Assembly (NCBI RefSeq): GCF_019966595.1 | Contig: NZ_JAINFJ010000005.1 | Location: 277,924-341,923, forward strand | Reading direction: 5' to 3' | Length of the DNA: 64,000 bases | Source of the DNA: Oricola indica | GTDB lineage: Bacteria > Pseudomonadota > Alphaproteobacteria > Rhizobiales > Rhizobiaceae | Shown here: positions 1-64,000 of the stretch, in pieces | Position numbering within the stretch: the first letter of the stretch is position 1 | How the letters are laid out: the number at the start of each line of letters is the position of its first letter | Position numbers and translations under genes: made by a program | Notes under the pieces: generated by a model | What the model was told of the DNA's origin: nothing | What the model saw: only the letters and a program-made list of their open reading frames with translations | Database searches by the model: none

Positions 1-33
1 AGGGGACAGACGCCATCTGGAAAGGAATACCGC

Positions 34-876
34 ATGAAACGCATGATTGTCCTTGCAGCCGCGATGATCGCCGCCGCTGTTTCGTTCCCCTCTCAGTCTT
101 CGGCGGAGACGGTTTATCTCAAATCGGCCCATTCCGGGCTCTTCGTCGGCACGAGCAATGGCCGGCTGGCGGCCAATGTCTCCGCCGATCGCGCCGCAGC
201 CTTCGACATCCTCGACATGGATTCGCAGCGGATCGCATTCCGCACGGTCAATGGTGGCCGTTACGTACGGGCCGGAGACGGCGCATTCCTCGAGAGCGCA
301 AGCCAGAACGTGCGCACAAGCGAGACGTTCTACCTGTCGCGCCTGCCTGGCGGCACCTACGCGATACGATCGGCCCTAAACGGCAAGCTGGTGCGTGCCG
401 GCGTCGGCCGTGGTTCGCTGCTGGCGGCTGTTTCCGTCGGGAAGCCGCAAGCCTGGGAACGCTTCGAAATCATTCCGGCATCCGCTTCCGGCCAATCCGG
501 CAACCGCCGACCCGGCGTTTCGCACGCAATCACCGGCGTGTGGAAAGTGAAACAGGTCGCCGCACACCAGACCGGATACCTGACCGACCTCGCACCGCAT
601 CTCTTCGCGGCCTCGCGCGTCGAAATCCAGTCGGGCGGCAACCTGAATGCGATGGTCGGCTGCAATCGCATGAACGCGACGGTCTCGCAGAATGGCGCGT
701 CCTGGAACGGCGGGCGCTTCATGTCCACGAAGATACTCTGCCGGGACCGCGCAGCGGCGGCCGTCGAGCGCTCCTTCACGAAGGCCGCGCAAGATGCTGT
801 GCGCGTCGCCCTGAGCGGCAATCGCCTGACCTTGCGCAACAGCGCCGGCGATCTCGTCCTCGTGATGGTGCGCTAA
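34..876 (+). CDS. Secreted META-domain protein with a fascin-like N-terminal half
   Basis: A 280-residue protein with a clear signal peptide (basic MKRM start, hydrophobic stretch, cleavage near SSA-E at about residue 24), so it acts outside the cytoplasm. Residues 25-150 read as a beta-trefoil/fascin-like module, with recurring units such as VYLKSAHSGLFV, GGRYVRAGDGAFL and GKLVRAG. Residues 165-280 are a META (HslJ-like) domain, recognisable from the ITGVWKV opening, the GCNRMN motif and the late CRD motif. META domains are linked to envelope or heat-stress roles, but no reaction is known here. An AAGGA ribosome site sits just before the start. The gene stands alone and converges on the next gene. 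Confidence 0.75.
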   Translation: MKRMIVLAAAMIAAAVSFPSQSSAETVYLKSAHSGLFVGTSNGRLAANVSADRAAAFDILDMDSQRIAFRTVNGGRYVRAGDGAFLESASQNVRTSETFYLSRLPGGTYAIRSALNGKLVRAGVGRGSLLAAVSVGKPQAWERFEIIPASASGQSGNRRPGVSHAITGVWKVKQVAAHQTGYLTDLAPHLFAASRVEIQSGGNLNAMVGCNRMNATVSQNGASWNGGRFMSTKILCRDRAAAAVERSFTKAAQDAVRVALSGNRLTLRNSAGDLVLVMVR

Positions 877-906
877 TCGCCATCGCCTCCACGAACACGA
901 TATTCC

Positions 907-927
907 GGCGCCGGGCTATCCGGCGCC
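907..927 (+). terminator. Candidate hairpin after the META-domain gene
   Basis: A perfect 8-bp stem (GGCGCCGG/CCGGCGCC) with a 5-base loop lies 30 bp after the META gene and covers the stop codon of the convergent hydrolase. Only a weak T-rich tail (ATTTCGGTTTGTTT) follows, so it may end transcription inefficiently or simply be a hairpin between two convergent genes. Confidence 0.4.
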
Positions 928-1839
928 ATTTCGGTTTGTTTCCAGGCCGGCAATGAAGTCGAGCACATGGCCGGCGATCTCGGCCGCCGGCTCGCGCTCC
1001 ATGTGGAAATGGTGATGACCTTCGACCGTTGCGCGGGTCAAATCATCGATCAGCGCTTCCGACACATCGACCAGATCGGCGACCCACCCGCGCTTCACGA
1101 GCCCTTCGGTTGCCCACACATTGAGAACCGGCACAGAGAGCGACCGCAACACAGACTCGATCTGTTGCGCATTCAGTTTGACGGCTGACGGGCTCTGCAG
1201 GCGTTGATCATTGCGCAGACGAAAACCGTCTCCGGTTTCCTCCAACGCCCGCGTGGCGAGCAAGGCCGCAATCTCGCGGCTGACGCCATAGCGCTGACGG
1301 CGTTCGACATAATCCTCGACCGACGAAAAATGCCGCTGCGCCCGTGTCGCGATTCGCGCCGCATACCGGAGACCGTCCCGTAACTGGTGAACGAACTCCC
1401 CGTCGTCATGCGGCTCGGGCATCAACCCGTCCAGCGTGACAAGCGCCCGCACGTGTTCCGGCATCGCGGCAGCGAGAAGCGTGCCGATCATCGCGCCGCG
1501 CGAATGGCCGAGGATCGTGCAATCCTTCCAGCCCTGCCGTTCGATGACTTTCAGGATCTGCGGAATGTCGTCCCAAATCAGATAGGCCGCGTCGTCCGAG
1601 CGATGATCGCTGTGTCCATGACCGGTCAGGTCGAGCGCAACGACACGACATCCGCTCAGGAGCGGCGCGAGGACAGCGAAACTCGCTGCGTTGTCCAGCC
1701 ATCCATGCAAGGCAATCACGGGAAACCCGTCCGTCGGTCCCCACGCCATGGCGCTGAGATTCAGACCGTCGACGATCCAGTTCAGGTGTTCGGGAGCGGA
1801 AGGCAAGTCCTTCCGTTTGGTTGTTCCGGATATTTCCAT
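916..1839 (-). CDS. Alpha/beta-fold hydrolase
   Basis: A 307-residue cytoplasmic alpha/beta hydrolase. The oxyanion-hole HG motif is at residues 45-46, the nucleophile elbow GHSRG puts the catalytic serine at about 113, and a late histidine lies in a GHHHFHME context near the C-terminus. This is the typical layout of small esterases and epoxide-hydrolase-like enzymes, and the substrate cannot be told from sequence. It starts with ATG without a strong ribosome site. It is a single gene, divergent from the tRNA-Leu/lipB side and convergent with the META gene. Confidence 0.8.
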
Positions 1840-1981
1840 GGTCAGGCACAGGCGATACCGGAAAGAGGAACCGTGTGCAACGAACGCGATATCGCTAAAA
1901 AAGCGATTGCGCAGGCTTGTGCGGCCATAGGCGATTTGCTAAGTGCGCCGGGCCGGTTTTACCGGTTTTCGTCTTTGGCTT

Positions 1982-2066
1982 GCGGTCGTGGCGGAATTGG
2001 TAGACGCGCAGCGTTGAGGTCGCTGTGGGGCAACCCGTGGAAGTTCGAGTCTTCTCGACCGCACCA
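1982..2066 (+). tRNA. tRNA-Leu (anticodon GAG)
   Basis: An 85-nt class II tRNA. The acceptor stem GCGGTCG pairs with CGACCGC, the CCA end is encoded, and there is a long variable arm. The anticodon stem CAGCG/CGCTG closes a TTGAGGT loop, giving GAG (leucine, CUC/CUU). It lies about 100 bp before lipB. Confidence 0.95.
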
Positions 2067-2169
2067 TTTCTTCTCGAAAAGCAGATGTATTCGGGCTTCG
2101 TTGGCGAGGTCTGGCCGCGCGTCGTTCGAAAAGCTTGCAACGACGCGCCGAAAAGCCCAAATCTCGCCC

Positions 2170-2919
2170 ATGTCCGACCTCCGTATCCAAGTCAGCGACC
2201 GCGACGCGATTGCCGCGTCGAACCTCTTCTTTCCGTCGAATGACGCTGCTCCCGTCGAATGGCGAATCGCCGATGGGCTGATCGACTACGAAGATGCTGT
2301 TGCGACCATGGAAGCCCGTGCGGCGGCGATCCGTGAGGGAACGGCGCATGAGCTCGTCTGGCTGGTTGAGCATCCTCCCCTTTACACGGCCGGCACCAGT
2401 GCCGACCCGAAGGACCTGATCGCGCCTGACCGTTTTCCCGTCTTCCAGACAGGGCGCGGCGGAGAATACACCTATCACGGCCCGGGTCAGCGCGTGGCCT
2501 ATGTCATGCTCGACCTGAAACGCCGCCGTGAAGACGTGCGCGCATTCGTTGCCGCGCTAGAGGAATGGATTATCCGCACGCTCGACAGCTTCAACGTCAA
2601 GGGCGAGCGCCGCGAGGATCGCGTCGGCGTCTGGGTCGTGCGCCCCGAAAAACCGTCATCCGTGCCCGGCCAGCCCGCCGAGGACAAGATCGCCGCCATC
2701 GGCATCCGGCTGCGCAAGTGGGTCTCGTTTCACGGCATAGCCATCAACCACGAACCGGATCTCTCCCATTTCGGCGGGATCGTGCCCTGCGGCGTCACCG
2801 ATCACGGCGTCACCAGCCTTGTCGATCTCGGTTTGCCGGTCACCATGCATGACCTCGATCTCGCCCTTCTCGAGGCGTTCCGCGAGGTATTCGGCGCGGC
2901 TGCGCCAGAAACTCAGTAG
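2170..2919 (+). CDS. lipB: Octanoyl-[ACP]:protein N-octanoyltransferase (lipoate synthesis)
   Basis: LipB moves octanoyl groups from acyl carrier protein to lipoyl domains of 2-oxoacid dehydrogenases and the glycine cleavage system, the first step of lipoate synthesis in the cytoplasm. Family motifs are present: [13 protein letters not shown], the catalytic lysine in DKIAAIG, WVSFHG, and the catalytic cysteine in [15 protein letters not shown]. The chosen ATG gives 249 residues, which suits the family; the open frame runs far upstream through the tRNA gene and is not coding there. Its end overlaps the end of the convergent protease gene by 7 bp. Confidence 0.93.
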
Positions 2920-4148
2920 AAGATCAGCCTCACGCTCCAGACAACCGCTAGCGCATGGATCGCGGTGACCGAGACTAGCGCCGCCACGAGTGCGAATCTC
3001 TCGCGGGAATTCATCGGCACCAGCGCCGTCTTGGGCTTCACGCCGGTCTGCGTGGTAATCAGGCTGAGAATGGCCAGAATCGCGCCGCAGACCATCATTA
3101 TGCGGGCCGAGAACCCGACCGCAACGCCGGTCGCCACCATAATGCCCAGCATCAGGAAGGCCGCAGCCGCCTGGCTTGCGCCGCCGCGAAACACCTGCCG
3201 CAGCACCTGACCGCCATCGAATTTCCAGACCGGCATCAGGTTGCCAAGGTTGAACAGCGCGGCGATGACGATGATCTCGGCAAAATTGTCGGGCGCGTTT
3301 TGTCCCATCGCCATCTGCCACCAGATGAGAATCGCCACCCCGAAGGCGGAGAAGCCGGCTCCCATCAGGGCCGAGAAGCCGATTTCGAAATGCCTGTCAT
3401 AAGGCCGTCCGCCCAGCGCGATGCCGCCGAGCAAAGGCAGGAAAATCATGCGCGCCGAGGTATGGCCCATCATGCGAAAAGCCGCCATGTGCCCCAGTTC
3501 ATGCAGCGCGACGACCACCGTCAACGTAACGGCGAGAAAAAGCCCGTTCGCATGCAGCCCGAAAAACGGCCAAAGCAACATGGCCGACAGCCCGCCCATC
3601 CCCAGCTGCGTCAGCGGATGTTCGAAGATGCCGCCCGGCTTGAATTCCCCGGTCTCCGCCCAGCGCTTCAGCTTTATCGCCAGCCGGCGCAGCGCGAAGT
3701 GGCGAAACACCAGGAAGGCGATTCCGCGATATCGGTCTGTCTCGGCGATCTCGGCGACGACGCGTCCCGGCGCGCCCTCCGAGATCGAAACGCGCATCTC
3801 GTGATCCTCCCAGAAGCTCTGCGCCAGGGAGGTATCGTCCGTGTAGCGCATCGTGAAACGCTCGCCGGGCACCTCGTCGACAAGTTCGAAACACCTTTCG
3901 ATCGGCTTGCCGTCGCGGCCCATATGCGAGGTGACCATGCATCCCGTCCCCTCACCCGTGCGGATGACCTGCGTCACCGCGCCGTTCCAGCCGAAGTCGT
4001 CGCCGAAAGGATGCAACGCGGCCCAAAGGCGCGTGATGGACGTTCTGGCGACCACCTGCCGGCTTACGGTGCGCCTACCGACCGGCGCGGACAAGACGAG
4101 CCAGAGCAGAAAACACGTGCCGATGAGAAGCGCGAAGACGGGAGACAT
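2913..4148 (-). CDS. Site-2-protease-like (M50) membrane metalloprotease with N-terminal SRPBCC-like domain
   Basis: A 411-residue membrane protein. After a leading transmembrane segment (residues 2-22), residues 30-160 look like an SRPBCC/START-type ligand-binding domain, with a pattern such as [18 protein letters not shown] followed by beta strands. From about residue 180 come several membrane segments holding the zinc-protease motif HELGH (216-220) and the second metal motif [11 protein letters not shown] (303-313), which is the NxxP...DG signature of M50 enzymes. Both motifs are intact, so activity is plausible. The target is unknown. It is divergent from adhC with 237 bp between them. 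Confidence 0.8.
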
Positions 4149-4385
4149 GAAGGGTTCCGATGCGATTGGACATCACTCTAGCCGCAACGATTTGGCGAAG
4201 CCTTTCCGCGTCCGGGAAATTACCAAACAGGGTTGCCTATGTGTAAATCACCTTCGCGGCGACGAAATCCGCGCTGAAAAACAATACTCACCTGCACGCG
4301 GGAAAGCGCCCGGAACGCGAGGTCGGCGGGTTGAAACCGCTGCCAAATCCTGAAAATGTCCAACCGTCAATCGTGAGGGTCATCC

Positions 4386-5510
4386 ATGAAAACGCGCGCA
4401 GCCGTCGCATTCGAGGCGGGAAAACCACTTGAAATCGTTGAAGTCGATCTCGAAGGCCCGAAAGCGGGCGAAGTCCTGGTGGAGATCAAGGCGACGGGCA
4501 TCTGCCACACCGATGAATTCACCCTGTCGGGCGCTGACCCGGAGGGGCTTTTCCCGGCGATTCTGGGGCACGAAGGCGCCGGCGTCGTGGTCGATGTCGG
4601 ACCCGGTGTCTCAACCGTCAAGAAAGGCGATCACGTCATTCCGCTTTACACGCCGGAATGCCGCGAATGCCCCTCCTGCCTGTCGCGCAAGACGAATCTC
4701 TGCACGGCCATTCGCGCAACGCAGGGTCAGGGCCTGATGCCCGACGGCACGTCCCGCTTCTCGCTCGATGGCAAGCCGATCCACCATTATATGGGCTGCT
4801 CGACCTTCTCCAATTTCACGGTCCTGCCCGAAATCGCTGTCGCCAAGGTCAATCCCGACGCGCCCTTCGACACGATATGCTACATCGGTTGCGGTGTGAC
4901 GACCGGCATCGGCGCGGTCATCAACACGGCGAAGGTGGAGATCGGCGCGACGGCCGCTGTCTTCGGCCTCGGCGGTATCGGCCTCAACGTGATTCAGGGC
5001 CTGAAGCTCGCCGGCGCGGACATGATCATCGGCGTCGATATCAACAATTCCAAGAAGGAATGGGGCGAGCGCTTCGGAATGACCCACTTCGTTAATCCGA
5101 AGGAAGTCGATGACGTTGTCGCGGAAATCGTCAATCTGACCAAGCGCGGAGCCGACCAGATCGGCGGCGCGGACTACACATTCGACTGCACCGGCAACAC
5201 GACGGTCATGCGCCAGGCGCTGGAGTGCTCGCACCGCGGCTGGGGCGAATCGATCGTCATCGGTGTCGCGGGTGCCGGTCAGGAAATCTCTACCCGCCCG
5301 TTCCAGCTGGTTACCGGCCGGTCCTGGAAAGGCACGGCGTTCGGCGGCGCGCGCGGGCGCACCGACGTTCCGAAAATCGTCGACTGGTATGTTGACGGCA
5401 AGATCGAAATCGATCCGATGATCACGCACAAGCTCACGCTGGACGAGATCAACAAGGGCTTCGATCTGATGCATGAAGGCAAGTCGATCCGCGCGGTCGT
5501 GGAGTTCTGA
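4386..5510 (+). CDS. adhC: S-(hydroxymethyl)glutathione dehydrogenase / class III alcohol dehydrogenase
   Basis: Oxidises the glutathione adduct of formaldehyde to S-formylglutathione with NAD. The 374 residues carry the catalytic zinc ligands ([26 protein letters not shown]), the four-cysteine structural zinc loop ([17 protein letters not shown]), the Rossmann motif GLGGIGLNV, and the class III stretch [15 protein letters not shown]. Length matches the family. A GAGGG ribosome site precedes the ATG. It overlaps the next gene by one base (TGATG), and fghA, which does the following step, lies 1.5 kb downstream, so this is a formaldehyde-detoxification operon. Confidence 0.95.
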
Positions 5511-6532
5511 TGCTCTTCAGGCCCACGATCGCCGGCAGCCTGCCGAAACCTGGCTGGCTGGCGGAGACGGAGAAACTCTGGCCGAAATGGAAACTGGAAG
5601 GGCCCGATCTCGACCAAACGAAACGCGACGCGGCCCTCATCTGGATCAAGCTCCAGGAGGATGCCGGCATCGAGATCGTCTCGGACGGCGAACAGTTCCG
5701 AACCCATTTCGTGCACGGCTTTCTGGAAACGGTCGAAGGCATCGACTGGGACCTGAAAACCAAAATGGGTATCCGCAACAACCGCTACGTCGTGGATGTC
5801 CCCACCGTGACCGGCCCGCTGAGGCGAGGCCGGCCGGTCCACCGCGACGAAGCCGCCTATTGCCGGGAGCACACGAAAAAGGGCCTGAAATGGACCCTTC
5901 CCGGCCCGATGACGATCTGCGATACGCTTGCCGACGGCCACTACGGCAAACGCGCCGACATGGCGATGGCGTTCGCCGACGTCCTCAACGAGGAAGCCCG
6001 GGAACTCGAAGCCGCCGGCGTCGACACGATCCAGTTCGACGAACCCGCCTTCAACGTCTTCATGGACGACGTGAATGAATGGGGTATCGAGGCGCTCGAA
6101 CGCGCCGCACGCGGCCTTAAATGCACGACGGCCGTTCACATCTGCTACGGCTACGGCATCGACGCGAATATCACGTGGAAGGAAACGCTGGGCTCCGAAT
6201 GGAGGCAATACGAGGCGATTTTCCCGGCGATCAACGCCTCGGCGATCCGTCAGGTTTCGCTTGAATGCGCCAACTCCCGCGTGCCGATTTCGCTGATAGG
6301 GCTACTGCCGGACAAGGATCTCCTCATCGGCTGCATCGACGTGGCGTCAACCGAAATCGAGACCCCCGAAACAGTGGCCGGCATCATCGACGAAGCGCTG
6401 AAACACGCGGACGCAGAACGCATCTATCCCTGCACCAATTGCGGCATGGCGCCGCTGTCGCGCGATGTCGCGGCGGCGAAACTCCATGCGCTCGGCGCGG
6501 GAGCCGCGCTTGCCCGCGCCCGCCACAGATAA
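5510..6532 (+). CDS. Stand-alone MetE C-terminal-type methyltransferase (core methionine synthase-like)
   Basis: A 340-residue protein resembling only the catalytic C-terminal barrel of cobalamin-independent methionine synthase. The zinc ligands are all in place: His210 and Cys212 in VHICYG, Glu252 in SLECANS, and Cys311 in NCGMAP. The FDEPAF motif of the barrel is at 177-182. The N-terminal folate-binding half of MetE is absent, so the methyl donor need not be methyltetrahydrofolate-polyglutamate; core MetE proteins of the MesD type are an obvious comparison, but no DUF1852 (MesX) partner is visible. It is translationally coupled to adhC through a TGATG overlap. Confidence 0.85.
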   Translation: MLFRPTIAGSLPKPGWLAETEKLWPKWKLEGPDLDQTKRDAALIWIKLQEDAGIEIVSDGEQFRTHFVHGFLETVEGIDWDLKTKMGIRNNRYVVDVPTVTGPLRRGRPVHRDEAAYCREHTKKGLKWTLPGPMTICDTLADGHYGKRADMAMAFADVLNEEARELEAAGVDTIQFDEPAFNVFMDDVNEWGIEALERAARGLKCTTAVHICYGYGIDANITWKETLGSEWRQYEAIFPAINASAIRQVSLECANSRVPISLIGLLPDKDLLIGCIDVASTEIETPETVAGIIDEALKHADAERIYPCTNCGMAPLSRDVAAAKLHALGAGAALARARHR

Positions 6533-6556
6533 CGCCGAAACCGGAGCAACCATAGC

Positions 6557-7021
6557 ATGTCGGATACCGATAGACCGGTCATCTATGTGGATGCCGACGC
6601 CTGTCCCGTGAAAGAGGAAATCATCCGTGTCGGCGAACGTCACGACCTCGTTGTCACCTTCGTTTCGAATGGCGGGCTTAGACCTTCGCGCGATCCCATG
6701 ATACGACACGTCGTGGTTCCGAAATCCGCCGACGCCGCAGACGACTGGATCGCGGCGGAAGCGAAACCGGGGGACATCGTCGTTACCCAGGACATTCCGC
6801 TCGCCGCGCGTTGCGTCGAAAAGGGTGCTCTCGTCCTGGGAAACAGCGGCCGCGAGCATACGCCGGAAACGATCGGCATGGCGGTGGCGATGCGCGATCT
6901 CAAGCAGCATCTTCGCGAAACCGGCGAGGATGGCGGATACAACAGGGCGTTTTCGCGCGAGGACCGGTCGGCCTTTCTTCAGGCCCTCGACCGCATGTGT
7001 CGCCGCGCCATGCACGGATAA
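6557..7021 (+). CDS. YaiI/YqxD family (UPF0178, DUF188) protein
   Basis: A 154-residue protein of the UPF0178 family, recognised by the opening VIYVDADACPVKEEI, the central GDIVVTQDIPLAA and the following GNSGREHT. The family has a PIN-like/NYN-like fold and no firm function, though nuclease activity is suspected. It lies 24 bp after the MetE-like gene and 23 bp before fghA on the same strand, so it is probably part of the formaldehyde operon by position. Confidence 0.85.
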   Translation: MSDTDRPVIYVDADACPVKEEIIRVGERHDLVVTFVSNGGLRPSRDPMIRHVVVPKSADAADDWIAAEAKPGDIVVTQDIPLAARCVEKGALVLGNSGREHTPETIGMAVAMRDLKQHLRETGEDGGYNRAFSREDRSAFLQALDRMCRRAMHG

Positions 7022-7044
7022 CAGAACGAAGTCAGGAAGTGGAA

Positions 7045-7890
7045 ATGAAGACAGTCTCCGAATCGAAGGTCCATGGCGGCATCCAGGGCGTTTACAGCCA
7101 CGAATCGTCTGAAACGCGCTGCGACATGACCTTCGCGGTCTTCGTGCCACCCCAGGCGGCGTCTGCGCCCTGCCCGGTCCTCTGGTATCTCTCCGGCCTC
7201 ACCTGCACGCATCAGAACGTGATGGACAAGGGCGAGTACCGTCGCGCCGCCGCCGAATTGGGCCTCGTCATCGTCTGCCCCGACACCAGCCCGCGTGGCG
7301 AGGACATTGCGGACGAAAAGGATGACTGGAAGATCGGCACCGGCGCGGGGTTCTATGTTGACGCGACCGAGGAGCCGTGGGCCGCGAACTACCGCATGTA
7401 TTCCTACATCACGGACGAGCTTCCCAAGCTCGTGGCCGGCAAGTTCCCGGTCGACATGGACCGACAGGCGATTTTCGGCCATTCGATGGGCGGACACGGC
7501 GCGTTGACCATCGCCCTGAACAATCCGGACCGCTTCCGATCCTGTTCGGCCTTCGCGCCGATTGTCTCGCCCTCCACCGCCGACTGGGCGAGCAATGCCT
7601 TTGCCACCTATCTCGGCGGCGACCAGAGCGCATGGCGCGCTTATGACGCCTGTGCGCTGGTCGAGGACGGCAAGCGCTTCGACGAGTTTCTCATCGATCA
7701 GGGCGATGCCGACCAGTTCCTCGACGACGGCCTGCGACCATGGCTCTTCGAGGATGCATGCCGCAAATCGGGTATTGCGCTGACGCTTCGCATGCAGCCC
7801 GGCTACGACCATTCCTATAATTTCATCTCCACATTCGTGGAGGATCACCTGCGCTGGCATGCCAAGCGGCTCGGCGCGCAAATTACATGA
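7045..7890 (+). CDS. fghA: S-formylglutathione hydrolase
   Basis: Hydrolyses S-formylglutathione to formate and glutathione, completing the route begun by adhC. The 281 residues include LWYLSGLTCTHQN, the nucleophile elbow GHSMGGHGA (Ser147), and the catalytic Asp and His regions DQGDADQFLDD and PGYDHSYNFIS. This ATG follows a GGAAGTGGA ribosome site and matches the usual length; the frame is open further upstream but that part overlaps the preceding gene. Confidence 0.95.
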   Translation: MKTVSESKVHGGIQGVYSHESSETRCDMTFAVFVPPQAASAPCPVLWYLSGLTCTHQNVMDKGEYRRAAAELGLVIVCPDTSPRGEDIADEKDDWKIGTGAGFYVDATEEPWAANYRMYSYITDELPKLVAGKFPVDMDRQAIFGHSMGGHGALTIALNNPDRFRSCSAFAPIVSPSTADWASNAFATYLGGDQSAWRAYDACALVEDGKRFDEFLIDQGDADQFLDDGLRPWLFEDACRKSGIALTLRMQPGYDHSYNFISTFVEDHLRWHAKRLGAQIT

Positions 7891-7900
7891 CGGGAAAAAA

Positions 7901-8287
7901 ATGACCGAAACCACGATCTTCAGTTCCACCCCCGATGCCGACACGCTCGGCGGGCGGCTTTCACGCGCCAGGGATGCGAGCGGCATGTCCGCCGCCCAGT
8001 TCGCGCGCCGCCTCGGCGTCAAGACCGCGACCGTTCAGGCCTGGGAAAGCGACCGCTCCGAACCGCGCGCCAACCGGCTGTCGATGATCGCCGGCCTCCT
8101 CAATGTCAGCATGCCATGGCTGCTGCACGGTGTCGGTGAAGCGCCGACGGACGATCCGCGCAACGACGCGATCAACATCCTGCGCGGACAGTTCGAAAAA
8201 GTCCGCCGGCTTCACGAGGAAACCGGCGCGACACTCAGCCGTATCGAAGACGAACTGCTGCGCCTGCAGAGGCGGCGCGAACTCTAG
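7901..8287 (+). CDS. Small helix-turn-helix (XRE/Cro type) regulator
   Basis: A 128-residue DNA-binding protein. Residues 15-75 are a classic Cro/C1 helix-turn-helix: RLSRARDASGMSAAQFARRLG is followed by VKTATVQAWESDRSEPR. The last 40 residues are a charged helical tail that could mediate dimerisation. The ATG chosen lies 11 bp after the fghA stop, suggesting cotranscription with the formaldehyde genes and possibly autoregulation. An in-frame start further upstream lies inside fghA and is unlikely. Its targets are unknown. Confidence 0.8.
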   Translation: MTETTIFSSTPDADTLGGRLSRARDASGMSAAQFARRLGVKTATVQAWESDRSEPRANRLSMIAGLLNVSMPWLLHGVGEAPTDDPRNDAINILRGQFEKVRRLHEETGATLSRIEDELLRLQRRREL

Positions 8288-8306
8288 CCAAGCGTCGTCG
8301 AGGCGC

Positions 8307-9308
8307 TCAGGCGACCTTTTCGAGCAGCGGATGCAGCGCGGGGTGGATATGCGGCGACTCCCGCTTCAGGAACCCGAGGAGTTCCTTCTCGTTTTCGTGC
8401 AGAACGCCGTCGCGCCCGATACGCTCGACGAGCCATTCGGCTTCCGGCGCGTCGATCTTCTCGCTTGAGCCGCTTGCGGTTTCCATACGGGCGTTGCGAT
8501 CGCCCCAATAGCTTTCCGAACCGGTCTCCAGCTTCACCGCCTCGATATGGGCATCGAGGCTGCCGGCGAACATCTTCGAGAAGAACCGACCGAGATTGAC
8601 CGACGTGTCGCCGAGCCACTCTTCGCGGCGCAAAGCCTCGTCGCGGTTGGGCGGTGTGTAACCGGATGCGGCCATGAGCGAGCAGGCCACGGCCTTGGTG
8701 AAGAGTTCCGTCCACGAGAGATGATTGTCGGCTTCGCGGGTGCTGTCGTTGATATGGAACAGCACCTCGGCCTCTTCGCGGGTGATCGCCACATTGCCGT
8801 GCCCGCCAGACGCATAGAGAATGCGCCGCAGGATTTCGACCTCGTGTTCGCCGATCACACCGGGCGTCAGCGTGCGTCCGCGTGCGATCGAGCCCTTGCC
8901 CTCTATGACCGCGATTGCCACCTGGTCGAGCGCAAAGGCCGCCAGATGGGCCGGAACATGGTGCGCCCGTTCGATCACCTTGATCAGCAGTTCGAATTCG
9001 GTCCGGTAATCGACCACGCCGTCATGCGAGATCGAATCGACCAGCCATTCCGCGTTGGCGTTGGAAATGTATCCACGCGGCGCTTCCTGCTCGACGACGT
9101 AATCGACAATCGCCTCGACAAAGAATTCGCGCCAGCTCTCCGGCTTGTCGGTCACGAGATGATCGAGCGCAAAGATATCGCGCGCTTCCTCGCGATTGAC
9201 GACACCATTGCGGTAGACTTCACGGCGCAGGCGCAGAACGTCGGCATCCGTCACGGCCTTGCGTTCGATCAGTTCGGCGATCGGCCGTGCATGTTCGAAA
9301 TTGTCCAT
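8307..9308 (-). CDS. Conserved-looking protein of unknown function built from a duplicated helical domain
   Basis: A 333-residue acidic, soluble, probably helical protein that I do not recognise. It is an internal duplication. Residues 23-122 (DVLRLRREVYRNGVVNREEA..., then ISNANAEWLVDSISHDGVV) align with residues 155-325 (EVEILRRILYASGGHGNVAITREEA..., then APEAEWLVERIGRDGVL). Each half pairs an ITREEA-like helix plus SW(R/T)E(F/L)F segment with an AEWLV..I..DGV segment. No signal peptide or membrane helix is present. The ATG used opens MDNFEH; the frame is open 15 codons further. It converges on the regulator gene and is divergent from the next gene. Confidence 0.6.
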   Translation of the reverse strand: MDNFEHARPIAELIERKAVTDADVLRLRREVYRNGVVNREEARDIFALDHLVTDKPESWREFFVEAIVDYVVEQEAPRGYISNANAEWLVDSISHDGVVDYRTEFELLIKVIERAHHVPAHLAAFALDQVAIAVIEGKGSIARGRTLTPGVIGEHEVEILRRILYASGGHGNVAITREEAEVLFHINDSTREADNHLSWTELFTKAVACSLMAASGYTPPNRDEALRREEWLGDTSVNLGRFFSKMFAGSLDAHIEAVKLETGSESYWGDRNARMETASGSSEKIDAPEAEWLVERIGRDGVLHENEKELLGFLKRESPHIHPALHPLLEKVA

Positions 9309-9434
9309 AGTCCGTCCCCGCAGGTTCGAGTGAGACCCCAATCGGACACACAATAGCGTTGCGGCTTTGACATTTGGCTAAACGCCATGGTTAAGCAGCG
9401 CTTCCGTCACTTGGTTAAGAAAGAAACCCGGCAA

Positions 9435-10295
9435 ATGGTATCCGGCAGCACGTTCGACCGGCTTGCAGACGCCTACAACAAGGCGCTCGAACTGGAAAAA
9501 TCCGGCAAGGCGGACGAAGCGGCTGAGCTTTACCGCAAGTGTCTGGAAATCGACCCGTCTGATACATGCGGCGCGTCCGTCCGCCTTGCGTCCCTTGGCC
9601 TCGGCGATGCGCCGGACAAGGCCCCGGACGCCTATGTATCGACGCTGTTCGACCAGCACGCCGAGGTCTTCGACGACATCCTCACCGGCGATCTCGGCTA
9701 TGCCGTACCGATGCAACTGGCCGATATTCTCGGCGGCGATCCTGATCTGAATTTCTCCCGCATGCTCGATCTCGGCTGCGGAACGGGCCTGTCCGGCATG
9801 ATGCTGGGCGAGATATGCGATCACGCGACCGGCGTCGACCTGTCGGAAAAGATGATCGACATGGCCGACGAGCGCGCGGTCTATGACGCGCTGTTCGTCA
9901 ACGAGGCCGTGCATTTCCTTGAAGAGTGGGAGAAGGCACGCAAGACGGAAGAGACGGACGACTACGCGCCGTTCGACCTGATCGTCGCCACGGACGTCTT
10001 GCCCTATATCGGCGCGCTCGAACCGTTCTTTGCCGGTGTCGCATCGAACACGCCCCCCGGTGCCTGCTTTGCCTTCTCCGCCGAAACCATGGATGACGTG
10101 GCGATGGCCGGAAAACCCTGGCGCGTGACCCCCAACCAGCGCTTCGCGCACAGCGCGGACTATCTGAAATCGCTCCTCGATAAATCCGGATTTTCCCGGA
10201 TCACCAGCTTCGAGCCGATCACCGTGCGCAGCGAACAAGGTGCGCCTATACCGGGCTGGCTCGTCGTCGCCTGGAAAGATCAGTCCGGCTTGTAA
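9435..10295 (+). CDS. SAM-dependent methyltransferase with N-terminal TPR-like helices
   Basis: About 286 residues. The first 45 form a TPR-like pair (AYNKALELEKSGKADEAAELYRKCLEIDP), a layout known from a rhizobial group of class I methyltransferases. The SAM-binding motif I is LDLGCGTGLSGMM, followed by the acidic GVDLSEKMI and a DLIVATDVLPYIG motif IV. The substrate is unknown. An in-frame ATG also exists at 9387, adding 16 basic residues, but a TTGACA-like box at 9367-9372 and a purine-rich site before 9435 favour the later start. Its end overlaps mnmD by 16 bp. Confidence 0.75.
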   Translation: MVSGSTFDRLADAYNKALELEKSGKADEAAELYRKCLEIDPSDTCGASVRLASLGLGDAPDKAPDAYVSTLFDQHAEVFDDILTGDLGYAVPMQLADILGGDPDLNFSRMLDLGCGTGLSGMMLGEICDHATGVDLSEKMIDMADERAVYDALFVNEAVHFLEEWEKARKTEETDDYAPFDLIVATDVLPYIGALEPFFAGVASNTPPGACFAFSAETMDDVAMAGKPWRVTPNQRFAHSADYLKSLLDKSGFSRITSFEPITVRSEQGAPIPGWLVVAWKDQSGL

Positions 10296-10978
10296 CCGCG
10301 GATCATCTCGCGCTTGCCCGCATGGCCGGGCCGTTTTTCGACGATGAAACCGGCAGCCTGCAGATTACGCCGCACCCATCCGGCCGCGGTATAGCTGGCG
10401 AAGGTTCCGCCCGCCCGCGTGTGATCGCCGACCGCCTGCATGAGGTCTTCCGACCACATCTCCGGGTTTTTCGACGGTGCGAAACCGTCGAGATACCAGG
10501 CATCGGCGATCCCGCCCCATGCCCGAACGCCGTCCAGGGCAGCGCCGACCACCACGGTCAGGCTCGTCTGCGCATCGAGCCACCAGGTCGCCGGCGCTTC
10601 CGTCAGTTCTGACCAGCGACCGAGCATTTCCCCGGCAAGCGGGGTCAGCACGGGCCAGGGCGAAAGCGCGCGCTCGATCTGTCCGGACGTCATCGGGAAC
10701 GCCTCGAAGGAAACGTAGTGAAGTGCCTGCCCCGGCACACGACATTCCTTCCAGCTTCGCCACGTCTCGAGGAAGTTGAGCCCGGTGCCGAATCCCAGCT
10801 CTCCGATGGTGAAATCGGCAGCGCCATTCCACCGCTCCGGCAACCCGTTGCCGCCCATGAAAACATGATGGCACTCCGCGCGACCGTCGGCCCGCGAATA
10901 GAAATGGTCGCCAAACTGCTGCGAATACGGCATATCGCCGTCGAACCAAGTCACATCGTCCCGTTTCAGATCAGCCAT
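10280..10978 (-). CDS. mnmD: tRNA 5-aminomethyl-2-thiouridine methyltransferase (MnmC methyltransferase half)
   Basis: A 232-residue protein equal to the methyltransferase half of E. coli MnmC, which makes the last methylation of mnm5s2U at tRNA position 34. Signatures are DVTWFDGDMPYSQQFGDHFYS, the SAM motif TIGELGFGTGLNFLETW, and WYLDGFAPSKNPEMW near the catalytic site. Length fits stand-alone MnmD proteins. The ATG at 10976-10978 shares two bases with the start codon of the divergent oxidoreductase. A further in-frame ATG (11011) would extend deeper into that gene. Confidence 0.9.
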   Translation of the reverse strand: MADLKRDDVTWFDGDMPYSQQFGDHFYSRADGRAECHHVFMGGNGLPERWNGAADFTIGELGFGTGLNFLETWRSWKECRVPGQALHYVSFEAFPMTSGQIERALSPWPVLTPLAGEMLGRWSELTEAPATWWLDAQTSLTVVVGAALDGVRAWGGIADAWYLDGFAPSKNPEMWSEDLMQAVGDHTRAGGTFASYTAAGWVRRNLQAAGFIVEKRPGHAGKREMIRGYKPD

Positions 10979-12104
10979 GCCGTCCGTCTCGATTGCCAGT
11001 TCCCGCGACATCGCCATCATAGGCGGCGGAATCGTCGGCCTTTGGACTGCATTCCTCGCCGCGCGGCAAGGGCTTTCGGTCACCCTGCTGGAGAAACGAA
11101 CCATCGGCGCGGGCGCCAGCGGCGGCCTGCTTGGCGCGCTGATGCCGCATCAACCGACCGGCTGGAACGCCAAGAAGCAATTTCAGCTCGACGGTCTTCT
11201 GTCGCTGGAAGCTGAGATCGAGGCTATCGAAAGCCTGACCGGCATGCGGGCCGGGTATCGGCGCTGCGGCCGTCTTATGCCGATCCGCCACGCGGAAAAA
11301 CGCCGGCTGAGCGAGCAATGGGTGCAAGCATCGCAGGAAAGCTGGCCCGCGCCATTTCGATGGCAGGTGACGGACCAGACACCCGATCCGGGCTGGCTGC
11401 CGCAAGATCAGATGCAACACGGCGCCAATATCGACAGCCTGTCGGCCCGGGTCGATCCACGCGCGCTTGTCGCAGCGCTCCATAAGGCCGTCGCCCTGTC
11501 CGGTATCCAAATCCTGGAGAATACCGAAGTCAGTTCGGTCGAGAACGGCGCGATTACCCTGACAGACGGCTCTGTTCTCGCGGCAGGCCGCTCGATCTTG
11601 ACGGCCGGATGGGAGAGTTTTGGCCTGATCGACAGCCTGTCCGGTCGGGGTGTGAAGGGACAGGCGGCGCTGCTTCGCCCAGCCCGGCCCGTGGATCCGT
11701 CGGCGCCGATCCTCTACGACAACGGCACCTATGTCATCGCGCACGAAAACGGCCTTGTCGCCATTGGTTCGACCTCGGAAAACGAGTTCGACGACACCGC
11801 CTCGACCGATGAAAAGCTGGAGGCTGTCATCGCGCATGCCATGGAGATCTGTCCGGCTCTCGAAAACGCAGAGATCATCGAACGATGGGCGGGCATCCGT
11901 CCTCGCGCCGACGGGCGGGAGCCGCTGGTCGGGCCCCTGCCCGGCCGTGACGACCTCCTTGTCGCGACCGGCGGTTTCAAGATCAGCTTCGCCATCGCAC
12001 ATCTGATGGCCAGGGCCGCCCTGATGCAGGCTTGCAGCAAGACACCCAACTTTCTGCCGGACCTGTTCCTGCCGGAAAACCGTCTCAAGCCTCGCTCTGG
12101 CTGA
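10977..12104 (+). CDS. FAD-dependent oxidoreductase equivalent to the MnmC oxidase half
   Basis: A 375-residue DAO-type flavoenzyme. The FAD-binding motif IAIIGGGIVGLWTAFLAARQG is at residues 12-32, followed by the ribose-binding EK; further DAO-fold features are GAGASGGLLGALMPHQ, VDPRALVAAL and the C-terminal WAGIRPRADGREPLVGPLPG. Its place beside mnmD suggests it is the partner that removes the carboxymethyl group from cmnm5U34, as the second half of fused MnmC does. The start codon lies in a CATG palindrome shared with mnmD. The 3-prime end overlaps the photolyase gene by 20 bp. Confidence 0.82.
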   Translation: MPSVSIASSRDIAIIGGGIVGLWTAFLAARQGLSVTLLEKRTIGAGASGGLLGALMPHQPTGWNAKKQFQLDGLLSLEAEIEAIESLTGMRAGYRRCGRLMPIRHAEKRRLSEQWVQASQESWPAPFRWQVTDQTPDPGWLPQDQMQHGANIDSLSARVDPRALVAALHKAVALSGIQILENTEVSSVENGAITLTDGSVLAAGRSILTAGWESFGLIDSLSGRGVKGQAALLRPARPVDPSAPILYDNGTYVIAHENGLVAIGSTSENEFDDTASTDEKLEAVIAHAMEICPALENAEIIERWAGIRPRADGREPLVGPLPGRDDLLVATGGFKISFAIAHLMARAALMQACSKTPNFLPDLFLPENRLKPRSG

Positions 12105-13623
12105 GCGCGCGGAAGAAACGCCGGCTATCCTCGCCGATAGCATCAATCCTGTCTTCGCCCATCTTGTCGAGCGATGTGTAGATCATCCGCATGCGAAGGT
12201 TGTTCCGAAATCGCGGACGGTTCCCGATCAGGAAATTCCAGTAAAGGTAGTTGAACGGACACGCCTTTTCGCCGTTCTTGCGTTTGACCGAGTAGCGGCA
12301 TTTGCCGCAATAATCCGACATCCGGTCGATATAGGCTCCGGACGCGGCATAGGGCTTGGAAGCAACCAACCCGCCATCGGCATGCAGGATCATGCCGACG
12401 ACATTCGGCATCTCCACCCACTCATAGGCGTCGTGATAGACGGCCATATACCAGTCCTGAACCTGTTTGGGGTCGAGGCCGGCGAGAAGCGCGAAATTAC
12501 CGATCACCATCAGCCGCTGGATATGATGCGCATAGGCGTTGTCCAGCGTCTCGGTGATTGCCTGGCGCATGCAGTTCATCTGCGTCTCGCCGGACCAGAA
12601 GTACTCCGGCAGGTCGCGTGTCGCGTCGAGGGCATTCTCCTGCCCATACTCCGGCATCTTCAGCCAGTAGATGCCTCTTATGTACTCCCGCCACCCGATA
12701 ACTTGCCGGACGAAGCCCTCGACCGCATTCAAAGGCGCATCACCGTCATTCCAGGCGGCGATCGCCTTCTCGCAACATTCGCGCGGGTCGAGAAGCCCGC
12801 AATTGATCAGGGCCGAAAGATGCGAATGGTAGAGCAGCGGCTCGCCCTGCTTCATCGCGTCCTGATAGCGCCCGAATTCCGGAAGCGCCTCCGTGACAAA
12901 CCAGTTCAGGTAATGCATCGCCTGCCGGCGGGTCACGGGATAGTTGAACGGCTCGAGCCTGCCGATGTGATCGCCGAACGATCCGTCCACCAGGTCCAGG
13001 ACATCCCGCGTGATATCGTCCACCGCGTAGTGCGGACGTTCGGGAATCGTCGCATCCTCCGGCAGCGGCTCGCGATTGTCCTTGTCGTAGTTCCACTGCC
13101 CGCCTTCGGGGCCGCCATTGGCGTCCATCAGGTAACCGGTCTTTCGACGCATCTCCCGATAGAAATACTCCATGCGCAATTCCTTGCGCCCAGAAGCCCA
13201 GTCAGCGAACTCCGACGCCGTCGCGATGAAGCGCTCATCCGGCCTGAGATCCAGTTCGATGCCCGGTTCGTCCGCCCATGCGCGCTGCATTTCGAGAACG
13301 CGGTACTCAGCGCCCTCGGTGGCGATGACGGTCGAGATGTCGTGCTTCCGGATCGCCTGCCGCAGCGCGTCTGTCAGCGACCGGACATCGCCATCCTGGC
13401 CGAAGTGGCGGTATTCGACCTCATAACCATCGCTGCGCAATCCCTCCGCGAAATGGCGCATGGCCGAAAAGAGGAACGCGATTTTCTTCTTGTGGTGGCG
13501 CACATAGGTCGCCTCCTCGGCGACCTCGCACATCAGGACGATATCGTCTTTCTCAAGCCCCTTCAGGCATGAGAGATCGCGGGACAACTGGTCGCCAAGA
13601 ACGAACCGAAGCGTCTTTCCCAT
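12085..13623 (-). CDS. Iron-sulfur bacterial cryptochrome/photolyase (FeS-BCP, PhrB-type (6-4) photolyase)
   Basis: A 512-residue flavoprotein of the FeS-BCP group, whose known member in Agrobacterium (PhrB) repairs (6-4) photoproducts. The opening LRFVLGDQLS is typical of the group. Four cysteines that would hold a 4Fe-4S cluster are present at 351, 439, 442 and 455 (NCMRQA, DYCGKC, KACPF), one residue off the PhrB numbering, and the WYMAVYHDAYEWVEMPNVVGM region binds FAD. A GAAAGGGG ribosome site precedes the ATG. It is a second photolyase besides the class I enzyme at 60 kb. No promoter like that of the other photolyase was seen. Confidence 0.9.
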   Translation of the reverse strand: MGKTLRFVLGDQLSRDLSCLKGLEKDDIVLMCEVAEEATYVRHHKKKIAFLFSAMRHFAEGLRSDGYEVEYRHFGQDGDVRSLTDALRQAIRKHDISTVIATEGAEYRVLEMQRAWADEPGIELDLRPDERFIATASEFADWASGRKELRMEYFYREMRRKTGYLMDANGGPEGGQWNYDKDNREPLPEDATIPERPHYAVDDITRDVLDLVDGSFGDHIGRLEPFNYPVTRRQAMHYLNWFVTEALPEFGRYQDAMKQGEPLLYHSHLSALINCGLLDPRECCEKAIAAWNDGDAPLNAVEGFVRQVIGWREYIRGIYWLKMPEYGQENALDATRDLPEYFWSGETQMNCMRQAITETLDNAYAHHIQRLMVIGNFALLAGLDPKQVQDWYMAVYHDAYEWVEMPNVVGMILHADGGLVASKPYAASGAYIDRMSDYCGKCRYSVKRKNGEKACPFNYLYWNFLIGNRPRFRNNLRMRMIYTSLDKMGEDRIDAIGEDSRRFFRALSQSEA

Positions 13624-13683
13624 CGAGAACCCCTTTCACCGGGCTCTACGGCAAGGGGCATGCGCCGGTTCACGAAACGCATG

Positions 13684-13719
13684 AAAAAACCGCCGGAAGC
13701 GTCTGCTTTCCGGCGGTTT
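13684..13719 (-). terminator. Rho-independent terminator of tig
   Basis: On the minus strand, ACCGCCGGAA and TTCCGGCGGT form a 10-bp stem around a short loop, followed by a run of six Ts, 22 bp after the tig stop codon. T-rich sequence on the other side may make it work both ways. Confidence 0.85.
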
Positions 13720-13740
13720 ATCGATCGGCTGAAACTCAGC

Positions 13741-15222
13741 TTATTCGCTGGCTTCTTCAGCCTTTTTCTTTTTCGGCGCGGCCTTCTTGGCGGGCTTTTC
13801 CGCGTCGGTCGCGGCGTCGTCCTTCTTGGCGGCGGCTTTCTTCGGCGCCGCCTTCTTCTTCGCCGGCTTGGCCTCGGCGGTCTCTTCCTCGTCATCGGCC
13901 ATCAGCTCTTCCTTGCTGACGGTCTTGTCGGTGACGGAAACCTGCTCGAGCAGGTGATCGACGGTTTTCTCCTCGAAGATCGGCGCGCGCAGATTGGCGA
14001 CCGCGTCCGGGTTCTTCTTGAAGAATTCGAAGACCTGCTGTTCCTGGCCCGGATACTGGCGAACCTGGTTCATGACAGCCTGCTGCAGTTCCTGCTCGCT
14101 GACGGTCACGCCGGCCTGCTCGCCGATCTCGGACAGGACGAGACCGAGACGCACGCGGCGTTCGGCGAGACGCATATATTCCTCGCGCGCCTCGTCCTCG
14201 GTCGTGTCCTCATCCTCGAAGGTCTTGCCGGCTTCCTGCAGATCGTTGGAGATCTGCGCCCAGATATTGTTGAACTCCGCATCGACCAGCTTGGACGGCG
14301 AGTCGAACTTGTACTCTTCGTCCAGCGCGTCGAGAAGCTGGCGCTTGACCTTCTGGCGGGTCATCGAACCGTACTGACTCTCGATCTGCTCGCGAACGAC
14401 CTCGCGAAGGCGTTCCGCGCTCTCGATGCCAAGCTTTGTGGCAAGTTCGTCGTCGATGACGATCTCGCCGGCGCTCGCCACATCCTTGACGGTCACGTCG
14501 AAGGTGGCTTCCTTGCCGGCCAGGTGCGCCGCACCGTAATCCTCGGGGAACGTCACCTTGACCTGAGTCTCGTCGCCGGCCTTCTTGCCGACGAGCTGCT
14601 CTTCGAAGCCCGGAATGAACTGGCCCGAGCCGAGCACGAGATTGGCGTCCGTATCGGTGCCGCCCTCGAAGGCCTCGCCGTCGACCTTGCCGACATAGTC
14701 CATCGTCACGCGGTCGCCGTTCTCGGCCTTGCCCTTCTTGGAGGTGTATTCGACCGCCGACTGGGCGATGCGCTTGACCTGCTCCTCGACTTCCTCGTCC
14801 GGAATGTCGACCACTTCACGAGTGACCTTGATGGAGGAGAAATCCTTGACCTCGATCGGCGGGATGATTTCGTACTTCATCGAGAATTCGAAATCGGCGT
14901 CGCCGGTCAGGACCTTTTCGGCTTCCTTCTCGTCCTCGGTCATGTCGATTTCCGGCTGCGTGGCGGATTTCTCACCACGTTCGGAAAGCAGGGAGCGAGG
15001 CGTCTCGTTCAGGATTTCGTTGACGATTTCCGCCATGAAGGACTTGCCGTACATCTTGCGCAGATGGCCGACCGGCACCTTTCCGGGCCGGAATCCCTTG
15101 AGCTGCACCTTGCCCTTGGCGTCTTCCAGGCGCTCGCCCAGCTTGGACTGAAGGTCTTCCTTCGGGATGACGACCTTGATTTCGCGTTTCAGCCCTTCAT
15201 TGAGGGTTTCGCTTACCTGCAT
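13741..15222 (-). CDS. tig: Trigger factor, ribosome-bound chaperone and prolyl isomerase
   Basis: Trigger factor binds ribosomal protein L23 at the tunnel exit and shields nascent chains. The 493 residues show the ribosome-docking signature [17 protein letters not shown] (about 44-60), an FKBP-type isomerase domain ([21 protein letters not shown] and [15 protein letters not shown], about 160-245) and the helical C-domain. The last 50 residues are an Ala/Lys/Pro-rich tail, longer than in E. coli but common in rhizobia. It is monocistronic, with its own terminator and an adjacent tRNA-Leu gene upstream. Confidence 0.95.
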
Positions 15223-15301
15223 TGTTCAACCTTCATTTTCTTGCCGCCTGCATCCGCGTGCGCGGATCGCATGGCCTTGGTTGCCTTCCCCGACGGGATG
15301 G

Positions 15302-15386
15302 TGGTGCGGATAGAGGGAGTCGAACCCCCACGCCTTGCGGCGCTGGAACCTAAATCCAGTGCGTCTACCAGTTCCGCCATATCCGC
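15302..15386 (-). tRNA. tRNA-Leu (anticodon TAG)
   Basis: An 85-nt class II tRNA on the minus strand. Acceptor GCGGATA pairs with TATCCGC, CCA is encoded, the variable arm is long, and the anticodon stem CTGGA/TCCAG encloses TTTAGGT, giving UAG. It lies 80 bp upstream of tig in the same orientation. Confidence 0.95.
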
Positions 15387-15497
15387 AGTGTTCGTGGACA
15401 TGACGAGCATGCCGCTTGATCGGGCGTCTATAGCACCGCTCGCGCGCCGATCAATGAAAAAATGCCCGGATTCGCGCCACCGCAGCGTCCGCAATGC

Positions 15498-16076
15498 CTA
15501 AAAAAGGCGTTCCGTGAAGATGGTTTCTCCGTCCTGCCGAAGCGCCTTGATCTGTGCCCTGCCGTCATCGGCGACCGCCACGACGATTTCGGTCACCGCA
15601 CGGTCACGCATTCTCTCCTCGATTTCAGGCGCAACGTGTTCCGGCGTGTAGAACCGTTCGATGCCGTACAGAACGAATGCCGGCGTGTTGGTCGACGCCA
15701 TGCGGAAACGGGTTTCACCACGAATCCAGACGTCGCCATCCGCACGGTCGTCCGGCAGGCTTCCCACGACCGCCTCCTTCGCGGTCCAGAAACCGTCATC
15801 GTCCTCCTCCACACGAACGAAGATGGTCGTGCCGGAATCGAAATAGTCGACGACCTGGTCCTTGTAGAGCAGCGGCGGGATGCTCGAGATCAAGTAGTTG
15901 AGGCGCACATAGCGACCGCGCAGCAGATCGCGAGGGTCGATCGGTTCCGTCTTGAGAACGATTTCGTGCCCGTCGCGCAGGATCGCCGCGCGATCGGCAA
16001 TCATCCAGCCGAGAACGCCGCACAACGCGACAACGGATGCCAGCGCGGACGCGAGAAGAAAGGGCTTCCTATGCAT
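15498..16076 (-). CDS. GDYXXLXY-type membrane-anchored protein
   Basis: A 192-residue protein with one N-terminal membrane helix (residues 6-26) and a mainly beta extracytoplasmic part. It carries the family motif as RGRYVRLNY (residues 53-61), preceded by EPIDPRDLL, and the repeat-like LYGIERFYTPE. This family usually lies beside DUF2157 membrane proteins, as here, with an 8-bp gene overlap, so the two products probably act together. No biochemical role is known. Confidence 0.8.
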   Translation of the reverse strand: MHRKPFLLASALASVVALCGVLGWMIADRAAILRDGHEIVLKTEPIDPRDLLRGRYVRLNYLISSIPPLLYKDQVVDYFDSGTTIFVRVEEDDDGFWTAKEAVVGSLPDDRADGDVWIRGETRFRMASTNTPAFVLYGIERFYTPEHVAPEIEERMRDRAVTEIVVAVADDGRAQIKALRQDGETIFTERLF

Positions 16077-17253
16077 TGGTTGCCTCCTTCGACTTTCGCG
16101 CCTTCCACAACCGCTCCAGCCGGTAGACCACGAAGGCGATCACCGCGAGGACGAGACCGAGCGCCAGGAAGAAGCCGGACGTCCCGAGCATCGAATAGAC
16201 GGTCTCCCCATAGACGATGAACACCTCGCCGACGAAGACCACATAGGAAATGTAGCGGATGACCCGCCTGTCCCGGCCATACGCATAAAGCGCGGCGAGA
16301 ACGAAAATGACGGCCAGGCACGAAACCACGATCAGCCCGGCATCCGTGTCCAGTTCTCCGTGCAGGAAGGCGATGGAAAGCAGCCCGACGGCGAATTGCC
16401 CGCCCGCGCGCTTCGCGGAGAGAGGCGATATGCGGTTCGCCACCTCGGGCAGGAACCGCCCGGCGAGGATCGCGACCAGCGACAACACGTAGATAGCCAC
16501 CCAGACCGCGATGCGGACTTCGGGCGGGATCGAATCGTAGAGATCGGCGACATATTTCAGCACTTCCCAGGCAAACGGCACCAGCCCGACAAGTCCCGCG
16601 AGATAGAGGACGCGCCTGAGCCACCGGGCCTTTGTCAAAATCGCGAAGGCGATGCCCGCCCCGATGGAGATGGCGAAGACCAGGAATTGCAGGGACAACA
16701 GGTTGCCCGCTTGCGGACCCTCGAGATGCCAATAGGTGATCCAGCCTGCGGCAACCGCGACCAGCGCGCGCGACCGGACCGCGAAGCCCGACAAGCCCAG
16801 CCCCGCCGCATAAAGCAGGGCGGCGTCCCGAGTGTCTCCAGAAATGTGGTACATCTGCCCGACAAGCGCCACGCCGCCGATGAATGCCGCGCCGCCAACC
16901 AGATAAAACGCTTCCTCGACGAGCGTCCGGCGCAGACCGAAACGCTGCCGGACGAACGCTCCGCCAAGATATCCGAACGCGACGATCGCCATCACACCGG
17001 ACACCCGAACGAGCCTCGGAACGTACTCCCAGTTCGCTGCAACAAAAATCAGCACCGCGGCCGCAATGGAGATCGCGGCAAAGAACGCGACGACCTGGAA
17101 GAACGAGAAACGCCGCGCCGATTTGGTGGCGTGCGAGCCCCGCGCACGCGCCATTCCGGCGCCAATGTCGTCGCGAAGTCGCGTCGCGGTCTCGGCATCG
17201 ACCACGCCACGCTTTTCCCAGTCCTCGATCTGTCTTTCGATCAGCGTCGCCAC
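16069..17253 (-). CDS. DUF2157 polytopic membrane protein
   Basis: An integral membrane protein with about ten predicted hydrophobic segments after a cytoplasmic N-terminal helix (LIERQIEDWEKRGVVDAETATRLR), which is the DUF2157 hallmark. It is the upstream partner of the GDYXXLXY protein. The start is uncertain: the frame is open to a TTG at 17307, but a GTG at 17251-17253 follows an AGGAC site and gives the usual length, so that start is used (about 394 residues). Function unknown. Confidence 0.75.
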   Translation of the reverse strand: MATLIERQIEDWEKRGVVDAETATRLRDDIGAGMARARGSHATKSARRFSFFQVVAFFAAISIAAAVLIFVAANWEYVPRLVRVSGVMAIVAFGYLGGAFVRQRFGLRRTLVEEAFYLVGGAAFIGGVALVGQMYHISGDTRDAALLYAAGLGLSGFAVRSRALVAVAAGWITYWHLEGPQAGNLLSLQFLVFAISIGAGIAFAILTKARWLRRVLYLAGLVGLVPFAWEVLKYVADLYDSIPPEVRIAVWVAIYVLSLVAILAGRFLPEVANRISPLSAKRAGGQFAVGLLSIAFLHGELDTDAGLIVVSCLAVIFVLAALYAYGRDRRVIRYISYVVFVGEVFIVYGETVYSMLGTSGFFLALGLVLAVIAFVVYRLERLWKARKSKEATNA

Positions 17254-17331
17254 AGCGCGAAAAGTCCTGTTTTTCAGATGTTTATCACCATGGTGAAGTT
17301 TTACCAAGAACCCCGAAACACAGCTATTTCA

Positions 17332-17376
17332 TGCAATGCACAAAACGCATGGGTGCTATGCAATTTCATCGCTTAT
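17332..17376 (+). promoter_or_regulatory. Palindromic upstream element of the first DUF1127 gene
   Basis: TGCAATGCACAA at 17332-17343 contains the palindrome TGCA-A-TGCA, and GCTTAT lies 39 bp after its start (17371-17376). The same two blocks at exactly the same spacing stand before the second DUF1127 gene, so this is probably a shared operator or promoter. The binding factor is not known; LysR-type VtlR controls DUF1127 genes in Brucella, which makes it one candidate by inference. Confidence 0.5.
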
Positions 17377-17449
17377 TTTTTCAGCACGAAGTGCCTATCT
17401 ACGCGCCATTGCAAGAACAAGAACAGATCATCACGACAAGGACAAGACC

Positions 17450-17596
17450 ATGAACTTCGTACGCTCTTTCTCCGAATGGCGCCGCTACCGTGCAACCTGC
17501 ACCGAGCTCAACAAGCTGACGGCCCGCGAACTGAACGACCTCGGCATCAACCGTGGCGATATCCCGTTCGTCGCGCGCAAAGTCACCCGCGCCTGA
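17450..17596 (+). CDS. DUF1127 mini-protein (CcaF1-like), copy 1
   Basis: A 48-residue basic protein, nearly all DUF1127: MNFVRSFSEWRRYRATC, then ELNKLTARELNDLGINRGDI. It is paralogous to the gene at 17.9 kb. In Rhodobacter, a DUF1127 protein (CcaF1) binds RNA and acts with the CCUCCUCCC-motif sRNAs encoded just downstream; here too a CTCCTCCC hairpin follows. The ATG was chosen by alignment with copy 2; the open frame further upstream falls in the regulatory region. Confidence 0.88.
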   Translation: MNFVRSFSEWRRYRATCTELNKLTARELNDLGINRGDIPFVARKVTRA

Positions 17597-17656
17597 GGCA
17601 TACCACCGAATTCCGTCGGGCCTTCTTTCTCCCGGGCCTGGACGGCGCAGGACGCG

Positions 17657-17684
17657 CGACCCGATCTCCTCCCTCCAGGGGTCG
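17657..17684 (+). ncRNA. Candidate CcsR/cuckoo-type hairpin with CTCCTCCC loop, locus 1
   Basis: A 6-bp stem, CGACCC/GGGTCG, closes a 16-base loop carrying CTCCTCCCTCC, an anti-Shine-Dalgarno sequence. It lies 60 bp after the DUF1127 stop and before a strong terminator, so it is probably processed from the mRNA 3-prime end. Only one such hairpin is clear here, compared with three in locus 2. Confidence 0.55.
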
Positions 17685-17701
17685 CCGCTCCGAATAAAAG
17701 C

Positions 17702-17744
17702 CACCCGCTGCCGGTTACCGGCGGCGGGTGTTTTTTTGACGGTG
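17702..17744 (+). terminator. Rho-independent terminator of DUF1127 locus 1
   Basis: CACCCGCTGCCGG pairs with CCGGCGGCGGGTG around a TTA loop, followed by seven Ts. Confidence 0.9.
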
Positions 17745-17785
17745 CGAAGCGGGCCGCGCAGAATGGTCCATTCGTCCCGCTTTGT

Positions 17786-17830
17786 GCATTGCACAATATG
17801 CATAGCTGCGTTGCAGCATCGACGCTTATC
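17786..17830 (+). promoter_or_regulatory. Palindromic upstream element of the second DUF1127 gene
   Basis: TGCATTGCACAA at 17786-17797, with GCTTAT at 17825-17830. Palindrome, block order and the 39-bp spacing match the element before copy 1, and both end about 110 bp before their start codons. Confidence 0.5.
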
Positions 17831-17908
17831 AAATCGGTTAGAATGACTATCTTGGGGTCACAACAACAAAAACAAAAACACGAACGACCCCAAGCCCACG
17901 AAGTGGAT

Positions 17909-18061
17909 ATGAAAATGAACCTCGTACGCTCTTTCAACGAATGGCGCCGCTACCGCGAGACCAGCCTTGAATTGAAACGCCTCTCCGGCCGCGAGCTGGA
18001 GGACATCGGTTTCGCCCGCGGCGATATCGCCAGCGTCGCCCGCCGCGCAGCCCGCGCCTAA
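17909..18061 (+). CDS. DUF1127 mini-protein (CcaF1-like), copy 2
   Basis: A 50-residue basic DUF1127 protein starting MKMNLVRSFNEWRRYRE and ending RGDIASVARRAARA. About two thirds of its positions match copy 1. An AAGTGGA ribosome site stands 2-8 bases before the first of two close ATGs. Three CCTCCTCCC hairpins follow directly, which is the arrangement of the RSP_6037 (CcaF1)-CcsR1-4 operon of Rhodobacter sphaeroides. A role in RNA binding or sRNA turnover is inferred from that case only. Confidence 0.9.
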   Translation: MKMNLVRSFNEWRRYRETSLELKRLSGRELEDIGFARGDIASVARRAARA

Positions 18062-18080
18062 GACGAAAACAGTTTCCGTC

Positions 18081-18197
18081 AGGGTCTATCCTCCTCCCAG
18101 ACCTTGTCGGTTAAAGGAGCGCAATCCTATCCTCCTCCCAGGATTGTTGCTCCGAAAGTAAGACACCCGCCGCACCTCCTCCCGCGGCGGGTGTTTT
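18081..18197 (+). ncRNA. Array of three CCTCCTCCC-loop hairpins (CcsR/cuckoo RNA-like), locus 2
   Basis: Three stem-loops follow the DUF1127 gene. Hairpin 1 (18081-18105) and hairpin 2 (18122-18146, extended by GGAGC/GCTCC) have the identical loop ATCCTCCTCCC on unrelated stems. Hairpin 3 (18163-18195) has an ACCTCCTCCC loop and doubles as the terminator. Constant loops on changing stems imply selection for exposed anti-Shine-Dalgarno sequence. This matches the CcsR1-4 sRNAs of Rhodobacter, made by RNase E processing and linked to photooxidative stress. Confidence 0.8.
18163..18197 (+). terminator. Terminator of DUF1127 locus 2 with an embedded CCTCCTCCC loop
   Basis: ACACCCGCCGC pairs with GCGGCGGGTGT and is followed by TTTTT. 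The loop ACCTCCTCCC repeats the motif of the two preceding hairpins, so the terminator is itself part of the RNA array. Confidence 0.88.
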
Positions 18198-18239
18198 TCA
18201 TTTCTTGAAGCGTCATCCGCGACGCGTTATCTCCTCGCC

Positions 18240-19661
18240 ATGACAATGCGTCCCATTCATATCGTCGGTGGCGGTCTCGCCGGCTCCGAAGCCGCCTGGC
18301 AGATTGCCGCGCGCGGCATTCCGGTCATCCTTCACGAGATGCGTGGCGTGCGCGGCACCGAGGCGCACAAGACAGACGGCCTCGCCGAACTGGTTTGCTC
18401 AAACTCGTTTCGATCCGACGATTCCGAATACAATGCCGTCGGCCTGATCCATGCCGAGATGCGCATGGCAAATTCCCTCATCATGCGTTCCGCCGATGCC
18501 AATCAGGTGCCGGCCGGCAGCGCGCTGGCGGTCGATCGGGACGGCTTCTCGGATGCGGTGACGGAGGCGATCGCGGCAAACCCGCTGATTACGGTCGTGC
18601 GCGAGGAGATCACCGGCCTCCCGCCAGCCGACTGGGACCTCGCCATCATCGCCACCGGACCGCTGACAGCACCCGGCCTTGCCGATGCCATCGCAGCCGA
18701 AACCGATTCGGATGCCCTCGCCTTTTTCGATGCGATCGCGCCGATCGTCTATTTCGATTCCATCGACATGGACACGGCCTGGTTCCAGTCGCGCTACGAC
18801 AAGGTCGGTCCTGGCGGCACCGGAAAAGACTACATCAACTGCCCGATGGATCGCGATCAATACGAAGCCTTCATCGATGCGCTGATCGCCGGCGACAAGA
18901 CCGAATTCCGCGAATGGGAAGGTACGCCCTATTTCGACGGGTGCCTGCCGATCGAGATCATGGCCGAGCGCGGACGCGAGACGCTGCGCCACGGGCCGAT
19001 GAAGCCGATGGGCCTGACCAACGCGCACAAGCCCGACGAGAAGCCTTATGCCGTCGTGCAGCTTCGCCAGGACAACGCACTCGGCACGCTTTACAACATG
19101 GTCGGGTTCCAGACCAAGCTCCGTTACGGCGCGCAATCGGAGATACTCCGGATGATTCCGGCGCTTGAAAACGCCGAGTTCGCCCGTCTCGGCGGCCTGC
19201 ACCGAAATACCTACCTCAACTCCCCTGTACTGTTGGCCGGAGACCTGCAGTTGAAGAGCCGCAAGGGCCTGCGCTTTGCCGGCCAGATCACCGGTTGCGA
19301 GGGGTATGTGGAATCGGCCGCCATTGGTCTTCTTGCCGGGCGTTTCGCAGCCGCGGACAGGCTGGGTGAACCCGTTCTCCCGCCGCCCGCGACCACTGCC
19401 TTCGGCGCGCTCCTCAACCACATCACCGGCGGTCACATCGTTTCCGACGACGAGAAGAAGCGCTCCTTCCAGCCCATGAACGTGAATTTCGGGCTGTTTC
19501 CGCCGCCGGACGCGGGCGCGATGAAGAAGCCCGAAGGCCATGAGGGCCGTTGGCGCGGCAAGGACAAGGCACTGGCGAAGAAACGCGCCATCACCGAGCG
19601 TGCAAAGCGCGATGCCGCGCAATGGCTGGAAGCTGTCCGCCCGCGCGAAGCTGCGGAATAA
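18240..19661 (+). CDS. trmFO: Methylenetetrahydrofolate-tRNA-(uracil-5-)-methyltransferase
   Basis: A flavoprotein that makes ribothymidine at tRNA position 54 using methylene-THF and FADH2, replacing the SAM-dependent TrmA. The 473 residues open with the FAD motif [16 protein letters not shown] and continue with the TrmFO signatures [37 protein letters not shown] and [19 protein letters not shown]. The two ATGs MTM lie side by side, and either may serve. It is a single gene behind the DUF1127 locus and is separated from it by a terminator. Confidence 0.95.
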
Positions 19662-19733
19662 AAAACTCACTTTTCCTGTTTCTTCGGGGTTTTCGGGGTT
19701 CCGTTTTGGCGGTCCCCGTTCCTATACTTCCCC

Positions 19734-20213
19734 ATGAGCAACAACGACGGACCCCGCATCCGTCGACGGCAACGCCAGCATTTCCAGATCATGAGAGCGC
19801 TGAGCTCGGCACCGAAGGTGCAGCACGGCGCCCTGCCATGGCGATACGTCGACGGCACAATCGAAGTCATGCTGGTCACGAGCCGGGATACCGGTCGCTG
19901 GGTCATCCCCAAGGGCTGGCCGCATGACGGCATGTCGTCTGCCCGGTCCGCCGCACAGGAAGCCTTCGAGGAAGCCGGCATAACCGGCGCGATCACAAAG
20001 AAGACGATCGGACGGTTTCACTACCTGAAGTTCATGGGCGACTCCGACGCGATCGACTGCATCGTCCACGTTCACGCGCTTGAGGTCGAGGAAGAACTAT
20101 CCAGCTGGCCCGAAAAGAGCCAGCGCACGCGGCGCTGGTTTCTGCGCCCCGAGGCTGCCGATCTCGTAGACGAACCTGAACTACGCGACGTCATCCTGAA
20201 CTTCACGCCGTAA
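19734..20213 (+). CDS. Nudix hydrolase, copy 1
   Basis: A 159-residue Nudix protein of the type close to diphosphoinositol-polyphosphate phosphohydrolases: QHGALPWRY, TSRDTGRWVIPKGWP, then the Nudix helix ending AAQEAFEEAGI. The catalytic EAFEEAG glutamates are kept, although the usual first Glu of the box is Met and the usual Arg is Gln. It removes a nucleoside- or inositol-linked phosphate from an unknown substrate. It is a paralogue of the following gene, 75 bp downstream. Confidence 0.85.
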   Translation: MSNNDGPRIRRRQRQHFQIMRALSSAPKVQHGALPWRYVDGTIEVMLVTSRDTGRWVIPKGWPHDGMSSARSAAQEAFEEAGITGAITKKTIGRFHYLKFMGDSDAIDCIVHVHALEVEEELSSWPEKSQRTRRWFLRPEAADLVDEPELRDVILNFTP

Positions 20214-20288
20214 TCCCGAACGCTCTTGCCGCAGACCGCGCGAAGCGACTACACCTCATGTTCGCTCGCAACCTAATCCACGGACGTT

Positions 20289-20786
20289 ATGCAGGAAGAA
20301 TCGAAAAAGCGATCCATTCTCAGGCGCGCCACCGAAGTGCTGAACATTCCGGCGCTCATGGCGATACCGCCGCGCGTCCAGTATGGCGCGCTGCCGTGGC
20401 GCATGCGTGATGGAACGCTGGAGGTCCTGCTTCTGACAAGCCGCGGCACCGGCCGCTGGGTTATCCCGAAAGGCTGGCCGCACGACGCGCTGTCATCGGC
20501 ACAGTCGGCCGCGCAGGAAGCCTGGGAAGAGGCCGGCATCAAGGGTCCGATCACGGCCGAACCGGTCGGCTCCTATCACTACGAGAAGATCCGCGACGAG
20601 GGCAGCGCGGTCGATTGTATCGTCTATGTGCATGCGCTGGAGGTTCGCGAAAACCTCGACGACTGGCCGGAAAAGAAGCAGCGCGACCTGAAATGGTTCG
20701 CCCGCGACGAGGCGGCGCATTCGGTCGCGGAGCCGCAATTGCGCGACCTGATCCTCTCCTTTCTGCCTCCGCTCCCCTATTCCTGA
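20289..20786 (+). CDS. Nudix hydrolase, copy 2
   Basis: A 165-residue paralogue of the preceding gene with the same blocks (VQYGALPWRM, TSRGTGRWVIPKGWP, AAQEAWEEAGI, then DCIVYVHALEV). The same two changes occur in the Nudix box, so they belong to the subfamily and are not decay. The two copies diverge most at the N-termini. Substrate unknown. Confidence 0.85.
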   Translation: MQEESKKRSILRRATEVLNIPALMAIPPRVQYGALPWRMRDGTLEVLLLTSRGTGRWVIPKGWPHDALSSAQSAAQEAWEEAGIKGPITAEPVGSYHYEKIRDEGSAVDCIVYVHALEVRENLDDWPEKKQRDLKWFARDEAAHSVAEPQLRDLILSFLPPLPYS

Positions 20787-20856
20787 TGTAATCCACGATT
20801 TTCTGGCTGTGATCGGCAATCCTGGCGGAGCTTTGCCCGTTCGCCGATTGTGGAAA

Positions 20857-20874
20857 CCGTCATCGAACTGTTAC
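20857..20874 (+). promoter_or_regulatory. PHO-box-like site before the Pit transporter
   Basis: CCGTCAT-CGAA-CTGTTAC: two direct 7-bp repeats with 11-bp periodicity, close to the PhoB consensus CTGTCAT-N4-CTGTCAT. It ends 25 bp before the start codon, so bound PhoB would sit over or after the promoter and could repress, as reported for orfA-pit in Sinorhizobium. Confidence 0.6.
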
Positions 20875-20899
20875 ATCGAGGCTCCCGAAAGGCCTTTGT

Positions 20900-22420
20900 A
20901 TGTCTGTCCGATCTCGTCTGCGCAAGAAAGAAACCCTCGACAAGGATCTCGACAAGATCGTCCGCTTCGAGGAAGCCGCCGGTCATGTCTCGCGCGGATT
21001 GGCCGGTCCGGGGCTCAGCCTCCTTTTCATCGCGGCAGCGGCGCTGTTTGCCGCCGTCTATGTCTCCGGCGAGCATAACAGCGTCATCATCATCATTGCC
21101 GCCATGCTCGGCGGCTACATGGCGCTCAACATTGGCGCCAACGATGTCGCCAACAATGTCGGCCCCGCGGTGGGATCGCGCGCCCTGTCGATGGTCGGCG
21201 CGCTTGCGATCGCGGCAGTCTTCGAGAGCGCGGGCGCCCTGATTGCCGGCGGTGATGTCGTTGGCACGATTTCCAAGGGCATCGTCGATCCGGCCACGGT
21301 CTCCGACACCGGAACATTCATCTGGGCCATGATGGCCGCCCTGATCTCCTCGGCGCTCTGGGTCAATCTGGCAACCGTTCTCGGCGCCCCCGTCTCCACG
21401 ACGCATTCCGTCGTCGGCGGCGTCATGGGCGCGGGGATCGCGGCGGCAGGTTTTTCCGCCGTCAACTGGCCGACAATGGGCGCGATCGCCGCAAGCTGGG
21501 TAATCTCGCCGGTCCTCGGCGGGGTCATCGGCGCGGCCTTCCTCGCCTTTATCAAGATCAAGATCATCTACCAGGACGACAAGATCGCTGCATCCCGGCG
21601 CTGGGTTCCCGTTCTGCTCGGTGTCATGGCCGCCGCCTTCTCGGCCTATCTCGCCATGAAGGGCCTGAAGAAGATCATCCACCTTGACGGTTTCGTCATC
21701 ATCGCGATCGGTGTGGGCTTCGGCATCGCGACCTATGCGCTGACCAAGCCGGTGATCCGCCGCCAGTCAGAAGGCATGGAAAATCGCAACCAGTCGGTGC
21801 GCCACCTGTTCTCCATTCCGTTGATCTGCTCGGCAGCACTGCTATCCTTCGCCCATGGCGCCAATGACGTCGCCAACGCCGTCGGCCCCCTCGCCGCGGT
21901 TGTCCACACCGCCGAGGCCGGCGAGGTGTTGGCCAAAGTCTCCATTCCGTGGTGGGTCATGCTGATCGGCGCGATGGGCATTTCGATCGGCCTCGTGCTG
22001 TTCGGACCGAAGTTGATCCGAATGGTCGGCGAACAGATCACCAAGCTCAACCCGATGCGCGCCTATTGCGTCGCGCTGTCTGCGGCCGTCACGGTCATCA
22101 TCGCGTCCTGGCTCGGTCTTCCGGTCTCCTCTACCCACATCGCGGTCGGTGCGGTCTTCGGCGTCGGCTTCTTCCGCGAATGGTACACCTCCAAGTCGAA
22201 GCGCCGGCGCGCCTACATGTCCCGCAAGCTCGGCAATGTCCGGCCGAACGGAGAGCCGCGTCCGCACCCCACCGCCGTCTCGCAGCCCGAGGAAGCACGC
22301 CGGCGCATGCTGGTACGCCGGGCTCATTTCACGACCATCGTGGCGGCCTGGGTCATCACGGTGCCGGCCGCAGCCATGTTGTCCGCCGTGATCTTCCTTT
22401 TGCTGGATGCGGCCTTCTAG
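20900..22420 (+). CDS. pit: Low-affinity inorganic phosphate transporter, Pit family
   Basis: A 506-residue inner-membrane protein with about ten to twelve membrane segments and the two Pit signatures in inverted halves: NIGANDVANNVGPAVGS (about residues 75-91) and FAHGANDVANAVGPL (about 317-331). The PVSTTH motif after each half is also present. It imports phosphate as a metal complex using the proton gradient. A soluble, charged N-terminal stretch of 35 residues is longer than in E. coli PitA. GAAAGG serves as ribosome site. A PHO-box-like element just upstream suggests PhoB control. Confidence 0.92.
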   Translation: MSVRSRLRKKETLDKDLDKIVRFEEAAGHVSRGLAGPGLSLLFIAAAALFAAVYVSGEHNSVIIIIAAMLGGYMALNIGANDVANNVGPAVGSRALSMVGALAIAAVFESAGALIAGGDVVGTISKGIVDPATVSDTGTFIWAMMAALISSALWVNLATVLGAPVSTTHSVVGGVMGAGIAAAGFSAVNWPTMGAIAASWVISPVLGGVIGAAFLAFIKIKIIYQDDKIAASRRWVPVLLGVMAAAFSAYLAMKGLKKIIHLDGFVIIAIGVGFGIATYALTKPVIRRQSEGMENRNQSVRHLFSIPLICSAALLSFAHGANDVANAVGPLAAVVHTAEAGEVLAKVSIPWWVMLIGAMGISIGLVLFGPKLIRMVGEQITKLNPMRAYCVALSAAVTVIIASWLGLPVSSTHIAVGAVFGVGFFREWYTSKSKRRRAYMSRKLGNVRPNGEPRPHPTAVSQPEEARRRMLVRRAHFTTIVAAWVITVPAAAMLSAVIFLLLDAAF

Positions 22421-22439
22421 GGCGGCTATACCGCCATTC

Positions 22440-23144
22440 ATGCGCACGCTCACCACGATCGCCTTCGACGCCGACGACACGCTCTGGCACAACGAGCGCT
22501 TCTTCCAGGATAGCCAGCGGCGTTTCGCGGAGCTCCTGAGCGCCTTCGCCGACGAAGGAATGGTCGAAGCCGAACTGATCTCCGCCGAACGGCGCAATGT
22601 CGGCTTCTACGGCTTCGGCGTGAAGGGTTTCACGCTCTCGATGCTGGAAACGGCGACGACGCTAGCCGGAGACGACCTGCCCCCGTCGGTCATCCGCGAG
22701 ATCCTCGATCTCGGCAAGACGATGCTGGAACACCCGGTCGAATTGCTGCCCGGCGTGGTCGATGCGCTTCGGCGTCTGGGAGACGATTACACCCTGCTGG
22801 TCGTCACCAAGGGCGACCTGTTCGACCAGGAGCGCAAGCTGGTGCAATCCGGCCTCGCCGACCATTTCGCCCATGTCGAGATCGTCTCCGACAAGACGCC
22901 GGACACCTATCGGCGCGTCTTCGACCGGCACGGCCACGGTCCGCAACGCGCGATGATGGTTGGCAACTCGCTGAAATCCGATGTCCTGCCCGCGCTGGAG
23001 GCCGGAAGCTGGGCGGTGCATGTGCCGCACGAACTGACCTGGGCGCTGGAACATGCCGAGGAACCGGTCGGTCATCCCCGCTATCGCAAGGCCATTGCCC
23101 TGTCCGCCCTGCCTGCCCTGATCTCGGAAATTATCGACGAATAA
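22440..23144 (+). CDS. HAD-superfamily hydrolase
   Basis: A 234-residue HAD phosphatase-like protein with motif I FDADDTLWHNE (nucleophile Asp), motif II VVTKGD, a lysine near SDKTPDTYRR and motif IV MVGNSLKSDVLPALEAG. Cap type C1. The substrate cannot be told. The ATG at 22440 puts the catalytic motif at residues 9-19, as usual. It begins 20 bp after the pit stop and may be cotranscribed with it; it converges on the desaturase gene, with 3 bp between stop codons. Confidence 0.85.
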   Translation: MRTLTTIAFDADDTLWHNERFFQDSQRRFAELLSAFADEGMVEAELISAERRNVGFYGFGVKGFTLSMLETATTLAGDDLPPSVIREILDLGKTMLEHPVELLPGVVDALRRLGDDYTLLVVTKGDLFDQERKLVQSGLADHFAHVEIVSDKTPDTYRRVFDRHGHGPQRAMMVGNSLKSDVLPALEAGSWAVHVPHELTWALEHAEEPVGHPRYRKAIALSALPALISEIIDE

Positions 23145-23147
23145 GGC

Positions 23148-24143
23148 CTATTCGCCCGGGACAAGCGCGTCCTTACGCGGTTCCAGCGCCTCCGCACCCG
23201 GCAAACCCGGCATGCCGGCCTGGTCGGGATGCAGCCGCACATAATCCGCCTTCAGGTCTTCCGAGCCCTTCCGGCTGCCGTCATGGCTCCAGCCCGGCGG
23301 CATGAACAGATAGCCGAGCCGCTGGCGCATTGTCAGACCGGGCTGAAACGCATCGCGCAGCATGTTGACCCATTCGTGGAACGCCACCTTGAACGGATTG
23401 AACGTGCCGATGTTCTTGACGATGCCATAGCGCGGCATGTCCTCGTCCAGCTCCTCGACGAAGGAGCCGAACATGCGGTCCCAGATGATCAGCGTACCGG
23501 CATAGTTCGAATCGAGGTACCGCGGATTGGTCGCGTGATGGACCCGGTGATGCGACGGTGTGTTGAAGATCAGTTCGACCGGCTTCCACATTTTTCCGAT
23601 TGCTTCGGTGTGGATCCAGAACTGGTAGACGAGGTTGAGACCGCCGACGAAAGCGATCATCAGCGGATGAAACCCGATCAGCACCAGCGGAATCCGCAGG
23701 ACGAACATGCCGGTAAAGGTGCTCGTCCAGCTTTGGCGCAGCGCCGTCGACAGGTTGTAGTGCTGCGAGGAATGATGATTGACATGCTCGGCCCACACCC
23801 AGCGCGAGCGATGCGCGATACGGTGGTACCAGTAGTAGCGAAGGTCATCGAGCAGGAAGCAAAGCGCCACCGCCCACCAGGAAAAGCCGAAATCATGGAT
23901 CCGGAACTGCCAAGCCCACATCAAAACGCCAAAGGCGACGAAGCCAAGCAACAGCCCGGAAACGACATTACCCGTTCCCATCAGAAGTGAGGTCAGCGTG
24001 TCGCGTGTCTCGAACCCCGCCTTGCGCTCCGCATGGGTGAGTTTCAGATAGGCGAGTTCGGCCAGTATCGCGATGATGAAGAAGGGAATCGCGATCTGGG
24101 TCACATCGGGATAGTTCGGAATTAGCTGGCTCAGATCCATCAT
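23148..24143 (-). CDS. Sterol desaturase / fatty acid hydroxylase superfamily membrane protein
   Basis: A 331-residue integral membrane di-iron oxygenase candidate. The histidine clusters of the superfamily are complete: HRIAH (107-111), HVNHH (120-124) and SHHRVHH (about 218-224), between four to five membrane helices. Such enzymes hydroxylate or desaturate lipids; bacterial substrates include fatty acids, carotenoids and hopanoid-like lipids, and none is evident here. Its start overlaps the upstream small gene by 4 bp (ATGA). Confidence 0.87.
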   Translation of the reverse strand: MMDLSQLIPNYPDVTQIAIPFFIIAILAELAYLKLTHAERKAGFETRDTLTSLLMGTGNVVSGLLLGFVAFGVLMWAWQFRIHDFGFSWWAVALCFLLDDLRYYWYHRIAHRSRWVWAEHVNHHSSQHYNLSTALRQSWTSTFTGMFVLRIPLVLIGFHPLMIAFVGGLNLVYQFWIHTEAIGKMWKPVELIFNTPSHHRVHHATNPRYLDSNYAGTLIIWDRMFGSFVEELDEDMPRYGIVKNIGTFNPFKVAFHEWVNMLRDAFQPGLTMRQRLGYLFMPPGWSHDGSRKGSEDLKADYVRLHPDQAGMPGLPGAEALEPRKDALVPGE

Positions 24144-24595
24144 GCCGCTCGCTGGTTTGCGGATCGGTCGAGTGTCGAGGAAAACAGGCCGGCGACGATC
24201 TTCGCCGTTTCGTCATCGTCGAAATGTAGCTCGGCGCGCGGCCATGTGATGTCGCCGGTATCGAGATCGACTGCGCCGTCCTTTTTCGCGTTCGGAGACG
24301 CGGCGATCTCTCCGCGATTGACGAACCGCGTCAAATATTTGCTGCCGATCGCGTGAACCAGCCCGACATGACCGTCATCGGTCTCCAGTACGGCGTCGCG
24401 CCGATCGGTCGACAGGATGCAGCGCGATATCGCCACCTCGGGATAGTCGATCGCAAAACGCTCAAGCGCATCCTGCTCGCTGCCAAGCTCGGCCGGGCGC
24501 GATCCGCCCGTCAGATGCACAACAAGCACGATCAGCGCGATTCCACAGGTGACGACGGCCACGAGTACCGGTAGCGGCAAGCGCACTCCTCCCAT
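24140..24595 (-). CDS. Small membrane-anchored protein of unknown function
   Basis: A 151-residue protein with one N-terminal hydrophobic helix (residues 7-28) and a soluble part facing the periplasm, containing ISRCILSTDRRDAVLETDDGHVGLV and a late LHFDDDETAKIV. I do not recognise the family. It is translationally coupled to the fatty acid hydroxylase-like gene by an ATGA overlap, which suggests a shared role at the membrane. Confidence 0.6.
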   Translation of the reverse strand: MGGVRLPLPVLVAVVTCGIALIVLVVHLTGGSRPAELGSEQDALERFAIDYPEVAISRCILSTDRRDAVLETDDGHVGLVHAIGSKYLTRFVNRGEIAASPNAKKDGAVDLDTGDITWPRAELHFDDDETAKIVAGLFSSTLDRSANQRAA

Positions 24596-24640
24596 GCTTC
24601 CCCTCGCGCGATCCTAGCCGTTTTGACTTTAACGTCAACG

Positions 24641-25477
24641 TCAGGAAATCGCCCGGCGCATGAAACGCCACTGGGTCCGCAGCGGTGTGAGCGAAACCGG
24701 CGTTTCGGCCGCGTCCGCGCCGGCTTTTATCGCCCGTTCGAGGACCGGTAAGACCACTGCCAGCGGCAAAAAGGCCACGCGCAGCGTTTTGGCATGCCCG
24801 GCGACATGCTCTTCCGCCCTTGAAAGATGATCGCGCCCAAGCTCCGCAAGAATCGAAACCGCGCGTCCGGCGGCATCCCGGTTGCTTCCCGAAAGCCAGG
24901 CGCCGGAATCCGTGCCGGCAGCGGCGAGAATGTCCGCCGGGATCAGCACCCTTCCCTGCTGGCGATCATGAGGCAATCGCCGTATCAGCCGCGAGATGCC
25001 ATAGGCGACCCCGGCGTGCCCGGCCGCATCGGCGGTCTTCGGATCGTTTCCGTCCGCGAGAATTTGCGCAGACATCTGGAAAACCGCCGAGACCGTCTCG
25101 CCGAGATAGCCCTCCAGCGCCGTCCGTTCCGTTATCGGGTCGTGATAGAGATCGAAGGTCCGCGCCTCGAGAAGGTTCTCGAACGCTCCACGCGGAAGCT
25201 TGTAGTGTTCGATGGCATCCAGCAGCGCAGCGCCGACCCGGTGCTGGCGCGCTTCTCCATCCCGCTCGCCCGAGACGGCGTCGCGCCACCATTGCAACCG
25301 GATTTCGCCGGGCATCGGCTCGGAAACGAGGTCCCGAATACGCGATATTTCAAGATCGAAGGCAAACAGGGCCGCCAATGCAGGCCGCTTTTCGGCGGAC
25401 GCGAACAGGACCGTCAGATAACGCTCGCGGTCGCCTTCGCGCAGAAGGCCGAGACAATGATCGAAATGTTCGGCCAT
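24641..25477 (-). CDS. Squalene/phytoene synthase-family protein (NDUFAF6-like)
   Basis: A 278-residue helical protein of the squalene/phytoene synthase fold (LFAFDLEISRIRDLVSEP, RLQWWRDAV, GYLGETVSAVFQM, HAGVAYGISRLIRRLPHD). The aspartate-rich substrate motifs are weak (DLEISRIRD and PHDRQQGRVLIP), and no carotenoid or hopanoid genes lie nearby. Its neighbours are an NDUFAF3-like gene and secDF, so the better comparison is mitochondrial NDUFAF6, a complex I assembly factor of the same fold. An enzymatic role remains possible. Confidence 0.78.
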   Translation of the reverse strand: MAEHFDHCLGLLREGDRERYLTVLFASAEKRPALAALFAFDLEISRIRDLVSEPMPGEIRLQWWRDAVSGERDGEARQHRVGAALLDAIEHYKLPRGAFENLLEARTFDLYHDPITERTALEGYLGETVSAVFQMSAQILADGNDPKTADAAGHAGVAYGISRLIRRLPHDRQQGRVLIPADILAAAGTDSGAWLSGSNRDAAGRAVSILAELGRDHLSRAEEHVAGHAKTLRVAFLPLAVVLPVLERAIKAGADAAETPVSLTPLRTQWRFMRRAIS

Positions 25478-25487
25478 GGCGCGTCCG

Positions 25488-25883
25488 TCACGGATTTTCG
25501 ACGGCGATCAGCGCGGCCGCGACCGCGCGATCCTCCGACAACAGGACATTGTATGTCCGCACCGCAGACCCGGTGCTCATTGCGTCGGTGACGACGCCGC
25601 GCTCGCGCAGCAATGCCTGCAATTCCTTCGGCATGCGCCGGAACTCGGTACCCATGCCCACCAGCAGCACTTCGATTTCGCCCGCCTCGTCGAGCACGGC
25701 CGACAGGTTGGCTTCCGAGATACCGTCCGGTCCGGTCACGTCCCACCCATGCACGCCGGACGGCAGGCACAGGATCGAGCCGCGATGCGACATGTCCGCG
25801 AACCGGAAACCGCCCGCGCCATAGGCATCGATGGGCGGCCTGCCGGGGTAATGCGCATCCCGTATCTCGATACCTTTCGCCAT
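25488..25883 (-). CDS. Mth938-domain protein (NDUFAF3-like)
   Basis: A 131-residue single-domain protein of the Mth938 family: IDAYGAGGFRFADMSHRGSILCLPSG, then EVLLVGMGTEFRRMP and a C-terminal MSTGSAVRTYNVLLSEDRAVAAALI. The human relative NDUFAF3 is a complex I assembly factor, and its alphaproteobacterial homologues lie next to secDF, as here (6 bp from secDF and 10 bp from the squalene-synthase-like gene). It is probably part of the secDF operon. Confidence 0.85.
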   Translation of the reverse strand: MAKGIEIRDAHYPGRPPIDAYGAGGFRFADMSHRGSILCLPSGVHGWDVTGPDGISEANLSAVLDEAGEIEVLLVGMGTEFRRMPKELQALLRERGVVTDAMSTGSAVRTYNVLLSEDRAVAAALIAVENP

Positions 25884-25889
25884 CGGCGA

Positions 25890-28457
25890 TCAGGACGTCC
25901 CGAAGTCGACCGGCTGCGTGGTCGCCGTCGCGTCCTTTTCCTTGTCGTCGCGGTCGAGCGCACCCGGCCGCAACTTGAACAGGATCAGCAGCGGCGCAGC
26001 GATGAAGATCGACGAATAAGTGCCCACCACGACGCCGAAGATCATCGCCGCGACGAAGGATTGCAGCACCTCGCCACCGAAGAAGAACAGCGCCATCAAC
26101 GCCAGCAAGGTCGTCAGCGAGGTCTGGATCGTGCGCGGCAGCGTCTGGTTCATCGACAAGTCGAGGAGTTCGGGAAGCTGCATCTTCTTGTATCGTCGCA
26201 GATTCTCGCGCACGCGGTCATAGACCACCACCGTGTCGTTCAGCGAATAACCGACAATCGTCAGAATGGCCGCGATACTCGACAGGTTGAACTCCAGGCC
26301 CGTCACCACGAACATGCCGATGGTCAACAGCACGTCGTGCGTCGTCGCGATGATCGCGCCGACGGCGAACTGCCACTCGAAACGCAGCCAGATATAGACC
26401 AGGATCGCCAGAAGCGCCGAGACGACCGCAATCGTGCCCGCACGCGCCAGTTCGCCGGAAACGGTCGGACCGACGACCTCGACGCGGCGGAAATCGTAGT
26501 CCGCTTCCAGTTCAGAGCGCACATTGGTGATGACGGTCTGCTCGGCATTCTCGCCGCCGCCCTGCGCTTCGATGCGGACAAGCACATCGCGCTCCGTCCC
26601 GAAGCCCTGAACCTGCACGTCGCCAAGATTGAGGTTATTCAGCCGCGCGCGAATGTCGCCGATATCGGCTTGCTCCGACTTCGACTGGACCTCGATCAGC
26701 GAGCCGCCCTTGAAGTCGATGCCGAGATTCATGTTGACGGTCGCGAACAGCACCATGGATGCGATCACGAGGACCGCCGATCCGGAAAAGGTGATACGGC
26801 GAAGCCACATGAAGGCGATGCGCGTACCTTCCGGCACGAAAGTGACGGGACCGCGCGGCAGTTCCTTCGGCTTCTGACGGCGTACCCAGAACGCGATCAT
26901 CCAGCGCGTCAGAACGAATGCGGTGAAGACCGTCGTCACGATACCGATGGCCAGCGTCACCGCGAAGCCCCTGATCGGGCCGGACCCGAGATAGAACAGT
27001 ATCACCGCGGCGATCAGCGTGGTCAAGTTGGCGTCGACGATCGTCGCGAGCGCTTTCTGGAAGCCGGTATCGATCGCCTGGATGACGGATCGGCCTGCCG
27101 CGCGTTCCTCGCGTATTCGCTCGAAAATCAGAACGTTGGAATCGACCGCCATGCCGACGGTCAGGACGATACCGGCAATGCCGGGCAACGTCAGTGTCGC
27201 CCCGAGACCGGAAAGCGCGGCAACGACCAGTATGACGTTCACGATGAGCGCGACATTCGCGACCAGTCCGAAGAACCCGTAGGCCAGGAACATGAAGGCC
27301 ACGACAAGGATCGAGCCGATGATGCCGGCGATCTCGCCCGCCGCGACGGAGTCCGCGCCAAGGCTCGGACCAACCGTCCGTTCCTCGACGAATGTCGGCG
27401 TCAATGGCAGCGCGCCGGCGCGCAGGAGAATGGCAAGGTCGTTGGCGCCCTCGACCGAGAAATTGCCGGAAATCTGCCCCGAACCGCCAAGGATCGGCTC
27501 GTTGATCACCGGCGCGGACACAACCTGGTTATCGAGGACGATGGCGAAGGGCCGCCCGACATTTTCCTGTGTCGCGCGTCCGAAACGCTGCGCGCCCGTG
27601 CCGTCGAAGCGGAACGTGACGATCGGTTCGTTGGTGCGCTGGTCGAAACCGGCCTGCGCATCCTCGAGATTCTCGCCGGTGACGATTTCGCGCGTCTCGA
27701 TGAGATAGGGAATGGGCGGATCGTCGGTCGAATAGAGCACCTCCGTACCCGCCGGCGGCCGCGTGTTGATCGCATCCTCGACCGGCGTCGTGACATCGAC
27801 CATCTGGAAGGTCAGCCGCGCGGTCGTTCCGATCAGGTCCTTGAGGCGCTGCGGGTCGTCGAGACCCGGCACCTGCACGATAATCCGATCCGTGCCCTGA
27901 CGCTGGATGACCGGTTCGGTCGTGCCGAGTTCATCGATACGGCCTCGAATGACTTCAACGGTTTGCGTCACCGCCTGCGCCATGCGGTAATCGATGCCCT
28001 GGTCGGTGATATTGAACTGGAAAAGGCCGGGTTCGGGCTCGTCCCGCGTCACTTCCTGCAGGATGCCGCCGGACAAAAGGCCGCCGGAGACGGGCTCGGT
28101 CAAGGAAGCAAGGGCCGTCTTGGCTCTCTCGATGTCCGCTTCGTCGCGAATGCGAACGGTCACCGTCTGTCCCCGACCGCTCAGGCCGGTATAGCCGATG
28201 CTGTCCGCACGCAGCAGCCGCCGCACGTCGTCGCGCACCGTTTCAAGGCGGTTTTCTACGAGTTCCTGGCGATCAAGCTTCAATTGCAGATGGACGCCGC
28301 CCTGAAGATCGAGACCCAGCGCCAATCGGCTTTGCGGCAGGAACCCCGGAAAGGACTGCAGCGTGGTCGGTGCGAAGAGGTTCGGGATCGCGAACAGGAT
28401 CCCGACGACAACCGCCAACCAGATCAGCACGGTTTTCCAGGGTGAAAAATAGAGCAT
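25890..28457 (-). CDS. secDF: Fused protein-export subunit SecD/SecF
   Basis: An 855-residue inner-membrane fusion of SecD (about 1-520) and SecF (about 540-855), each with six membrane helices and a large periplasmic domain. It uses the proton gradient to pull exported proteins through SecYEG. SecD features are LGLDLQGGVHLQL and GMAVDSNVLIFERIREE; SecF features are NLGIDFKGGSLIEV, IVGYSLNDTVVVYDRVREN and LPRTIQTSLTTLLA. The single-chain form is common in rhizobia. yajC lies 112 bp upstream. Confidence 0.95.
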   Translation of the reverse strand: MLYFSPWKTVLIWLAVVVGILFAIPNLFAPTTLQSFPGFLPQSRLALGLDLQGGVHLQLKLDRQELVENRLETVRDDVRRLLRADSIGYTGLSGRGQTVTVRIRDEADIERAKTALASLTEPVSGGLLSGGILQEVTRDEPEPGLFQFNITDQGIDYRMAQAVTQTVEVIRGRIDELGTTEPVIQRQGTDRIIVQVPGLDDPQRLKDLIGTTARLTFQMVDVTTPVEDAINTRPPAGTEVLYSTDDPPIPYLIETREIVTGENLEDAQAGFDQRTNEPIVTFRFDGTGAQRFGRATQENVGRPFAIVLDNQVVSAPVINEPILGGSGQISGNFSVEGANDLAILLRAGALPLTPTFVEERTVGPSLGADSVAAGEIAGIIGSILVVAFMFLAYGFFGLVANVALIVNVILVVAALSGLGATLTLPGIAGIVLTVGMAVDSNVLIFERIREERAAGRSVIQAIDTGFQKALATIVDANLTTLIAAVILFYLGSGPIRGFAVTLAIGIVTTVFTAFVLTRWMIAFWVRRQKPKELPRGPVTFVPEGTRIAFMWLRRITFSGSAVLVIASMVLFATVNMNLGIDFKGGSLIEVQSKSEQADIGDIRARLNNLNLGDVQVQGFGTERDVLVRIEAQGGGENAEQTVITNVRSELEADYDFRRVEVVGPTVSGELARAGTIAVVSALLAILVYIWLRFEWQFAVGAIIATTHDVLLTIGMFVVTGLEFNLSSIAAILTIVGYSLNDTVVVYDRVRENLRRYKKMQLPELLDLSMNQTLPRTIQTSLTTLLALMALFFFGGEVLQSFVAAMIFGVVVGTYSSIFIAAPLLILFKLRPGALDRDDKEKDATATTQPVDFGTS

Positions 28458-28569
28458 GTCGCTACAGTCTCGCCTTCAATGACGCGGTCGAAGCGGACGC
28501 CGTCGCGTCCGCTGCCGCACCTGCCGTGCGTAATGCGCCATGTTTAAGGCGCAGGGGCCGCGGCCCTTG

Positions 28570-28920
28570 TTATTTTTTCGCCGCGTCGTTCGCCGCGACC
28601 GGTTCGCCCTTGACGCGGACATCCGCGATCATCGAGCGAATAACCCGGATCTTCACGTTCTGGGCGATCTCGACTTCGACTTCCGTGTCGTCGACGACCT
28701 TGGTCACCTTGCCGATAATCCCGCCACCGGTCACGACAGTGTCGTTGCGGCGGACCGCCTTGAGCATTTCCTCGCGCTTCTTCATCTGCGTGCGCTGCGG
28801 CCGGATGATGAGGAAATACATCACCACGAAAATCAGCAGGAAAGGCAGGATGCTCATGATGATGTCTGCGCCGCCGGCTGAACCACCGGCCGCCTGCGCA
28901 TAGGCGGGTGTTACGAACAT
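28570..28920 (-). CDS. yajC: SecDF-associated translocase subunit YajC
   Basis: A 116-residue protein with one membrane helix (SILPFLLIFVVMYFLIIRPQ, residues 23-42) whose RPQ...KKREEM continuation and GGIIGKV motif define YajC. It joins SecDF at the Sec translocon. The ATG giving MFVTPAYAQ was chosen by family alignment; the longer open frame upstream is not supported. Confidence 0.93.
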   Translation of the reverse strand: MFVTPAYAQAAGGSAGGADIIMSILPFLLIFVVMYFLIIRPQRTQMKKREEMLKAVRRNDTVVTGGGIIGKVTKVVDDTEVEVEIAQNVKIRVIRSMIADVRVKGEPVAANDAAKK

Positions 28921-29051
28921 GAAATACTCCGTGGACCCGTGCCGAAGCACGGCTTGAAAATTTGTCGCGAATATAGTCAGCAAATGCCCCAATGCAACCA
29001 CAAGCGGACTGTCCGTGACCCGCAAGGCACTGTTCGCAGGAGGAAACCGCC

Positions 29052-29924
29052 ATGACCGACGCCATCGCCGCGCTGAATGCGAAACTCGACCGGCTCGTCG
29101 CCGCGATGGAACGCATGGCGCCGCCTGAACCGCAGGCGCCCGACTTCGCCGCCGCGGAGTGCTTTGTATGGGATGCAAACCTTGGCGCTCTGGCCCCGGT
29201 GCCGGTGGTCAATCGTGTGGAAATCGCCCTCATCCGCGGTGTCGACCGGGTCCGCGACATCCTTCTCGACAACACCCGCCGCTTCGCGGAAGGACTGCCC
29301 GCAAACAATGTTCTGCTCTGGGGCGCGCGCGGTATGGGCAAATCGTCGCTGGTCAAGGCCTCGCACGCCACCGTGGCGACGGAAACGGGCACGCCGCTCA
29401 AGCTTATCGAAATCCACCGCGAGGATATCGACGCACTGCCGCGCCTGATGCACATCCTGAAATCGGCCGACGCGCGCTTCATCGTCTTCTGCGACGACCT
29501 CTCCTTTGACCAGGACGACACCTCGTACAAATCACTGAAGGCTGCGCTCGACGGTGGCGTCGAAGGGCGGCCTGACAACGTCATTTTCTACGCCACCTCG
29601 AACCGCCGTCACCTGCTGCCGCGCGACATGATCGAAAACGAGCGCTCGACGGCGATCAATCCGTCGGAGGCCGTGGAAGAGAAGGTTTCGCTGTCCGACC
29701 GTTTCGGCCTGTGGCTCGGGTTCCACAAATGCAGCCAGGACGACTATCTGGCGATGGTCGAAGGCTATGTGCGCCATTTCGGGCTGGAAATCGAACCGGA
29801 GGAGTTGCGCCGCGACAGCCTGGAATGGGCGACGACGCGCGGAAGCCGGTCCGGACGCGTCGCCTGGCAGTATGTGAACGATCTGGCCGGCCGTCTCGGC
29901 CAGCGCCTGGAAGCGGGCTCTTAG
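29052..29924 (+). CDS. DUF815 family AAA-type ATPase
   Basis: A 290-residue P-loop ATPase. The Walker A is WGARGMGKSSLV, Walker B is FIVFCDDLSF, and the DUF815 signatures KALDGGVEGRPDNVIFYATSN (shown in part: YATSNRRHLLPRDM) and LSDRFGLWLGFH follow. Its role is unknown; the family resembles loader-type AAA proteins. An AGGAGG ribosome site lies just before the ATG. It is divergent from yajC and converges on the nlpD-like gene with 3 bp between the stops. Confidence 0.85.
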   Translation: MTDAIAALNAKLDRLVAAMERMAPPEPQAPDFAAAECFVWDANLGALAPVPVVNRVEIALIRGVDRVRDILLDNTRRFAEGLPANNVLLWGARGMGKSSLVKASHATVATETGTPLKLIEIHREDIDALPRLMHILKSADARFIVFCDDLSFDQDDTSYKSLKAALDGGVEGRPDNVIFYATSNRRHLLPRDMIENERSTAINPSEAVEEKVSLSDRFGLWLGFHKCSQDDYLAMVEGYVRHFGLEIEPEELRRDSLEWATTRGSRSGRVAWQYVNDLAGRLGQRLEAGS

Positions 29925-29927
29925 GAC

Positions 29928-31472
29928 CTACTGCAGATAGGTCATCGGATTGACCGGCGCGGAGTTCTTGCGCACTTCGAAGTGAAGCTGCGGCTGCTTG
30001 GCCGCACCGGACATGCCGGACGAGGCGATCTGCTGGCCACGCTTGACCTGCTGGCCGTGCTTGACGTCGATGTCCGAGACATGGCCGTAGACCGTCACCA
30101 CGCCGTCGCTGTGACGCACGAGAATGGTCTTGCCCAGTTCCTTGAGCCCGTCAGCCGCGTAGATCACAACGCCATTCTCTGCCGCCTTGACGGGCGTGCC
30201 GTTCGGTACGGAGATATCGATACCGTCATTGGCCCGGCCGCCACTGTTGGAGCCAAAGGCGCTTACGACGCGCCCCTGTACCGGCCAGCGCATGGTCTTG
30301 ACGCCCGTTGAATCCGGAGCTTTCGCCGTTTCGGTGGTCTCGATCTTGCGGATGGAGCCTTTATCGGGCTTCGCCGACTTTGTCGGAGGCGTGTATTCGG
30401 CGATCTTCTTGGCCGGAGCCGACTTGACCGTACTGGTCTTGACCGGATCGAGCGATTTGGCCGAAGCGACCGTGCTCTTCTCGGCGGACAGGCCCGGAAT
30501 GATCAGCTTCTGCCCGATACGCACCGTATCGGTGGACATGCTGTTGACCTGCTTGATTGCCGCGACACTCGCCCCGGTACGGCGCGAGATTGCGGAAAGC
30601 GTGTCGCCCGCGACGACTGTGTAGAGCCCGCCATCACCCATGACCGCCCTGCGCGCCGGAGCCGGTGCCGGAGCCGGACTGTCGATCTTTCCGAGCGAAG
30701 CGACCTGCGTTCCCGGGCGGTTCTGCGGCCGCGGCGCGGCGTCGCCCACTGTCCCGACAGTCGACCGTGCCTTGGCGACCTTCGGATTCTTGTCCGGAGC
30801 CGAAACACCGGCATCGCGCGAATAGACATAGGTTGGAATGCGAATCTGCTGGCCGACATGCACCGATTTGGCGTCGGAGATGCCGTTGGCCTTCATGATC
30901 TCATCGGCAGGCACGCCATAGCGCCGCGACAGATTGTAGATCGTTTCGCCCTCGCGCAACGTCACCTGGGTCGCGCCATTGGACGACCAGCCACCGGCGC
31001 CGGACGAAGGTGCCGGAAGCGGCTTGGACTGTGTCGCAACCGACGCTGTCGTCATCTGAGAAACGTTGTTCGGTGCGTTGTAGGTCGGCGCATTGTAGCT
31101 CGGCGCCTGATAGGTCGGCGCGGCCGGCTGCTGTTGCTGCTGTGAATAGAGCGGTGCCTGCCCCCCGACTGCGCCAACGGGCTGCGGCGGCGAGGTGCGC
31201 CCGTCGGACGGTCTCGGAAGTCCCGCGCGGCCGACCTGTCCCGGCGCAATGCTGCCGGTGGACGACGGATCCACACCAGGGCTGTAGCTCGGCTGACCGT
31301 AACTGCCTTGCGAGGAAGCGACTTCCGACTGGGTCGGAATCGCGCCGGTATAGAAGCCGTCATTGAAACGGACCACGTTCGAACTGCATCCGGCGACAAG
31401 GCCGCCGATGGAGAGAATCGTTGCCGCCTTCAAAAGGCCCGGCATCGCTGAACTGGTGAATTTCTTACGCAT
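29928..31472 (-). CDS. nlpD: NlpD-like LysM/M23 lipoprotein with a degenerate active site
   Basis: A roughly 514-residue envelope lipoprotein. The lipobox LVAGC follows a short basic start (MRKKF), so the MRKKF ATG was chosen. Next come a Pro/Gln/Ser-rich linker, two LysM domains (GETIYNLSRRYGVPADEIM and GDTLSAISRRTGASVAAIK) and a C-terminal M23/LytM domain. The M23 metal motifs are broken: NDGIDI replaces the usual HxGxD histidine and QLHFEVR lacks the first His of HxH, so it is likely an amidase activator like NlpD/DipM and not a hydrolase. It lies downstream of pcm, as in surE-pcm-nlpD of E. coli. Confidence 0.88.
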   Translation of the reverse strand: MRKKFTSSAMPGLLKAATILSIGGLVAGCSSNVVRFNDGFYTGAIPTQSEVASSQGSYGQPSYSPGVDPSSTGSIAPGQVGRAGLPRPSDGRTSPPQPVGAVGGQAPLYSQQQQQPAAPTYQAPSYNAPTYNAPNNVSQMTTASVATQSKPLPAPSSGAGGWSSNGATQVTLREGETIYNLSRRYGVPADEIMKANGISDAKSVHVGQQIRIPTYVYSRDAGVSAPDKNPKVAKARSTVGTVGDAAPRPQNRPGTQVASLGKIDSPAPAPAPARRAVMGDGGLYTVVAGDTLSAISRRTGASVAAIKQVNSMSTDTVRIGQKLIIPGLSAEKSTVASAKSLDPVKTSTVKSAPAKKIAEYTPPTKSAKPDKGSIRKIETTETAKAPDSTGVKTMRWPVQGRVVSAFGSNSGGRANDGIDISVPNGTPVKAAENGVVIYAADGLKELGKTILVRHSDGVVTVYGHVSDIDVKHGQQVKRGQQIASSGMSGAAKQPQLHFEVRKNSAPVNPMTYLQ

Positions 31473-31583
31473 CACGCCACTCACATCCATTCGGATCACA
31501 GCATGATTAAAGCGCGTTAATGTTACTGCACGGTTAAGCGCATGTTTGCGATTTCGAGTCCGTCTCGCGATTCCCGCTCTGCG

Positions 31584-32246
31584 TCACAGTATTGCGGGCA
31601 ATCCGGACATCAATGGCTGGAAGCGCACCGTGCCGATATCCTCGCGCTCGAACCGGCTGCCGACCTTGGTCATGCGCACCAGGGACTGCGCCTGCTCTCC
31701 GCTGCCGATCGCGCAGATCATCGATCCACCCGAAACAAGCTGCTCGACGAAGCTTCGCGGAATCGAATCGAAAGCAGCCCAGCAGACGATCCTGTCGAAA
31801 GGCCCCTCACCGCTCCCCGACGAACCGTCGGCGTGGGTCGCGATCACATTGGTAAGCCCGAGGTGACGCATTCGATGGACCGCGTCGGCATGCAGCGTCT
31901 TGTAGCGTTCCACCGTGTAGACGCGCTTGGCCAGCCGCGACAGGACCGACGCGGTGTAACCGGATCCCGTGCCGATCTCCAGCACTCGCTGGGTCCCGTC
32001 CAGCCCCATCTGGTGGATGATGCGCGCCTGGAGGTCGATACCCTCGATCGTTTCCCCGCAGGCGATCGGGATCGTCCCCGTCCCCATCGCGATGGACGCG
32101 TAGGCCGCATCGACGAAATCCCGGCGCGGCACCGATTCGATGGCCGCCATCAAAGGCTTGTCGTCCAGTCCTGTGGCGCGCATGCGCAAGAGGAAGGCGG
32201 CGAAACCCTCCCGTTCGGCCTCGCTGACGGGACGCTTCGCATTCAT
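31584..32246 (-). CDS. pcm: Protein-L-isoaspartate O-methyltransferase
   Basis: Repairs isoaspartyl residues in aged proteins using SAM. The 220 residues hold [20 protein letters not shown], the SAM motif [17 protein letters not shown] and [11 protein letters not shown], as in Pcm of the surE-pcm-nlpD group. It overlaps surE by 4 bp (ATGA). A second, more divergent PIMT-like gene sits at 57.3 kb. Confidence 0.93.
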
Positions 32247-33001
32247 GCAAGCGCCTCCGCCAGCCGGGCGGAAACCTCATGCGCCGTCAGATCGAGCTTC
32301 AGCGGCGTCACCGAAATGCGATTGCGCGCGAGCGCCATCACGTCGCTCTGGTCGTGCGCTTTCGAATAATCTCGTCCGAAACGGATCCAGAAATACGGCA
32401 ACCCGCGGCCATCGGCGCGTTCCTCGACGGAGAGACCGTGCACAAGCTTGCCCTGCCGCGTGACATCGACACCCTCGATTTCGTCGATACCGCAATTGGG
32501 GAAATTCACATTCAGGAACGTGCCGGGATCCATGTCCACTTCGACGAGTTTCCGGAGTAGATCCGGCGCGTGATGCTCGACGACCTCCCACGGCACAACG
32601 CGGTGGCGGTTTTCGAAATTATAGGCCTGCGAAAGCGCGATCGACCGGATGCCCAGCAAAGTGCCCTCCATCGCGCCCGCCACCGTGCCGGAATAGGTCA
32701 CGTCGTCGGCGAGGTTCGCACCAGAGTTCACGCCGGACAGCACGAGATCGGGCTTGCCCGGCATGACATGGGTCACGGCCATGATGACACAATCCGTCGG
32801 CGTTCCGCGCAGCGCGAAGCGCCGTTCGGAAATCTCGCGCAGCCGCAGCGGATCGTTGATCGTCAGCGAATGCGCCAGCCCGCTCTGGTCCGTCTCCGGC
32901 GCAACCACCCACACATCGTCGGAAATCGTTGCCGCGATGCGCTCGAGGGAAGCGAGCCCCTCGGCGTGAATGCCGTCGTCATTGGTGATCAGGATACGCA
33001 T
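32243..33001 (-). CDS. surE: 5-prime/3-prime nucleotidase SurE
   Basis: A 252-residue metal-dependent nucleotidase that dephosphorylates nucleoside monophosphates, linked with stationary-phase survival. Metal-site motifs are [13 protein letters not shown] at the N-terminus and [23 protein letters not shown] around residue 90. It is followed by pcm (4-bp overlap) and preceded by serS at 13 bp, so one operon. Confidence 0.95.
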
Positions 33002-33013
33002 GATGCCCCGCTT

Positions 33014-34291
33014 TTAGCCGCCGATGATCTCCACGCCACCCATATAGGGCTTCAGCGCGTCCGGGACGCGAATCGTCCCGTCGGCATTCTGATAGTTTTC
33101 CATGACGGCGATGAGGGCACGACCCATCGCCACACCCGAACCGTTGAGTGTGTGAACGAACCGTGTCTCCTTCTCGCCCTCGGCACGGTAGCGCGCATTC
33201 ATGCGACGCGCCTGGAAATCGCCGCAGACCGAGCAAGACGAGATCTCGCGATAGGCCTCTTGCCCCGGAAGCCAGACCTCGATGTCGTAGGTCTTGCGCG
33301 CGCCGAAACCCATGTCGCCCGTGCACAACACGACAGTGCGGAAATGCAGCCCCAGCCCCGCAAGGATCGCCTCCGCGCACTGAGTCATACGCTCATGCTC
33401 GTCGATCGAACTGTCCGCGTCGGTGATCGAGACCATCTCGACTTTATAAAACTGGTGCTGGCGCAAATAGCCACGCGTGTCGCGCCCGGCAGACCCCGCC
33501 TCCGAGCGGAAACAGGGCGTCAGCGCGGTGTAGCGACGTGGCAGCGTGGCCGCATCAACGATTACGTCGCGCACGAGATTGGTCAGCGAGACTTCCGCCG
33601 TCGGGATCAGCCAGAAACCTTCCCGCGTCTGGAAAAGATCCTCGGAAAACTTCGGCAACTGGCCGGTGCCGTACATGGCGTCATCGCGCACGAGCAGCGG
33701 CGGGTTCACTTCGGTGTAGCCGTGCTCCTGCGTGTGCATGTCGAGCATGTATTGTCCGAGCGCGCGTTCCAGCCGCGCCAGACCGCCCTGAATGACCGTG
33801 AAGCGCGAACCCGAGAGCTTCGCGGCGGTCTCGAAATCCATCTGGCCGAGCCCTTCGCCCAGCTCGAAATGCTCTTTCGGCGCGAAGTCGAAGACCGGCT
33901 TCTGGCCGCTCATGCGGATTTCGACATTGTCGTTCTCGTCCGCCCCGACCGGCACGTCGTCGAGCGGCAGGTTCGGAATACGCGACAGCGCGTCGTTCAA
34001 CTCCGCTGTGAGCGCGCGTTCGGTCTCCTCGCCCGCCTGGATGAACGACTTGATCTCGGCGACCTCGGCTTTCAGCGCCTCCGCCTTTTCCGGCTCCTTC
34101 GCCGCCATGGCCGCGCCGATCTCCTTGGAGGCGGCGTTGCGGCGCGACTGCGCCTCTTGCAGCTTGGTGACATGCGCACGGCGCTTTTCGTCGAGTTCGA
34201 TCAGGGTTGCGGCTTCGGGCGCCGCGCCGCGCTTCTTCAGCGCTTCGTCCAGCGCCTCTGCATTGTCGCGGATCCAACGGATGTCGAGCAT
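33014..34291 (-). CDS. serS: Serine-tRNA ligase
   Basis: A 425-residue class II synthetase. The N-terminal coiled-coil arm (residues 30-110, with [16 protein letters not shown]) binds the long variable arm of tRNA-Ser. Catalytic motifs are [27 protein letters not shown] (given in part as [12 protein letters not shown], motif 2) and [18 protein letters not shown] (motif 3). Length and order agree with bacterial SerRS. Confidence 0.96.
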
Positions 34292-34385
34292 GGCTCAAGT
34301 CCTGTCAAAATGAAGAATCTGGAAATCGGGTGGGATGTCGCCCGAAAGGCGGCGACGGTCAAGGGCAGCGCGCGCCGCGCCGCCC

Positions 34386-35234
34386 TCAGGACGACTTGGT
34401 GTCGTCGTCGTCTTCCGTCTCGCCTTCGTCGTCGGCTGCCTGCTCTCTCTGCTTGCGCTGTTTCTCGATATAGCGCGCCGAAAGGATCGACACTTCGTAG
34501 AGAAGGATCGTCGGCAGGGCGAGGCCGATCTGGGTCAGCGGGTCGGGAGGCGTCAGGATCGCCGCCGCCACGAAGGCGAAAACGATGGCGTATTTGCGCT
34601 TGTCGGCCAGCCCCTCGGTCGAGACGATGCCGGCGCGCGCGAGCAGCGTGATCGCCACGGGCAACTGGAACACCAGCCCGAACGCGAAAATCAGCGTCAT
34701 GATCAGGCTGAGATATTCCGACACCTTGGGCAGATGCTGGATCGTCGCGATGCCCTCGCCGCCGGTCTGCTCCATCGACAGGAAGAACCACATCGCCATG
34801 GGAATGACCATGAAGTAGACAAGAGCCGCGCCGAGCAGGAACAGGATCGGCGTCGCGATCAGATACGGAAAAAACGCCTGTCGCTCGTTCCTGTAGAGGC
34901 CAGGCGCGATGAACGCGTAAAGCTGCCCGGAGATCACCGGAAACGCCAGGACCAGGCCGCCGAAAGCGGCGATCTTGATCCGCGTGAAGAAGAACTCCTG
35001 GGGTGCGGTGTAAATGAACCGCACCTCGTCATGGCCGAGCTCGAGCCAGTCCACGGCCCACTGGAAGGGAATTACCAGCAAATTGAAGATCTGCGCCGAC
35101 ACCGCGTAGCAGAGGATGAACGCGATGAAAAACGCGCCGACGCTCCACATGAGGCGGCCGCGCAATTCGATGAGATGCGACATCAGCGGCGCCGCCGATG
35201 CCTCCATTTGCGCTTCTTCGTCGGCCTTGCTCAC
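34386..35234 (-). CDS. tatC: Sec-independent protein translocase TatC
   Basis: A 282-residue inner-membrane protein with six helices, the receptor for twin-arginine signal peptides. Signatures include the MSHLIELRGRL start region, FLTRIKIAAFGG-type loop (here FFTRIKIAAFGGL) and the Pro-rich TPPDPLTQIGLALP near the end. It starts with GTG in a 4-bp overlap with tatB. The charged, acidic tail is cytoplasmic. Confidence 0.95.
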   Translation of the reverse strand: MSKADEEAQMEASAAPLMSHLIELRGRLMWSVGAFFIAFILCYAVSAQIFNLLVIPFQWAVDWLELGHDEVRFIYTAPQEFFFTRIKIAAFGGLVLAFPVISGQLYAFIAPGLYRNERQAFFPYLIATPILFLLGAALVYFMVIPMAMWFFLSMEQTGGEGIATIQHLPKVSEYLSLIMTLIFAFGLVFQLPVAITLLARAGIVSTEGLADKRKYAIVFAFVAAAILTPPDPLTQIGLALPTILLYEVSILSARYIEKQRKQREQAADDEGETEDDDDTKSS

Positions 35235-35974
35235 GGCTGGTCCTTGCCGGCTGTCTTGCCCGCTTTCGATGCGGTTTTCGGTTTCGTGGTTCTCGTTGAG
35301 GTCGCGGACTTGGCTGCCGGGGATTTCGCTTTCGACGTTCCCGCCTTGCTGGCCGTCGTGGCCTTGCCGGTCGCGGGTTTGGCCGATGCCGTCTTGGTTG
35401 ATACCGTCTTGGTCGACGCGGTCTTGGCCGCTCCCGCCTTCTTCGTCGAACTCGCCGTCGACGACGCCCGCGATTTCGTAGCCGTTTTAGCGGCCGCCGG
35501 TTTCGAGGTTGCCGCCTTGGCCTTGCCCGTGGCGGCCGGCTTCTTCGCCGGTGCGGTCTTGGCAGGTTCGGTCTTGGCCGGTTCCGTCTTGGCGGGCTCT
35601 GTGGTCTTCGCCGCGGCGGTGCTGTCCGAGGACGCGGCGGTCTTTGGTTTGACCGACTGTTCGGCTTCCGAGGTCGCCTTCTTCAATTCGCTGCTGATGT
35701 CCTCGCCGACCTTGCCGAGAGGTTTCAGCGTGTCCTTGATCTTCCCGCGCGGGTCGAGACTCTTCAGGTCGTTCGCGATGTTGCGCACGTCGTCGAGTTC
35801 GGCTTCCTTGAGCGCGTCGTCGAACTGGCGCCGGAAATCACCGGCCATCTTGCGCAAACTGCTCGTCGTCCGCCCGAAAGTGCGCAGCATCTTCGGAAGG
35901 TCCTTCGGGCCGACGATAACGATCAGCACGATGGCGATGACAAGAAGTTCAGTCCAGCCGAAATCCGGCAACAT
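35231..35974 (-). CDS. tatB: Sec-independent protein translocase TatB with a long Lys/Ala/Thr-rich tail
   Basis: The first 60 residues are TatB: a membrane helix beginning LPDFGWTELLVIAIVLIVI, the GPKDLPKMLRTFG hinge and an amphipathic helix. The remaining 150 or so residues are low-complexity, including repeats of the type KTEPA-KTEPA-KTAPA and many AKTATKS units, making the protein longer (247) than E. coli TatB (171). TatB and TatC together receive Tat substrates such as folded cofactor proteins. Confidence 0.93.
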   Translation of the reverse strand: MLPDFGWTELLVIAIVLIVIVGPKDLPKMLRTFGRTTSSLRKMAGDFRRQFDDALKEAELDDVRNIANDLKSLDPRGKIKDTLKPLGKVGEDISSELKKATSEAEQSVKPKTAASSDSTAAAKTTEPAKTEPAKTEPAKTAPAKKPAATGKAKAATSKPAAAKTATKSRASSTASSTKKAGAAKTASTKTVSTKTASAKPATGKATTASKAGTSKAKSPAAKSATSTRTTKPKTASKAGKTAGKDQP

Positions 35975-36042
35975 GGCGGCTATCCATCCGCGCCATGGCG
36001 CAGCCGTTCGAAACGGCCGGGCTCATGGCGCTTAAAGGCTGA

Positions 36043-36270
36043 TCAGCTTTTGGTCTTCTCGGCGGTCGTCGTGTCGACAGACTCTTCGGACTTGTGCTCG
36101 ACAGTCTTCGCCTTGTCCGCCTTCTCGTCGGGATCATCTGCGAGCCCGCTGCGGAAATTCTTAATGCCCTTGGCGACGTCACCCATCAAATCTGGAATTT
36201 TGCCGCGCCCGAACAGCAGCAACACAATTACCAGTACGATGAGCCACTGCCACCATCCAAACACACCCAT
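36043..36270 (-). CDS. tatA: Sec-independent protein translocase TatA
   Basis: A 75-residue protein: one membrane helix ([16 protein letters not shown]), the [17 protein letters not shown] amphipathic helix with its FG-type hinge, and an acidic tail. It forms the Tat pore. It is first of the tatABC set, 38 bp after the orphan ABC ATPase gene. Confidence 0.95.
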
Positions 36271-36308
36271 GAGAATGAACTCCTCGAACCTCTGTTGTCC
36301 TGAGACAC

Positions 36309-37421
36309 TTAGGCGTTTTCGTTTTCAGATTCAAACAGCATTATGTCCCCGGGACGTACATAAATGGTCACATCCCGGATACCGGCCGGCAGTTCGTCCG
36401 CCCGTATGCGCGCGCGCACCTGTTCGTCGGAGCCGGGGACAGCCAACACCAGCGATTCCGTCGAACCGAGGAACCGCCGACTGACGATGCGGCCGGGAAC
36501 GCCGCCCGGCGCACCGTTGCCGCCACCGGCGCTGACTTCGAGCCCGACAGTTCGCACCGCCACCATCACGGCATCGCCTTCCGCACCGCGCGCGCAGTCG
36601 AACGTGCCGAGCGGCGTTGCCGCCTTCCCGCCGCGATTGACGGTCGAAAAGACGTTCAGCTCCGAAAAGAACCCGGCCACGAAGAGATTGCGCGGGTTGT
36701 GGTAGATTTCCTGCGCTGTCCCCGCCTGCACGATTTCTCCATGGTCGAGCAGCGCGATCCGGTCACCCATCCGCATCGCTTCTTCCGCGTCATGGGTCAC
36801 GACAATCGCAGTGGCGCGGGTTTCTCGCAGGATCGCCAACGTCTCGGCGCGGACGCTATCCTTGAGGCGCGTGTCGAGGCCGGAAAACGGCTCGTCCATC
36901 AGGATCACGGACGGTCGGGGCGCCAGCGCGCGGGCCAGCGCGACCCGTTGCTGCTCGCCGCCGGAGAGCACGTGCGGATAGGACGAAATGTGATGTTCCA
37001 GACCGACGCGGCGGATCGCCGCAAGCGCCTCGCGGTTTGTGTCCGCGGAACTCAGGTCGCGCAAACCGAAGCGCACATTGTCAAAGATCGTCATATGCGG
37101 AAACAGCGCGAAATCCTGGAACATCAGCCCCACGGAGCGCTTTTCCGGCGGCATGAAGACCGTGTCCCCGGCGATCTCGCGGCCGTTCATCAGGACGCTG
37201 CCGCTGCTTTGCGCCTCCAGCCCTGCCGCAAGGCGCAGCAACGACGTCTTGCCGGAGCCTGACGGCCCCAGAAGACACAGGATCTCTCCGGGACTGGCAA
37301 CCAGCGAGATGCCCTTCAGCGTGTGAACGTCACCATAGTGGAGATGGATGTCTCTGAAGGCCAGTTCGGCCGCAAAGGTGACACCGGTGCGCTGAAACGT
37401 GGAAGTCGGACTGTGGACCAT
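36309..37421 (-). CDS. Orphan ABC transporter ATP-binding protein (FbpC/PotA-like)
   Basis: About 370 residues. Walker A is GPSGSGKTS, the ABC signature [15 protein letters not shown], Walker [13 protein letters not shown], and the switch histidine lies in [11 protein letters not shown]-terminal TOBE-like domain (residues 270-370) places it with ferric-iron or polyamine importer ATPases of the FbpC/PotA class. No permease or binding protein is nearby. The ATG at 37421 was chosen; a TTG at 37472 would overlap the scpB stop by 4 bp. Confidence 0.85.
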
Positions 37422-37468
37422 CGATGCGACCGGGTTGATACGGGTGGACGTCGTGCGCCCGCCCCGTC

Positions 37469-38242
37469 TCAATCATCGCCGCCACCGGGTGTCAACAGAC
37501 CGAGTTCCTCGAGGTCGATGTCCGTCAGTTCCTCTTCTTCCTCGGTCAACTCGTCGGGATCGAGCGACGGCATCGGCATGGAGAAGTTGGCGGGCATGCG
37601 CGAGGACAGCAGCCCCGCGCCCTTCAATTCCTCCATTCCGGGCAGGTCGCGGATTTCCGCCAGGCCGAAATGATCGAGGAAGTCGGTCGTCGTCCCGTAG
37701 GTTACCGGGCGTCCAGGCGTCTTGCGCCGGCCGCGCATCTTGACCCAGTTGGTCTCCATCAGCACGTCCAGCGTGCCCTTCGAGGTTTCCACCCCGCGGA
37801 TTTCCTCCATCTCGGCCCGCGTGATCGGCTGATGGTAGGCGATGATCGACAGCACTTCGAGCGCCGCACGCGACAGCTTGCGCTGCTGCACTTCCTCGCG
37901 CTGCATGAGGAAGCCGAGATCGCCGGCTGTGCGAAACGCCCAGGCATTGTCGATACGTACGAGATTGACCCCGCGCTTGTCGTAGAACTCCCGAAGTTCT
38001 TCCATCAGCGCGCGAACGTCGACACCGTCCGGCAGGCGCTGGGAAAGCGCTTTTTCCGTAACCGGCTCGCTCGAGGCGAAGACGACCGCTTCGGCCATGC
38101 GCATGGCCTCGGCCTCCATCAGCCGTGCGGCTGGATTATCCGCCGTGATATCGACGGGCGCATTGTCATCGGCTACCGCCGGCTCTTCGAAATATCCGCC
38201 GAGCGCTTCCGCGCCGCCCGTTTCGTCGATCGTGTCGGTCAT
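37469..38242 (-). CDS. scpB: Segregation and condensation protein B
   Basis: A 257-residue kleisin-interacting protein with two winged helices, recognised from EAVVFASSEPVTEKALSQRLP, SRAALEVLSIIAYHQPITRAEME and the GVETSKGTLDVLMETNWVK region. With ScpA it joins SMC in the condensin complex. The N-terminal 35 residues and the acidic Glu-rich C-terminus extend beyond Bacillus ScpB. It overlaps scpA by 4 bp. Confidence 0.94.
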   Translation of the reverse strand: MTDTIDETGGAEALGGYFEEPAVADDNAPVDITADNPAARLMEAEAMRMAEAVVFASSEPVTEKALSQRLPDGVDVRALMEELREFYDKRGVNLVRIDNAWAFRTAGDLGFLMQREEVQQRKLSRAALEVLSIIAYHQPITRAEMEEIRGVETSKGTLDVLMETNWVKMRGRRKTPGRPVTYGTTTDFLDHFGLAEIRDLPGMEELKGAGLLSSRMPANFSMPMPSLDPDELTEEEEELTDIDLEELGLLTPGGGDD

Positions 38243-39093
38243 TGTTCCGTCCCCGGTCGGGCCATGTCCCGCATGTAGAGTGTCGCGAAGGGCGCGTCCT
38301 GGCGGATTTCCACCACCCTCTCGCGCACAAGTTCAAGACTCGCCGCAAACGCACTCGCCACGGCTGTCCGGCGCAATTCCGGCGTCGGCGCATACGCGGC
38401 GATATAGCTGTCCAGCGCCGTCCAGTCGCTCATCTCGCCGACAAGCTTGCGCAGGATTTCGCGCGCCTCCGTCAGCGACCACACCGCCCGCTTGGCGATC
38501 TCGACATGATCGATGGCGACGCGCTGGCGCTGCTGCGCGTAAGCGGTCAGCAGGTCATAAAGCGATGCATGATATTCGGACGTCTTCTCGACGATCACTG
38601 TTTCCGGCATGCCGCGGGCGAAGACGTCGCGCCCGAGACGGTTGCGGTTGATCAGCCGCGCCGCCGCATCGCGCATCGCCTCCAGCCGTTTGAGCCTGAA
38701 TTGCAGGATCGCCGCCATTTCCTCGCCGGTCTGCTCTCCCTCCACCTTGGGATCAGGGATCAGCAGCTTCGACTTGAGGAAGGCGAGCCACGCAGCCATG
38801 ACAAGATAGTCGGCCGCCAATTCGAGGCGCAACGCGCGCGCCTTTTCGATGAAGGTGAGATACTGGCGCGCCAGTTCGAGAACCGAGATCTGCGTGAGAT
38901 CGACCTTCTGATGCCGCGCGAGATGCAGGAGAAGATCGAGCGGTCCTTCAAACCCTTCGACATCAACGACCAGCGACGGCTCGGACGACGACCGGTCGGG
39001 CCCGTTGTCCTGCCAGACGGCGTCCATCGGCGTCGGCTTGGCTGCCGCGCCTTTTCCGCCTTCCGCCTGTTGCTCCGTCGCGTTCAAGGGCAT
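38239..39093 (-). CDS. scpA: Segregation and condensation protein A
   Basis: The kleisin subunit of the SMC condensin complex, 284 residues. FEGPLDLLLHLARHQKVDLTQISVL and YLVMAAWLAFLKSKLLIP are the N-terminal SMC-neck binding part, and the C-terminal winged helix follows. A GGGAGC ribosome site precedes the ATG. It lies between nagZ and scpB, an order widespread in alphaproteobacteria. Confidence 0.94.
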   Translation of the reverse strand: MPLNATEQQAEGGKGAAAKPTPMDAVWQDNGPDRSSSEPSLVVDVEGFEGPLDLLLHLARHQKVDLTQISVLELARQYLTFIEKARALRLELAADYLVMAAWLAFLKSKLLIPDPKVEGEQTGEEMAAILQFRLKRLEAMRDAAARLINRNRLGRDVFARGMPETVIVEKTSEYHASLYDLLTAYAQQRQRVAIDHVEIAKRAVWSLTEAREILRKLVGEMSDWTALDSYIAAYAPTPELRRTAVASAFAASLELVRERVVEIRQDAPFATLYMRDMARPGTEQ

Positions 39094-39138
39094 TGCTCCC
39101 GTTCAGGCGCTTACTCCGCGCCGCCGGCCGCGCCCCGA

Positions 39139-40176
39139 TCAGGCCACCGCCGTGAATAATCCGTCCAGTTCGTCCCGCAAGCCGGCGACATGAGCCGTAT
39201 CGTCGAGCCGTCCGTCATGGTCCGCGAGGCGTGAAAGCGCCGCTTGCGCCCGCTCCAACGCCTTGCCTTGCAAAACCGGCGTTTGCGCGGCGACCGCCTT
39301 CATCTCGTCCATGACGCCGTTGCAATGTAGGACAACATCGCAGCCCGCGCCAAAGATGCTTTCGGTGCGTTGCCCGAAATCCCCAGAAAGTGCGTGCATG
39401 GATACATCGTCGCTCATCAGGAGCCCGTCGAAACCGATTTCGCCGCGAATGATGTCGCGCACAACCGTCGGCGATGTCGTCGCGGGGCGCTCCGGATCGA
39501 TGTCCGTATAGACGACATGGGCGGTCATCGCCATCGGCATGCCGGCCAGCGCGGCGAATGGCGGGAAATCATGCGCGCGCAACGCGGCAAGCGGCGTCTC
39601 GACCACAGGCAGCGCCTTGTGACTGTCGGAAAAGGCGCGTCCATGACCCGGGATATGCTTGATCACCGGCAGGACACCACCTTCCAGCAGGCCCTCTGCC
39701 GCCTCGCGGCCCAGCGTCGCAACAGTGTCCGGATCATGCCCGTAAGCACGGTCGCCAATGACATCATGCGCGCCTTCGACAGGTACATCCAGAACCGGCA
39801 GGCAATCGGCAGTGATCCCGAGAGGCCGCAGGTCCGCGGCATGAAGGCGCGACATCGTCCGCGCCGCGCGCATTCCTGTTTCCCTGTCCACGCGATAAAG
39901 CGCCCCGACCTCCGCGCCCGACGGGTAGCGATGGCGCGTGATCGGCTCGCGGATGCGCTGCACGCGTCCGCCTTCCTGATCAATGAAAACCGGCGCGTCC
40001 TCCCGTTCGACGACGGAACGGAATTGCGCCGTCAGCGCGCGGATTTCCTCGGCCGTCCCGATATTGCGGGCGAACAGGATCAGACCCCAGGGCCTCTCGC
40101 GGGAGATGAAGTCGATCTCGTCGTCGGAAAGCGCCGTTCCGGCACAGCCGACGATCATGGCTTTTGATTCGGTCAT
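39139..40176 (-). CDS. nagZ: Beta-N-acetylhexosaminidase, peptidoglycan recycling
   Basis: A 345-residue GH3 enzyme that removes N-acetylglucosamine from recycled muropeptides in the cytoplasm. The family signature KHIPGHGRAFSDSHKALP and the nucleophile motif LMSDDVSMHALS are both intact. It has no signal peptide, as expected. Gene order nagZ-scpA-scpB is standard for the class. Confidence 0.94.
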   Translation of the reverse strand: MTESKAMIVGCAGTALSDDEIDFISRERPWGLILFARNIGTAEEIRALTAQFRSVVEREDAPVFIDQEGGRVQRIREPITRHRYPSGAEVGALYRVDRETGMRAARTMSRLHAADLRPLGITADCLPVLDVPVEGAHDVIGDRAYGHDPDTVATLGREAAEGLLEGGVLPVIKHIPGHGRAFSDSHKALPVVETPLAALRAHDFPPFAALAGMPMAMTAHVVYTDIDPERPATTSPTVVRDIIRGEIGFDGLLMSDDVSMHALSGDFGQRTESIFGAGCDVVLHCNGVMDEMKAVAAQTPVLQGKALERAQAALSRLADHDGRLDDTAHVAGLRDELDGLFTAVA

Positions 40177-40206
40177 GGCGAATCATAGCCACATTGCCTG
40201 CAAACG

Positions 40207-40231
40207 AAAAAGGGCGGCTTCACGCCGCCCT
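40207..40231 (-). terminator. Terminator of the SPOR-protein gene
   Basis: On the minus strand AGGGCGGC/GCCGCCCT with a short TGAA-type loop is followed by TTTTTCGTTT, 17 bp after the stop codon, ahead of nagZ. Read-through to nagZ would need to pass it. Confidence 0.85.
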
Positions 40232-40247
40232 GTCAGTTTCGCGGGAA

Positions 40248-42734
40248 TTAGCGCGCCACGAAGCAACTGCCCCCGGCACGCTTGAGCGCCTCGCAGAGCG
40301 CGACCGCGTCCTGGCGGTCCGACGCGGCGACACGAACGCGATGGAATGTGCCCCGGCCTTCGATATCGGCCTGCTGAATGGTGATGGCGCGGCCACCGAA
40401 TAGATTGCCGAAACGCCGCGACAATTCCGTCGCCGACTGCTGCGCAAGCGCGGCGGACGGCTGTGACGAGATCTGCACGGTGTAGCCGCTCGACGTCGCG
40501 GTGGTCGCCGGCTGCACCTGGGGAGCCGGTTGCGGTGCGGGCTGCGCAGACGCAGTCTGCGTCGGCTGCTCGGCCGGGCGTTCGGGAATGGAGGCCGGAG
40601 TGGGCAGGCTGCGCGACGATGTTTGCGTGTCCTGTGCCGGTGCCGGCGCGGTCTCGCCAGCCGCGGCCATCTCCTGCAATGCTTCGCTTTCGTCCGCGCT
40701 GACCGCCTGAGCCGGTTGCTCGGCTGCCGCCTGCGGCTGCGGATCACTGGCCGTCTCGGCGACCTGTGGCGCGGGTTGCGTTTCCACGGTCCGCGGCGCG
40801 GGCTGCGCTTCAGCGGCTGCCGGTTCGGGCTGCGGCGTCGGAACGAATGTGCCGTCCGGCTTCACGATCACCGTGCGCACGCGACGCGGCGACAAAAGCG
40901 CCTGCCCGCTATCCTGCGCTGCTGCGGCCTGCTCGCCGGCGTCCGGCATCAGCCGGTCCTCGACCTTCGCGGTTTCGATCACGCCGCTCGGCAGCGGCGC
41001 GTTGCCGGCCGACAGGTCGATCGGCTCCTCGGATGTCGATACGAGCGTCTCCTGGGTCGGCGCGGTTTCGCCATTGCCGTCGACTTCTCCGTAGACGGCG
41101 CGGTCCTGGTTCGGGACCTGTTTGCCGCCCGGGTCCTCCGGAACGATCTTGGTCGGCTCGGAGTCGGCGCGGACCAGCACGGGGCCGCCATCGTCGGTGA
41201 CATCGCCACCGGACAGCATGAAAGCGCCCACAGCGCCGAGAACCGCGACACCGCCAACAACGGCGGCGATCATCATGCCGCGACTGGAACGCGCTCCTTC
41301 CGGCGGCAACGGGGCCGCGGCTGGCACATCGAGTTCGTCGTCGTAGTCCTCATACGGGCCGTCATCGTCATGCGCGTCGAGATCATGGGCCACATATTCC
41401 ATGTCCCGCGCGAGATCGTCCTCGAGCTCGCCGATATCGAAGTCGGGTTCCGGCTCGGCTTCCGGTTCACCATAAGGTGCTTCGGCCTCGGCTTCGCTAT
41501 ATTGGGCATAGCCCGACAGCGCAGCGTTCAGTTCGGTCTCGATATCGACGGACGGCATGCGCCGCGGCTCTTCGGCCGGAATTTCCGGCAGGTCGAGCGG
41601 CTGCATGGCCTCGATGTCCGCGGCGGGCATTTCGGCAGTATCGAGCATCGGCGGCATCGCGGGACGAGCCGCGGCGGCGATTTCCTCGGCAGCGGATTCG
41701 ATATCTTCGAGTGCCGCTTCCTCATCTGTGGCGGAGGCTTCATAGGCACGGTCGAGATCGAGTTCGTCCTCGATCGACAATCGCGCTTCGGCGTCGCCGC
41801 CGTCCTCCACCTGTTCCTGGGACATCTCGTCGAGCGAGATCGAAAGGCCTTCGCTCAATTCACTTTCGAAGGCGTCGAGAAGCGCGGAGTCCGCATCATT
41901 CTCCACAGGCGCAGGCTCGACTGCAGGTTCAAATTCGTTGTCATCGAACCAGAACGGCTTCGGTGCCGACGCCGGAACATCCGCGGTTGCTTCCGTCGGC
42001 GCCGGTGCCCAGTCTTCGAAGTCAGGCTCCGGCTCGACTGCCGGGCTGTCGAATTCCGCGCGTTCCACGAATTCTTCGAATGCCTGCGGCTCGTCCTGTG
42101 AAGTTTCGTCCACAAATAATTGCGGATCTGGCGTTTTTTCGGGCTCCCAATCGGCGTTCGCCTTGCCGCCGAGGCTGCCAAGAAGGTCGAGCAATTCGTC
42201 TTCCAGCGAATCGGGATCCTGCTGAGGCGCTGGTTCGGGCGCGGCCGAAAAATAAGGTTCCGGCGCGGATTCCGGCTGCGGAGCCTCCATGCGAGGCTCC
42301 GGATCGATCTGAAACAGTTCCGCTTCCATCGCGTCTGGCTCAACGTCCTGCGCAACGGCATCGGGTTCGGGCGCCGACGGTGCCGGCGGATCGAACATGC
42401 CGCCGAAATCCCGCTCGAACTCGGCTTCGAAATTCTCCGGTTCGTTCGTGACCGCAGGCCTGTCCGCAATCACGGGATCGGGCGCTTCGGAAAAATACTC
42501 TTCCGATTCAGGCTCTTGGCTTTCGCGACTGTAGGACTTCGGATAGTTTTCGAACTCGCGCAGCATCTCCTGCTCCAGATCGATCTGCTCGTCCGAAACA
42601 GCCTGCTCTTCCGACGTTTCCGCCGGGCGCGAAAACCCGATGATCTGCGACAGCTCGTAAAGCGGGTCATCCCGCGCGATGTCGCCGTCTCCGGAATTTT
42701 TGACGTCCAACTTGCGATTGGTTGCGTCCGTCAT
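40248..42734 (-). CDS. Large SPOR-domain membrane protein
   Basis: An 828-residue protein with a very acidic, low-complexity cytoplasmic region (residues 40-460, rich in Glu, Pro and Ala), one membrane helix (around 485-506, GMMIAAVVGGVAVLGAV) and a Pro/Gln/Ala-rich periplasmic linker. It ends with a SPOR domain (about 750-828, SGYTVQISSQPSAALAQQSA... RVAASDRQDAVALCEALKRAG) that binds denuded septal glycan. It probably acts in cell division. It follows argS with 86 bp between and carries its own terminator. Confidence 0.9.
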   Translation of the reverse strand: MTDATNRKLDVKNSGDGDIARDDPLYELSQIIGFSRPAETSEEQAVSDEQIDLEQEMLREFENYPKSYSRESQEPESEEYFSEAPDPVIADRPAVTNEPENFEAEFERDFGGMFDPPAPSAPEPDAVAQDVEPDAMEAELFQIDPEPRMEAPQPESAPEPYFSAAPEPAPQQDPDSLEDELLDLLGSLGGKANADWEPEKTPDPQLFVDETSQDEPQAFEEFVERAEFDSPAVEPEPDFEDWAPAPTEATADVPASAPKPFWFDDNEFEPAVEPAPVENDADSALLDAFESELSEGLSISLDEMSQEQVEDGGDAEARLSIEDELDLDRAYEASATDEEAALEDIESAAEEIAAAARPAMPPMLDTAEMPAADIEAMQPLDLPEIPAEEPRRMPSVDIETELNAALSGYAQYSEAEAEAPYGEPEAEPEPDFDIGELEDDLARDMEYVAHDLDAHDDDGPYEDYDDELDVPAAAPLPPEGARSSRGMMIAAVVGGVAVLGAVGAFMLSGGDVTDDGGPVLVRADSEPTKIVPEDPGGKQVPNQDRAVYGEVDGNGETAPTQETLVSTSEEPIDLSAGNAPLPSGVIETAKVEDRLMPDAGEQAAAAQDSGQALLSPRRVRTVIVKPDGTFVPTPQPEPAAAEAQPAPRTVETQPAPQVAETASDPQPQAAAEQPAQAVSADESEALQEMAAAGETAPAPAQDTQTSSRSLPTPASIPERPAEQPTQTASAQPAPQPAPQVQPATTATSSGYTVQISSQPSAALAQQSATELSRRFGNLFGGRAITIQQADIEGRGTFHRVRVAASDRQDAVALCEALKRAGGSCFVAR

Positions 42735-42820
42735 GCCATTACCCCGTACACCTTACCCCGGGACGCAAAGCCCCGATCACGCTCCTTGCCAGCGCATTAT
42801 GGGCAAAAGGTGACAGGGTT

Positions 42821-44569
42821 TTACCGCATTTCAGCGGGTGAATCAGCCCCGACGAGCGCCAGCCCGGACCGCAGCACATTGAGAACGCCCTGCACCAGAC
42901 CCAATCTGGCACCGGTCAATAGTGGATCGTTAACCTTAACAAAGCGTAAGGAGTCATCATCCGTCCCCCGGTTCCAGTGCCCGTGGAAGGTGCTGGCGAG
43001 GTCGTGGAGATAGAACGCGATGCGGTGCGGCTCATGCGCCTGCGCTGCGGCCTCGATCACCCGAGGATACTCGGCGAGTTTGCGGATCACCGCGATTTCG
43101 GCCTCGTCCGTGAGAAGGTCGAGCGACGACGGATCGGCCTCCACGGGCTTGCCGAACTGTTCGGCAGCCTGGCGGAATACCGAGTGGCAGCGCGCGCTGG
43201 CATATTGCACGTAGAAGACCGGATTGTCCTTGGACTGCTCCGTCACCTTGGCGAAATCGAAATCAAGCGGCTCGAGATTCTTCCGATAGATCATCATGAA
43301 GCGCACGGGATCGCGCCCGACCTCGTCGACCACGTCGCGCAGCGTGACGAACTGCCCTGCCCGCTTCGACATGCGTACCGGTTCGCCGTCGCGGAACAGC
43401 TTGACGAGCTGGCAGAGCAGCACCGTCAGCTTGACCTCGCCGCCCGAGACAGCCCGCGCCAGCGCTTCGAGGCGCTTCACATAGCCGCCATGGTCCGCGC
43501 CCAGCACGTAGATCATCTCTTCGAAGCCGCGCTTGTACTTGTCCATGAAGTAGGCAACGTCGGCGGCGAAATAGGTGTAGGACCCGTCCGACTTGACCAG
43601 CGGCCTGTCGATGTCATCCCCCACGGCGGTGGACCGGAACAGCGTCTGCTCACGATCTTCCCAGTCGTCCGGCACCTGGCCCTTCGGCGGCGGCAGCGTA
43701 CCCTTGTAGACATGCCCCTTCATCGTCAGATCGTTGATGGCGGTACGAATGCGTTTTTCTCCGTCGGCATGCAGGTCCCGCTCGGAGAAGAAGACATCGT
43801 GATGAATGTTGAGTGCCGCGAGATCCTCGCGGATCATCGCCATCATCGCATCGATTGCCCGATCCTTGACGATGGCCAGCGCCTCGTCTTCCGGCATCTG
43901 CAACAGGTCGCGTCCGTATTCCTCCGCCAGCGTTTCGCCGACCGGAACGAGATAGTCACCCGGGTACAAACCTTCAGGGATTTCGCCGATGTCTTCGCCC
44001 AGCGCCTCGCGGTAACGCAGCAGCACCGACCGCGCCAGCACGTCGATCTGAACACCAGCATCGTTGATGTAGTATTCCTTGGTCACGTCGAAACCGGCGA
44101 AACCCAGCAGGTTCGCGAGCGTATCGCCGACCACGGCACCGCGGCAGTGGCCGACATGCATTGGCCCGGTCGGATTGGCAGAGACGTACTCCACGTTGAT
44201 CTTCGCACCGCCACCGAGAGTGGACCGGCCGTAATCCTCCGCTTCCGACAGGATCGTCGTGAGCTGCTTGCGCCAAAAGCTGTCGGACAGCTTCAGATTG
44301 ACGAAGCCGGGACCGGCGATCCCGGCCGTTTCGACATCGCCATCCTCGCCCAGCTTGGCCGCGATCTTCTCTGCGAGTTCGCGCGGGTTGGCGCCCGCCT
44401 GCTTTGCCAGGACAAGCGCGGCATTGGTCGCGATATCGCCATGAAGCGGATCGCGCGGCGGCTCGATCCCGAGCTTGGCGAGATCGAGCGTTCCGCCGTC
44501 CTTCGCCTCGATGCCTAGCGCATCCACGGCCTTGACGACCCGATGCCGAAACTCGGTGAAGATGTTCAT
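42821..44569 (-). CDS. argS: Arginine-tRNA ligase
   Basis: A 582-residue class I synthetase. The HIGH-type motif is [19 protein letters not shown], the KMSKS-type motif is [13 protein letters not shown], and the ArgRS N-terminal Add1 domain and C-terminal DALR domain ([27 protein letters not shown]) are present. Of the two close ATGs the second is used, because AGGA stands 8 bases before it. Confidence 0.95.
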
Positions 44570-44623
44570 GGTCATTGTCCTGGGTGATTTCTCCGAACCG
44601 GCTGACGGTTCGTCGGCGCGTGG

Positions 44624-45853
44624 CTAACGCAAATCCGGTGTGCGGTCAAACAAACGCCGGTGTTCCGATTGCGCGAAAGTATCCGTCATGCCGGCAAGAT
44701 AGTCGGCGACGCGTCGGGCGAGCGCCGGTTCTTCCAGTTGCGAAAGATGCGCCGACCAGACGCCCCCCATCTTTTCCGGCTCCGCCATGAACGCCGAAAA
44801 AAGGTCGCGCACGATGTCCTCGGCCTGTGCCCGCACCCGCATGACATCAGAATGCCGGTACATGTTCGCGAACATGAATGCTTTCAGTTCCTTCTCCAGC
44901 GCGGCCATTTCCGGAGAGAACCGAACGATCGTCTCTCCCGCTTCGTGGACATCGGCGGAGGAACCCGGTCTCAGCCGCAGAAGCCCCTTCTTCGTTTCCG
45001 CGATCACGTCCTCGACCATGCGGGTGATCAGCCGTCGCGTCGTCTCATGCCCGCGTCGACTGTCGTCCAGACCCGGATAGCGGCTATCGACCTCATCGAG
45101 AATATCGCGCGGCAAGCCCACCTCGCGCAGCATGTCGAAGGTCAGCAATCCGGCCCGCAAACCGTCATCGATATCGTGTGTATTGTAGGCGATATCGTCG
45201 GAAATCGCCGCCATCTGAGCTTCCAGCCCCGCGTACCGGCCGATTTCGAGATCGTGCAACTCGCAGTAATTGAGGATCGTCGCCGGAACCGGCCCCTGCG
45301 TGTCCGCACCGGTAACGGGATCGCGCAATGGCCCGTTGTGCTTGACCAGCCCTTCCAGTGTTTCCCAAGTCAGGTTGAGCCCGTCGAACTCGGCGTAGCG
45401 CCGTTCCAGCCTCGTGACCACGCGCAGCGCCTGGGCGTTGTGATCGAAGCCGCCGAAATCGGCCATGCACTCATCCAGAACGTCCTCGCCGGTATGGCCA
45501 AACGGCGTATGCCCGAAATCGTGTACGAGCGCGATCGCTTCGGCGAGGTCCTCGTCGAGCCGGAATGCGCGGGCCAGCGCGCGGGCGATCTGCGCAACCT
45601 CGATCGTATGGGTCAGCCGCGTGCGGTAATGGTCGCCCTCATGGCTGAAGAACACCTGCGTCTTGTGCTTGAGGCGGCGAAAGGCCGTCGAATGGACGAT
45701 GCGGTCGCGATCGCGCTGGAACTCGGTGCGGGTGCGGCTGCGCGCTTCCTCCGTAAAGCGCCCGCGGCTCTTGGCCGGATCGGTCGCGAAGACCGCCCGC
45801 TCGCCAAGACCGAAACCGATGCCTTGCAGCGTTTCATCCGAAACCGGTTGCAT
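44624..45853 (-). CDS. dgt: Deoxyguanosinetriphosphate triphosphohydrolase-like protein
   Basis: A 409-residue HD-domain dNTP triphosphohydrolase. The N-terminal [31 protein letters not shown] and the HD metal site [39 protein letters not shown] (given in part: [15 protein letters not shown]) are typical of the alphaproteobacterial type II group. It lowers dNTP pools. It sits between argS and erpA, divergent from erpA. Confidence 0.93.
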
Positions 45854-45975
45854 GAATGTGATTGCTCCCCTTGCCCGCCGCTTCTGCCCCGTATTGACGC
45901 GGACCGTGCCTCTTCATACCTATGGTGAAGCGTGTTGAACACAATACGAACCGAAACGTCCGGGGATATGACACG

Positions 45976-46326
45976 ATGACCGCGCATCCGAAAATGGCAG
46001 AAAAGAACGTCACCGTGACGGATTCCTGCGCCGCGCGCGTCAGCAAGATCCTTGCTGGCGAACCGGATAACAACGCGCTTCGCATATCCGTCGAAGGCGG
46101 CGGCTGCTCGGGCTTCTCCTACAAGTTCGATCTGGTCCCCTCCGCCGAGGATGACGACATCGTCATCGAGAAGAACGGCGCGACCGTGCTGATCGACTCG
46201 CTGTCCATGGTCTACATGGCCGGTTCCGAGATCGATTTCGTCGATGACCTGATCGGCCAGTCTTTCCAGATCCGCAATCCGAACGCGGTCGCCAATTGCG
46301 GCTGCGGCACGTCCTTCTCGATCTGA
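45976..46326 (+). CDS. erpA: Iron-sulfur cluster insertion protein (ErpA/IscA type)
   Basis: A 116-residue A-type carrier that hands Fe-S clusters to apoproteins. The three ligand cysteines are in GGGCSGFSYKF and NCGCGTSF. The frame is open 18 codons further upstream, but the ATG opening MTAHPKM matches the family. It is divergent from dgt, an order common in rhizobia. Confidence 0.93.
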   Translation: MTAHPKMAEKNVTVTDSCAARVSKILAGEPDNNALRISVEGGGCSGFSYKFDLVPSAEDDDIVIEKNGATVLIDSLSMVYMAGSEIDFVDDLIGQSFQIRNPNAVANCGCGTSFSI

Positions 46327-46374
46327 GGCGGTCCGCCAAAAAAGGGCGAACCACCATTTATTCCACGCAGAGGC

Positions 46375-47757
46375 CTACTCCGCCGGTTCAGGCTGCTCCA
46401 CGGCCGACACGCGGGCGCTGTCGGGAATGATCAGCGACAAGATGATCGCAGTCAGGCCGCTGAGCGTGATCGGCGTTGCAAACACACGCTGCACGATATC
46501 CGGCAATTGCTTGACCGCATCCGGCACAAGGGTCACGCCGAGGCCGAGACCGAACGACACCGCCATGATGTAGATCTTGCGCCGGTCGATTTCCTGAGAC
46601 GCGAGAATTCGGATACCCGCCACCGCGATGGACCCGAAAAGCACCAGCGTCGCGCCGCCCAGAACCGATTTCGGGACGAGCAGGAAGATGCCGCCGATGA
46701 TCGGGAAGAACCCGAGCACCACCAGAATGCCCGCGATGTAATATCCGACATGTCGGCTGGCCACGCCCGTCATCTGGATGACGCCGTTGTTCTGGCTGAA
46801 GGTCGTGTTCGGAAACGTGTTGAAAATCGCGGCGATCCCGGAGTTCACACCGTCAGCGAGGACACCGCCCTTGATCCGTTTCATATAGACCTCGCCCTCC
46901 ACCGGTTCGCCGGAGATCACCGAGTTGGCCGTCAGGTCGCCCGTCGTCTCGATTGCCGTGATCAGGTAGACGAAAGCGATCGGGATAAAAAGCGCGAAAT
47001 CGAACGAGAAACCGAACTTGAACGGTATCGGGATCGCGAAGAACGGTTGCGATCCGAAGCTGGAGAAATTCACCTGACCGAGAATCGCGGCGACGATGAA
47101 ACCGGCCACAAGGCCGATCATGATCGCCGAAATCCGGATCATCGGGTTCTGCTGGAACGTCATCGCAAGGATAACGACCACCACCAGCAATCCGAGCATA
47201 AGGTTGATCGGGCTGCCGAAGCTCTCGCCTGCTCCCACGCCACCCGCGAAGTCGGTGAAACCGACCTTGACGAGACTGAGACCGATCACCGTGATCACGA
47301 TTCCGGTTACGGTCGGCGTGATGATGCGGTCCATCTTGTCGATGAACTGGCTGAGGATGACTTCAACCAGGCAACCGACAAGACACAGGCCGAAAATCAT
47401 CGCGAGGATGTCTTCCGGCGTTCCGCCCCGACCTTTGACCGCGAAACCCGCGGCAAGGATCGCGCCGAGGAATGCAAAGCTCGTCCCCTGAAGGCTGAGA
47501 AGTCCCGAGCCGACCGGCCCGACACGGCGACACTGTATGAAGGTCGCGACACCGGAAACGAAAAGGGACATCGCGATCAGGTATGGAACATGTTCGCCGA
47601 GGCCGAGAACGCCGCCGATCACCAGCGTCGGCGTCACGATACCGACAATGCTGGCCAGTATATGTTGCGCGGCAGCGAGAAAAGCCGGACCCGGCGGCGG
47701 CGTATCCGTCAGTGTATAGACGAGAGATCCATCCGTTTTTGCCTGATTATTCGCCAT
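46375..47757 (-). CDS. Nucleobase:cation symporter-2 family purine (xanthine/uric acid) permease
   Basis: A 460-residue inner-membrane protein with 12-14 segments. The NAT/NCS2 signature is present as FSQNNGVIQMTGVASRHVG (Q-N-x-G-x4-T), after the ITAIETTGDLTANS region that carries the substrate glutamate. This fits xanthine or urate uptake more than uracil. The ATG at 47757 follows AGGTGG by 5 bases; a GTG at 47766 would add three residues. It converges on erpA. Confidence 0.88.
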   Translation of the reverse strand: MANNQAKTDGSLVYTLTDTPPPGPAFLAAAQHILASIVGIVTPTLVIGGVLGLGEHVPYLIAMSLFVSGVATFIQCRRVGPVGSGLLSLQGTSFAFLGAILAAGFAVKGRGGTPEDILAMIFGLCLVGCLVEVILSQFIDKMDRIITPTVTGIVITVIGLSLVKVGFTDFAGGVGAGESFGSPINLMLGLLVVVVILAMTFQQNPMIRISAIMIGLVAGFIVAAILGQVNFSSFGSQPFFAIPIPFKFGFSFDFALFIPIAFVYLITAIETTGDLTANSVISGEPVEGEVYMKRIKGGVLADGVNSGIAAIFNTFPNTTFSQNNGVIQMTGVASRHVGYYIAGILVVLGFFPIIGGIFLLVPKSVLGGATLVLFGSIAVAGIRILASQEIDRRKIYIMAVSFGLGLGVTLVPDAVKQLPDIVQRVFATPITLSGLTAIILSLIIPDSARVSAVEQPEPAE

Positions 47758-47930
47758 TTTGACCACCTATGCTCATTATCGCGTCCCCTTCGTCACGAAA
47801 CTCCGCCCAAGGAAAAGCTGAGCATTAATCATGCCAATCCGGCTGTTCGGGCTCGGGAAACGGCTTTACGCGTCCGCCATGCGGGGATACCTACGGACGG
47901 ACGGAATTGTGCGGAAACCGGAGCGTCACC

Positions 47931-48713
47931 GTGAAAATCGCGACCTGGAACATCAACGGCGTCAAGGCGCGGATCGACACGGTCATAAGCTGGCTGGAAC
48001 AGTCTCAACCAGACATTGCCTGCCTGCAGGAGATCAAGTCGGTGGACGAGAACTTCCCGAGCGAGCCCTTCGAGGCGCTCGGCTACCATGTCGAGACCCA
48101 TGGCCAGAAAGGGTTCAACGGCGTCGCCATCCTGTCGAAATTGCCCTTCGACGAGGTCAATCGCGGCCTGCCCGGCGACGATTCGGACGAACAGGCCCGC
48201 TTCATCGAAGGCGTTTTCTCGACGGAGAATGGCGTGGTGCGCGTCGTCTCGCTCTATCTGCCCAACGGTAATCCGGTCGACAGCGAGAAGTTTCCCTACA
48301 AGCTTTCCTGGATGGAGCGATTGCATCAATGGGCCGAGGCGCGCCTGGCACTTGAGGAGCCCTTTATCCTGGCCGGCGACTACAACGTGATCCCGCAACC
48401 GGAGGACTGCCGCGATCCGAAAGTGTGGGAGGGCGACGCGCTGTTCCGCCCGGAAAGCCGCTCGGCTTTCCGCCGGCTCGTCGGGCTGGGACTGACGGAA
48501 GCCGTGCGCAGCGTCACCGACGACCCGGGTGTCTACACCTTCTGGGACTACCAGGGCGGCGCCTGGCAGAAGAACAACGGCATTCGCATCGACCATTTGC
48601 TCCTGTCGCCGGAAGCCGCCAACCGGCTCCGCGCGGCAGACATCGAAAAGCATGTGCGCGCCTGGGAAAAACCGTCGGACCATGTGCCCGTGGTGATCGA
48701 CTACGCCGCCTGA
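47931..48713 (+). CDS. xthA: Exodeoxyribonuclease III
   Basis: A 260-residue AP endonuclease and 3-prime exonuclease of base excision repair. Catalytic motifs are IATWNINGVKARID, CLQEIKS (metal Glu), GDYNVIP, RIDHLLLS and SDHVPVVIDY (general base His). The GTG start gives the usual opening and follows GGAG at 47920-47923 with 7-base spacing. A TTG at 47907 is in frame but has no support. Confidence 0.95.
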   Translation: MKIATWNINGVKARIDTVISWLEQSQPDIACLQEIKSVDENFPSEPFEALGYHVETHGQKGFNGVAILSKLPFDEVNRGLPGDDSDEQARFIEGVFSTENGVVRVVSLYLPNGNPVDSEKFPYKLSWMERLHQWAEARLALEEPFILAGDYNVIPQPEDCRDPKVWEGDALFRPESRSAFRRLVGLGLTEAVRSVTDDPGVYTFWDYQGGAWQKNNGIRIDHLLLSPEAANRLRAADIEKHVRAWEKPSDHVPVVIDYAA

Positions 48714-48773
48714 AAAGCAGCGTCTTTGCCGATCACTCGATGCGTGGTACCCTCCGCTCAGGAGGAACAGGCC

Positions 48774-49043
48774 ATGATGCTTCGTTCTGCGCTTCTTTCC
48801 CTCACTCTCGCCGCGGCGTCCATCGCCGCGCAGCCGGCGCTGTCTGCGCCTGACTGCACATGCCGCGGGAACGGGCAGAATATTCCGGAAGGTCAGACTG
48901 TCTGCCTGAAAACAGCATCGGGCAACAAGCTCGCCCGCTGTGAGCGCGTGCTGAACAACACCTCCTGGAAAATGCTTGGCGAGGAATGCCCGGTTGCCCG
49001 GCTGCCGCGCCAATCGGCGTGGCCGGCTGCCATCAACAGCTGA
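48774..49043 (+). CDS. Small secreted cysteine-rich protein
   Basis: An 89-residue protein with a signal peptide (MMLRSALLSLTLAAASIAAQPALSA in type, cleavage after about residue 25), leaving a short mature part containing five cysteines: DCTCRG, TVCLKT, ARCERV, EECPV. An AGGAGG site lies 8 bases upstream. No family is recognised and the cysteines suggest disulfides in the periplasm. It follows xthA but with a 60-bp gap of its own. Confidence 0.65.
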   Translation: MMLRSALLSLTLAAASIAAQPALSAPDCTCRGNGQNIPEGQTVCLKTASGNKLARCERVLNNTSWKMLGEECPVARLPRQSAWPAAINS

Positions 49044-49079
49044 TCGTATTTGGTACGCGGGCAGCCTGCCTGAAGCGGA

Positions 49080-49892
49080 TCAATTGCCCGAAGATTGGGC
49101 CGCCAGCGCGATCGCCGTACGGCGGTCTGCTTCGGAGGAGATCGCGAAGGCTTCTTCCTGCAGCGCACGAATCCAGTGCACTTCCGGATCACGCGCCTTG
49201 CCGAGCGCCCTCGTCATGAAAGAGAGGCCGCGCACGGTCTTGCCGGAATCGAATAGGATCTTTCCAAGCATCGCCTCCGCGCCGACATGGCCCTTGTTGG
49301 CGGCCAGATTGAACCAGCGCGCCGCCTGGACCGAATCGGTCGTCCCGCCCTCACCGCTTAAATACATGCGGCCCAGTTCGAACTGAGCATCCGCATCGCC
49401 GAACTGGCTCGCCGCCTGCAGGTAAAGCTGACGCGCCCGCAAGGGATCGGCACTAATCGGCGAGTTGGGGATGCCACGACGCAGATAACTCGCGAGCGAC
49501 ATCAGCGAATGCGCGATGAATGTCTCGTCGCGCGTACCTGGCGCCGCGCCTTCGTTGACGAGCCCTTCATAGAGCCGAAACGCCTCGTAGTCGTCTTCCT
49601 TCACGCCGTCGCCGGAGGCATACATTGTCGCCAGCTTCCAGCGGGCGCCGGCATGGCCGTGCTCGGCGGCATCGCGATAGGCCTTGAGAGCCTCGTCCTT
49701 GCGACCGCTCTTGTAGGCGGAGAAGCCGAACTTGAACATCGCCCACGGCCCCTTCTGGTCGCCGTCGGAGGATTGCGCGTAACTCGGCACGGTCTGCGCG
49801 GTGGCGAGACCAAGGGCCAGGCCGCACATTGCCACGAACGAAGCGCCAAAGGCGCGATGAGTGTTGCTTTTCTCAGACCGCATCGTGGTCAT
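49080..49892 (-). CDS. exoR: ExoR-like periplasmic Sel1-repeat protein
   Basis: A 270-residue protein with a signal peptide (cleaved near SYAQ-SS, about residue 40) and several Sel1/TPR-like repeats of 36 residues: GRKDEALKAYRDAAEHGHAGARWKLATMYASGDG, FGDADAQFELGRMYLSGEGG, GHVGAEAMLGKILFDSG. Length and layout match rhizobial ExoR, the periplasmic inhibitor of the ExoS-ChvI two-component system that controls exopolysaccharide and motility. No exoS/chvI is nearby, so this is by similarity alone. A short ORF ends 8 bp before its start. Confidence 0.72.
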   Translation of the reverse strand: MTTMRSEKSNTHRAFGASFVAMCGLALGLATAQTVPSYAQSSDGDQKGPWAMFKFGFSAYKSGRKDEALKAYRDAAEHGHAGARWKLATMYASGDGVKEDDYEAFRLYEGLVNEGAAPGTRDETFIAHSLMSLASYLRRGIPNSPISADPLRARQLYLQAASQFGDADAQFELGRMYLSGEGGTTDSVQAARWFNLAANKGHVGAEAMLGKILFDSGKTVRGLSFMTRALGKARDPEVHWIRALQEEAFAISSEADRRTAIALAAQSSGN

Positions 49893-49900
49893 GATACTCG

Positions 49901-49999
49901 TTACTTCCCGGAGACCGGTGTGTCTGCGTGGCTCTTCTGCGCGATGTCGGCCTTGCGGCGACGTGACAGACCGGCCTTCGAAACGACTTCGGTGTCCAT
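49901..49999 (-). CDS. Candidate 32-codon small protein or leader ORF before exoR
   Basis: An ORF of 32 codons (MDTEVVSKAGLSRRRKADIAQK...) with an ACAGGAA ribosome site 4 bases before its ATG. Its stop is 8 bp before the exoR start, so the two could be translationally linked. The product is basic and hydrophilic. No homologue is recognised, and it might be a chance frame. Confidence 0.4.
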   Translation of the reverse strand: MDTEVVSKAGLSRRRKADIAQKSHADTPVSGK

Positions 50000-50198
50000 A
50001 TATTCCTGTCCCTTGTCCCGCCAGATCGCTTGACCCGTCGCGAAACACCGTTGCGATGCGCCCGGTTTATGGCGGCAAATGGGCACAATGCCCGGCAGGC
50101 TTTCTAATCGGTTTCTTAGCGCAATAGTGTTGCCAATTCGTCACAAGATCTGCGCATCCGCGCATTCACGCGCCGGACACGGCAATCAAGCCACAAAC

Positions 50199-50228
50199 GA
50201 AAACCCCGCCGCAATGCGACGGGGTTCG
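50199..50228 (-). terminator. Terminator of the FadL-like gene
   Basis: On the minus strand AACCCCGTCGC and GCGGCGGGGTT pair around ATT and are followed by TTCGTTT, 22 bp after the stop codon. Confidence 0.8.
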
Positions 50229-50250
50229 AAGTGGTGAATTCGGTGGATGA

Positions 50251-51507
50251 TCAGAACTTGATCAGCAGATTGCCACCAAGCGCATAGGACCAGTCGTTCC
50301 CGACTGAATAGGCAAACGTGTCGCCAGGCCCATCCGCGCCAAGTTGTTGCGCAACCGACCCTGAGGTCAGATAGCTGACTGCGCCGCCAACGCTGAGCTT
50401 CGTATTGCTGTTTGCGGCAATCGCCAAGCCACCGCCCAGCGTCCAGGTATCCGTGAAGACATCCTCAGTCGTAGATACACCCTGATCCCACGTCAGGCTG
50501 AGCGAACCCGACACCATGTCGTTGAAGGCGTGCCCTACGCCACCAGAGACAGTCCAGCCATCCTTCCAGAAGTACTCCAAATTCGTATCCCTATCCCCGG
50601 TCGGAGGCGGAAAGGAAATCGTATAATCCAGTGTTTGGACCACACTCCAATCTGTCCATTTCACCGAACCAAAAGCCAACCATCCGGGCGCGATACCGGA
50701 CTGGGCCTTCAATTCGACGGATTGCGGCAATCTGCCATGACCAAGAGTGGAGAAGTCCGCAGCCCCGCCTAACAGAGTGTCGCCAGTAGCTGTGTCAAAG
50801 AAACGAAAGCTTCCGCCCGGATCATGCTTGACACCTGATCGATACATAAGTTGTGCGCGAAGCGCGATTTCCGGAATCTCGTAGGCAACGCCTACACGAT
50901 AACCAAGCTCATATTGACCGTTGAACGAAAGCGTACCGGAGTTCTCGCCTGCACTGCTCCCGCCAAAGGGCTCTAGTGGGCTACCAATACCGTTAAGATA
51001 GGTCATGTCTGCGAGACTGACAGTCTCGGAGTAGGTGAAATTCTCGCCGAAAACCCCACCGATAATCCATGCCCGACCTTTCCCTAGATCGAACTTGAAC
51101 CCACAAGTCGCCCCAATTTCATTGGATGTGAAGTTCTTGGTGACCGTCCCGGTTCCATCGAGCCGGCCCGCCGCGATAGCCTGATCGCCGTAGGTAGCAC
51201 CGCCACCATAAGCGTCAGTCATCGTCGCGGCACAGCGAAGATCATCATTCACATCAAGCTTAAATGCCAAAGAAGGAACGACGTAGGCGTCGCTATAGTC
51301 ACCATCTGTTGCAGGCGCTCCACCAATCATCTCGTAGCCGCGTTGCGGCATCACGTAGACCGCCCCGAGCCGCGTAACAGCGCCACCTTCTTCATAAAGG
51401 ATGTCGGTGTCGGCCGTGCCGCGGCTGAATCCTCCCGCCATCGCGACACTTGTCAGCGCAGTCGCGAAACCAAGACCGATTGTGATTGTTCTTATGCCCC
51501 TGGTCAT
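50251..51507 (-). CDS. FadL-family outer membrane transport protein
   Basis: An outer-membrane beta-barrel of 418 residues after a signal peptide ending VAMAGG-F. The sequence shows the FadL/OmpP1 features of alternating beta strands, NEIGATCGF and GSGVKHDPGG-like RSGVKHDPGGSF, WTDWSVVQTLD and a C-terminal ALGGNLLIKF with the aromatic end residue. It probably imports hydrophobic compounds such as fatty acids or aromatics. GGAGG lies 8 bases before the ATG. Codon use is less GC-rich than its neighbours (many AAT, TAT, TCA), so it may be recently acquired. Confidence 0.85.
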   Translation of the reverse strand: MTRGIRTITIGLGFATALTSVAMAGGFSRGTADTDILYEEGGAVTRLGAVYVMPQRGYEMIGGAPATDGDYSDAYVVPSLAFKLDVNDDLRCAATMTDAYGGGATYGDQAIAAGRLDGTGTVTKNFTSNEIGATCGFKFDLGKGRAWIIGGVFGENFTYSETVSLADMTYLNGIGSPLEPFGGSSAGENSGTLSFNGQYELGYRVGVAYEIPEIALRAQLMYRSGVKHDPGGSFRFFDTATGDTLLGGAADFSTLGHGRLPQSVELKAQSGIAPGWLAFGSVKWTDWSVVQTLDYTISFPPPTGDRDTNLEYFWKDGWTVSGGVGHAFNDMVSGSLSLTWDQGVSTTEDVFTDTWTLGGGLAIAANSNTKLSVGGAVSYLTSGSVAQQLGADGPGDTFAYSVGNDWSYALGGNLLIKF

Positions 51508-51820
51508 ATGTTCCTCCAAACCATGTAGTTACATAATTGCAGGAGCTCTTGCGCATTTTTCAAGCACATTCTGGCCAACGTGACGCCACATTCGGGCTCC
51601 GCCTCGAATGCGAAAATCTGCGATATTCGCAAAGTCCGGACCTTACGTTTACGTCAACGGGATGCCGGGCTCGAAATTCGACGAAAATGCCCGGTTTTTG
51701 CGATCATGGAGCCCAAAAAGGTCAGAAGACTCTGCAAATCGGCTATTGTTGCAAAACCGTCACATCGCATTGTTTTTTCCCGCCGAGGTTGCGATCGCGG
51801 CGGGAAAATGCCGTCGCGGA
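51508..51820. other. Intergenic region between the FadL-like gene and valS
   Basis: About 310 bp without a supported gene and less GC-rich than its surroundings. It must contain the FadL-gene promoter. An 11-bp inverted repeat TTTTCCCGCCG/CGGCGGGAAAA at 51775-51808 follows valS, but the tails are the wrong way round for a normal terminator. No RNA gene is apparent. Confidence 0.5.
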
Positions 51821-54634
51821 TCAGCCGATCTGCTCGATTCGCGCCAGCGCGGCCTTGAGCGAATCACGCTCCGGCACGGCCTCGGCCAGTTTCTCGCGCT
51901 CTCCAGCGACGACCTCTGGCTTGGCGTTGGCGACGAATTTTTCGTTCGCCAGCTTGCCTTCGAGCTTCTTGATATCGCCTTCGATCTTGCCGATCGCCTT
52001 GGTGAGACGCGCGCGTTCCGCATCGACATCGATCAGGCCGCCCAGCGGCAGGCAGGCCGTCGCTTCGCCGACGACGATCTGCGCGGAGCCACGCGGCACC
52101 GCGCTTTCCACAACGATGTCCTCGACACGCGCCAGGCGCTTGATCGCCGGTTCGTGGCGCAGCAGCCTTGCGCGGGTCTCCTCTGCAGCATCGACCATAA
52201 CCAGCGGTGCGGTCGCCGAAGCCGGCACGTTCATTTCGGAGCGAACGGACCGGATACCGGTGACGAGGTCGATCAGCCAGTTGATCTCGCCGGCCGCATC
52301 ATCGTCCTCGAATTCGGAATGCGGCCATTCGGCGTGGCAGATCAGCGCCTGCCGGTCCTCGGCAGTCAGCGCCCACAATTCCTCCGTCATGAACGGCATG
52401 AACGGGTGGAGCAGCTTATAGACCTCGTCGAGCACATAGCCCGCGCAGGCCTGCGCTTCCTTCTTGGCGTCCTCGTCGTCGCCGTTGAAGATCGGCTTGA
52501 GCAGTTCCAGGTACCAGTCGCAGAACGTGTTCCAGACGAAACGGTAGGCCGCGCCGGCCGCCTCGTTGAACCGGTACTGGTCGATTCCCGCCGAGACGTC
52601 CCGCGATGCCCGCGACAGTTCCGTCAGGATCCAGCGGTTGATCTGCAGCTTCGCGTCTTCCGGGCGGAAATCCGGGGCATGTACCACACCGTTCATCTCC
52701 GCGAAGCGCGTCGCGTTCCAAAGCTTGGTGCCGAAATTGCGGTAGCCGGCGATACGCGCCGGATCGAGCTTCACGTCCCTGCCCTGCGCCGCCATGATCG
52801 CCAGCGTGAAACGCAACGCGTCCGCACCGTATTCCTCGATCAGTTCCAGCGGATCGATGACGTTGCCCTTCGACTTCGACATCTTGGCGCCGAACTTGTC
52901 GCGGACCAGCGCATGGACATAGACGGTGTCGAACGGCTCGACGGGCGTGCCCTCGTCATCCTTCATGAAATGAAGGCCCATCATCATCATCCGGGCGACC
53001 CAGAAGAAGATGATGTCGAAGCCGGTCACCAGCACATTGGTCGGATACCAGGTCTTCAGCGCTTCTGTCTGTTCCGGCCAGCCAAGCGTCGAAAAGGGCC
53101 ACAGGGCCGAGGAGAACCACGTGTCGAGCACGTCCTCGTCGCGGACGAGTTCGACATCCTCGCCATAATGCGCCTTCGCGGCGGCGGCGGCTTCGGCCTC
53201 GCTCTTTTCGACGAATACCGTCCCATCGGGACCGTACCAAGCCGGGATCTGGTGCCCCCACCAGAGCTGGCGCGAGACGCACCAGGGCTGGATGTTCTCC
53301 ATCCAGTTGAAATAGGTGTTTTCCCAGCTCTTCGGCACGAACTGCGTGCGGCCTTCACGCACCGAGGCAATCGCCGGTTTCGCCAGTGTCGCCGCGTCGA
53401 CATACCACTGGTCGGTCAGGTAAGGCTCGATCGGCACGCCGCCCCGGTCGCCATGCGGCACCTGGTGCGTGTGCGGCTCCACGGCGGCGAGCAGCCCGCC
53501 TTCTTCCATGAGCCTGACCACCAGATCGCGCGCCGCAAACCGGTCCATGCCGTCGAGCTGGTCCCAGACACCACGCTGCGTGTCGGTCGGCGTCAAACCG
53601 TCGAGGAAATCCGCATTGCCTGTCAGCGTCACGGCGCCGTCGATCGTCAGAATGTTGATCGCAGGAAGATCCTGCCGTTTGCCGACCTCGAAATCGTTGA
53701 AGTCATGCGCGGGCGTCATCTTCACCGCGCCCGTACCGGCCTCCGGATCGGGATATTCGTCTGCGACGATCGGGATGCGCCGGCCGACGAGCGGCAGCAC
53801 GACATGCTTGCCGACGAGATCCCTGTAGCGCGGGTCGTCCGGGTGCACGGCAACGCCGGTATCGCCCAGCATGGTCTCCGGACGCGTGGTCGCCACGACA
53901 AGGTAGTCGCGCGTTTCGTAGCCGGCTGGCTCGCCGTCGGACGGCTTCCACGCCGTGCGATTGCCTTCCTCGTCAAGATTGTACGGGTGCTCGTAGGTCG
54001 CGCCGTCTGCCAGCGGATAGCGGAAATGCCAGAGGTTGCCGTCGATTTCCTTCTGCTCCACCTCGAGATCGGAAATCGCCGTGTGCAGCTTCGGGTCCCA
54101 GTTGACCAGCCGCTTGTCCTTGTAGATCAGCCCTTCCTTGTAGAGCCTGACAAACACCTCCAGAACGGCCTCGGAAAGCCCATCATCCATGGTGAAACGT
54201 TCGCGCGACCAGTCGCAGGACGCGCCGAGACGTTTCAGCTGGTTGAAGATCATGCCGCCGGATTCGTTCTTCCACTGCCAGACGCGCTCGATGAACTTTT
54301 CGCGGCCCATCTGCCTGCGGCTCATGTTCTCGCCGCTCTCGGCCAGTTGCCGCTCCACGACCATCTGCGTCGCGATGCCGGCATGGTCCATGCCCGGCTG
54401 CCAAAGCACGTTGCGGCCATTCATCCGCTGGTAGCGGATCATGATGTCCTGCAGCGTGTTGTTGAGCGCATGGCCCATATGCAGCGAACCGGTAACGTTC
54501 GGCGGCGGAATCACGATGCAGAAGGGGTCGGCGCCTTCTTTGGCACCGGCGCCGGCGACGAAGGCGTCGGCATCCTCCCAGATTTTGGCAATTCTCGGTT
54601 CGACGCTGGCAGCGTCAAAGGTCTTGTCAAGCAT
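51821..54634 (-). CDS. valS: Valine-tRNA ligase
   Basis: A 937-residue class I synthetase. The HIGH motif is PNVTGSLHMGHALNNTLQD, the KMSKS motif KMSKSKGNVIDPLEL, the zinc-free insertion for editing spans about 190-410, and a C-terminal coiled coil (AIGKIEGDIKKLEGKLANEKF) ends the protein. Size fits the bacterial family. A plus-strand frame of 1023 codons on top of it is only an antisense shadow. Confidence 0.96.
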   Translation of the reverse strand: MLDKTFDAASVEPRIAKIWEDADAFVAGAGAKEGADPFCIVIPPPNVTGSLHMGHALNNTLQDIMIRYQRMNGRNVLWQPGMDHAGIATQMVVERQLAESGENMSRRQMGREKFIERVWQWKNESGGMIFNQLKRLGASCDWSRERFTMDDGLSEAVLEVFVRLYKEGLIYKDKRLVNWDPKLHTAISDLEVEQKEIDGNLWHFRYPLADGATYEHPYNLDEEGNRTAWKPSDGEPAGYETRDYLVVATTRPETMLGDTGVAVHPDDPRYRDLVGKHVVLPLVGRRIPIVADEYPDPEAGTGAVKMTPAHDFNDFEVGKRQDLPAINILTIDGAVTLTGNADFLDGLTPTDTQRGVWDQLDGMDRFAARDLVVRLMEEGGLLAAVEPHTHQVPHGDRGGVPIEPYLTDQWYVDAATLAKPAIASVREGRTQFVPKSWENTYFNWMENIQPWCVSRQLWWGHQIPAWYGPDGTVFVEKSEAEAAAAAKAHYGEDVELVRDEDVLDTWFSSALWPFSTLGWPEQTEALKTWYPTNVLVTGFDIIFFWVARMMMMGLHFMKDDEGTPVEPFDTVYVHALVRDKFGAKMSKSKGNVIDPLELIEEYGADALRFTLAIMAAQGRDVKLDPARIAGYRNFGTKLWNATRFAEMNGVVHAPDFRPEDAKLQINRWILTELSRASRDVSAGIDQYRFNEAAGAAYRFVWNTFCDWYLELLKPIFNGDDEDAKKEAQACAGYVLDEVYKLLHPFMPFMTEELWALTAEDRQALICHAEWPHSEFEDDDAAGEINWLIDLVTGIRSVRSEMNVPASATAPLVMVDAAEETRARLLRHEPAIKRLARVEDIVVESAVPRGSAQIVVGEATACLPLGGLIDVDAERARLTKAIGKIEGDIKKLEGKLANEKFVANAKPEVVAGEREKLAEAVPERDSLKAALARIEQIG

Positions 54635-54718
54635 GTGGAAATGTCCGCGAGCGAAGTCGGTGGTTCAGCGCCCGTGTAAATCCGAAGCCCGCGCGCCTGT
54701 CAACAAAGCGGGAAGGCG

Positions 54719-55684
54719 TCAGGCGGTGCGGGGCTCGCCGCGAGCGATGCGTTCGATCTCGGCGCGCACGAGCCTTTCGACCAGCGACGGAAGGTTATTG
54801 TCGAGCCATTCCTGCAGCATCGGCCGCAGCATGTCCTCGGCCATGGCGTCCAGATCCGGAATGTCGCGCCGCTGCGTTATGCCGGACAGGCTGGAAAGCG
54901 ATTGCGATACGGTTTGAGAAACCGCGTCTGACACCAGCGCTGACGTGCGGCCAACGGCCGAGGGATGTGGCGTTTCGGCTTCGACCGTTCCCCGCAGGAG
55001 ATTACCGACTTCCCGGAATGCGCCGTCGTCGGCCTCGGTGAACCGGGAATCGTACTTGGCCCGCCGCTCGGCCAGGAGATCGCGGTCGATCTCGGAGAAT
55101 TCAACGGTCAGTTCCGCTTCAGCCTCGGAAATGTCCGGCGTCGCGGCACTTTCCGCCGGCGTCCTGACAGTATCGTCATCTTGAACGGTCTCCGGGAATG
55201 CGGTCACATCATCCACAGCTTCGGGCGTAACCGCTTCGTCAGAACGCGCGGGCTTCGATGCTTCGATTTCCTGCGCAAGATAGGCGGTCACCGCTGCGGC
55301 GATGTCGTCTTCCGGGCTTCTGACTTGATCCGGGCTCTTAACCGGGACCTCGGCCGCCGGCTTTGGCACATCCAGCTTCGGGGTATTCAGCTTCGGCGCA
55401 TCCGTCCTGGGCTCTTCCCTCACCTGCGAAAGCGGTGTCCGGGGCTGCTGCGGCGACATCGCCTGCGGTGCGCGCGGACGAACGGCTTCCGCGTCGTTGG
55501 CCGGCGCGGGCGGCACGGTGACAATCGGGTCCGCCGGCTTCGGCGCAACCGCCTCGACCTTCGGTTCCTCGGGCGGTCTGGACTGCGTCTCGCCGGCGTC
55601 GATAATCTTCCTGATCGACGCCAGGATCTCGTCCATCGAGGGTTGTTCGCGTAACGCGCTGCTCTGTGACATCAGTCTTACCAT
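54719..55684 (-). CDS. popZ: Polar organizing protein PopZ (DUF2497)
   Basis: A 321-residue polar scaffold protein. The N-terminal helix SMDEILASIRKIIDAGE and the C-terminal helices MLRPMLQEWLDNNLPSLVERLVRAEIERIARG are the PopZ hallmarks, which respectively recruit clients and form the polymer. The long middle is acidic and Pro-rich, expected to be disordered. In Caulobacter PopZ anchors the chromosome at the pole; in Agrobacterium it marks the growing pole. An ATG at 55684 with AGGG ahead was taken; one four codons later is possible. Confidence 0.9.
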   Translation of the reverse strand: MVRLMSQSSALREQPSMDEILASIRKIIDAGETQSRPPEEPKVEAVAPKPADPIVTVPPAPANDAEAVRPRAPQAMSPQQPRTPLSQVREEPRTDAPKLNTPKLDVPKPAAEVPVKSPDQVRSPEDDIAAAVTAYLAQEIEASKPARSDEAVTPEAVDDVTAFPETVQDDDTVRTPAESAATPDISEAEAELTVEFSEIDRDLLAERRAKYDSRFTEADDGAFREVGNLLRGTVEAETPHPSAVGRTSALVSDAVSQTVSQSLSSLSGITQRRDIPDLDAMAEDMLRPMLQEWLDNNLPSLVERLVRAEIERIARGEPRTA

Positions 55685-55806
55685 CGCCCTGGATTCGCGG
55701 GTCCATCCGGCGAATCACTTCCCAAGGTTAGCGGATGATCCGGCCGAAGAAAATTCGGCCAGCCGAGGCAGCCCGGCCAGCCCACAGGAATGAATTGGGT
55801 GTTAGG

Positions 55807-57174
55807 TTAACGGCCGTCCGGCGTACGCAGCCCGTACCACTTGTCCTTGACCGCGTCGAAATGCTCCTTCGGATTGTGGAGCGCGACGCGCAGTCCGAGA
55901 TTTTCGGCGGTCAGCCGGCCGATGGCCGATTTGAGGGCGTAGCTGGAGACCACAACATCGCGTTGCGCCTGGACCAGCGAGATTTGCGCGGTCAGCGCAT
56001 CAGCCTGAGCGTTGAGCACGTCGAGAGTGGTGCGCTGGCCAACATCGCGTTCCTGCACCACGCCATCGAGCGCGAGCCGGGAGGCCCGCAGCGTCTCGTT
56101 ATTGGCCGCGACGGCGGCGCGCGACGCCTGCAACTGGGTCCATGCCGAAGTCACTGCGGCGCGCACCTGGTCGCGCGCGACATCGGTGTTGATACGGGCC
56201 TGGCCGAGTTGTTCCTTGCTCTGGCGAACGGAGGCGCTTGCCGAGCCGCCCTGATAGATCGGCACGGTAACCTGTGCGCCGATCGAAGCCGAATTGCCGG
56301 TATAGGCGCCACCAGCCGACTGATTAAAGCTGGAGTAGCTGCGCTCTACCGAGGCCGACAGACCCACCTGCGGAAGGAACTTTCCTTCGGCGGACTTCAC
56401 ACTATAGAGGCCGGCATCGACCAGATGATGCCTGACCAGAATGGCCGGGTGCTCCTTGAACGCGATCGATTGTGCGGATTCGAGCGAACGCGGCATGCCC
56501 TTGCTCAGCGCGGAAGCCGCGGAAAGATCGCTGGGATCAGATCCTGTCAACTGCCGGTAGATCGCGGCACTGGAAGCAGCCGCCGCGCGCGCGGCCTCAA
56601 GCTGTGCCTGCGCGGCGCCACGGCTCGCACGAGCCTGTTCCACGTCGGTCCGGGTCCCCTCGCCGACATCGAAGCGCGCCGACGCTGCGCGAACCTGTTC
56701 GTCGAGAAACGCGAGGTTGCGCTGACGAAGCGCGGCGATCTGGCGGTTCTGCACCACGTCCATATAGGCTTGCGCCGTGTCGAAGAGAACGTTCTGCTCG
56801 GTGTTGCGCAGGTTCTCCCGCTCAGCCAACACACCGGCCCGTGCCGCACGCACATTGTTCGCGGTCTGGAAACCGTCAAAAAGCGACTGATTGATCTCGA
56901 TGCCGAAGCTGGCGTTGGTCACGCCCCGGCTGCCGCCGGGTGCATCCCGCCAGGAATTGGTGATGCCGCCCGTGCCCTGAATTCTTGGCCTGTAGCCCGA
57001 CTTGGCGAGCGCGACATTCTCGTTCTGCACTCGCACGCCGGCACGCGCGGAGTTCAACTGCGAGTTGTTTTCATAGGCTTTGGCGAGTGCCCCGAAAATC
57101 GTTTCCGCGCTGACTGCCTGCGGTGCGATGGCGACGGAAACGGTGATAGCCGCTGCAAGTAGGGAATGACGCAT
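55807..57174 (-). CDS. tolC: TolC-family outer membrane efflux protein
   Basis: A 455-residue protein with a signal peptide (cleaved near VSA-ET) and the duplicated TolC fold: long helical segments (GVRVQNENVALAKSGYRPRI..., then LESAQSIAFKEHPAILVRHH) and membrane strands (VTVPIYQGGSASASVRQS, FGIEINQSLFDGFQTANNVR). It forms the outer channel for ABC and RND exporters. The partner is elsewhere. The PIMT-like gene upstream and popZ/valS downstream are neighbours seen widely in the class. Confidence 0.9.
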   Translation of the reverse strand: MRHSLLAAAITVSVAIAPQAVSAETIFGALAKAYENNSQLNSARAGVRVQNENVALAKSGYRPRIQGTGGITNSWRDAPGGSRGVTNASFGIEINQSLFDGFQTANNVRAARAGVLAERENLRNTEQNVLFDTAQAYMDVVQNRQIAALRQRNLAFLDEQVRAASARFDVGEGTRTDVEQARASRGAAQAQLEAARAAAASSAAIYRQLTGSDPSDLSAASALSKGMPRSLESAQSIAFKEHPAILVRHHLVDAGLYSVKSAEGKFLPQVGLSASVERSYSSFNQSAGGAYTGNSASIGAQVTVPIYQGGSASASVRQSKEQLGQARINTDVARDQVRAAVTSAWTQLQASRAAVAANNETLRASRLALDGVVQERDVGQRTTLDVLNAQADALTAQISLVQAQRDVVVSSYALKSAIGRLTAENLGLRVALHNPKEHFDAVKDKWYGLRTPDGR

Positions 57175-57307
57175 CCGAACGATCCTGATTGACTATGGCC
57201 AAACCAGTCGCTGGCCCGGTTTAGTTCTATTTACCGCGTTGTATATCGGCAATACCGAACCGGGAACTTATTAACATGTGTTGCCAAGCGGCAACCATCC
57301 CCAGTGC

Positions 57308-57979
57308 CTAGAAGGAGAATTCGGGAACACGCTCGAAACCCGGCAAAGCCTTGACGGCGAGATTAAACGCCTGGCGTCCGGAAACGAACTGCCCGTCCTT
57401 GACATAGAGTGTGGCAAAACCGCCCAGTCCGTGGCCTTCAACCGCAACGAGACGCCCGCCGTCCTTCAACTGATCGAACAGCGACTCGGGAACGGTGTCC
57501 ACAGCGCCGCCGACGAAGATCACGTCATACGGACCTTCACCCGCATAGCCCGCTTCAAGCGGCCCGGTGACCACGGCAACATTGTCGAAGCCGTTTTCGA
57601 GCAGGATTTCGCTTGCGCGGTCGCTCAGATCGCTGTCGCTTTCCAGCGCGATAACCGCATTGCCGATAAGAGAGAAAACGGCGGACGAGTAGCCCGTGCC
57701 GCAGCCGATATCGAGAACGAGGTCGCCCGGGCGCACATCGGCGAGTTGCACCAGCTTTGCGAACGGCGACGGCTCCATCAGGAAACGGCGCGTCTCGGAT
57801 GCGCCGTTGGTCACCTCGATATCGTCATCGATATAGGCGAAAGCCTTGCGCTGGTCCGGAACGAACGCTTCGCGCGGAACGGAAAGGAGAGCTTCCAGCA
57901 GCCGCAGGTCGGTCACGTCCGTCGGACGAACCTGGCTGTCGACCATTGCCTGGCGCAGTTCTTCGAAGTTGAGCCCCAT
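57308..57979 (-). CDS. PIMT-like (protein-L-isoaspartate methyltransferase-family) protein
   Basis: A 223-residue relative of Pcm but different from the one at 31.6 kb. The N-terminus NFEELRQAMVDSQVRPTDVTDLRLLEALLSVPREAFVP and the SAM motif LVLDIGCGTGYSSAVFSLIG (in part LDIGCGTGYSS) are clear. The conserved peptide-binding GS motif region is TNGASETRRFLMEPSPFA. Such proteins lie before tolC in many alphaproteobacteria; their target is not known. The ATG opening MGLNF is used; the longer frame overlaps tRNA-Cys leader sequence. Confidence 0.85.
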   Translation of the reverse strand: MGLNFEELRQAMVDSQVRPTDVTDLRLLEALLSVPREAFVPDQRKAFAYIDDDIEVTNGASETRRFLMEPSPFAKLVQLADVRPGDLVLDIGCGTGYSSAVFSLIGNAVIALESDSDLSDRASEILLENGFDNVAVVTGPLEAGYAGEGPYDVIFVGGAVDTVPESLFDQLKDGGRLVAVEGHGLGGFATLYVKDGQFVSGRQAFNLAVKALPGFERVPEFSF

Positions 57980-58034
57980 GGTTCGATCCGCTTCCTTTTT
58001 CCCGCGCCGCGAAGGCGGCACTGCCAACGGTCAA

Positions 58035-58108
58035 TGGAGGCCTCGCCCGGAATCGAACCGGGGTGCAAGGATTTGCAGTCCTCTGCGTAACCACTCCGCC
58101 ACGAGGCC
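58035..58108 (-). tRNA. tRNA-Cys (anticodon GCA)
   Basis: A 74-nt tRNA on the minus strand. Acceptor GGCCTCG pairs with CGAGGCC, CCA is encoded and the anticodon loop ACTGCAAAT gives GCA. It is 55 bp upstream of the PIMT-like gene in the same direction. Confidence 0.96.
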
Positions 58109-58248
58109 ATGCCATGGCTGTGCCGTTGATGCGATAGGGATTTTCGGAATGGGGGTCAAGCGTCATTCTGAACAGTTCGCGGCATCAATCCGAATGACCG
58201 CTCCTCCCCCGTCCCGGGAAGGATAAAAAATGGCCGTCTGCGCTGCCG

Positions 58249-58557
58249 CTAATCCGACCGGCCGCCTCGAACGGGCTTCTGTCGCGAACGGTCCTTTCGG
58301 CGCGACCAGCGCAGAATCAGCTTGCGCCGCCACCGGCGCACACGCGGAATATCCTGGGCAAGGATGAGCAGCCCGAGCGGCAACATCCAGAATCCGACGA
58401 CCGGAAGGAAACCCAAAGCGCCCCCCACCACCAGTGCCGAACCGAGCGCGATCCGCCCGGCTCGCGTTGCCGGCACCGGGAACCGGCGGTTCAGCACCTT
58501 GATGGTGTTGCGTGTCGGACGGCCGCTTCCGCCGCTGCTGTCATCTTTCTGCGCCAT
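58249..58557 (-). CDS. Small membrane protein with two hydrophobic segments
   Basis: A 102-residue protein. Two short hydrophobic stretches lie at about residues 34-54 and 55-67 (ALGFLPVVGFWMLPLGLLILAQDIP in type), with basic ends, and the last 30 residues are strongly Arg/Lys-rich. The pattern resembles the PGPGW-type family of small membrane proteins, but I cannot assign it firmly. Function unknown. Confidence 0.6.
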   Translation of the reverse strand: MAQKDDSSGGSGRPTRNTIKVLNRRFPVPATRAGRIALGSALVVGGALGFLPVVGFWMLPLGLLILAQDIPRVRRWRRKLILRWSRRKDRSRQKPVRGGRSD

Positions 58558-58722
58558 GATCTCGCCGTGCTGTCACCCGCAGATATACCCGTGCACCGGG
58601 CTTTTCCAGCCGTGAGCCATGCCCCCGCCGGCCGGGGAGAACCGGCGGTCAAAAAAGTTTGTTTCCTGCCTTGGCAAATCGGAACGACCTTTGATATACG
58701 CTCCGATCAGCTTGAGCGCTGT

Positions 58723-58797
58723 TCCCCGGTAGCTCAGTGGTAGAGCAACCGGCTGTTAACCGGTTGGTCGCTGGTTCGAATCCGGCCCGGGGAGCCA
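58723..58797 (+). tRNA. tRNA-Asn (anticodon GTT)
   Basis: A 75-nt tRNA. Acceptor TCCCCGG pairs with CCGGGGA, GCCA ends it, and the CTGTTAA anticodon loop gives GTT. A terminator follows. Confidence 0.96.
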
Positions 58798-58809
58798 CCT
58801 ATTCAGTCA

Positions 58810-58845
58810 AGAGCCCGTAATCGTGATGATTGCGGGCTCTTTTCT
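58810..58845 (+). terminator. Rho-independent terminator of tRNA-Asn
   Basis: AGAGCCCGTAATC pairs with GATTGCGGGCTCT (one G-T mismatch) around GTGAT and is followed by TTTTCTTTT. Confidence 0.85.
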
Positions 58846-58885
58846 TTTCCAAAGCCGGTGTAAGGGCGTAAATTCGCGGCGGCAG

Positions 58886-59173
58886 CTAAGACCCCTGCCC
58901 GATGCGTCCCTTTTGGCGGAACAGCACCTTGTCCGTCTGCAGGGCCGAAATGCCGTCTTCCTTCACCGCCCGCTGGAATTCGTAATAGGCATCGCGGTCT
59001 GTCGCGAACTGGCAGTCCCATATGATGGGTCGGCCGTTCTCCGCGATCACCTCCATGTTCCAGCGATGGTCGGGACCGGCGATCCGGTAGATCTTCACGT
59101 CAAGGCGCACGCCGTCGCGCTTCAGATAGCCCGACATCCTCGACTGTTCGATCTTCGGTATTTGCGTGCTCAT
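58886..59173 (-). CDS. Small conserved-looking protein of unknown function
   Basis: A 95-residue soluble protein starting MSTQIPKIEQSRMSGYLKRDG. A core VKIYRIAGPDHRWNMEVIAENG followed by ATDRDAYYEFQRAVKEDG suggests a small alpha/beta fold. The ATG has a GGGGCG site before it. No domain is recognised. Confidence 0.6.
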   Translation of the reverse strand: MSTQIPKIEQSRMSGYLKRDGVRLDVKIYRIAGPDHRWNMEVIAENGRPIIWDCQFATDRDAYYEFQRAVKEDGISALQTDKVLFRQKGRIGQGS

Positions 59174-59421
59174 CGTCGCCCCATACGATGTCACTTTGAA
59201 AACGGTTCCCCATTAACGGCCAGACAACGCAAGATTGCAAGCCTTCGTCGTCACTCGCGCAAAGGAAAACACCTCGTTTCGTCCGATCGTGCGACAGCCC
59301 GGTTCCTTCAACTTTTCTTAACCATGCCGAACCATCCTGAGCGGGTTCGAAACGAGCCGGACGCCCGCGGCGACGCGGACGATCAAGACGGCGCCAGTCA
59401 AGGGTTGCAAGGAATATGGAA

Positions 59422-59637
59422 ATGGACAGCGGGCTTTCCTCACTCGATCGCGATCTCGCCTGCGAAGCGAGCCTGGAGCCCTTCTTCCGCAACCTTCTCG
59501 CCAATGCGCGTAGAGACGGCTGGAGCGCCGATGAAATCGCAAACGCTCTGCTGAGCCTGACCCAGAATCTCGTCGCCGACTCGCGGGCCGACGCATTTAT
59601 CGAGCTGATCCCGCCCGCTGGAACAACCCGGCACTGA
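59422..59637 (+). CDS. Small protein of unknown function, paralogue A of a convergent pair
   Basis: A 71-residue acidic protein, MDSGLSSLDRDLACE..., with core GWSADEIANALLSLTQNLVADSRADAFI. It is clearly related to the gene on the opposite strand 15 bp away (DRDLACE, GWSxDEIANAxLSLxQ, RADAxI shared). AAGGA stands 8 bases before the second ATG, which is used. Function unknown; the helical GWSDDEIANA element could bind a partner. Confidence 0.65.
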   Translation: MDSGLSSLDRDLACEASLEPFFRNLLANARRDGWSADEIANALLSLTQNLVADSRADAFIELIPPAGTTRH

Positions 59638-59652
59638 TAGCCTGATTTCCTG

Positions 59653-59871
59653 CTAGTTACGCGGGCCGCCCTGACGCGGCTCTCCGCCGATCCACGCATC
59701 GGCGCGCGCCGCCTGCACGCGCTGCTGTGCGAGGCTCAGCATCGCATTGGCGATCTCGTCATCCGACCAGCCTTGCGCGCGCGCCGAGGCGACAAGTCCG
59801 TCATAGCCGGCCTCGAGAAATTCTTCGCAGGCAAGGTCGCGATCCATCGCCGAACGCTGTTTTCCGGTCAT
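59653..59871 (-). CDS. Small protein of unknown function, paralogue B of a convergent pair
   Basis: A 72-residue protein, MTGKQRSAMDRDLACEEFLEAGYDGLVASARAQ..., whose core matches paralogue A in the order DRDLACE, LE, A-A-GWSDDEIANAMLSLAQ, RADAWI. It has a strong GGGAGGAG ribosome site. The stops of A and B are only 15 bp apart, so the pair is an inverted duplication. Function unknown. Confidence 0.68.
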   Translation of the reverse strand: MTGKQRSAMDRDLACEEFLEAGYDGLVASARAQGWSDDEIANAMLSLAQQRVQAARADAWIGGEPRQGGPRN

Positions 59872-59954
59872 CGCGAAATCTCCTCCCAAATCGGCAGCAA
59901 ATGCGCCTGGCATCGAGTGTGCCCTGTTAAAAACCGCACACGCTCATTCGTAGA

Positions 59955-59981
59955 TGATCCGATTGCGCGCGCAGTGCGTAA
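59955..59981 (+). promoter_or_regulatory. Candidate ECF11/RpoE-type promoter of the photolyase operon
   Basis: TGATCC at 59955-59960, a 16-bp spacer, and CGTAA at 59977-59981, about 35 bp before the photolyase ATG. The form matches the RpoE-ChrR (singlet oxygen) promoters of Rhodobacter as I remember them, and also matches a second site before the DUF1365 gene. Confidence 0.6.
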
Positions 59982-60015
59982 CGACACACTGACCAATTGA
60001 TATTTCTATTTGTTT

Positions 60016-61479
60016 ATGAACACGTCCAGTCCAGACCTCCCGACCGCGCCCGTCATCGTATGGTTTCGCAATGACCTCAGGTTGCACGACAACCTTGCCC
60101 TGACGGCGGCCGCCAACTCGGGACAACCGGTCATTCCGGTTTATATCCTGGAAGAAGCGGACGACACGCTTCCGCTCGGCGGCGCGCAGCGATGGTGGCT
60201 GCACCACTCTCTCGCTTCCCTTGCCGACAAGCTGAAGACGCTCGACGTGCCACTCGTCATGCGCCGTGGCGCGGCGTCGGACATCCTGCTGGACTTGATT
60301 GAAGAAACCGGCGCATGCTCCGTCCTGTGGAACCGCCGCTACGCTCCGGCGCAGATCGAACGCGACAGCGCGATAAAGGAAGAACTGCGCGCGCGCGACC
60401 TGACCGTCGAGAGCTTCGACGGTCAGCTTCTACACGAACCCACGCGCCTGAAGACGGGTTCGGGTGGTGCCTACCGCGTCTATACGCCGTTCTGGAAGGC
60501 CCTCTCCCAGTCGATCGCCCCCCGGGCACCGGCCCCCGCGCCGAAAAAGATCAAGGCCTGCGACCAGTCGATTGCCTCCGACAATCTCTCCGACTGGGAC
60601 CTCCTGCCAGGCAAGCCGAACTGGGCAAAGGCGTTCGGCGAAGAATGGACACCGGGCGAAGACGGCGCGCATGACCGTCTCGACCAATTCCTGTCAGAGG
60701 CGCTCGCCGACTATGGCGAGGGACGCGACTTTCCGGCCAAGAGCCTGACATCGCGGTTGTCGCCCCACCTGGCTTTCGGTGAGATTTCACCCTTCCAGAT
60801 CTGGCACGCGATGGAGCCTCATTGCGACGAGGTGCCTTCGCGCGATTTCACCACCTTTCGAAAGGAACTCGTCTGGCGGGAGTTCTGCTGGCACCTGCTG
60901 GTCGCGTTTCCCGATCTCGGGACGGAAAATTTCAATGGCGACTTCGACGCCTTCCCCTGGCGCGATTCGAGCGAAGATCTGACACGTTGGCAGCAAGGCA
61001 TGACTGGCTACCCCATCGTCGATGCGGGCATGCGCCAGCTTTGGCAGACCGGCTGGATGCACAATCGCGTGCGCATGATCGTCGGTTCGTTCCTCGTCAA
61101 GCATCTGCTCATTCACTGGCGGCACGGGGAAGCATGGTTCCGCGATACGCTGGTCGATGCCGACCCCGCTTCCAACACGGCCAATTGGCAATGGATCGCC
61201 GGTTCCGGGGCGGACGCGGCGCCCTATTTCCGCATCTTCAACCCGATCCTTCAGGGCGAAAAGTTCGATGCCGACGGCAGCTATGTGCGTCGATTCGTGC
61301 CGGAACTCGCCGATATGCCCGACAGCCACATACACAAGCCGTGGGAAGCGTCGAAATCCGCCCTTGATCGAGCCGGGGTGAAACTCGGAGACACTTATCC
61401 CCGTCCCATGGTTGAACACCAAGGTGCGCGCGACCGCGCCATGGCCGCCTACAAGGAAATGAAAGGAAAAGCCGCGTGA
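60016..61479 (+). CDS. phrB: Deoxyribodipyrimidine photolyase, class I
   Basis: A 487-residue CPD photolyase. The N-terminal antenna domain opens VIVWFRNDLRLHDN; the FAD-binding C-terminus shows LSPHLAFGEISPFQIWH, FRKELVWREFCWHL, NRVRMIVGSFLVKHLL and NWQWIAGSGADAAPYFRIFNP. It reverses UV pyrimidine dimers in light. In Rhodobacter the orthologous gene belongs to the RpoE-ChrR regulon, and a matching promoter lies here. The ATG at 60016 is used, since the earlier TTG has no support. It overlaps the next gene by 4 bp. Confidence 0.94.
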   Translation: MNTSSPDLPTAPVIVWFRNDLRLHDNLALTAAANSGQPVIPVYILEEADDTLPLGGAQRWWLHHSLASLADKLKTLDVPLVMRRGAASDILLDLIEETGACSVLWNRRYAPAQIERDSAIKEELRARDLTVESFDGQLLHEPTRLKTGSGGAYRVYTPFWKALSQSIAPRAPAPAPKKIKACDQSIASDNLSDWDLLPGKPNWAKAFGEEWTPGEDGAHDRLDQFLSEALADYGEGRDFPAKSLTSRLSPHLAFGEISPFQIWHAMEPHCDEVPSRDFTTFRKELVWREFCWHLLVAFPDLGTENFNGDFDAFPWRDSSEDLTRWQQGMTGYPIVDAGMRQLWQTGWMHNRVRMIVGSFLVKHLLIHWRHGEAWFRDTLVDADPASNTANWQWIAGSGADAAPYFRIFNPILQGEKFDADGSYVRRFVPELADMPDSHIHKPWEASKSALDRAGVKLGDTYPRPMVEHQGARDRAMAAYKEMKGKAA

Positions 61480-62849
61480 CCGTGAATGTCGTCCCGCCTG
61501 CCATAAACCCAAGGGCGCATGTCGCCAAAAGAATAGCCGTTATCGGCAGCGGCGTATCGGGCGTTTCCGCCGCGTGGGCGCTGTCGAAGCGCCATGACGT
61601 CACGCTGTACGAGGCGGAGCGCCGTCCGGGCGGCCATACCTGCACCGTGGACATCGATCACGACGGCAAGCCGATGTCGGTCGATGTCGGCTTCATCGTG
61701 TTCAACGAACGCAACTATCCGAACCTGACCGCCCTCTTCCGCCATCTCGACGTGAAAAGCGAGCAGTCCAACATGAGCTTCGCGCTCTCGCTCGACGGCG
61801 GCTGGCGCGAATGGTGCGGACAGAACCTGCTCACGCTGTTCGCGCAGAAGCGCAATCTGCTGTCACCATCCTTCTGGTGGATGCTCAAGGAAATACTGCG
61901 CTTCAACCGCCAATGCCTCGCGGATCGCCAGTCCGGCCTCCTGGACCGGGTCACGATCGGCGACTACCTCATCCGGAAAGGGTTTTCAGCGCGGTTCCGC
62001 GACGATTACCTGATTCCGATGGCCGCGGCGATCTGGTCGACGCCGCGCGTGCGGATGCTCGACTTCCCCGCCCGCTCTTTCGTCAACTTCTTCGAAAATC
62101 ACCGCCTGTTGGAGGTCGTGCCGCCGGTCTGGCAGACGGTTTCTGGCGGATCGCGCAATTATCTCGACCGGATCCTTGCAGAATTCGACGGTCGACTCCT
62201 GACCGACACACCGGTTCGTGCCGTGACCAGAGTGCCGGGCGGTGTGGCCGTGACCGACGCGAAAGGCCGCACCGAACTCTATGACGATGTCGTACTCGCG
62301 GCGCATACAGACCAGAGCCTTGCGATGCGCGGAGACGACGCGGACAGCGACGAACGATCCGTTCTGGAAGCGATTCCCTATATGCCGAATCGGGTCGTCC
62401 TGCACAGCGACGAGAGCTTCATGCCGAAACGAAAAGCCGCTTGGGCGGCCTGGAACTACCTGCGGGAAACCGCGGGATCGGAGGAAGGGGGCATCTGTGT
62501 CACATATTGGATGAACCGGCTGCAAAACCTCGATCCGCATCATCCTTTGTTCGTCACCCTCAACCCCATGCGCGAACCGGCAAAAGGATCGGTTTTCGGC
62601 GAATGGACCTTCGACCATCCCCAATACGATGCCGCAGCCTTCGACGCGCAGTCTCGTCTTGGCCGCATCCAGGGGCGTCACGGTATCTGGTATGCAGGAG
62701 CCTGGACAGGATACGGCTTTCACGAGGACGGCCTGCGATCGGGACTGGACGTCGCCACGGATTTGGGGGGCTATGTTCCGTGGCGAGCGCCCGTCGCCGA
62801 GCCGATCGGCGGAGAAGAGTTTCCGCCGATCCTGCAAGCGGCGGAATGA
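61476..62849 (+). CDS. FAD-dependent amine-oxidase-like oxidoreductase linked to photolyase
   Basis: A 457-residue flavoprotein with the FAD motif IAVIGSGVSGVSAAWALSK, the GG-doublet RRPGGHTCTVD, and a C-terminal AGAWTGYGFHEDGLRSG. It resembles the NAD(P)/FAD proteins that stand beside photolyase, DUF1365 and cyclopropane-synthase genes in RpoE-ChrR regulons, where related enzymes modify membrane fatty acids (for example into furan acids). It starts with GTG in a GTGA overlap with the photolyase and has GAAAGGA before it. The exact reaction is inferred. Confidence 0.85.
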   Translation: MTVNVVPPAINPRAHVAKRIAVIGSGVSGVSAAWALSKRHDVTLYEAERRPGGHTCTVDIDHDGKPMSVDVGFIVFNERNYPNLTALFRHLDVKSEQSNMSFALSLDGGWREWCGQNLLTLFAQKRNLLSPSFWWMLKEILRFNRQCLADRQSGLLDRVTIGDYLIRKGFSARFRDDYLIPMAAAIWSTPRVRMLDFPARSFVNFFENHRLLEVVPPVWQTVSGGSRNYLDRILAEFDGRLLTDTPVRAVTRVPGGVAVTDAKGRTELYDDVVLAAHTDQSLAMRGDDADSDERSVLEAIPYMPNRVVLHSDESFMPKRKAAWAAWNYLRETAGSEEGGICVTYWMNRLQNLDPHHPLFVTLNPMREPAKGSVFGEWTFDHPQYDAAAFDAQSRLGRIQGRHGIWYAGAWTGYGFHEDGLRSGLDVATDLGGYVPWRAPVAEPIGGEEFPPILQAAE

Positions 62850-62891
62850 GACTGTTCAGGGCGACCGCCGGTCGCCCCGAGGAGGAACATC

Positions 62892-63479
62892 CTACCAGTA
62901 TTTGCTCAGGAACTTGCAGAAGGAGACGAGTTCCCGATCATAGCCGCGCCCACCGGCACCAAGAGCCTGACGACACGTTCTGATGACGCGGGCCTGGCCG
63001 CCACCGGACATGGAGTTGAAAGCGCGGACCGTTTGAACGACACCCGCACCGCCGCCGCCACCCCCACCGGCGCTGCCACCACCGCCGAGACCGAGGCCAA
63101 GATCGACACCGCCACCGCCGCCGAGCGACAGATCGACACCCGCGCCGCCGCCACCGCTTCCGCCAAGCGATACGCTTGCGGTCGTTCCGCTGCCACCGCC
63201 AAGCGAGACATTCGCGTCGGTGCTGGTTCCGCCAAGAGAGACGCTGGCGGTTGTATCGCTGCCACTGGTACCGACCGAGACGCCCGCGCCGCCGCCGCTT
63301 CCGCCACCGACGCTGACGCTCGCGCCCACACCCCCGCTGTCGTTTCCGCCGACAGAAGCGCCGACGCTCGTGCCGCCGAGCGATACGCCGAGATCGATTG
63401 CGGAAGCCGGCACGGCCGCGAGGCACAGCACGGCCGCGGCGGGAAGCGAAATGAACTTGCGCAGGATAGTATTATGCAT
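62892..63479 (-). CDS. Secreted glycine/serine-rich repeat protein
   Basis: A 195-residue protein with a signal peptide (cleaved near ASA-ID). The mature part is a run of short Gly/Ser repeats of the form SVSLGGxS, VDLSLGGGG and GVSVGTSGS, about 130 residues long, followed by a compact C-terminal domain with two cysteines (RVIRTCRQALGAGGRGYDRELVSFCKFLS). A GGAG site lies 7 bases before the ATG. Such proteins occur in rhizobia as envelope or matrix components, but no role is proven. It lies between, and against, the two ECF-type promoter units. Confidence 0.7.
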   Translation of the reverse strand: MHNTILRKFISLPAAAVLCLAAVPASAIDLGVSLGGTSVGASVGGNDSGGVGASVSVGGGSGGGAGVSVGTSGSDTTASVSLGGTSTDANVSLGGGSGTTASVSLGGSGGGGAGVDLSLGGGGGVDLGLGLGGGGSAGGGGGGGAGVVQTVRAFNSMSGGGQARVIRTCRQALGAGGRGYDRELVSFCKFLSKYW

Positions 63480-63757
63480 TCTCTTACTCCGAAGTTGGAC
63501 GAACAGGGAACTGGCACTCATTTTGCGAAGTATCCGCAATGTAAAAAGGCTCGCTCACCCCTATTAAGCGTTCGTCATCAACCTTCGTTGGATTCTAATA
63601 AAATTGGATATATTAAAATTGTTCGAGAAAAGGCGCATCTCAAATGATTGTTTTTCGCGTATTTTTTCGCGTGCGACTGGTAATTTTCGTAGCGCAGAAA
63701 AATTTCTTGAGAAGCAAGGCCTTACGACCTTCCCTTGCGTCGGAATCAGCGATTGCG
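63480..63757. other. Less GC-rich intergenic stretch before the DUF1365 gene
   Basis: Nearly 280 bp with visibly lower GC than the rest (ATTCTAATAAAATTGGATATATTAAAATTG in character, runs around 63590-63620). It must hold the promoter of the glycine-rich gene. No coding frame or clear RNA fold is seen. Confidence 0.5.
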
Positions 63758-63784
63758 TGATCCATGCGGCCGCGAGCGGCGTAT
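63758..63784 (+). promoter_or_regulatory. Candidate ECF11/RpoE-type promoter of the DUF1365 gene
   Basis: TGATCC at 63758-63763, 16 bases, CGTAT at 63780-63784, about 20 bp before the ATG. Same elements and spacing as the photolyase promoter at 59955. Confidence 0.65.
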
Positions 63785-63803
63785 CCGATTCGAAAGGCAG
63801 ATC

Positions 63804-64000
63804 ATGATGCCCAAAACGAGACAGCAGCCGGGCCAGGCCCCGTTCGGCCCCGTCGATGAGGCCGCGCGGCTATACGATGGAAAGGTGATGCATGCGCGGC
63901 TGAAGCCGTTCGGGCATCGCTTCGTCTATCGCGTCTTCACGCTGCTGGTCGATCTCGACCGGCTGGACGAGGCCGACCGCCTGTCGCCCTTCTTCTCGGT
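63804..64000 (+). CDS. DUF1365 protein (5-prime part, cut by window end)
   Basis: The first 65 residues, MMPKTRQQPGQAPFG then AARLYDGKVMHARLKPFGHRFVYRVFTLLVDLDRLDEADRL, match the N-terminus of DUF1365 proteins. In related bacteria this gene is followed by a cyclopropane-fatty-acid synthase. AAGG lies 8-10 bases upstream of two adjacent ATGs. The product continues past the window, so stop and length are unknown. Confidence 0.88.
   Translation, partial: MMPKTRQQPGQAPFGPVDEAARLYDGKVMHARLKPFGHRFVYRVFTLLVDLDRLDEADRLSPFFS

Follow-up and report, generated by a model that had tools for sequence, protein, structure and literature searches.

Several described systems resemble the locus analysed here. 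The ar14 family corresponds to the NfeR1 RNAs of rhizobia, which possess three hairpins, an ultraconserved CCUCCUCCC and highly differing stems (PMC10746234). NfeR1 acts in trans (PMC7143759), silencing mRNAs via its three loops, and its described targets comprise ntrB and two genes encoding solute-binding proteins (PMC8844928, PMC10746234, PMC7143759). The regulator LsrB, whose motif is given as GCAT-N3-TG-N3-T and TGCA-N6-GCAT (PMC8844928, PMC10746234), binds and activates the NfeR1 promoter (PMC10746234). VtlR/LsrB also activates DUF1127 genes in Brucella (PMC12595884) and atu1667 of A. tumefaciens, the orthologue of two Brucella DUF1127 genes (PMC7486931), i.e. control of DUF1127 genes and control of NfeR1 by this regulator have been published separately (PMC10746234, PMC7486931, PMC12595884).

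The association of a DUF1127 gene with an RNA is likewise in print already, as the CIN1 locus (PMC10253847). In Rhodobacter sphaeroides, the gene for CcaF1, an RNA-binding DUF1127 protein, is followed directly by the RNAs CcsR1-4 (PMC10253847), and a DUF1127 protein has also been reported to bind the kinase PhoR (PMC12501420).

Here, we describe two DUF1127 loci at which, judging from sequence, an LsrB-driven transcript probably gives rise to both a small DUF1127 protein and a tail-derived anti-Shine-Dalgarno (anti-SD) sRNA, the latter being of the ar14 (NfeR1) type at locus 2.

Two DUF1127 genes followed by hairpin arrays

The window, i.e. the whole 64,000-nt stretch of Oricola indica DNA that was analysed, contains a divergent DUF2157 gene, two co-oriented DUF1127 genes and trmFO, in this order. 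Both DUF1127 genes had been named in the original prediction, and both scored above the cut-off of Pfam PF06568. The features of the two loci are:

17450..17596, + strand: DUF1127 gene 1, 48 aa (PF06568, 52.5 bits, cut-off 23.3)
17607..17736, + strand: locus-1 RNA, three hairpins by folding (ar14, 30.1 bits, below the cut-off of 58.8)
17915..18061, + strand: DUF1127 gene 2, 48 aa, with a further in-frame ATG at 17909 (PF06568, 46.7 bits, cut-off 23.3)
18070..18199, + strand: ar14-family anti-SD RNA of locus 2 (RF02344, 92.4 bits, cut-off 58.8)
18076..18110, + strand: locus-2 hairpin 1, loop ATCCTCCTCCC (folding)
18116..18153, + strand: locus-2 hairpin 2, loop ATCCTCCTCCC (folding)
18160..18199, + strand: locus-2 hairpin 3, the terminator, loop with CCTCCTCCC, then a T run (sequence and folding)
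18240..19661, + strand: trmFO (TIGR00137, 519.7 bits), downstream neighbour and synteny anchor, outside the unit

Behind gene 2, CTCCTCC occurs at 18091, 18132 and 18176, in all three cases inside a hairpin loop. Sequence and folding agree with the earlier description of this locus as having three loops, two of them identical and the third belonging to the terminator, since hairpins 1 and 2 carry the same 11-base loop on different stems. At least two CTCCTCC loops arose in 0/1000 dinucleotide shuffles and one in 5/1000, and the folding energy of -62.6 compares with -34.2 +/- 3.6 for such shuffles.

The expectation that CCTCCTCCC-type loops lie behind each gene holds for locus 2 (3/3) and only in part for locus 1, which shows a complete CTCCTCC in a single loop (17666), a degenerate TTCTTTCTCCC in another and no motif in the terminator. 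One CTCCTCC loop was obtained in 1/1000 shuffles of locus 1, and its folding energy is -65.8 vs -54.4 +/- 4.1 in shuffles. Among the matches listed, the named relative closest by TrmFO (89 %) is Oricola nitratireducens, in which locus 2 retains three CTCCTCC and all three loops of locus 1 are CU-rich. Considering the single full loop, the degenerate one, the motif-free terminator and the CU-rich loops of this relative, locus 1 looks like a drifting second copy.

Elsewhere, a DPRP photolyase-related gene is located at 12085-13623 of the window (PF04244, 266.2 bits). A ChrR-like cupin gene lies 2.9 kb beyond the window end (G000:C38:344867-345139; PF12973, 51 bits), and may belong to a remark on ECF11 in the original prediction.

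Family assignment of the RNAs

The loci had been compared with CcaF1-CcsR of R. sphaeroides, and in both cases anti-SD hairpins do stand directly behind the DUF1127 gene, as in CIN1 cuckoo RNAs, to which the RNAs described here are akin in kind. The arrangement by which a CIN1 locus is defined, i.e. a short DUF1127 gene beside a CcsR-like sRNA (PMC10253847), is found in the window. Membership of the CcsR family itself was rejected: the CcsR1 model (RF02791, cut-off 65.3) matched locus 2 with 29.8 and 19.9 bits and locus 1 with 19.7 bits, whereas the Rfam search assigned the locus-2 RNA to ar14 with 92.4 bits against a gathering cut-off of 58.8. The locus-1 RNA, at 30.1 bits, stays below the ar14 cut-off. 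Matches to ar7, CC1840, 6C, anti-hemB, BcKCsr2 and P15 were all below their own cut-offs and were taken as cross-matches.

With NfeR1, the window loci share three hairpins, CCUCCUCCC loops (3/3 at locus 2, 1/3 at locus 1), variable stems and, by sequence, a promoter motif of the LsrB type, TGCA-N6-GCAT, at both loci. They differ in that NfeR1 of S. meliloti is reported to be 123 nt long and transcribed from a promoter of its own (PMC10746234), whereas the box in the window precedes the DUF1127 gene and the locus-2 ar14 match is set apart from the stop codon of gene 2 by 8 bases.

Promoters and LsrB-type boxes

Ahead of each DUF1127 gene, two exact and overlapping forms of the LsrB motif are followed by a putative core promoter:

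17337..17362, + strand: LsrB-type box of locus 1, TGCA-N6-GCAT (17337-17350) overlapping GCAT-N3-TG-N3-TGCA (17347-17362)
17372..17400, + strand: putative -35 CTTATT, N17, -10 CTATCT of locus 1 (heuristic fit)
17790..17815, + strand: LsrB-type box of locus 2, TGCA-N6-GCAT (17790-17803) overlapping GCAT-N3-TG-N3-TGCA (17800-17815)
17825..17852, + strand: putative -35 CTTATC, N16, -10 CTATCT of locus 2 (heuristic fit)

The count of the short form GCAT-N3-TG-N3-T in the window was not significant (9 found vs 7.06 expected), and we therefore relied on the extended box GCAT-N3-TG-N3-TGCA and on its position. The extended form has 14 exact occurrences in the 5.09-Mb genome, three of which have CTCCTCC within 450 nt downstream, i.e. 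the two window loci and a stand-alone RNA (box at C33:576640); at the extended-box site L008, CTCCTCC lies on the other side. The remaining DUF1127 gene of this genome (the third, on C41) has neither an LsrB-type box nor a CTCCTCC array.

DUF1127 genes of relatives were detected by a profile made from the two window proteins, and those with a score of at least 50, a threshold of our choosing, are called SDP-like. Among the matches listed, 42 of 50 SDP-like genes had a form of the box where it was expected, compared with 19 of 2563 control windows of similar length; the place had been fixed after viewing the relatives' loci. Box and array were both present in 20 of the 50. The best -35 lies 24-26 bases from the box in 32/44 boxed promoters, window included.

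These promoters bear on the suggestion, made in the original prediction, that the loci answer photooxidative stress, which leans on the RpoHI/RpoHII promoter described for R. sphaeroides (PMC10253847). An operon of the CcaF1-CcsR type under RpoHI/RpoHII would account for the shared gene order, and the CcsR1 model does reach 29.8 bits at locus 2. However, ar14 fits far better than CcsR1, LsrB-type boxes precede both genes, and a CTTGAA -35 was found in 0/44 boxed promoters, as judged by a heuristic fit of limited range in which the core geometry is near sigma-70 and by itself does not separate sigma-70 from RpoH. We thus regard such a stress operon as improbable.

The boxes agree with the VtlR/LsrB-activated genes of Brucella and with atu1667 in pairing a small DUF1127 gene with the same LysR regulator; in contrast to the window loci, those are presented as protein genes, and the available sections of PMC7486931 and PMC12595884 make no mention of a 3' anti-SD RNA. 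We suggest that each window locus would be transcribed as a single unit yielding a 48-residue DUF1127 protein and, from the 3' tail, an anti-SD RNA, and that LsrB would turn on both promoters, the motif being seen in the sequence and the binding being presumed. As the ar14 match follows the stop codon of gene 2 after an interval of only 8 bases, co-transcription and cutting is the simplest reading, i.e. the locus-2 RNA may be transcribed together with gene 2 and then cut free of the message. The three loops of the free RNA, equivalent to one another, are predicted to pair with GGGAGGAG-type Shine-Dalgarno sites and to block translation, mainly that of uptake and catabolic genes if published studies of NfeR1 and a small screen for targets are taken as a guide. 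Locus 1 would contribute as a second copy with one intact loop, and a third RNA of this type stands by itself downstream of the lsrB-position gene, with a box of its own.

Constant loops and drifting stems

Constant loops on variable stems had been proposed from the window alone, and both the swapping of ar14 arms and loops picked by folding at trmFO loci argue for this pattern. While the inference was right, it had already been published for NfeR1, since the locus-2 RNA is an ar14 member and the same pattern is described in PMC10746234. In 51 ar14 copies at or over the cut-off, from 22 genomes, the mean pairing energy was -18.6 kcal/mol for arms of the same hairpin and -7.4 kcal/mol for arms swapped between arrays. 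Mean pairwise identities in these copies were 0.29, 0.28 and 0.53 for the left arms and 0.31, 0.29 and 0.49 for the right arms of hairpins 1, 2 and 3, respectively. The loop identities (0.90, 0.92 and 0.96) are inflated, because hairpins were chosen by CTCCTCC, which fixes 7 of 9 loop bases, and were set aside as evidence.

The test was repeated blind to the motif: for 61 SDP-like DUF1127 genes from 50 trmFO loci (among the matches listed), the following 170 bases were folded and loops of 7-16 bases collected. In this set, CTCCTCC was contained in 68/114 fold-picked loops vs 2/1420 in shuffles; at least two such loops were present in 24 of the 61 tails vs 0/1220 shuffles, and none in 34 of them.

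These patterns also bear on whether the hairpins serve in cis only, as terminator, mRNA stabilizer or binding site of the DUF1127 protein, with no free sRNA acting in trans. The 8-base distance to the stop codon, the terminator nature of the third hairpin and the RNA binding described for CcaF1 (PMC10253847) would fit such a role. Folding in cis would, however, not in itself need CTCCTCC loops to be kept while stems drift, ar14 copies without a DUF1127 gene exist, and NfeR1 is known to be trans-acting (PMC7143759); a role in cis only is therefore quite unlikely.

Distribution in related genomes

An ar14 match at E 0.001 was found in 46 of 150 genomes of the order, and 22 of the 150 have one over the cut-off. 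Of the 87 places examined, 51 were over the cut-off, and it should be kept in mind that loci and ar14 copies are related, i.e. all counts represent non-independent events. A DUF1127 stop codon lies within 300 nt upstream at 48/87 places and in 32/51 copies over the cut-off, and within 15 nt in 19 of the latter; the DUF1127-linked copies are spread over 18 of the 22 genomes. An exact LsrB motif lies 200-350 nt upstream in only 6 of the 19 DUF1127-adjacent copies over the cut-off, which speaks against a general rule. In three further copies, those of G136, G069 and G105, the motif lies at 443-454 nt, where it precedes both members of a DUF1127 gene pair.

Each of these three genomes has two or three ar14 copies in tandem behind the DUF1127 pair. 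This layout is the one most similar to CcsR1-4, and lends the stress-operon reading discussed above some support. At L107, L108 and L110, the two or three tandem ar14 copies behind two DUF1127 genes are spaced about 175-195 nt from each other and comprise up to nine CTCCTCC.

No DUF1127 gene was present in the stretch examined (up to 650 nt) for 17 of the 51 copies over the cut-off, seven of which have an LsrB-type box 56-117 nt upstream. Such boxed, DUF1127-free copies would be expected if the window sRNA, too, had its own promoter inside the DUF1127 gene, with gene and RNA being merely neighbours. Against this, no exact box is found between 17816 and the locus-2 RNA, the nearest one preceding DUF1127 gene 2, and we give a separate promoter little chance compared with a shared transcript.

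Among the matches listed for trmFO, a DUF1127 gene on the same strand lies within 3.5 kb upstream in 67/80 loci, and an SDP-like one in 50/80. At least two CTCCTCC follow the SDP-like gene within about 180 nt in 24 of these 50 loci and are absent in 26, mostly from Rhizobium, Sinorhizobium/Ensifer and similar records. The keeping of the loops in relatives, which the original prediction had made its touchstone, thus gives a mixed picture, with 24/50 syntenic loci for it and 26/50 against (among the matches listed). Since the array is missing in these 26, the DUF1127 gene and the RNA are separable. Rhizobium- and Sinorhizobium-type trmFO loci (many of L027-L053) have a DUF1127 gene, and often the box, without an anti-SD array, and a second, more distant DUF1127 gene adjoins trmFO.

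The LysR gene in the lsrB position and a third RNA

In this genome, trxB (387.6 bits) is followed by a 298-aa LysR gene (L175:2485-3381), and a position of vtlR directly downstream of trxB has been reported as conserved (PMC7486931). The identity of the protein as LsrB rests on this gene position; no NCBIfam cut-off was reached among the 25 families listed. A homologue at E 1e-60 was found in 139/150 genomes. The protein has a single cysteine, C142, and none at position 273 when matched by residue number, whereas LsrB of A. tumefaciens has four, of which C144 and C273 are conserved and C273 matters for H2O2 resistance (PMC11975290). The signal perceived may differ here.

About 100 bases behind this gene, and with its own box 59 bases upstream (C33:576640), lies a further RNA:

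C33:576699-576830 (L175:3483-3614): third RNA, ar14-like, with three CTCCTCC (ar14, 48.5 bits, below the cut-off)

An anti-SD sRNA behind lsrB is reminiscent of AbcR1/2 (ar15), of which AbcR1 has an LsrB motif (PMC8844928), but the RNA found here is ar14-like (48.5 bits, below the cut-off). No ar15/AbcR match was obtained in this genome in one search whose control was silent, which is hence not proof of absence, nor in a second search, in which ar15 matched in 18/150 genomes of the order. By a count of coordinates, in 14 of these 18 an ar15 match follows the lsrB homologue in the same orientation at a distance of up to 800 nt, and in 5 of the 14 this match is over the ar15 cut-off. An ar14-like match lies within 400 nt behind the lsrB homologue in this genome, G114, G056 and G094, and at 1.2 kb in G093, in all cases below the cut-off; none of these five genomes is among the 18 with an ar15 match. 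At least three CTCCTCC behind the lsrB homologue were found in only two of the five, i.e. this genome and G056. Weak suhB matches, also below the cut-off, lie near the ar14-like match in G093 and G056. That an ar14-like RNA fills the AbcR slot behind lsrB is a lead rather than a result.

Putative targets

The sequence GGGAGGAG occurs 3-11 bases before an ATG at 52 sites of the genome. Thirty of these were taken in contig order, and after dropping L188 and L189 (short frames) and L202 (the same gene as L201), 27 were scanned; for the control site AAAGGAGA, 30 of 40 sites were taken and 20 scanned, with eight short frames, L216 (62 aa) and L240 (143 aa) left out. Transport genes, i.e. TRAP, ABC, solute-binding and sulphur transport, made up 10 of 27 scanned GGGAGGAG genes vs 1 of 20 AAAGGAGA control genes (Fisher p 0.014), where the control proteins were shorter overall, which may bias the comparison, and the transport class was judged by us after viewing the Pfam names. 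Solute-binding proteins taken alone were not significant in these sets (6/27 vs 1/20, p 0.21). AMP-binding enzymes accounted for 4/27 scanned GGGAGGAG genes (L187, L192, L194 and L198), and represent a possible second target class.

The loops resemble the anti-SD sequence of 16S rRNA. Together with the 52 GGGAGGAG sites before start codons, this might indicate a general brake, by which the RNA would titrate many start sites instead of a defined target set. As transport genes are enriched over the control SD-like site, albeit in a small screen, we consider a general brake unlikely and favour uptake genes as the main targets.

Significance

It is tempting to speculate that, in much of the order, ar14/NfeR1 RNAs are mainly 3' tails of DUF1127 genes, many of them run by LsrB, so that one LysR signal would yield a protein and an anti-SD RNA, that the stand-alone NfeR1 would be such a tail with a kept or gained LsrB box, and that in some lineages such an RNA would occupy the AbcR slot behind lsrB; this wider picture is offered tentatively, as a possibility of somewhat less than even standing. 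A literature search found no paper joining NfeR1 or ar14 with both DUF1127 and LsrB, which in the sections available is weak evidence of novelty; NfeR1 and DUF1127 did not occur together in any of the papers listed, and a text search of PMC3927594 gave 0 occurrences of DUF1127 and of anti-Shine. The parts worth testing are the link to LsrB and the origin of ar14 from a tail.

The proposal links three lines of work: the regulation of small DUF1127 genes by LsrB/VtlR, that of NfeR1 by LsrB, and the pairing of DUF1127 genes with cuckoo RNAs in Rhodobacter. If it is true, studies of DUF1127 genes confined to the coding region may have overlooked an sRNA carried by the same message, or deleted it, and the wide effects of the regulator on nutrient uptake would gain a direct RNA route.
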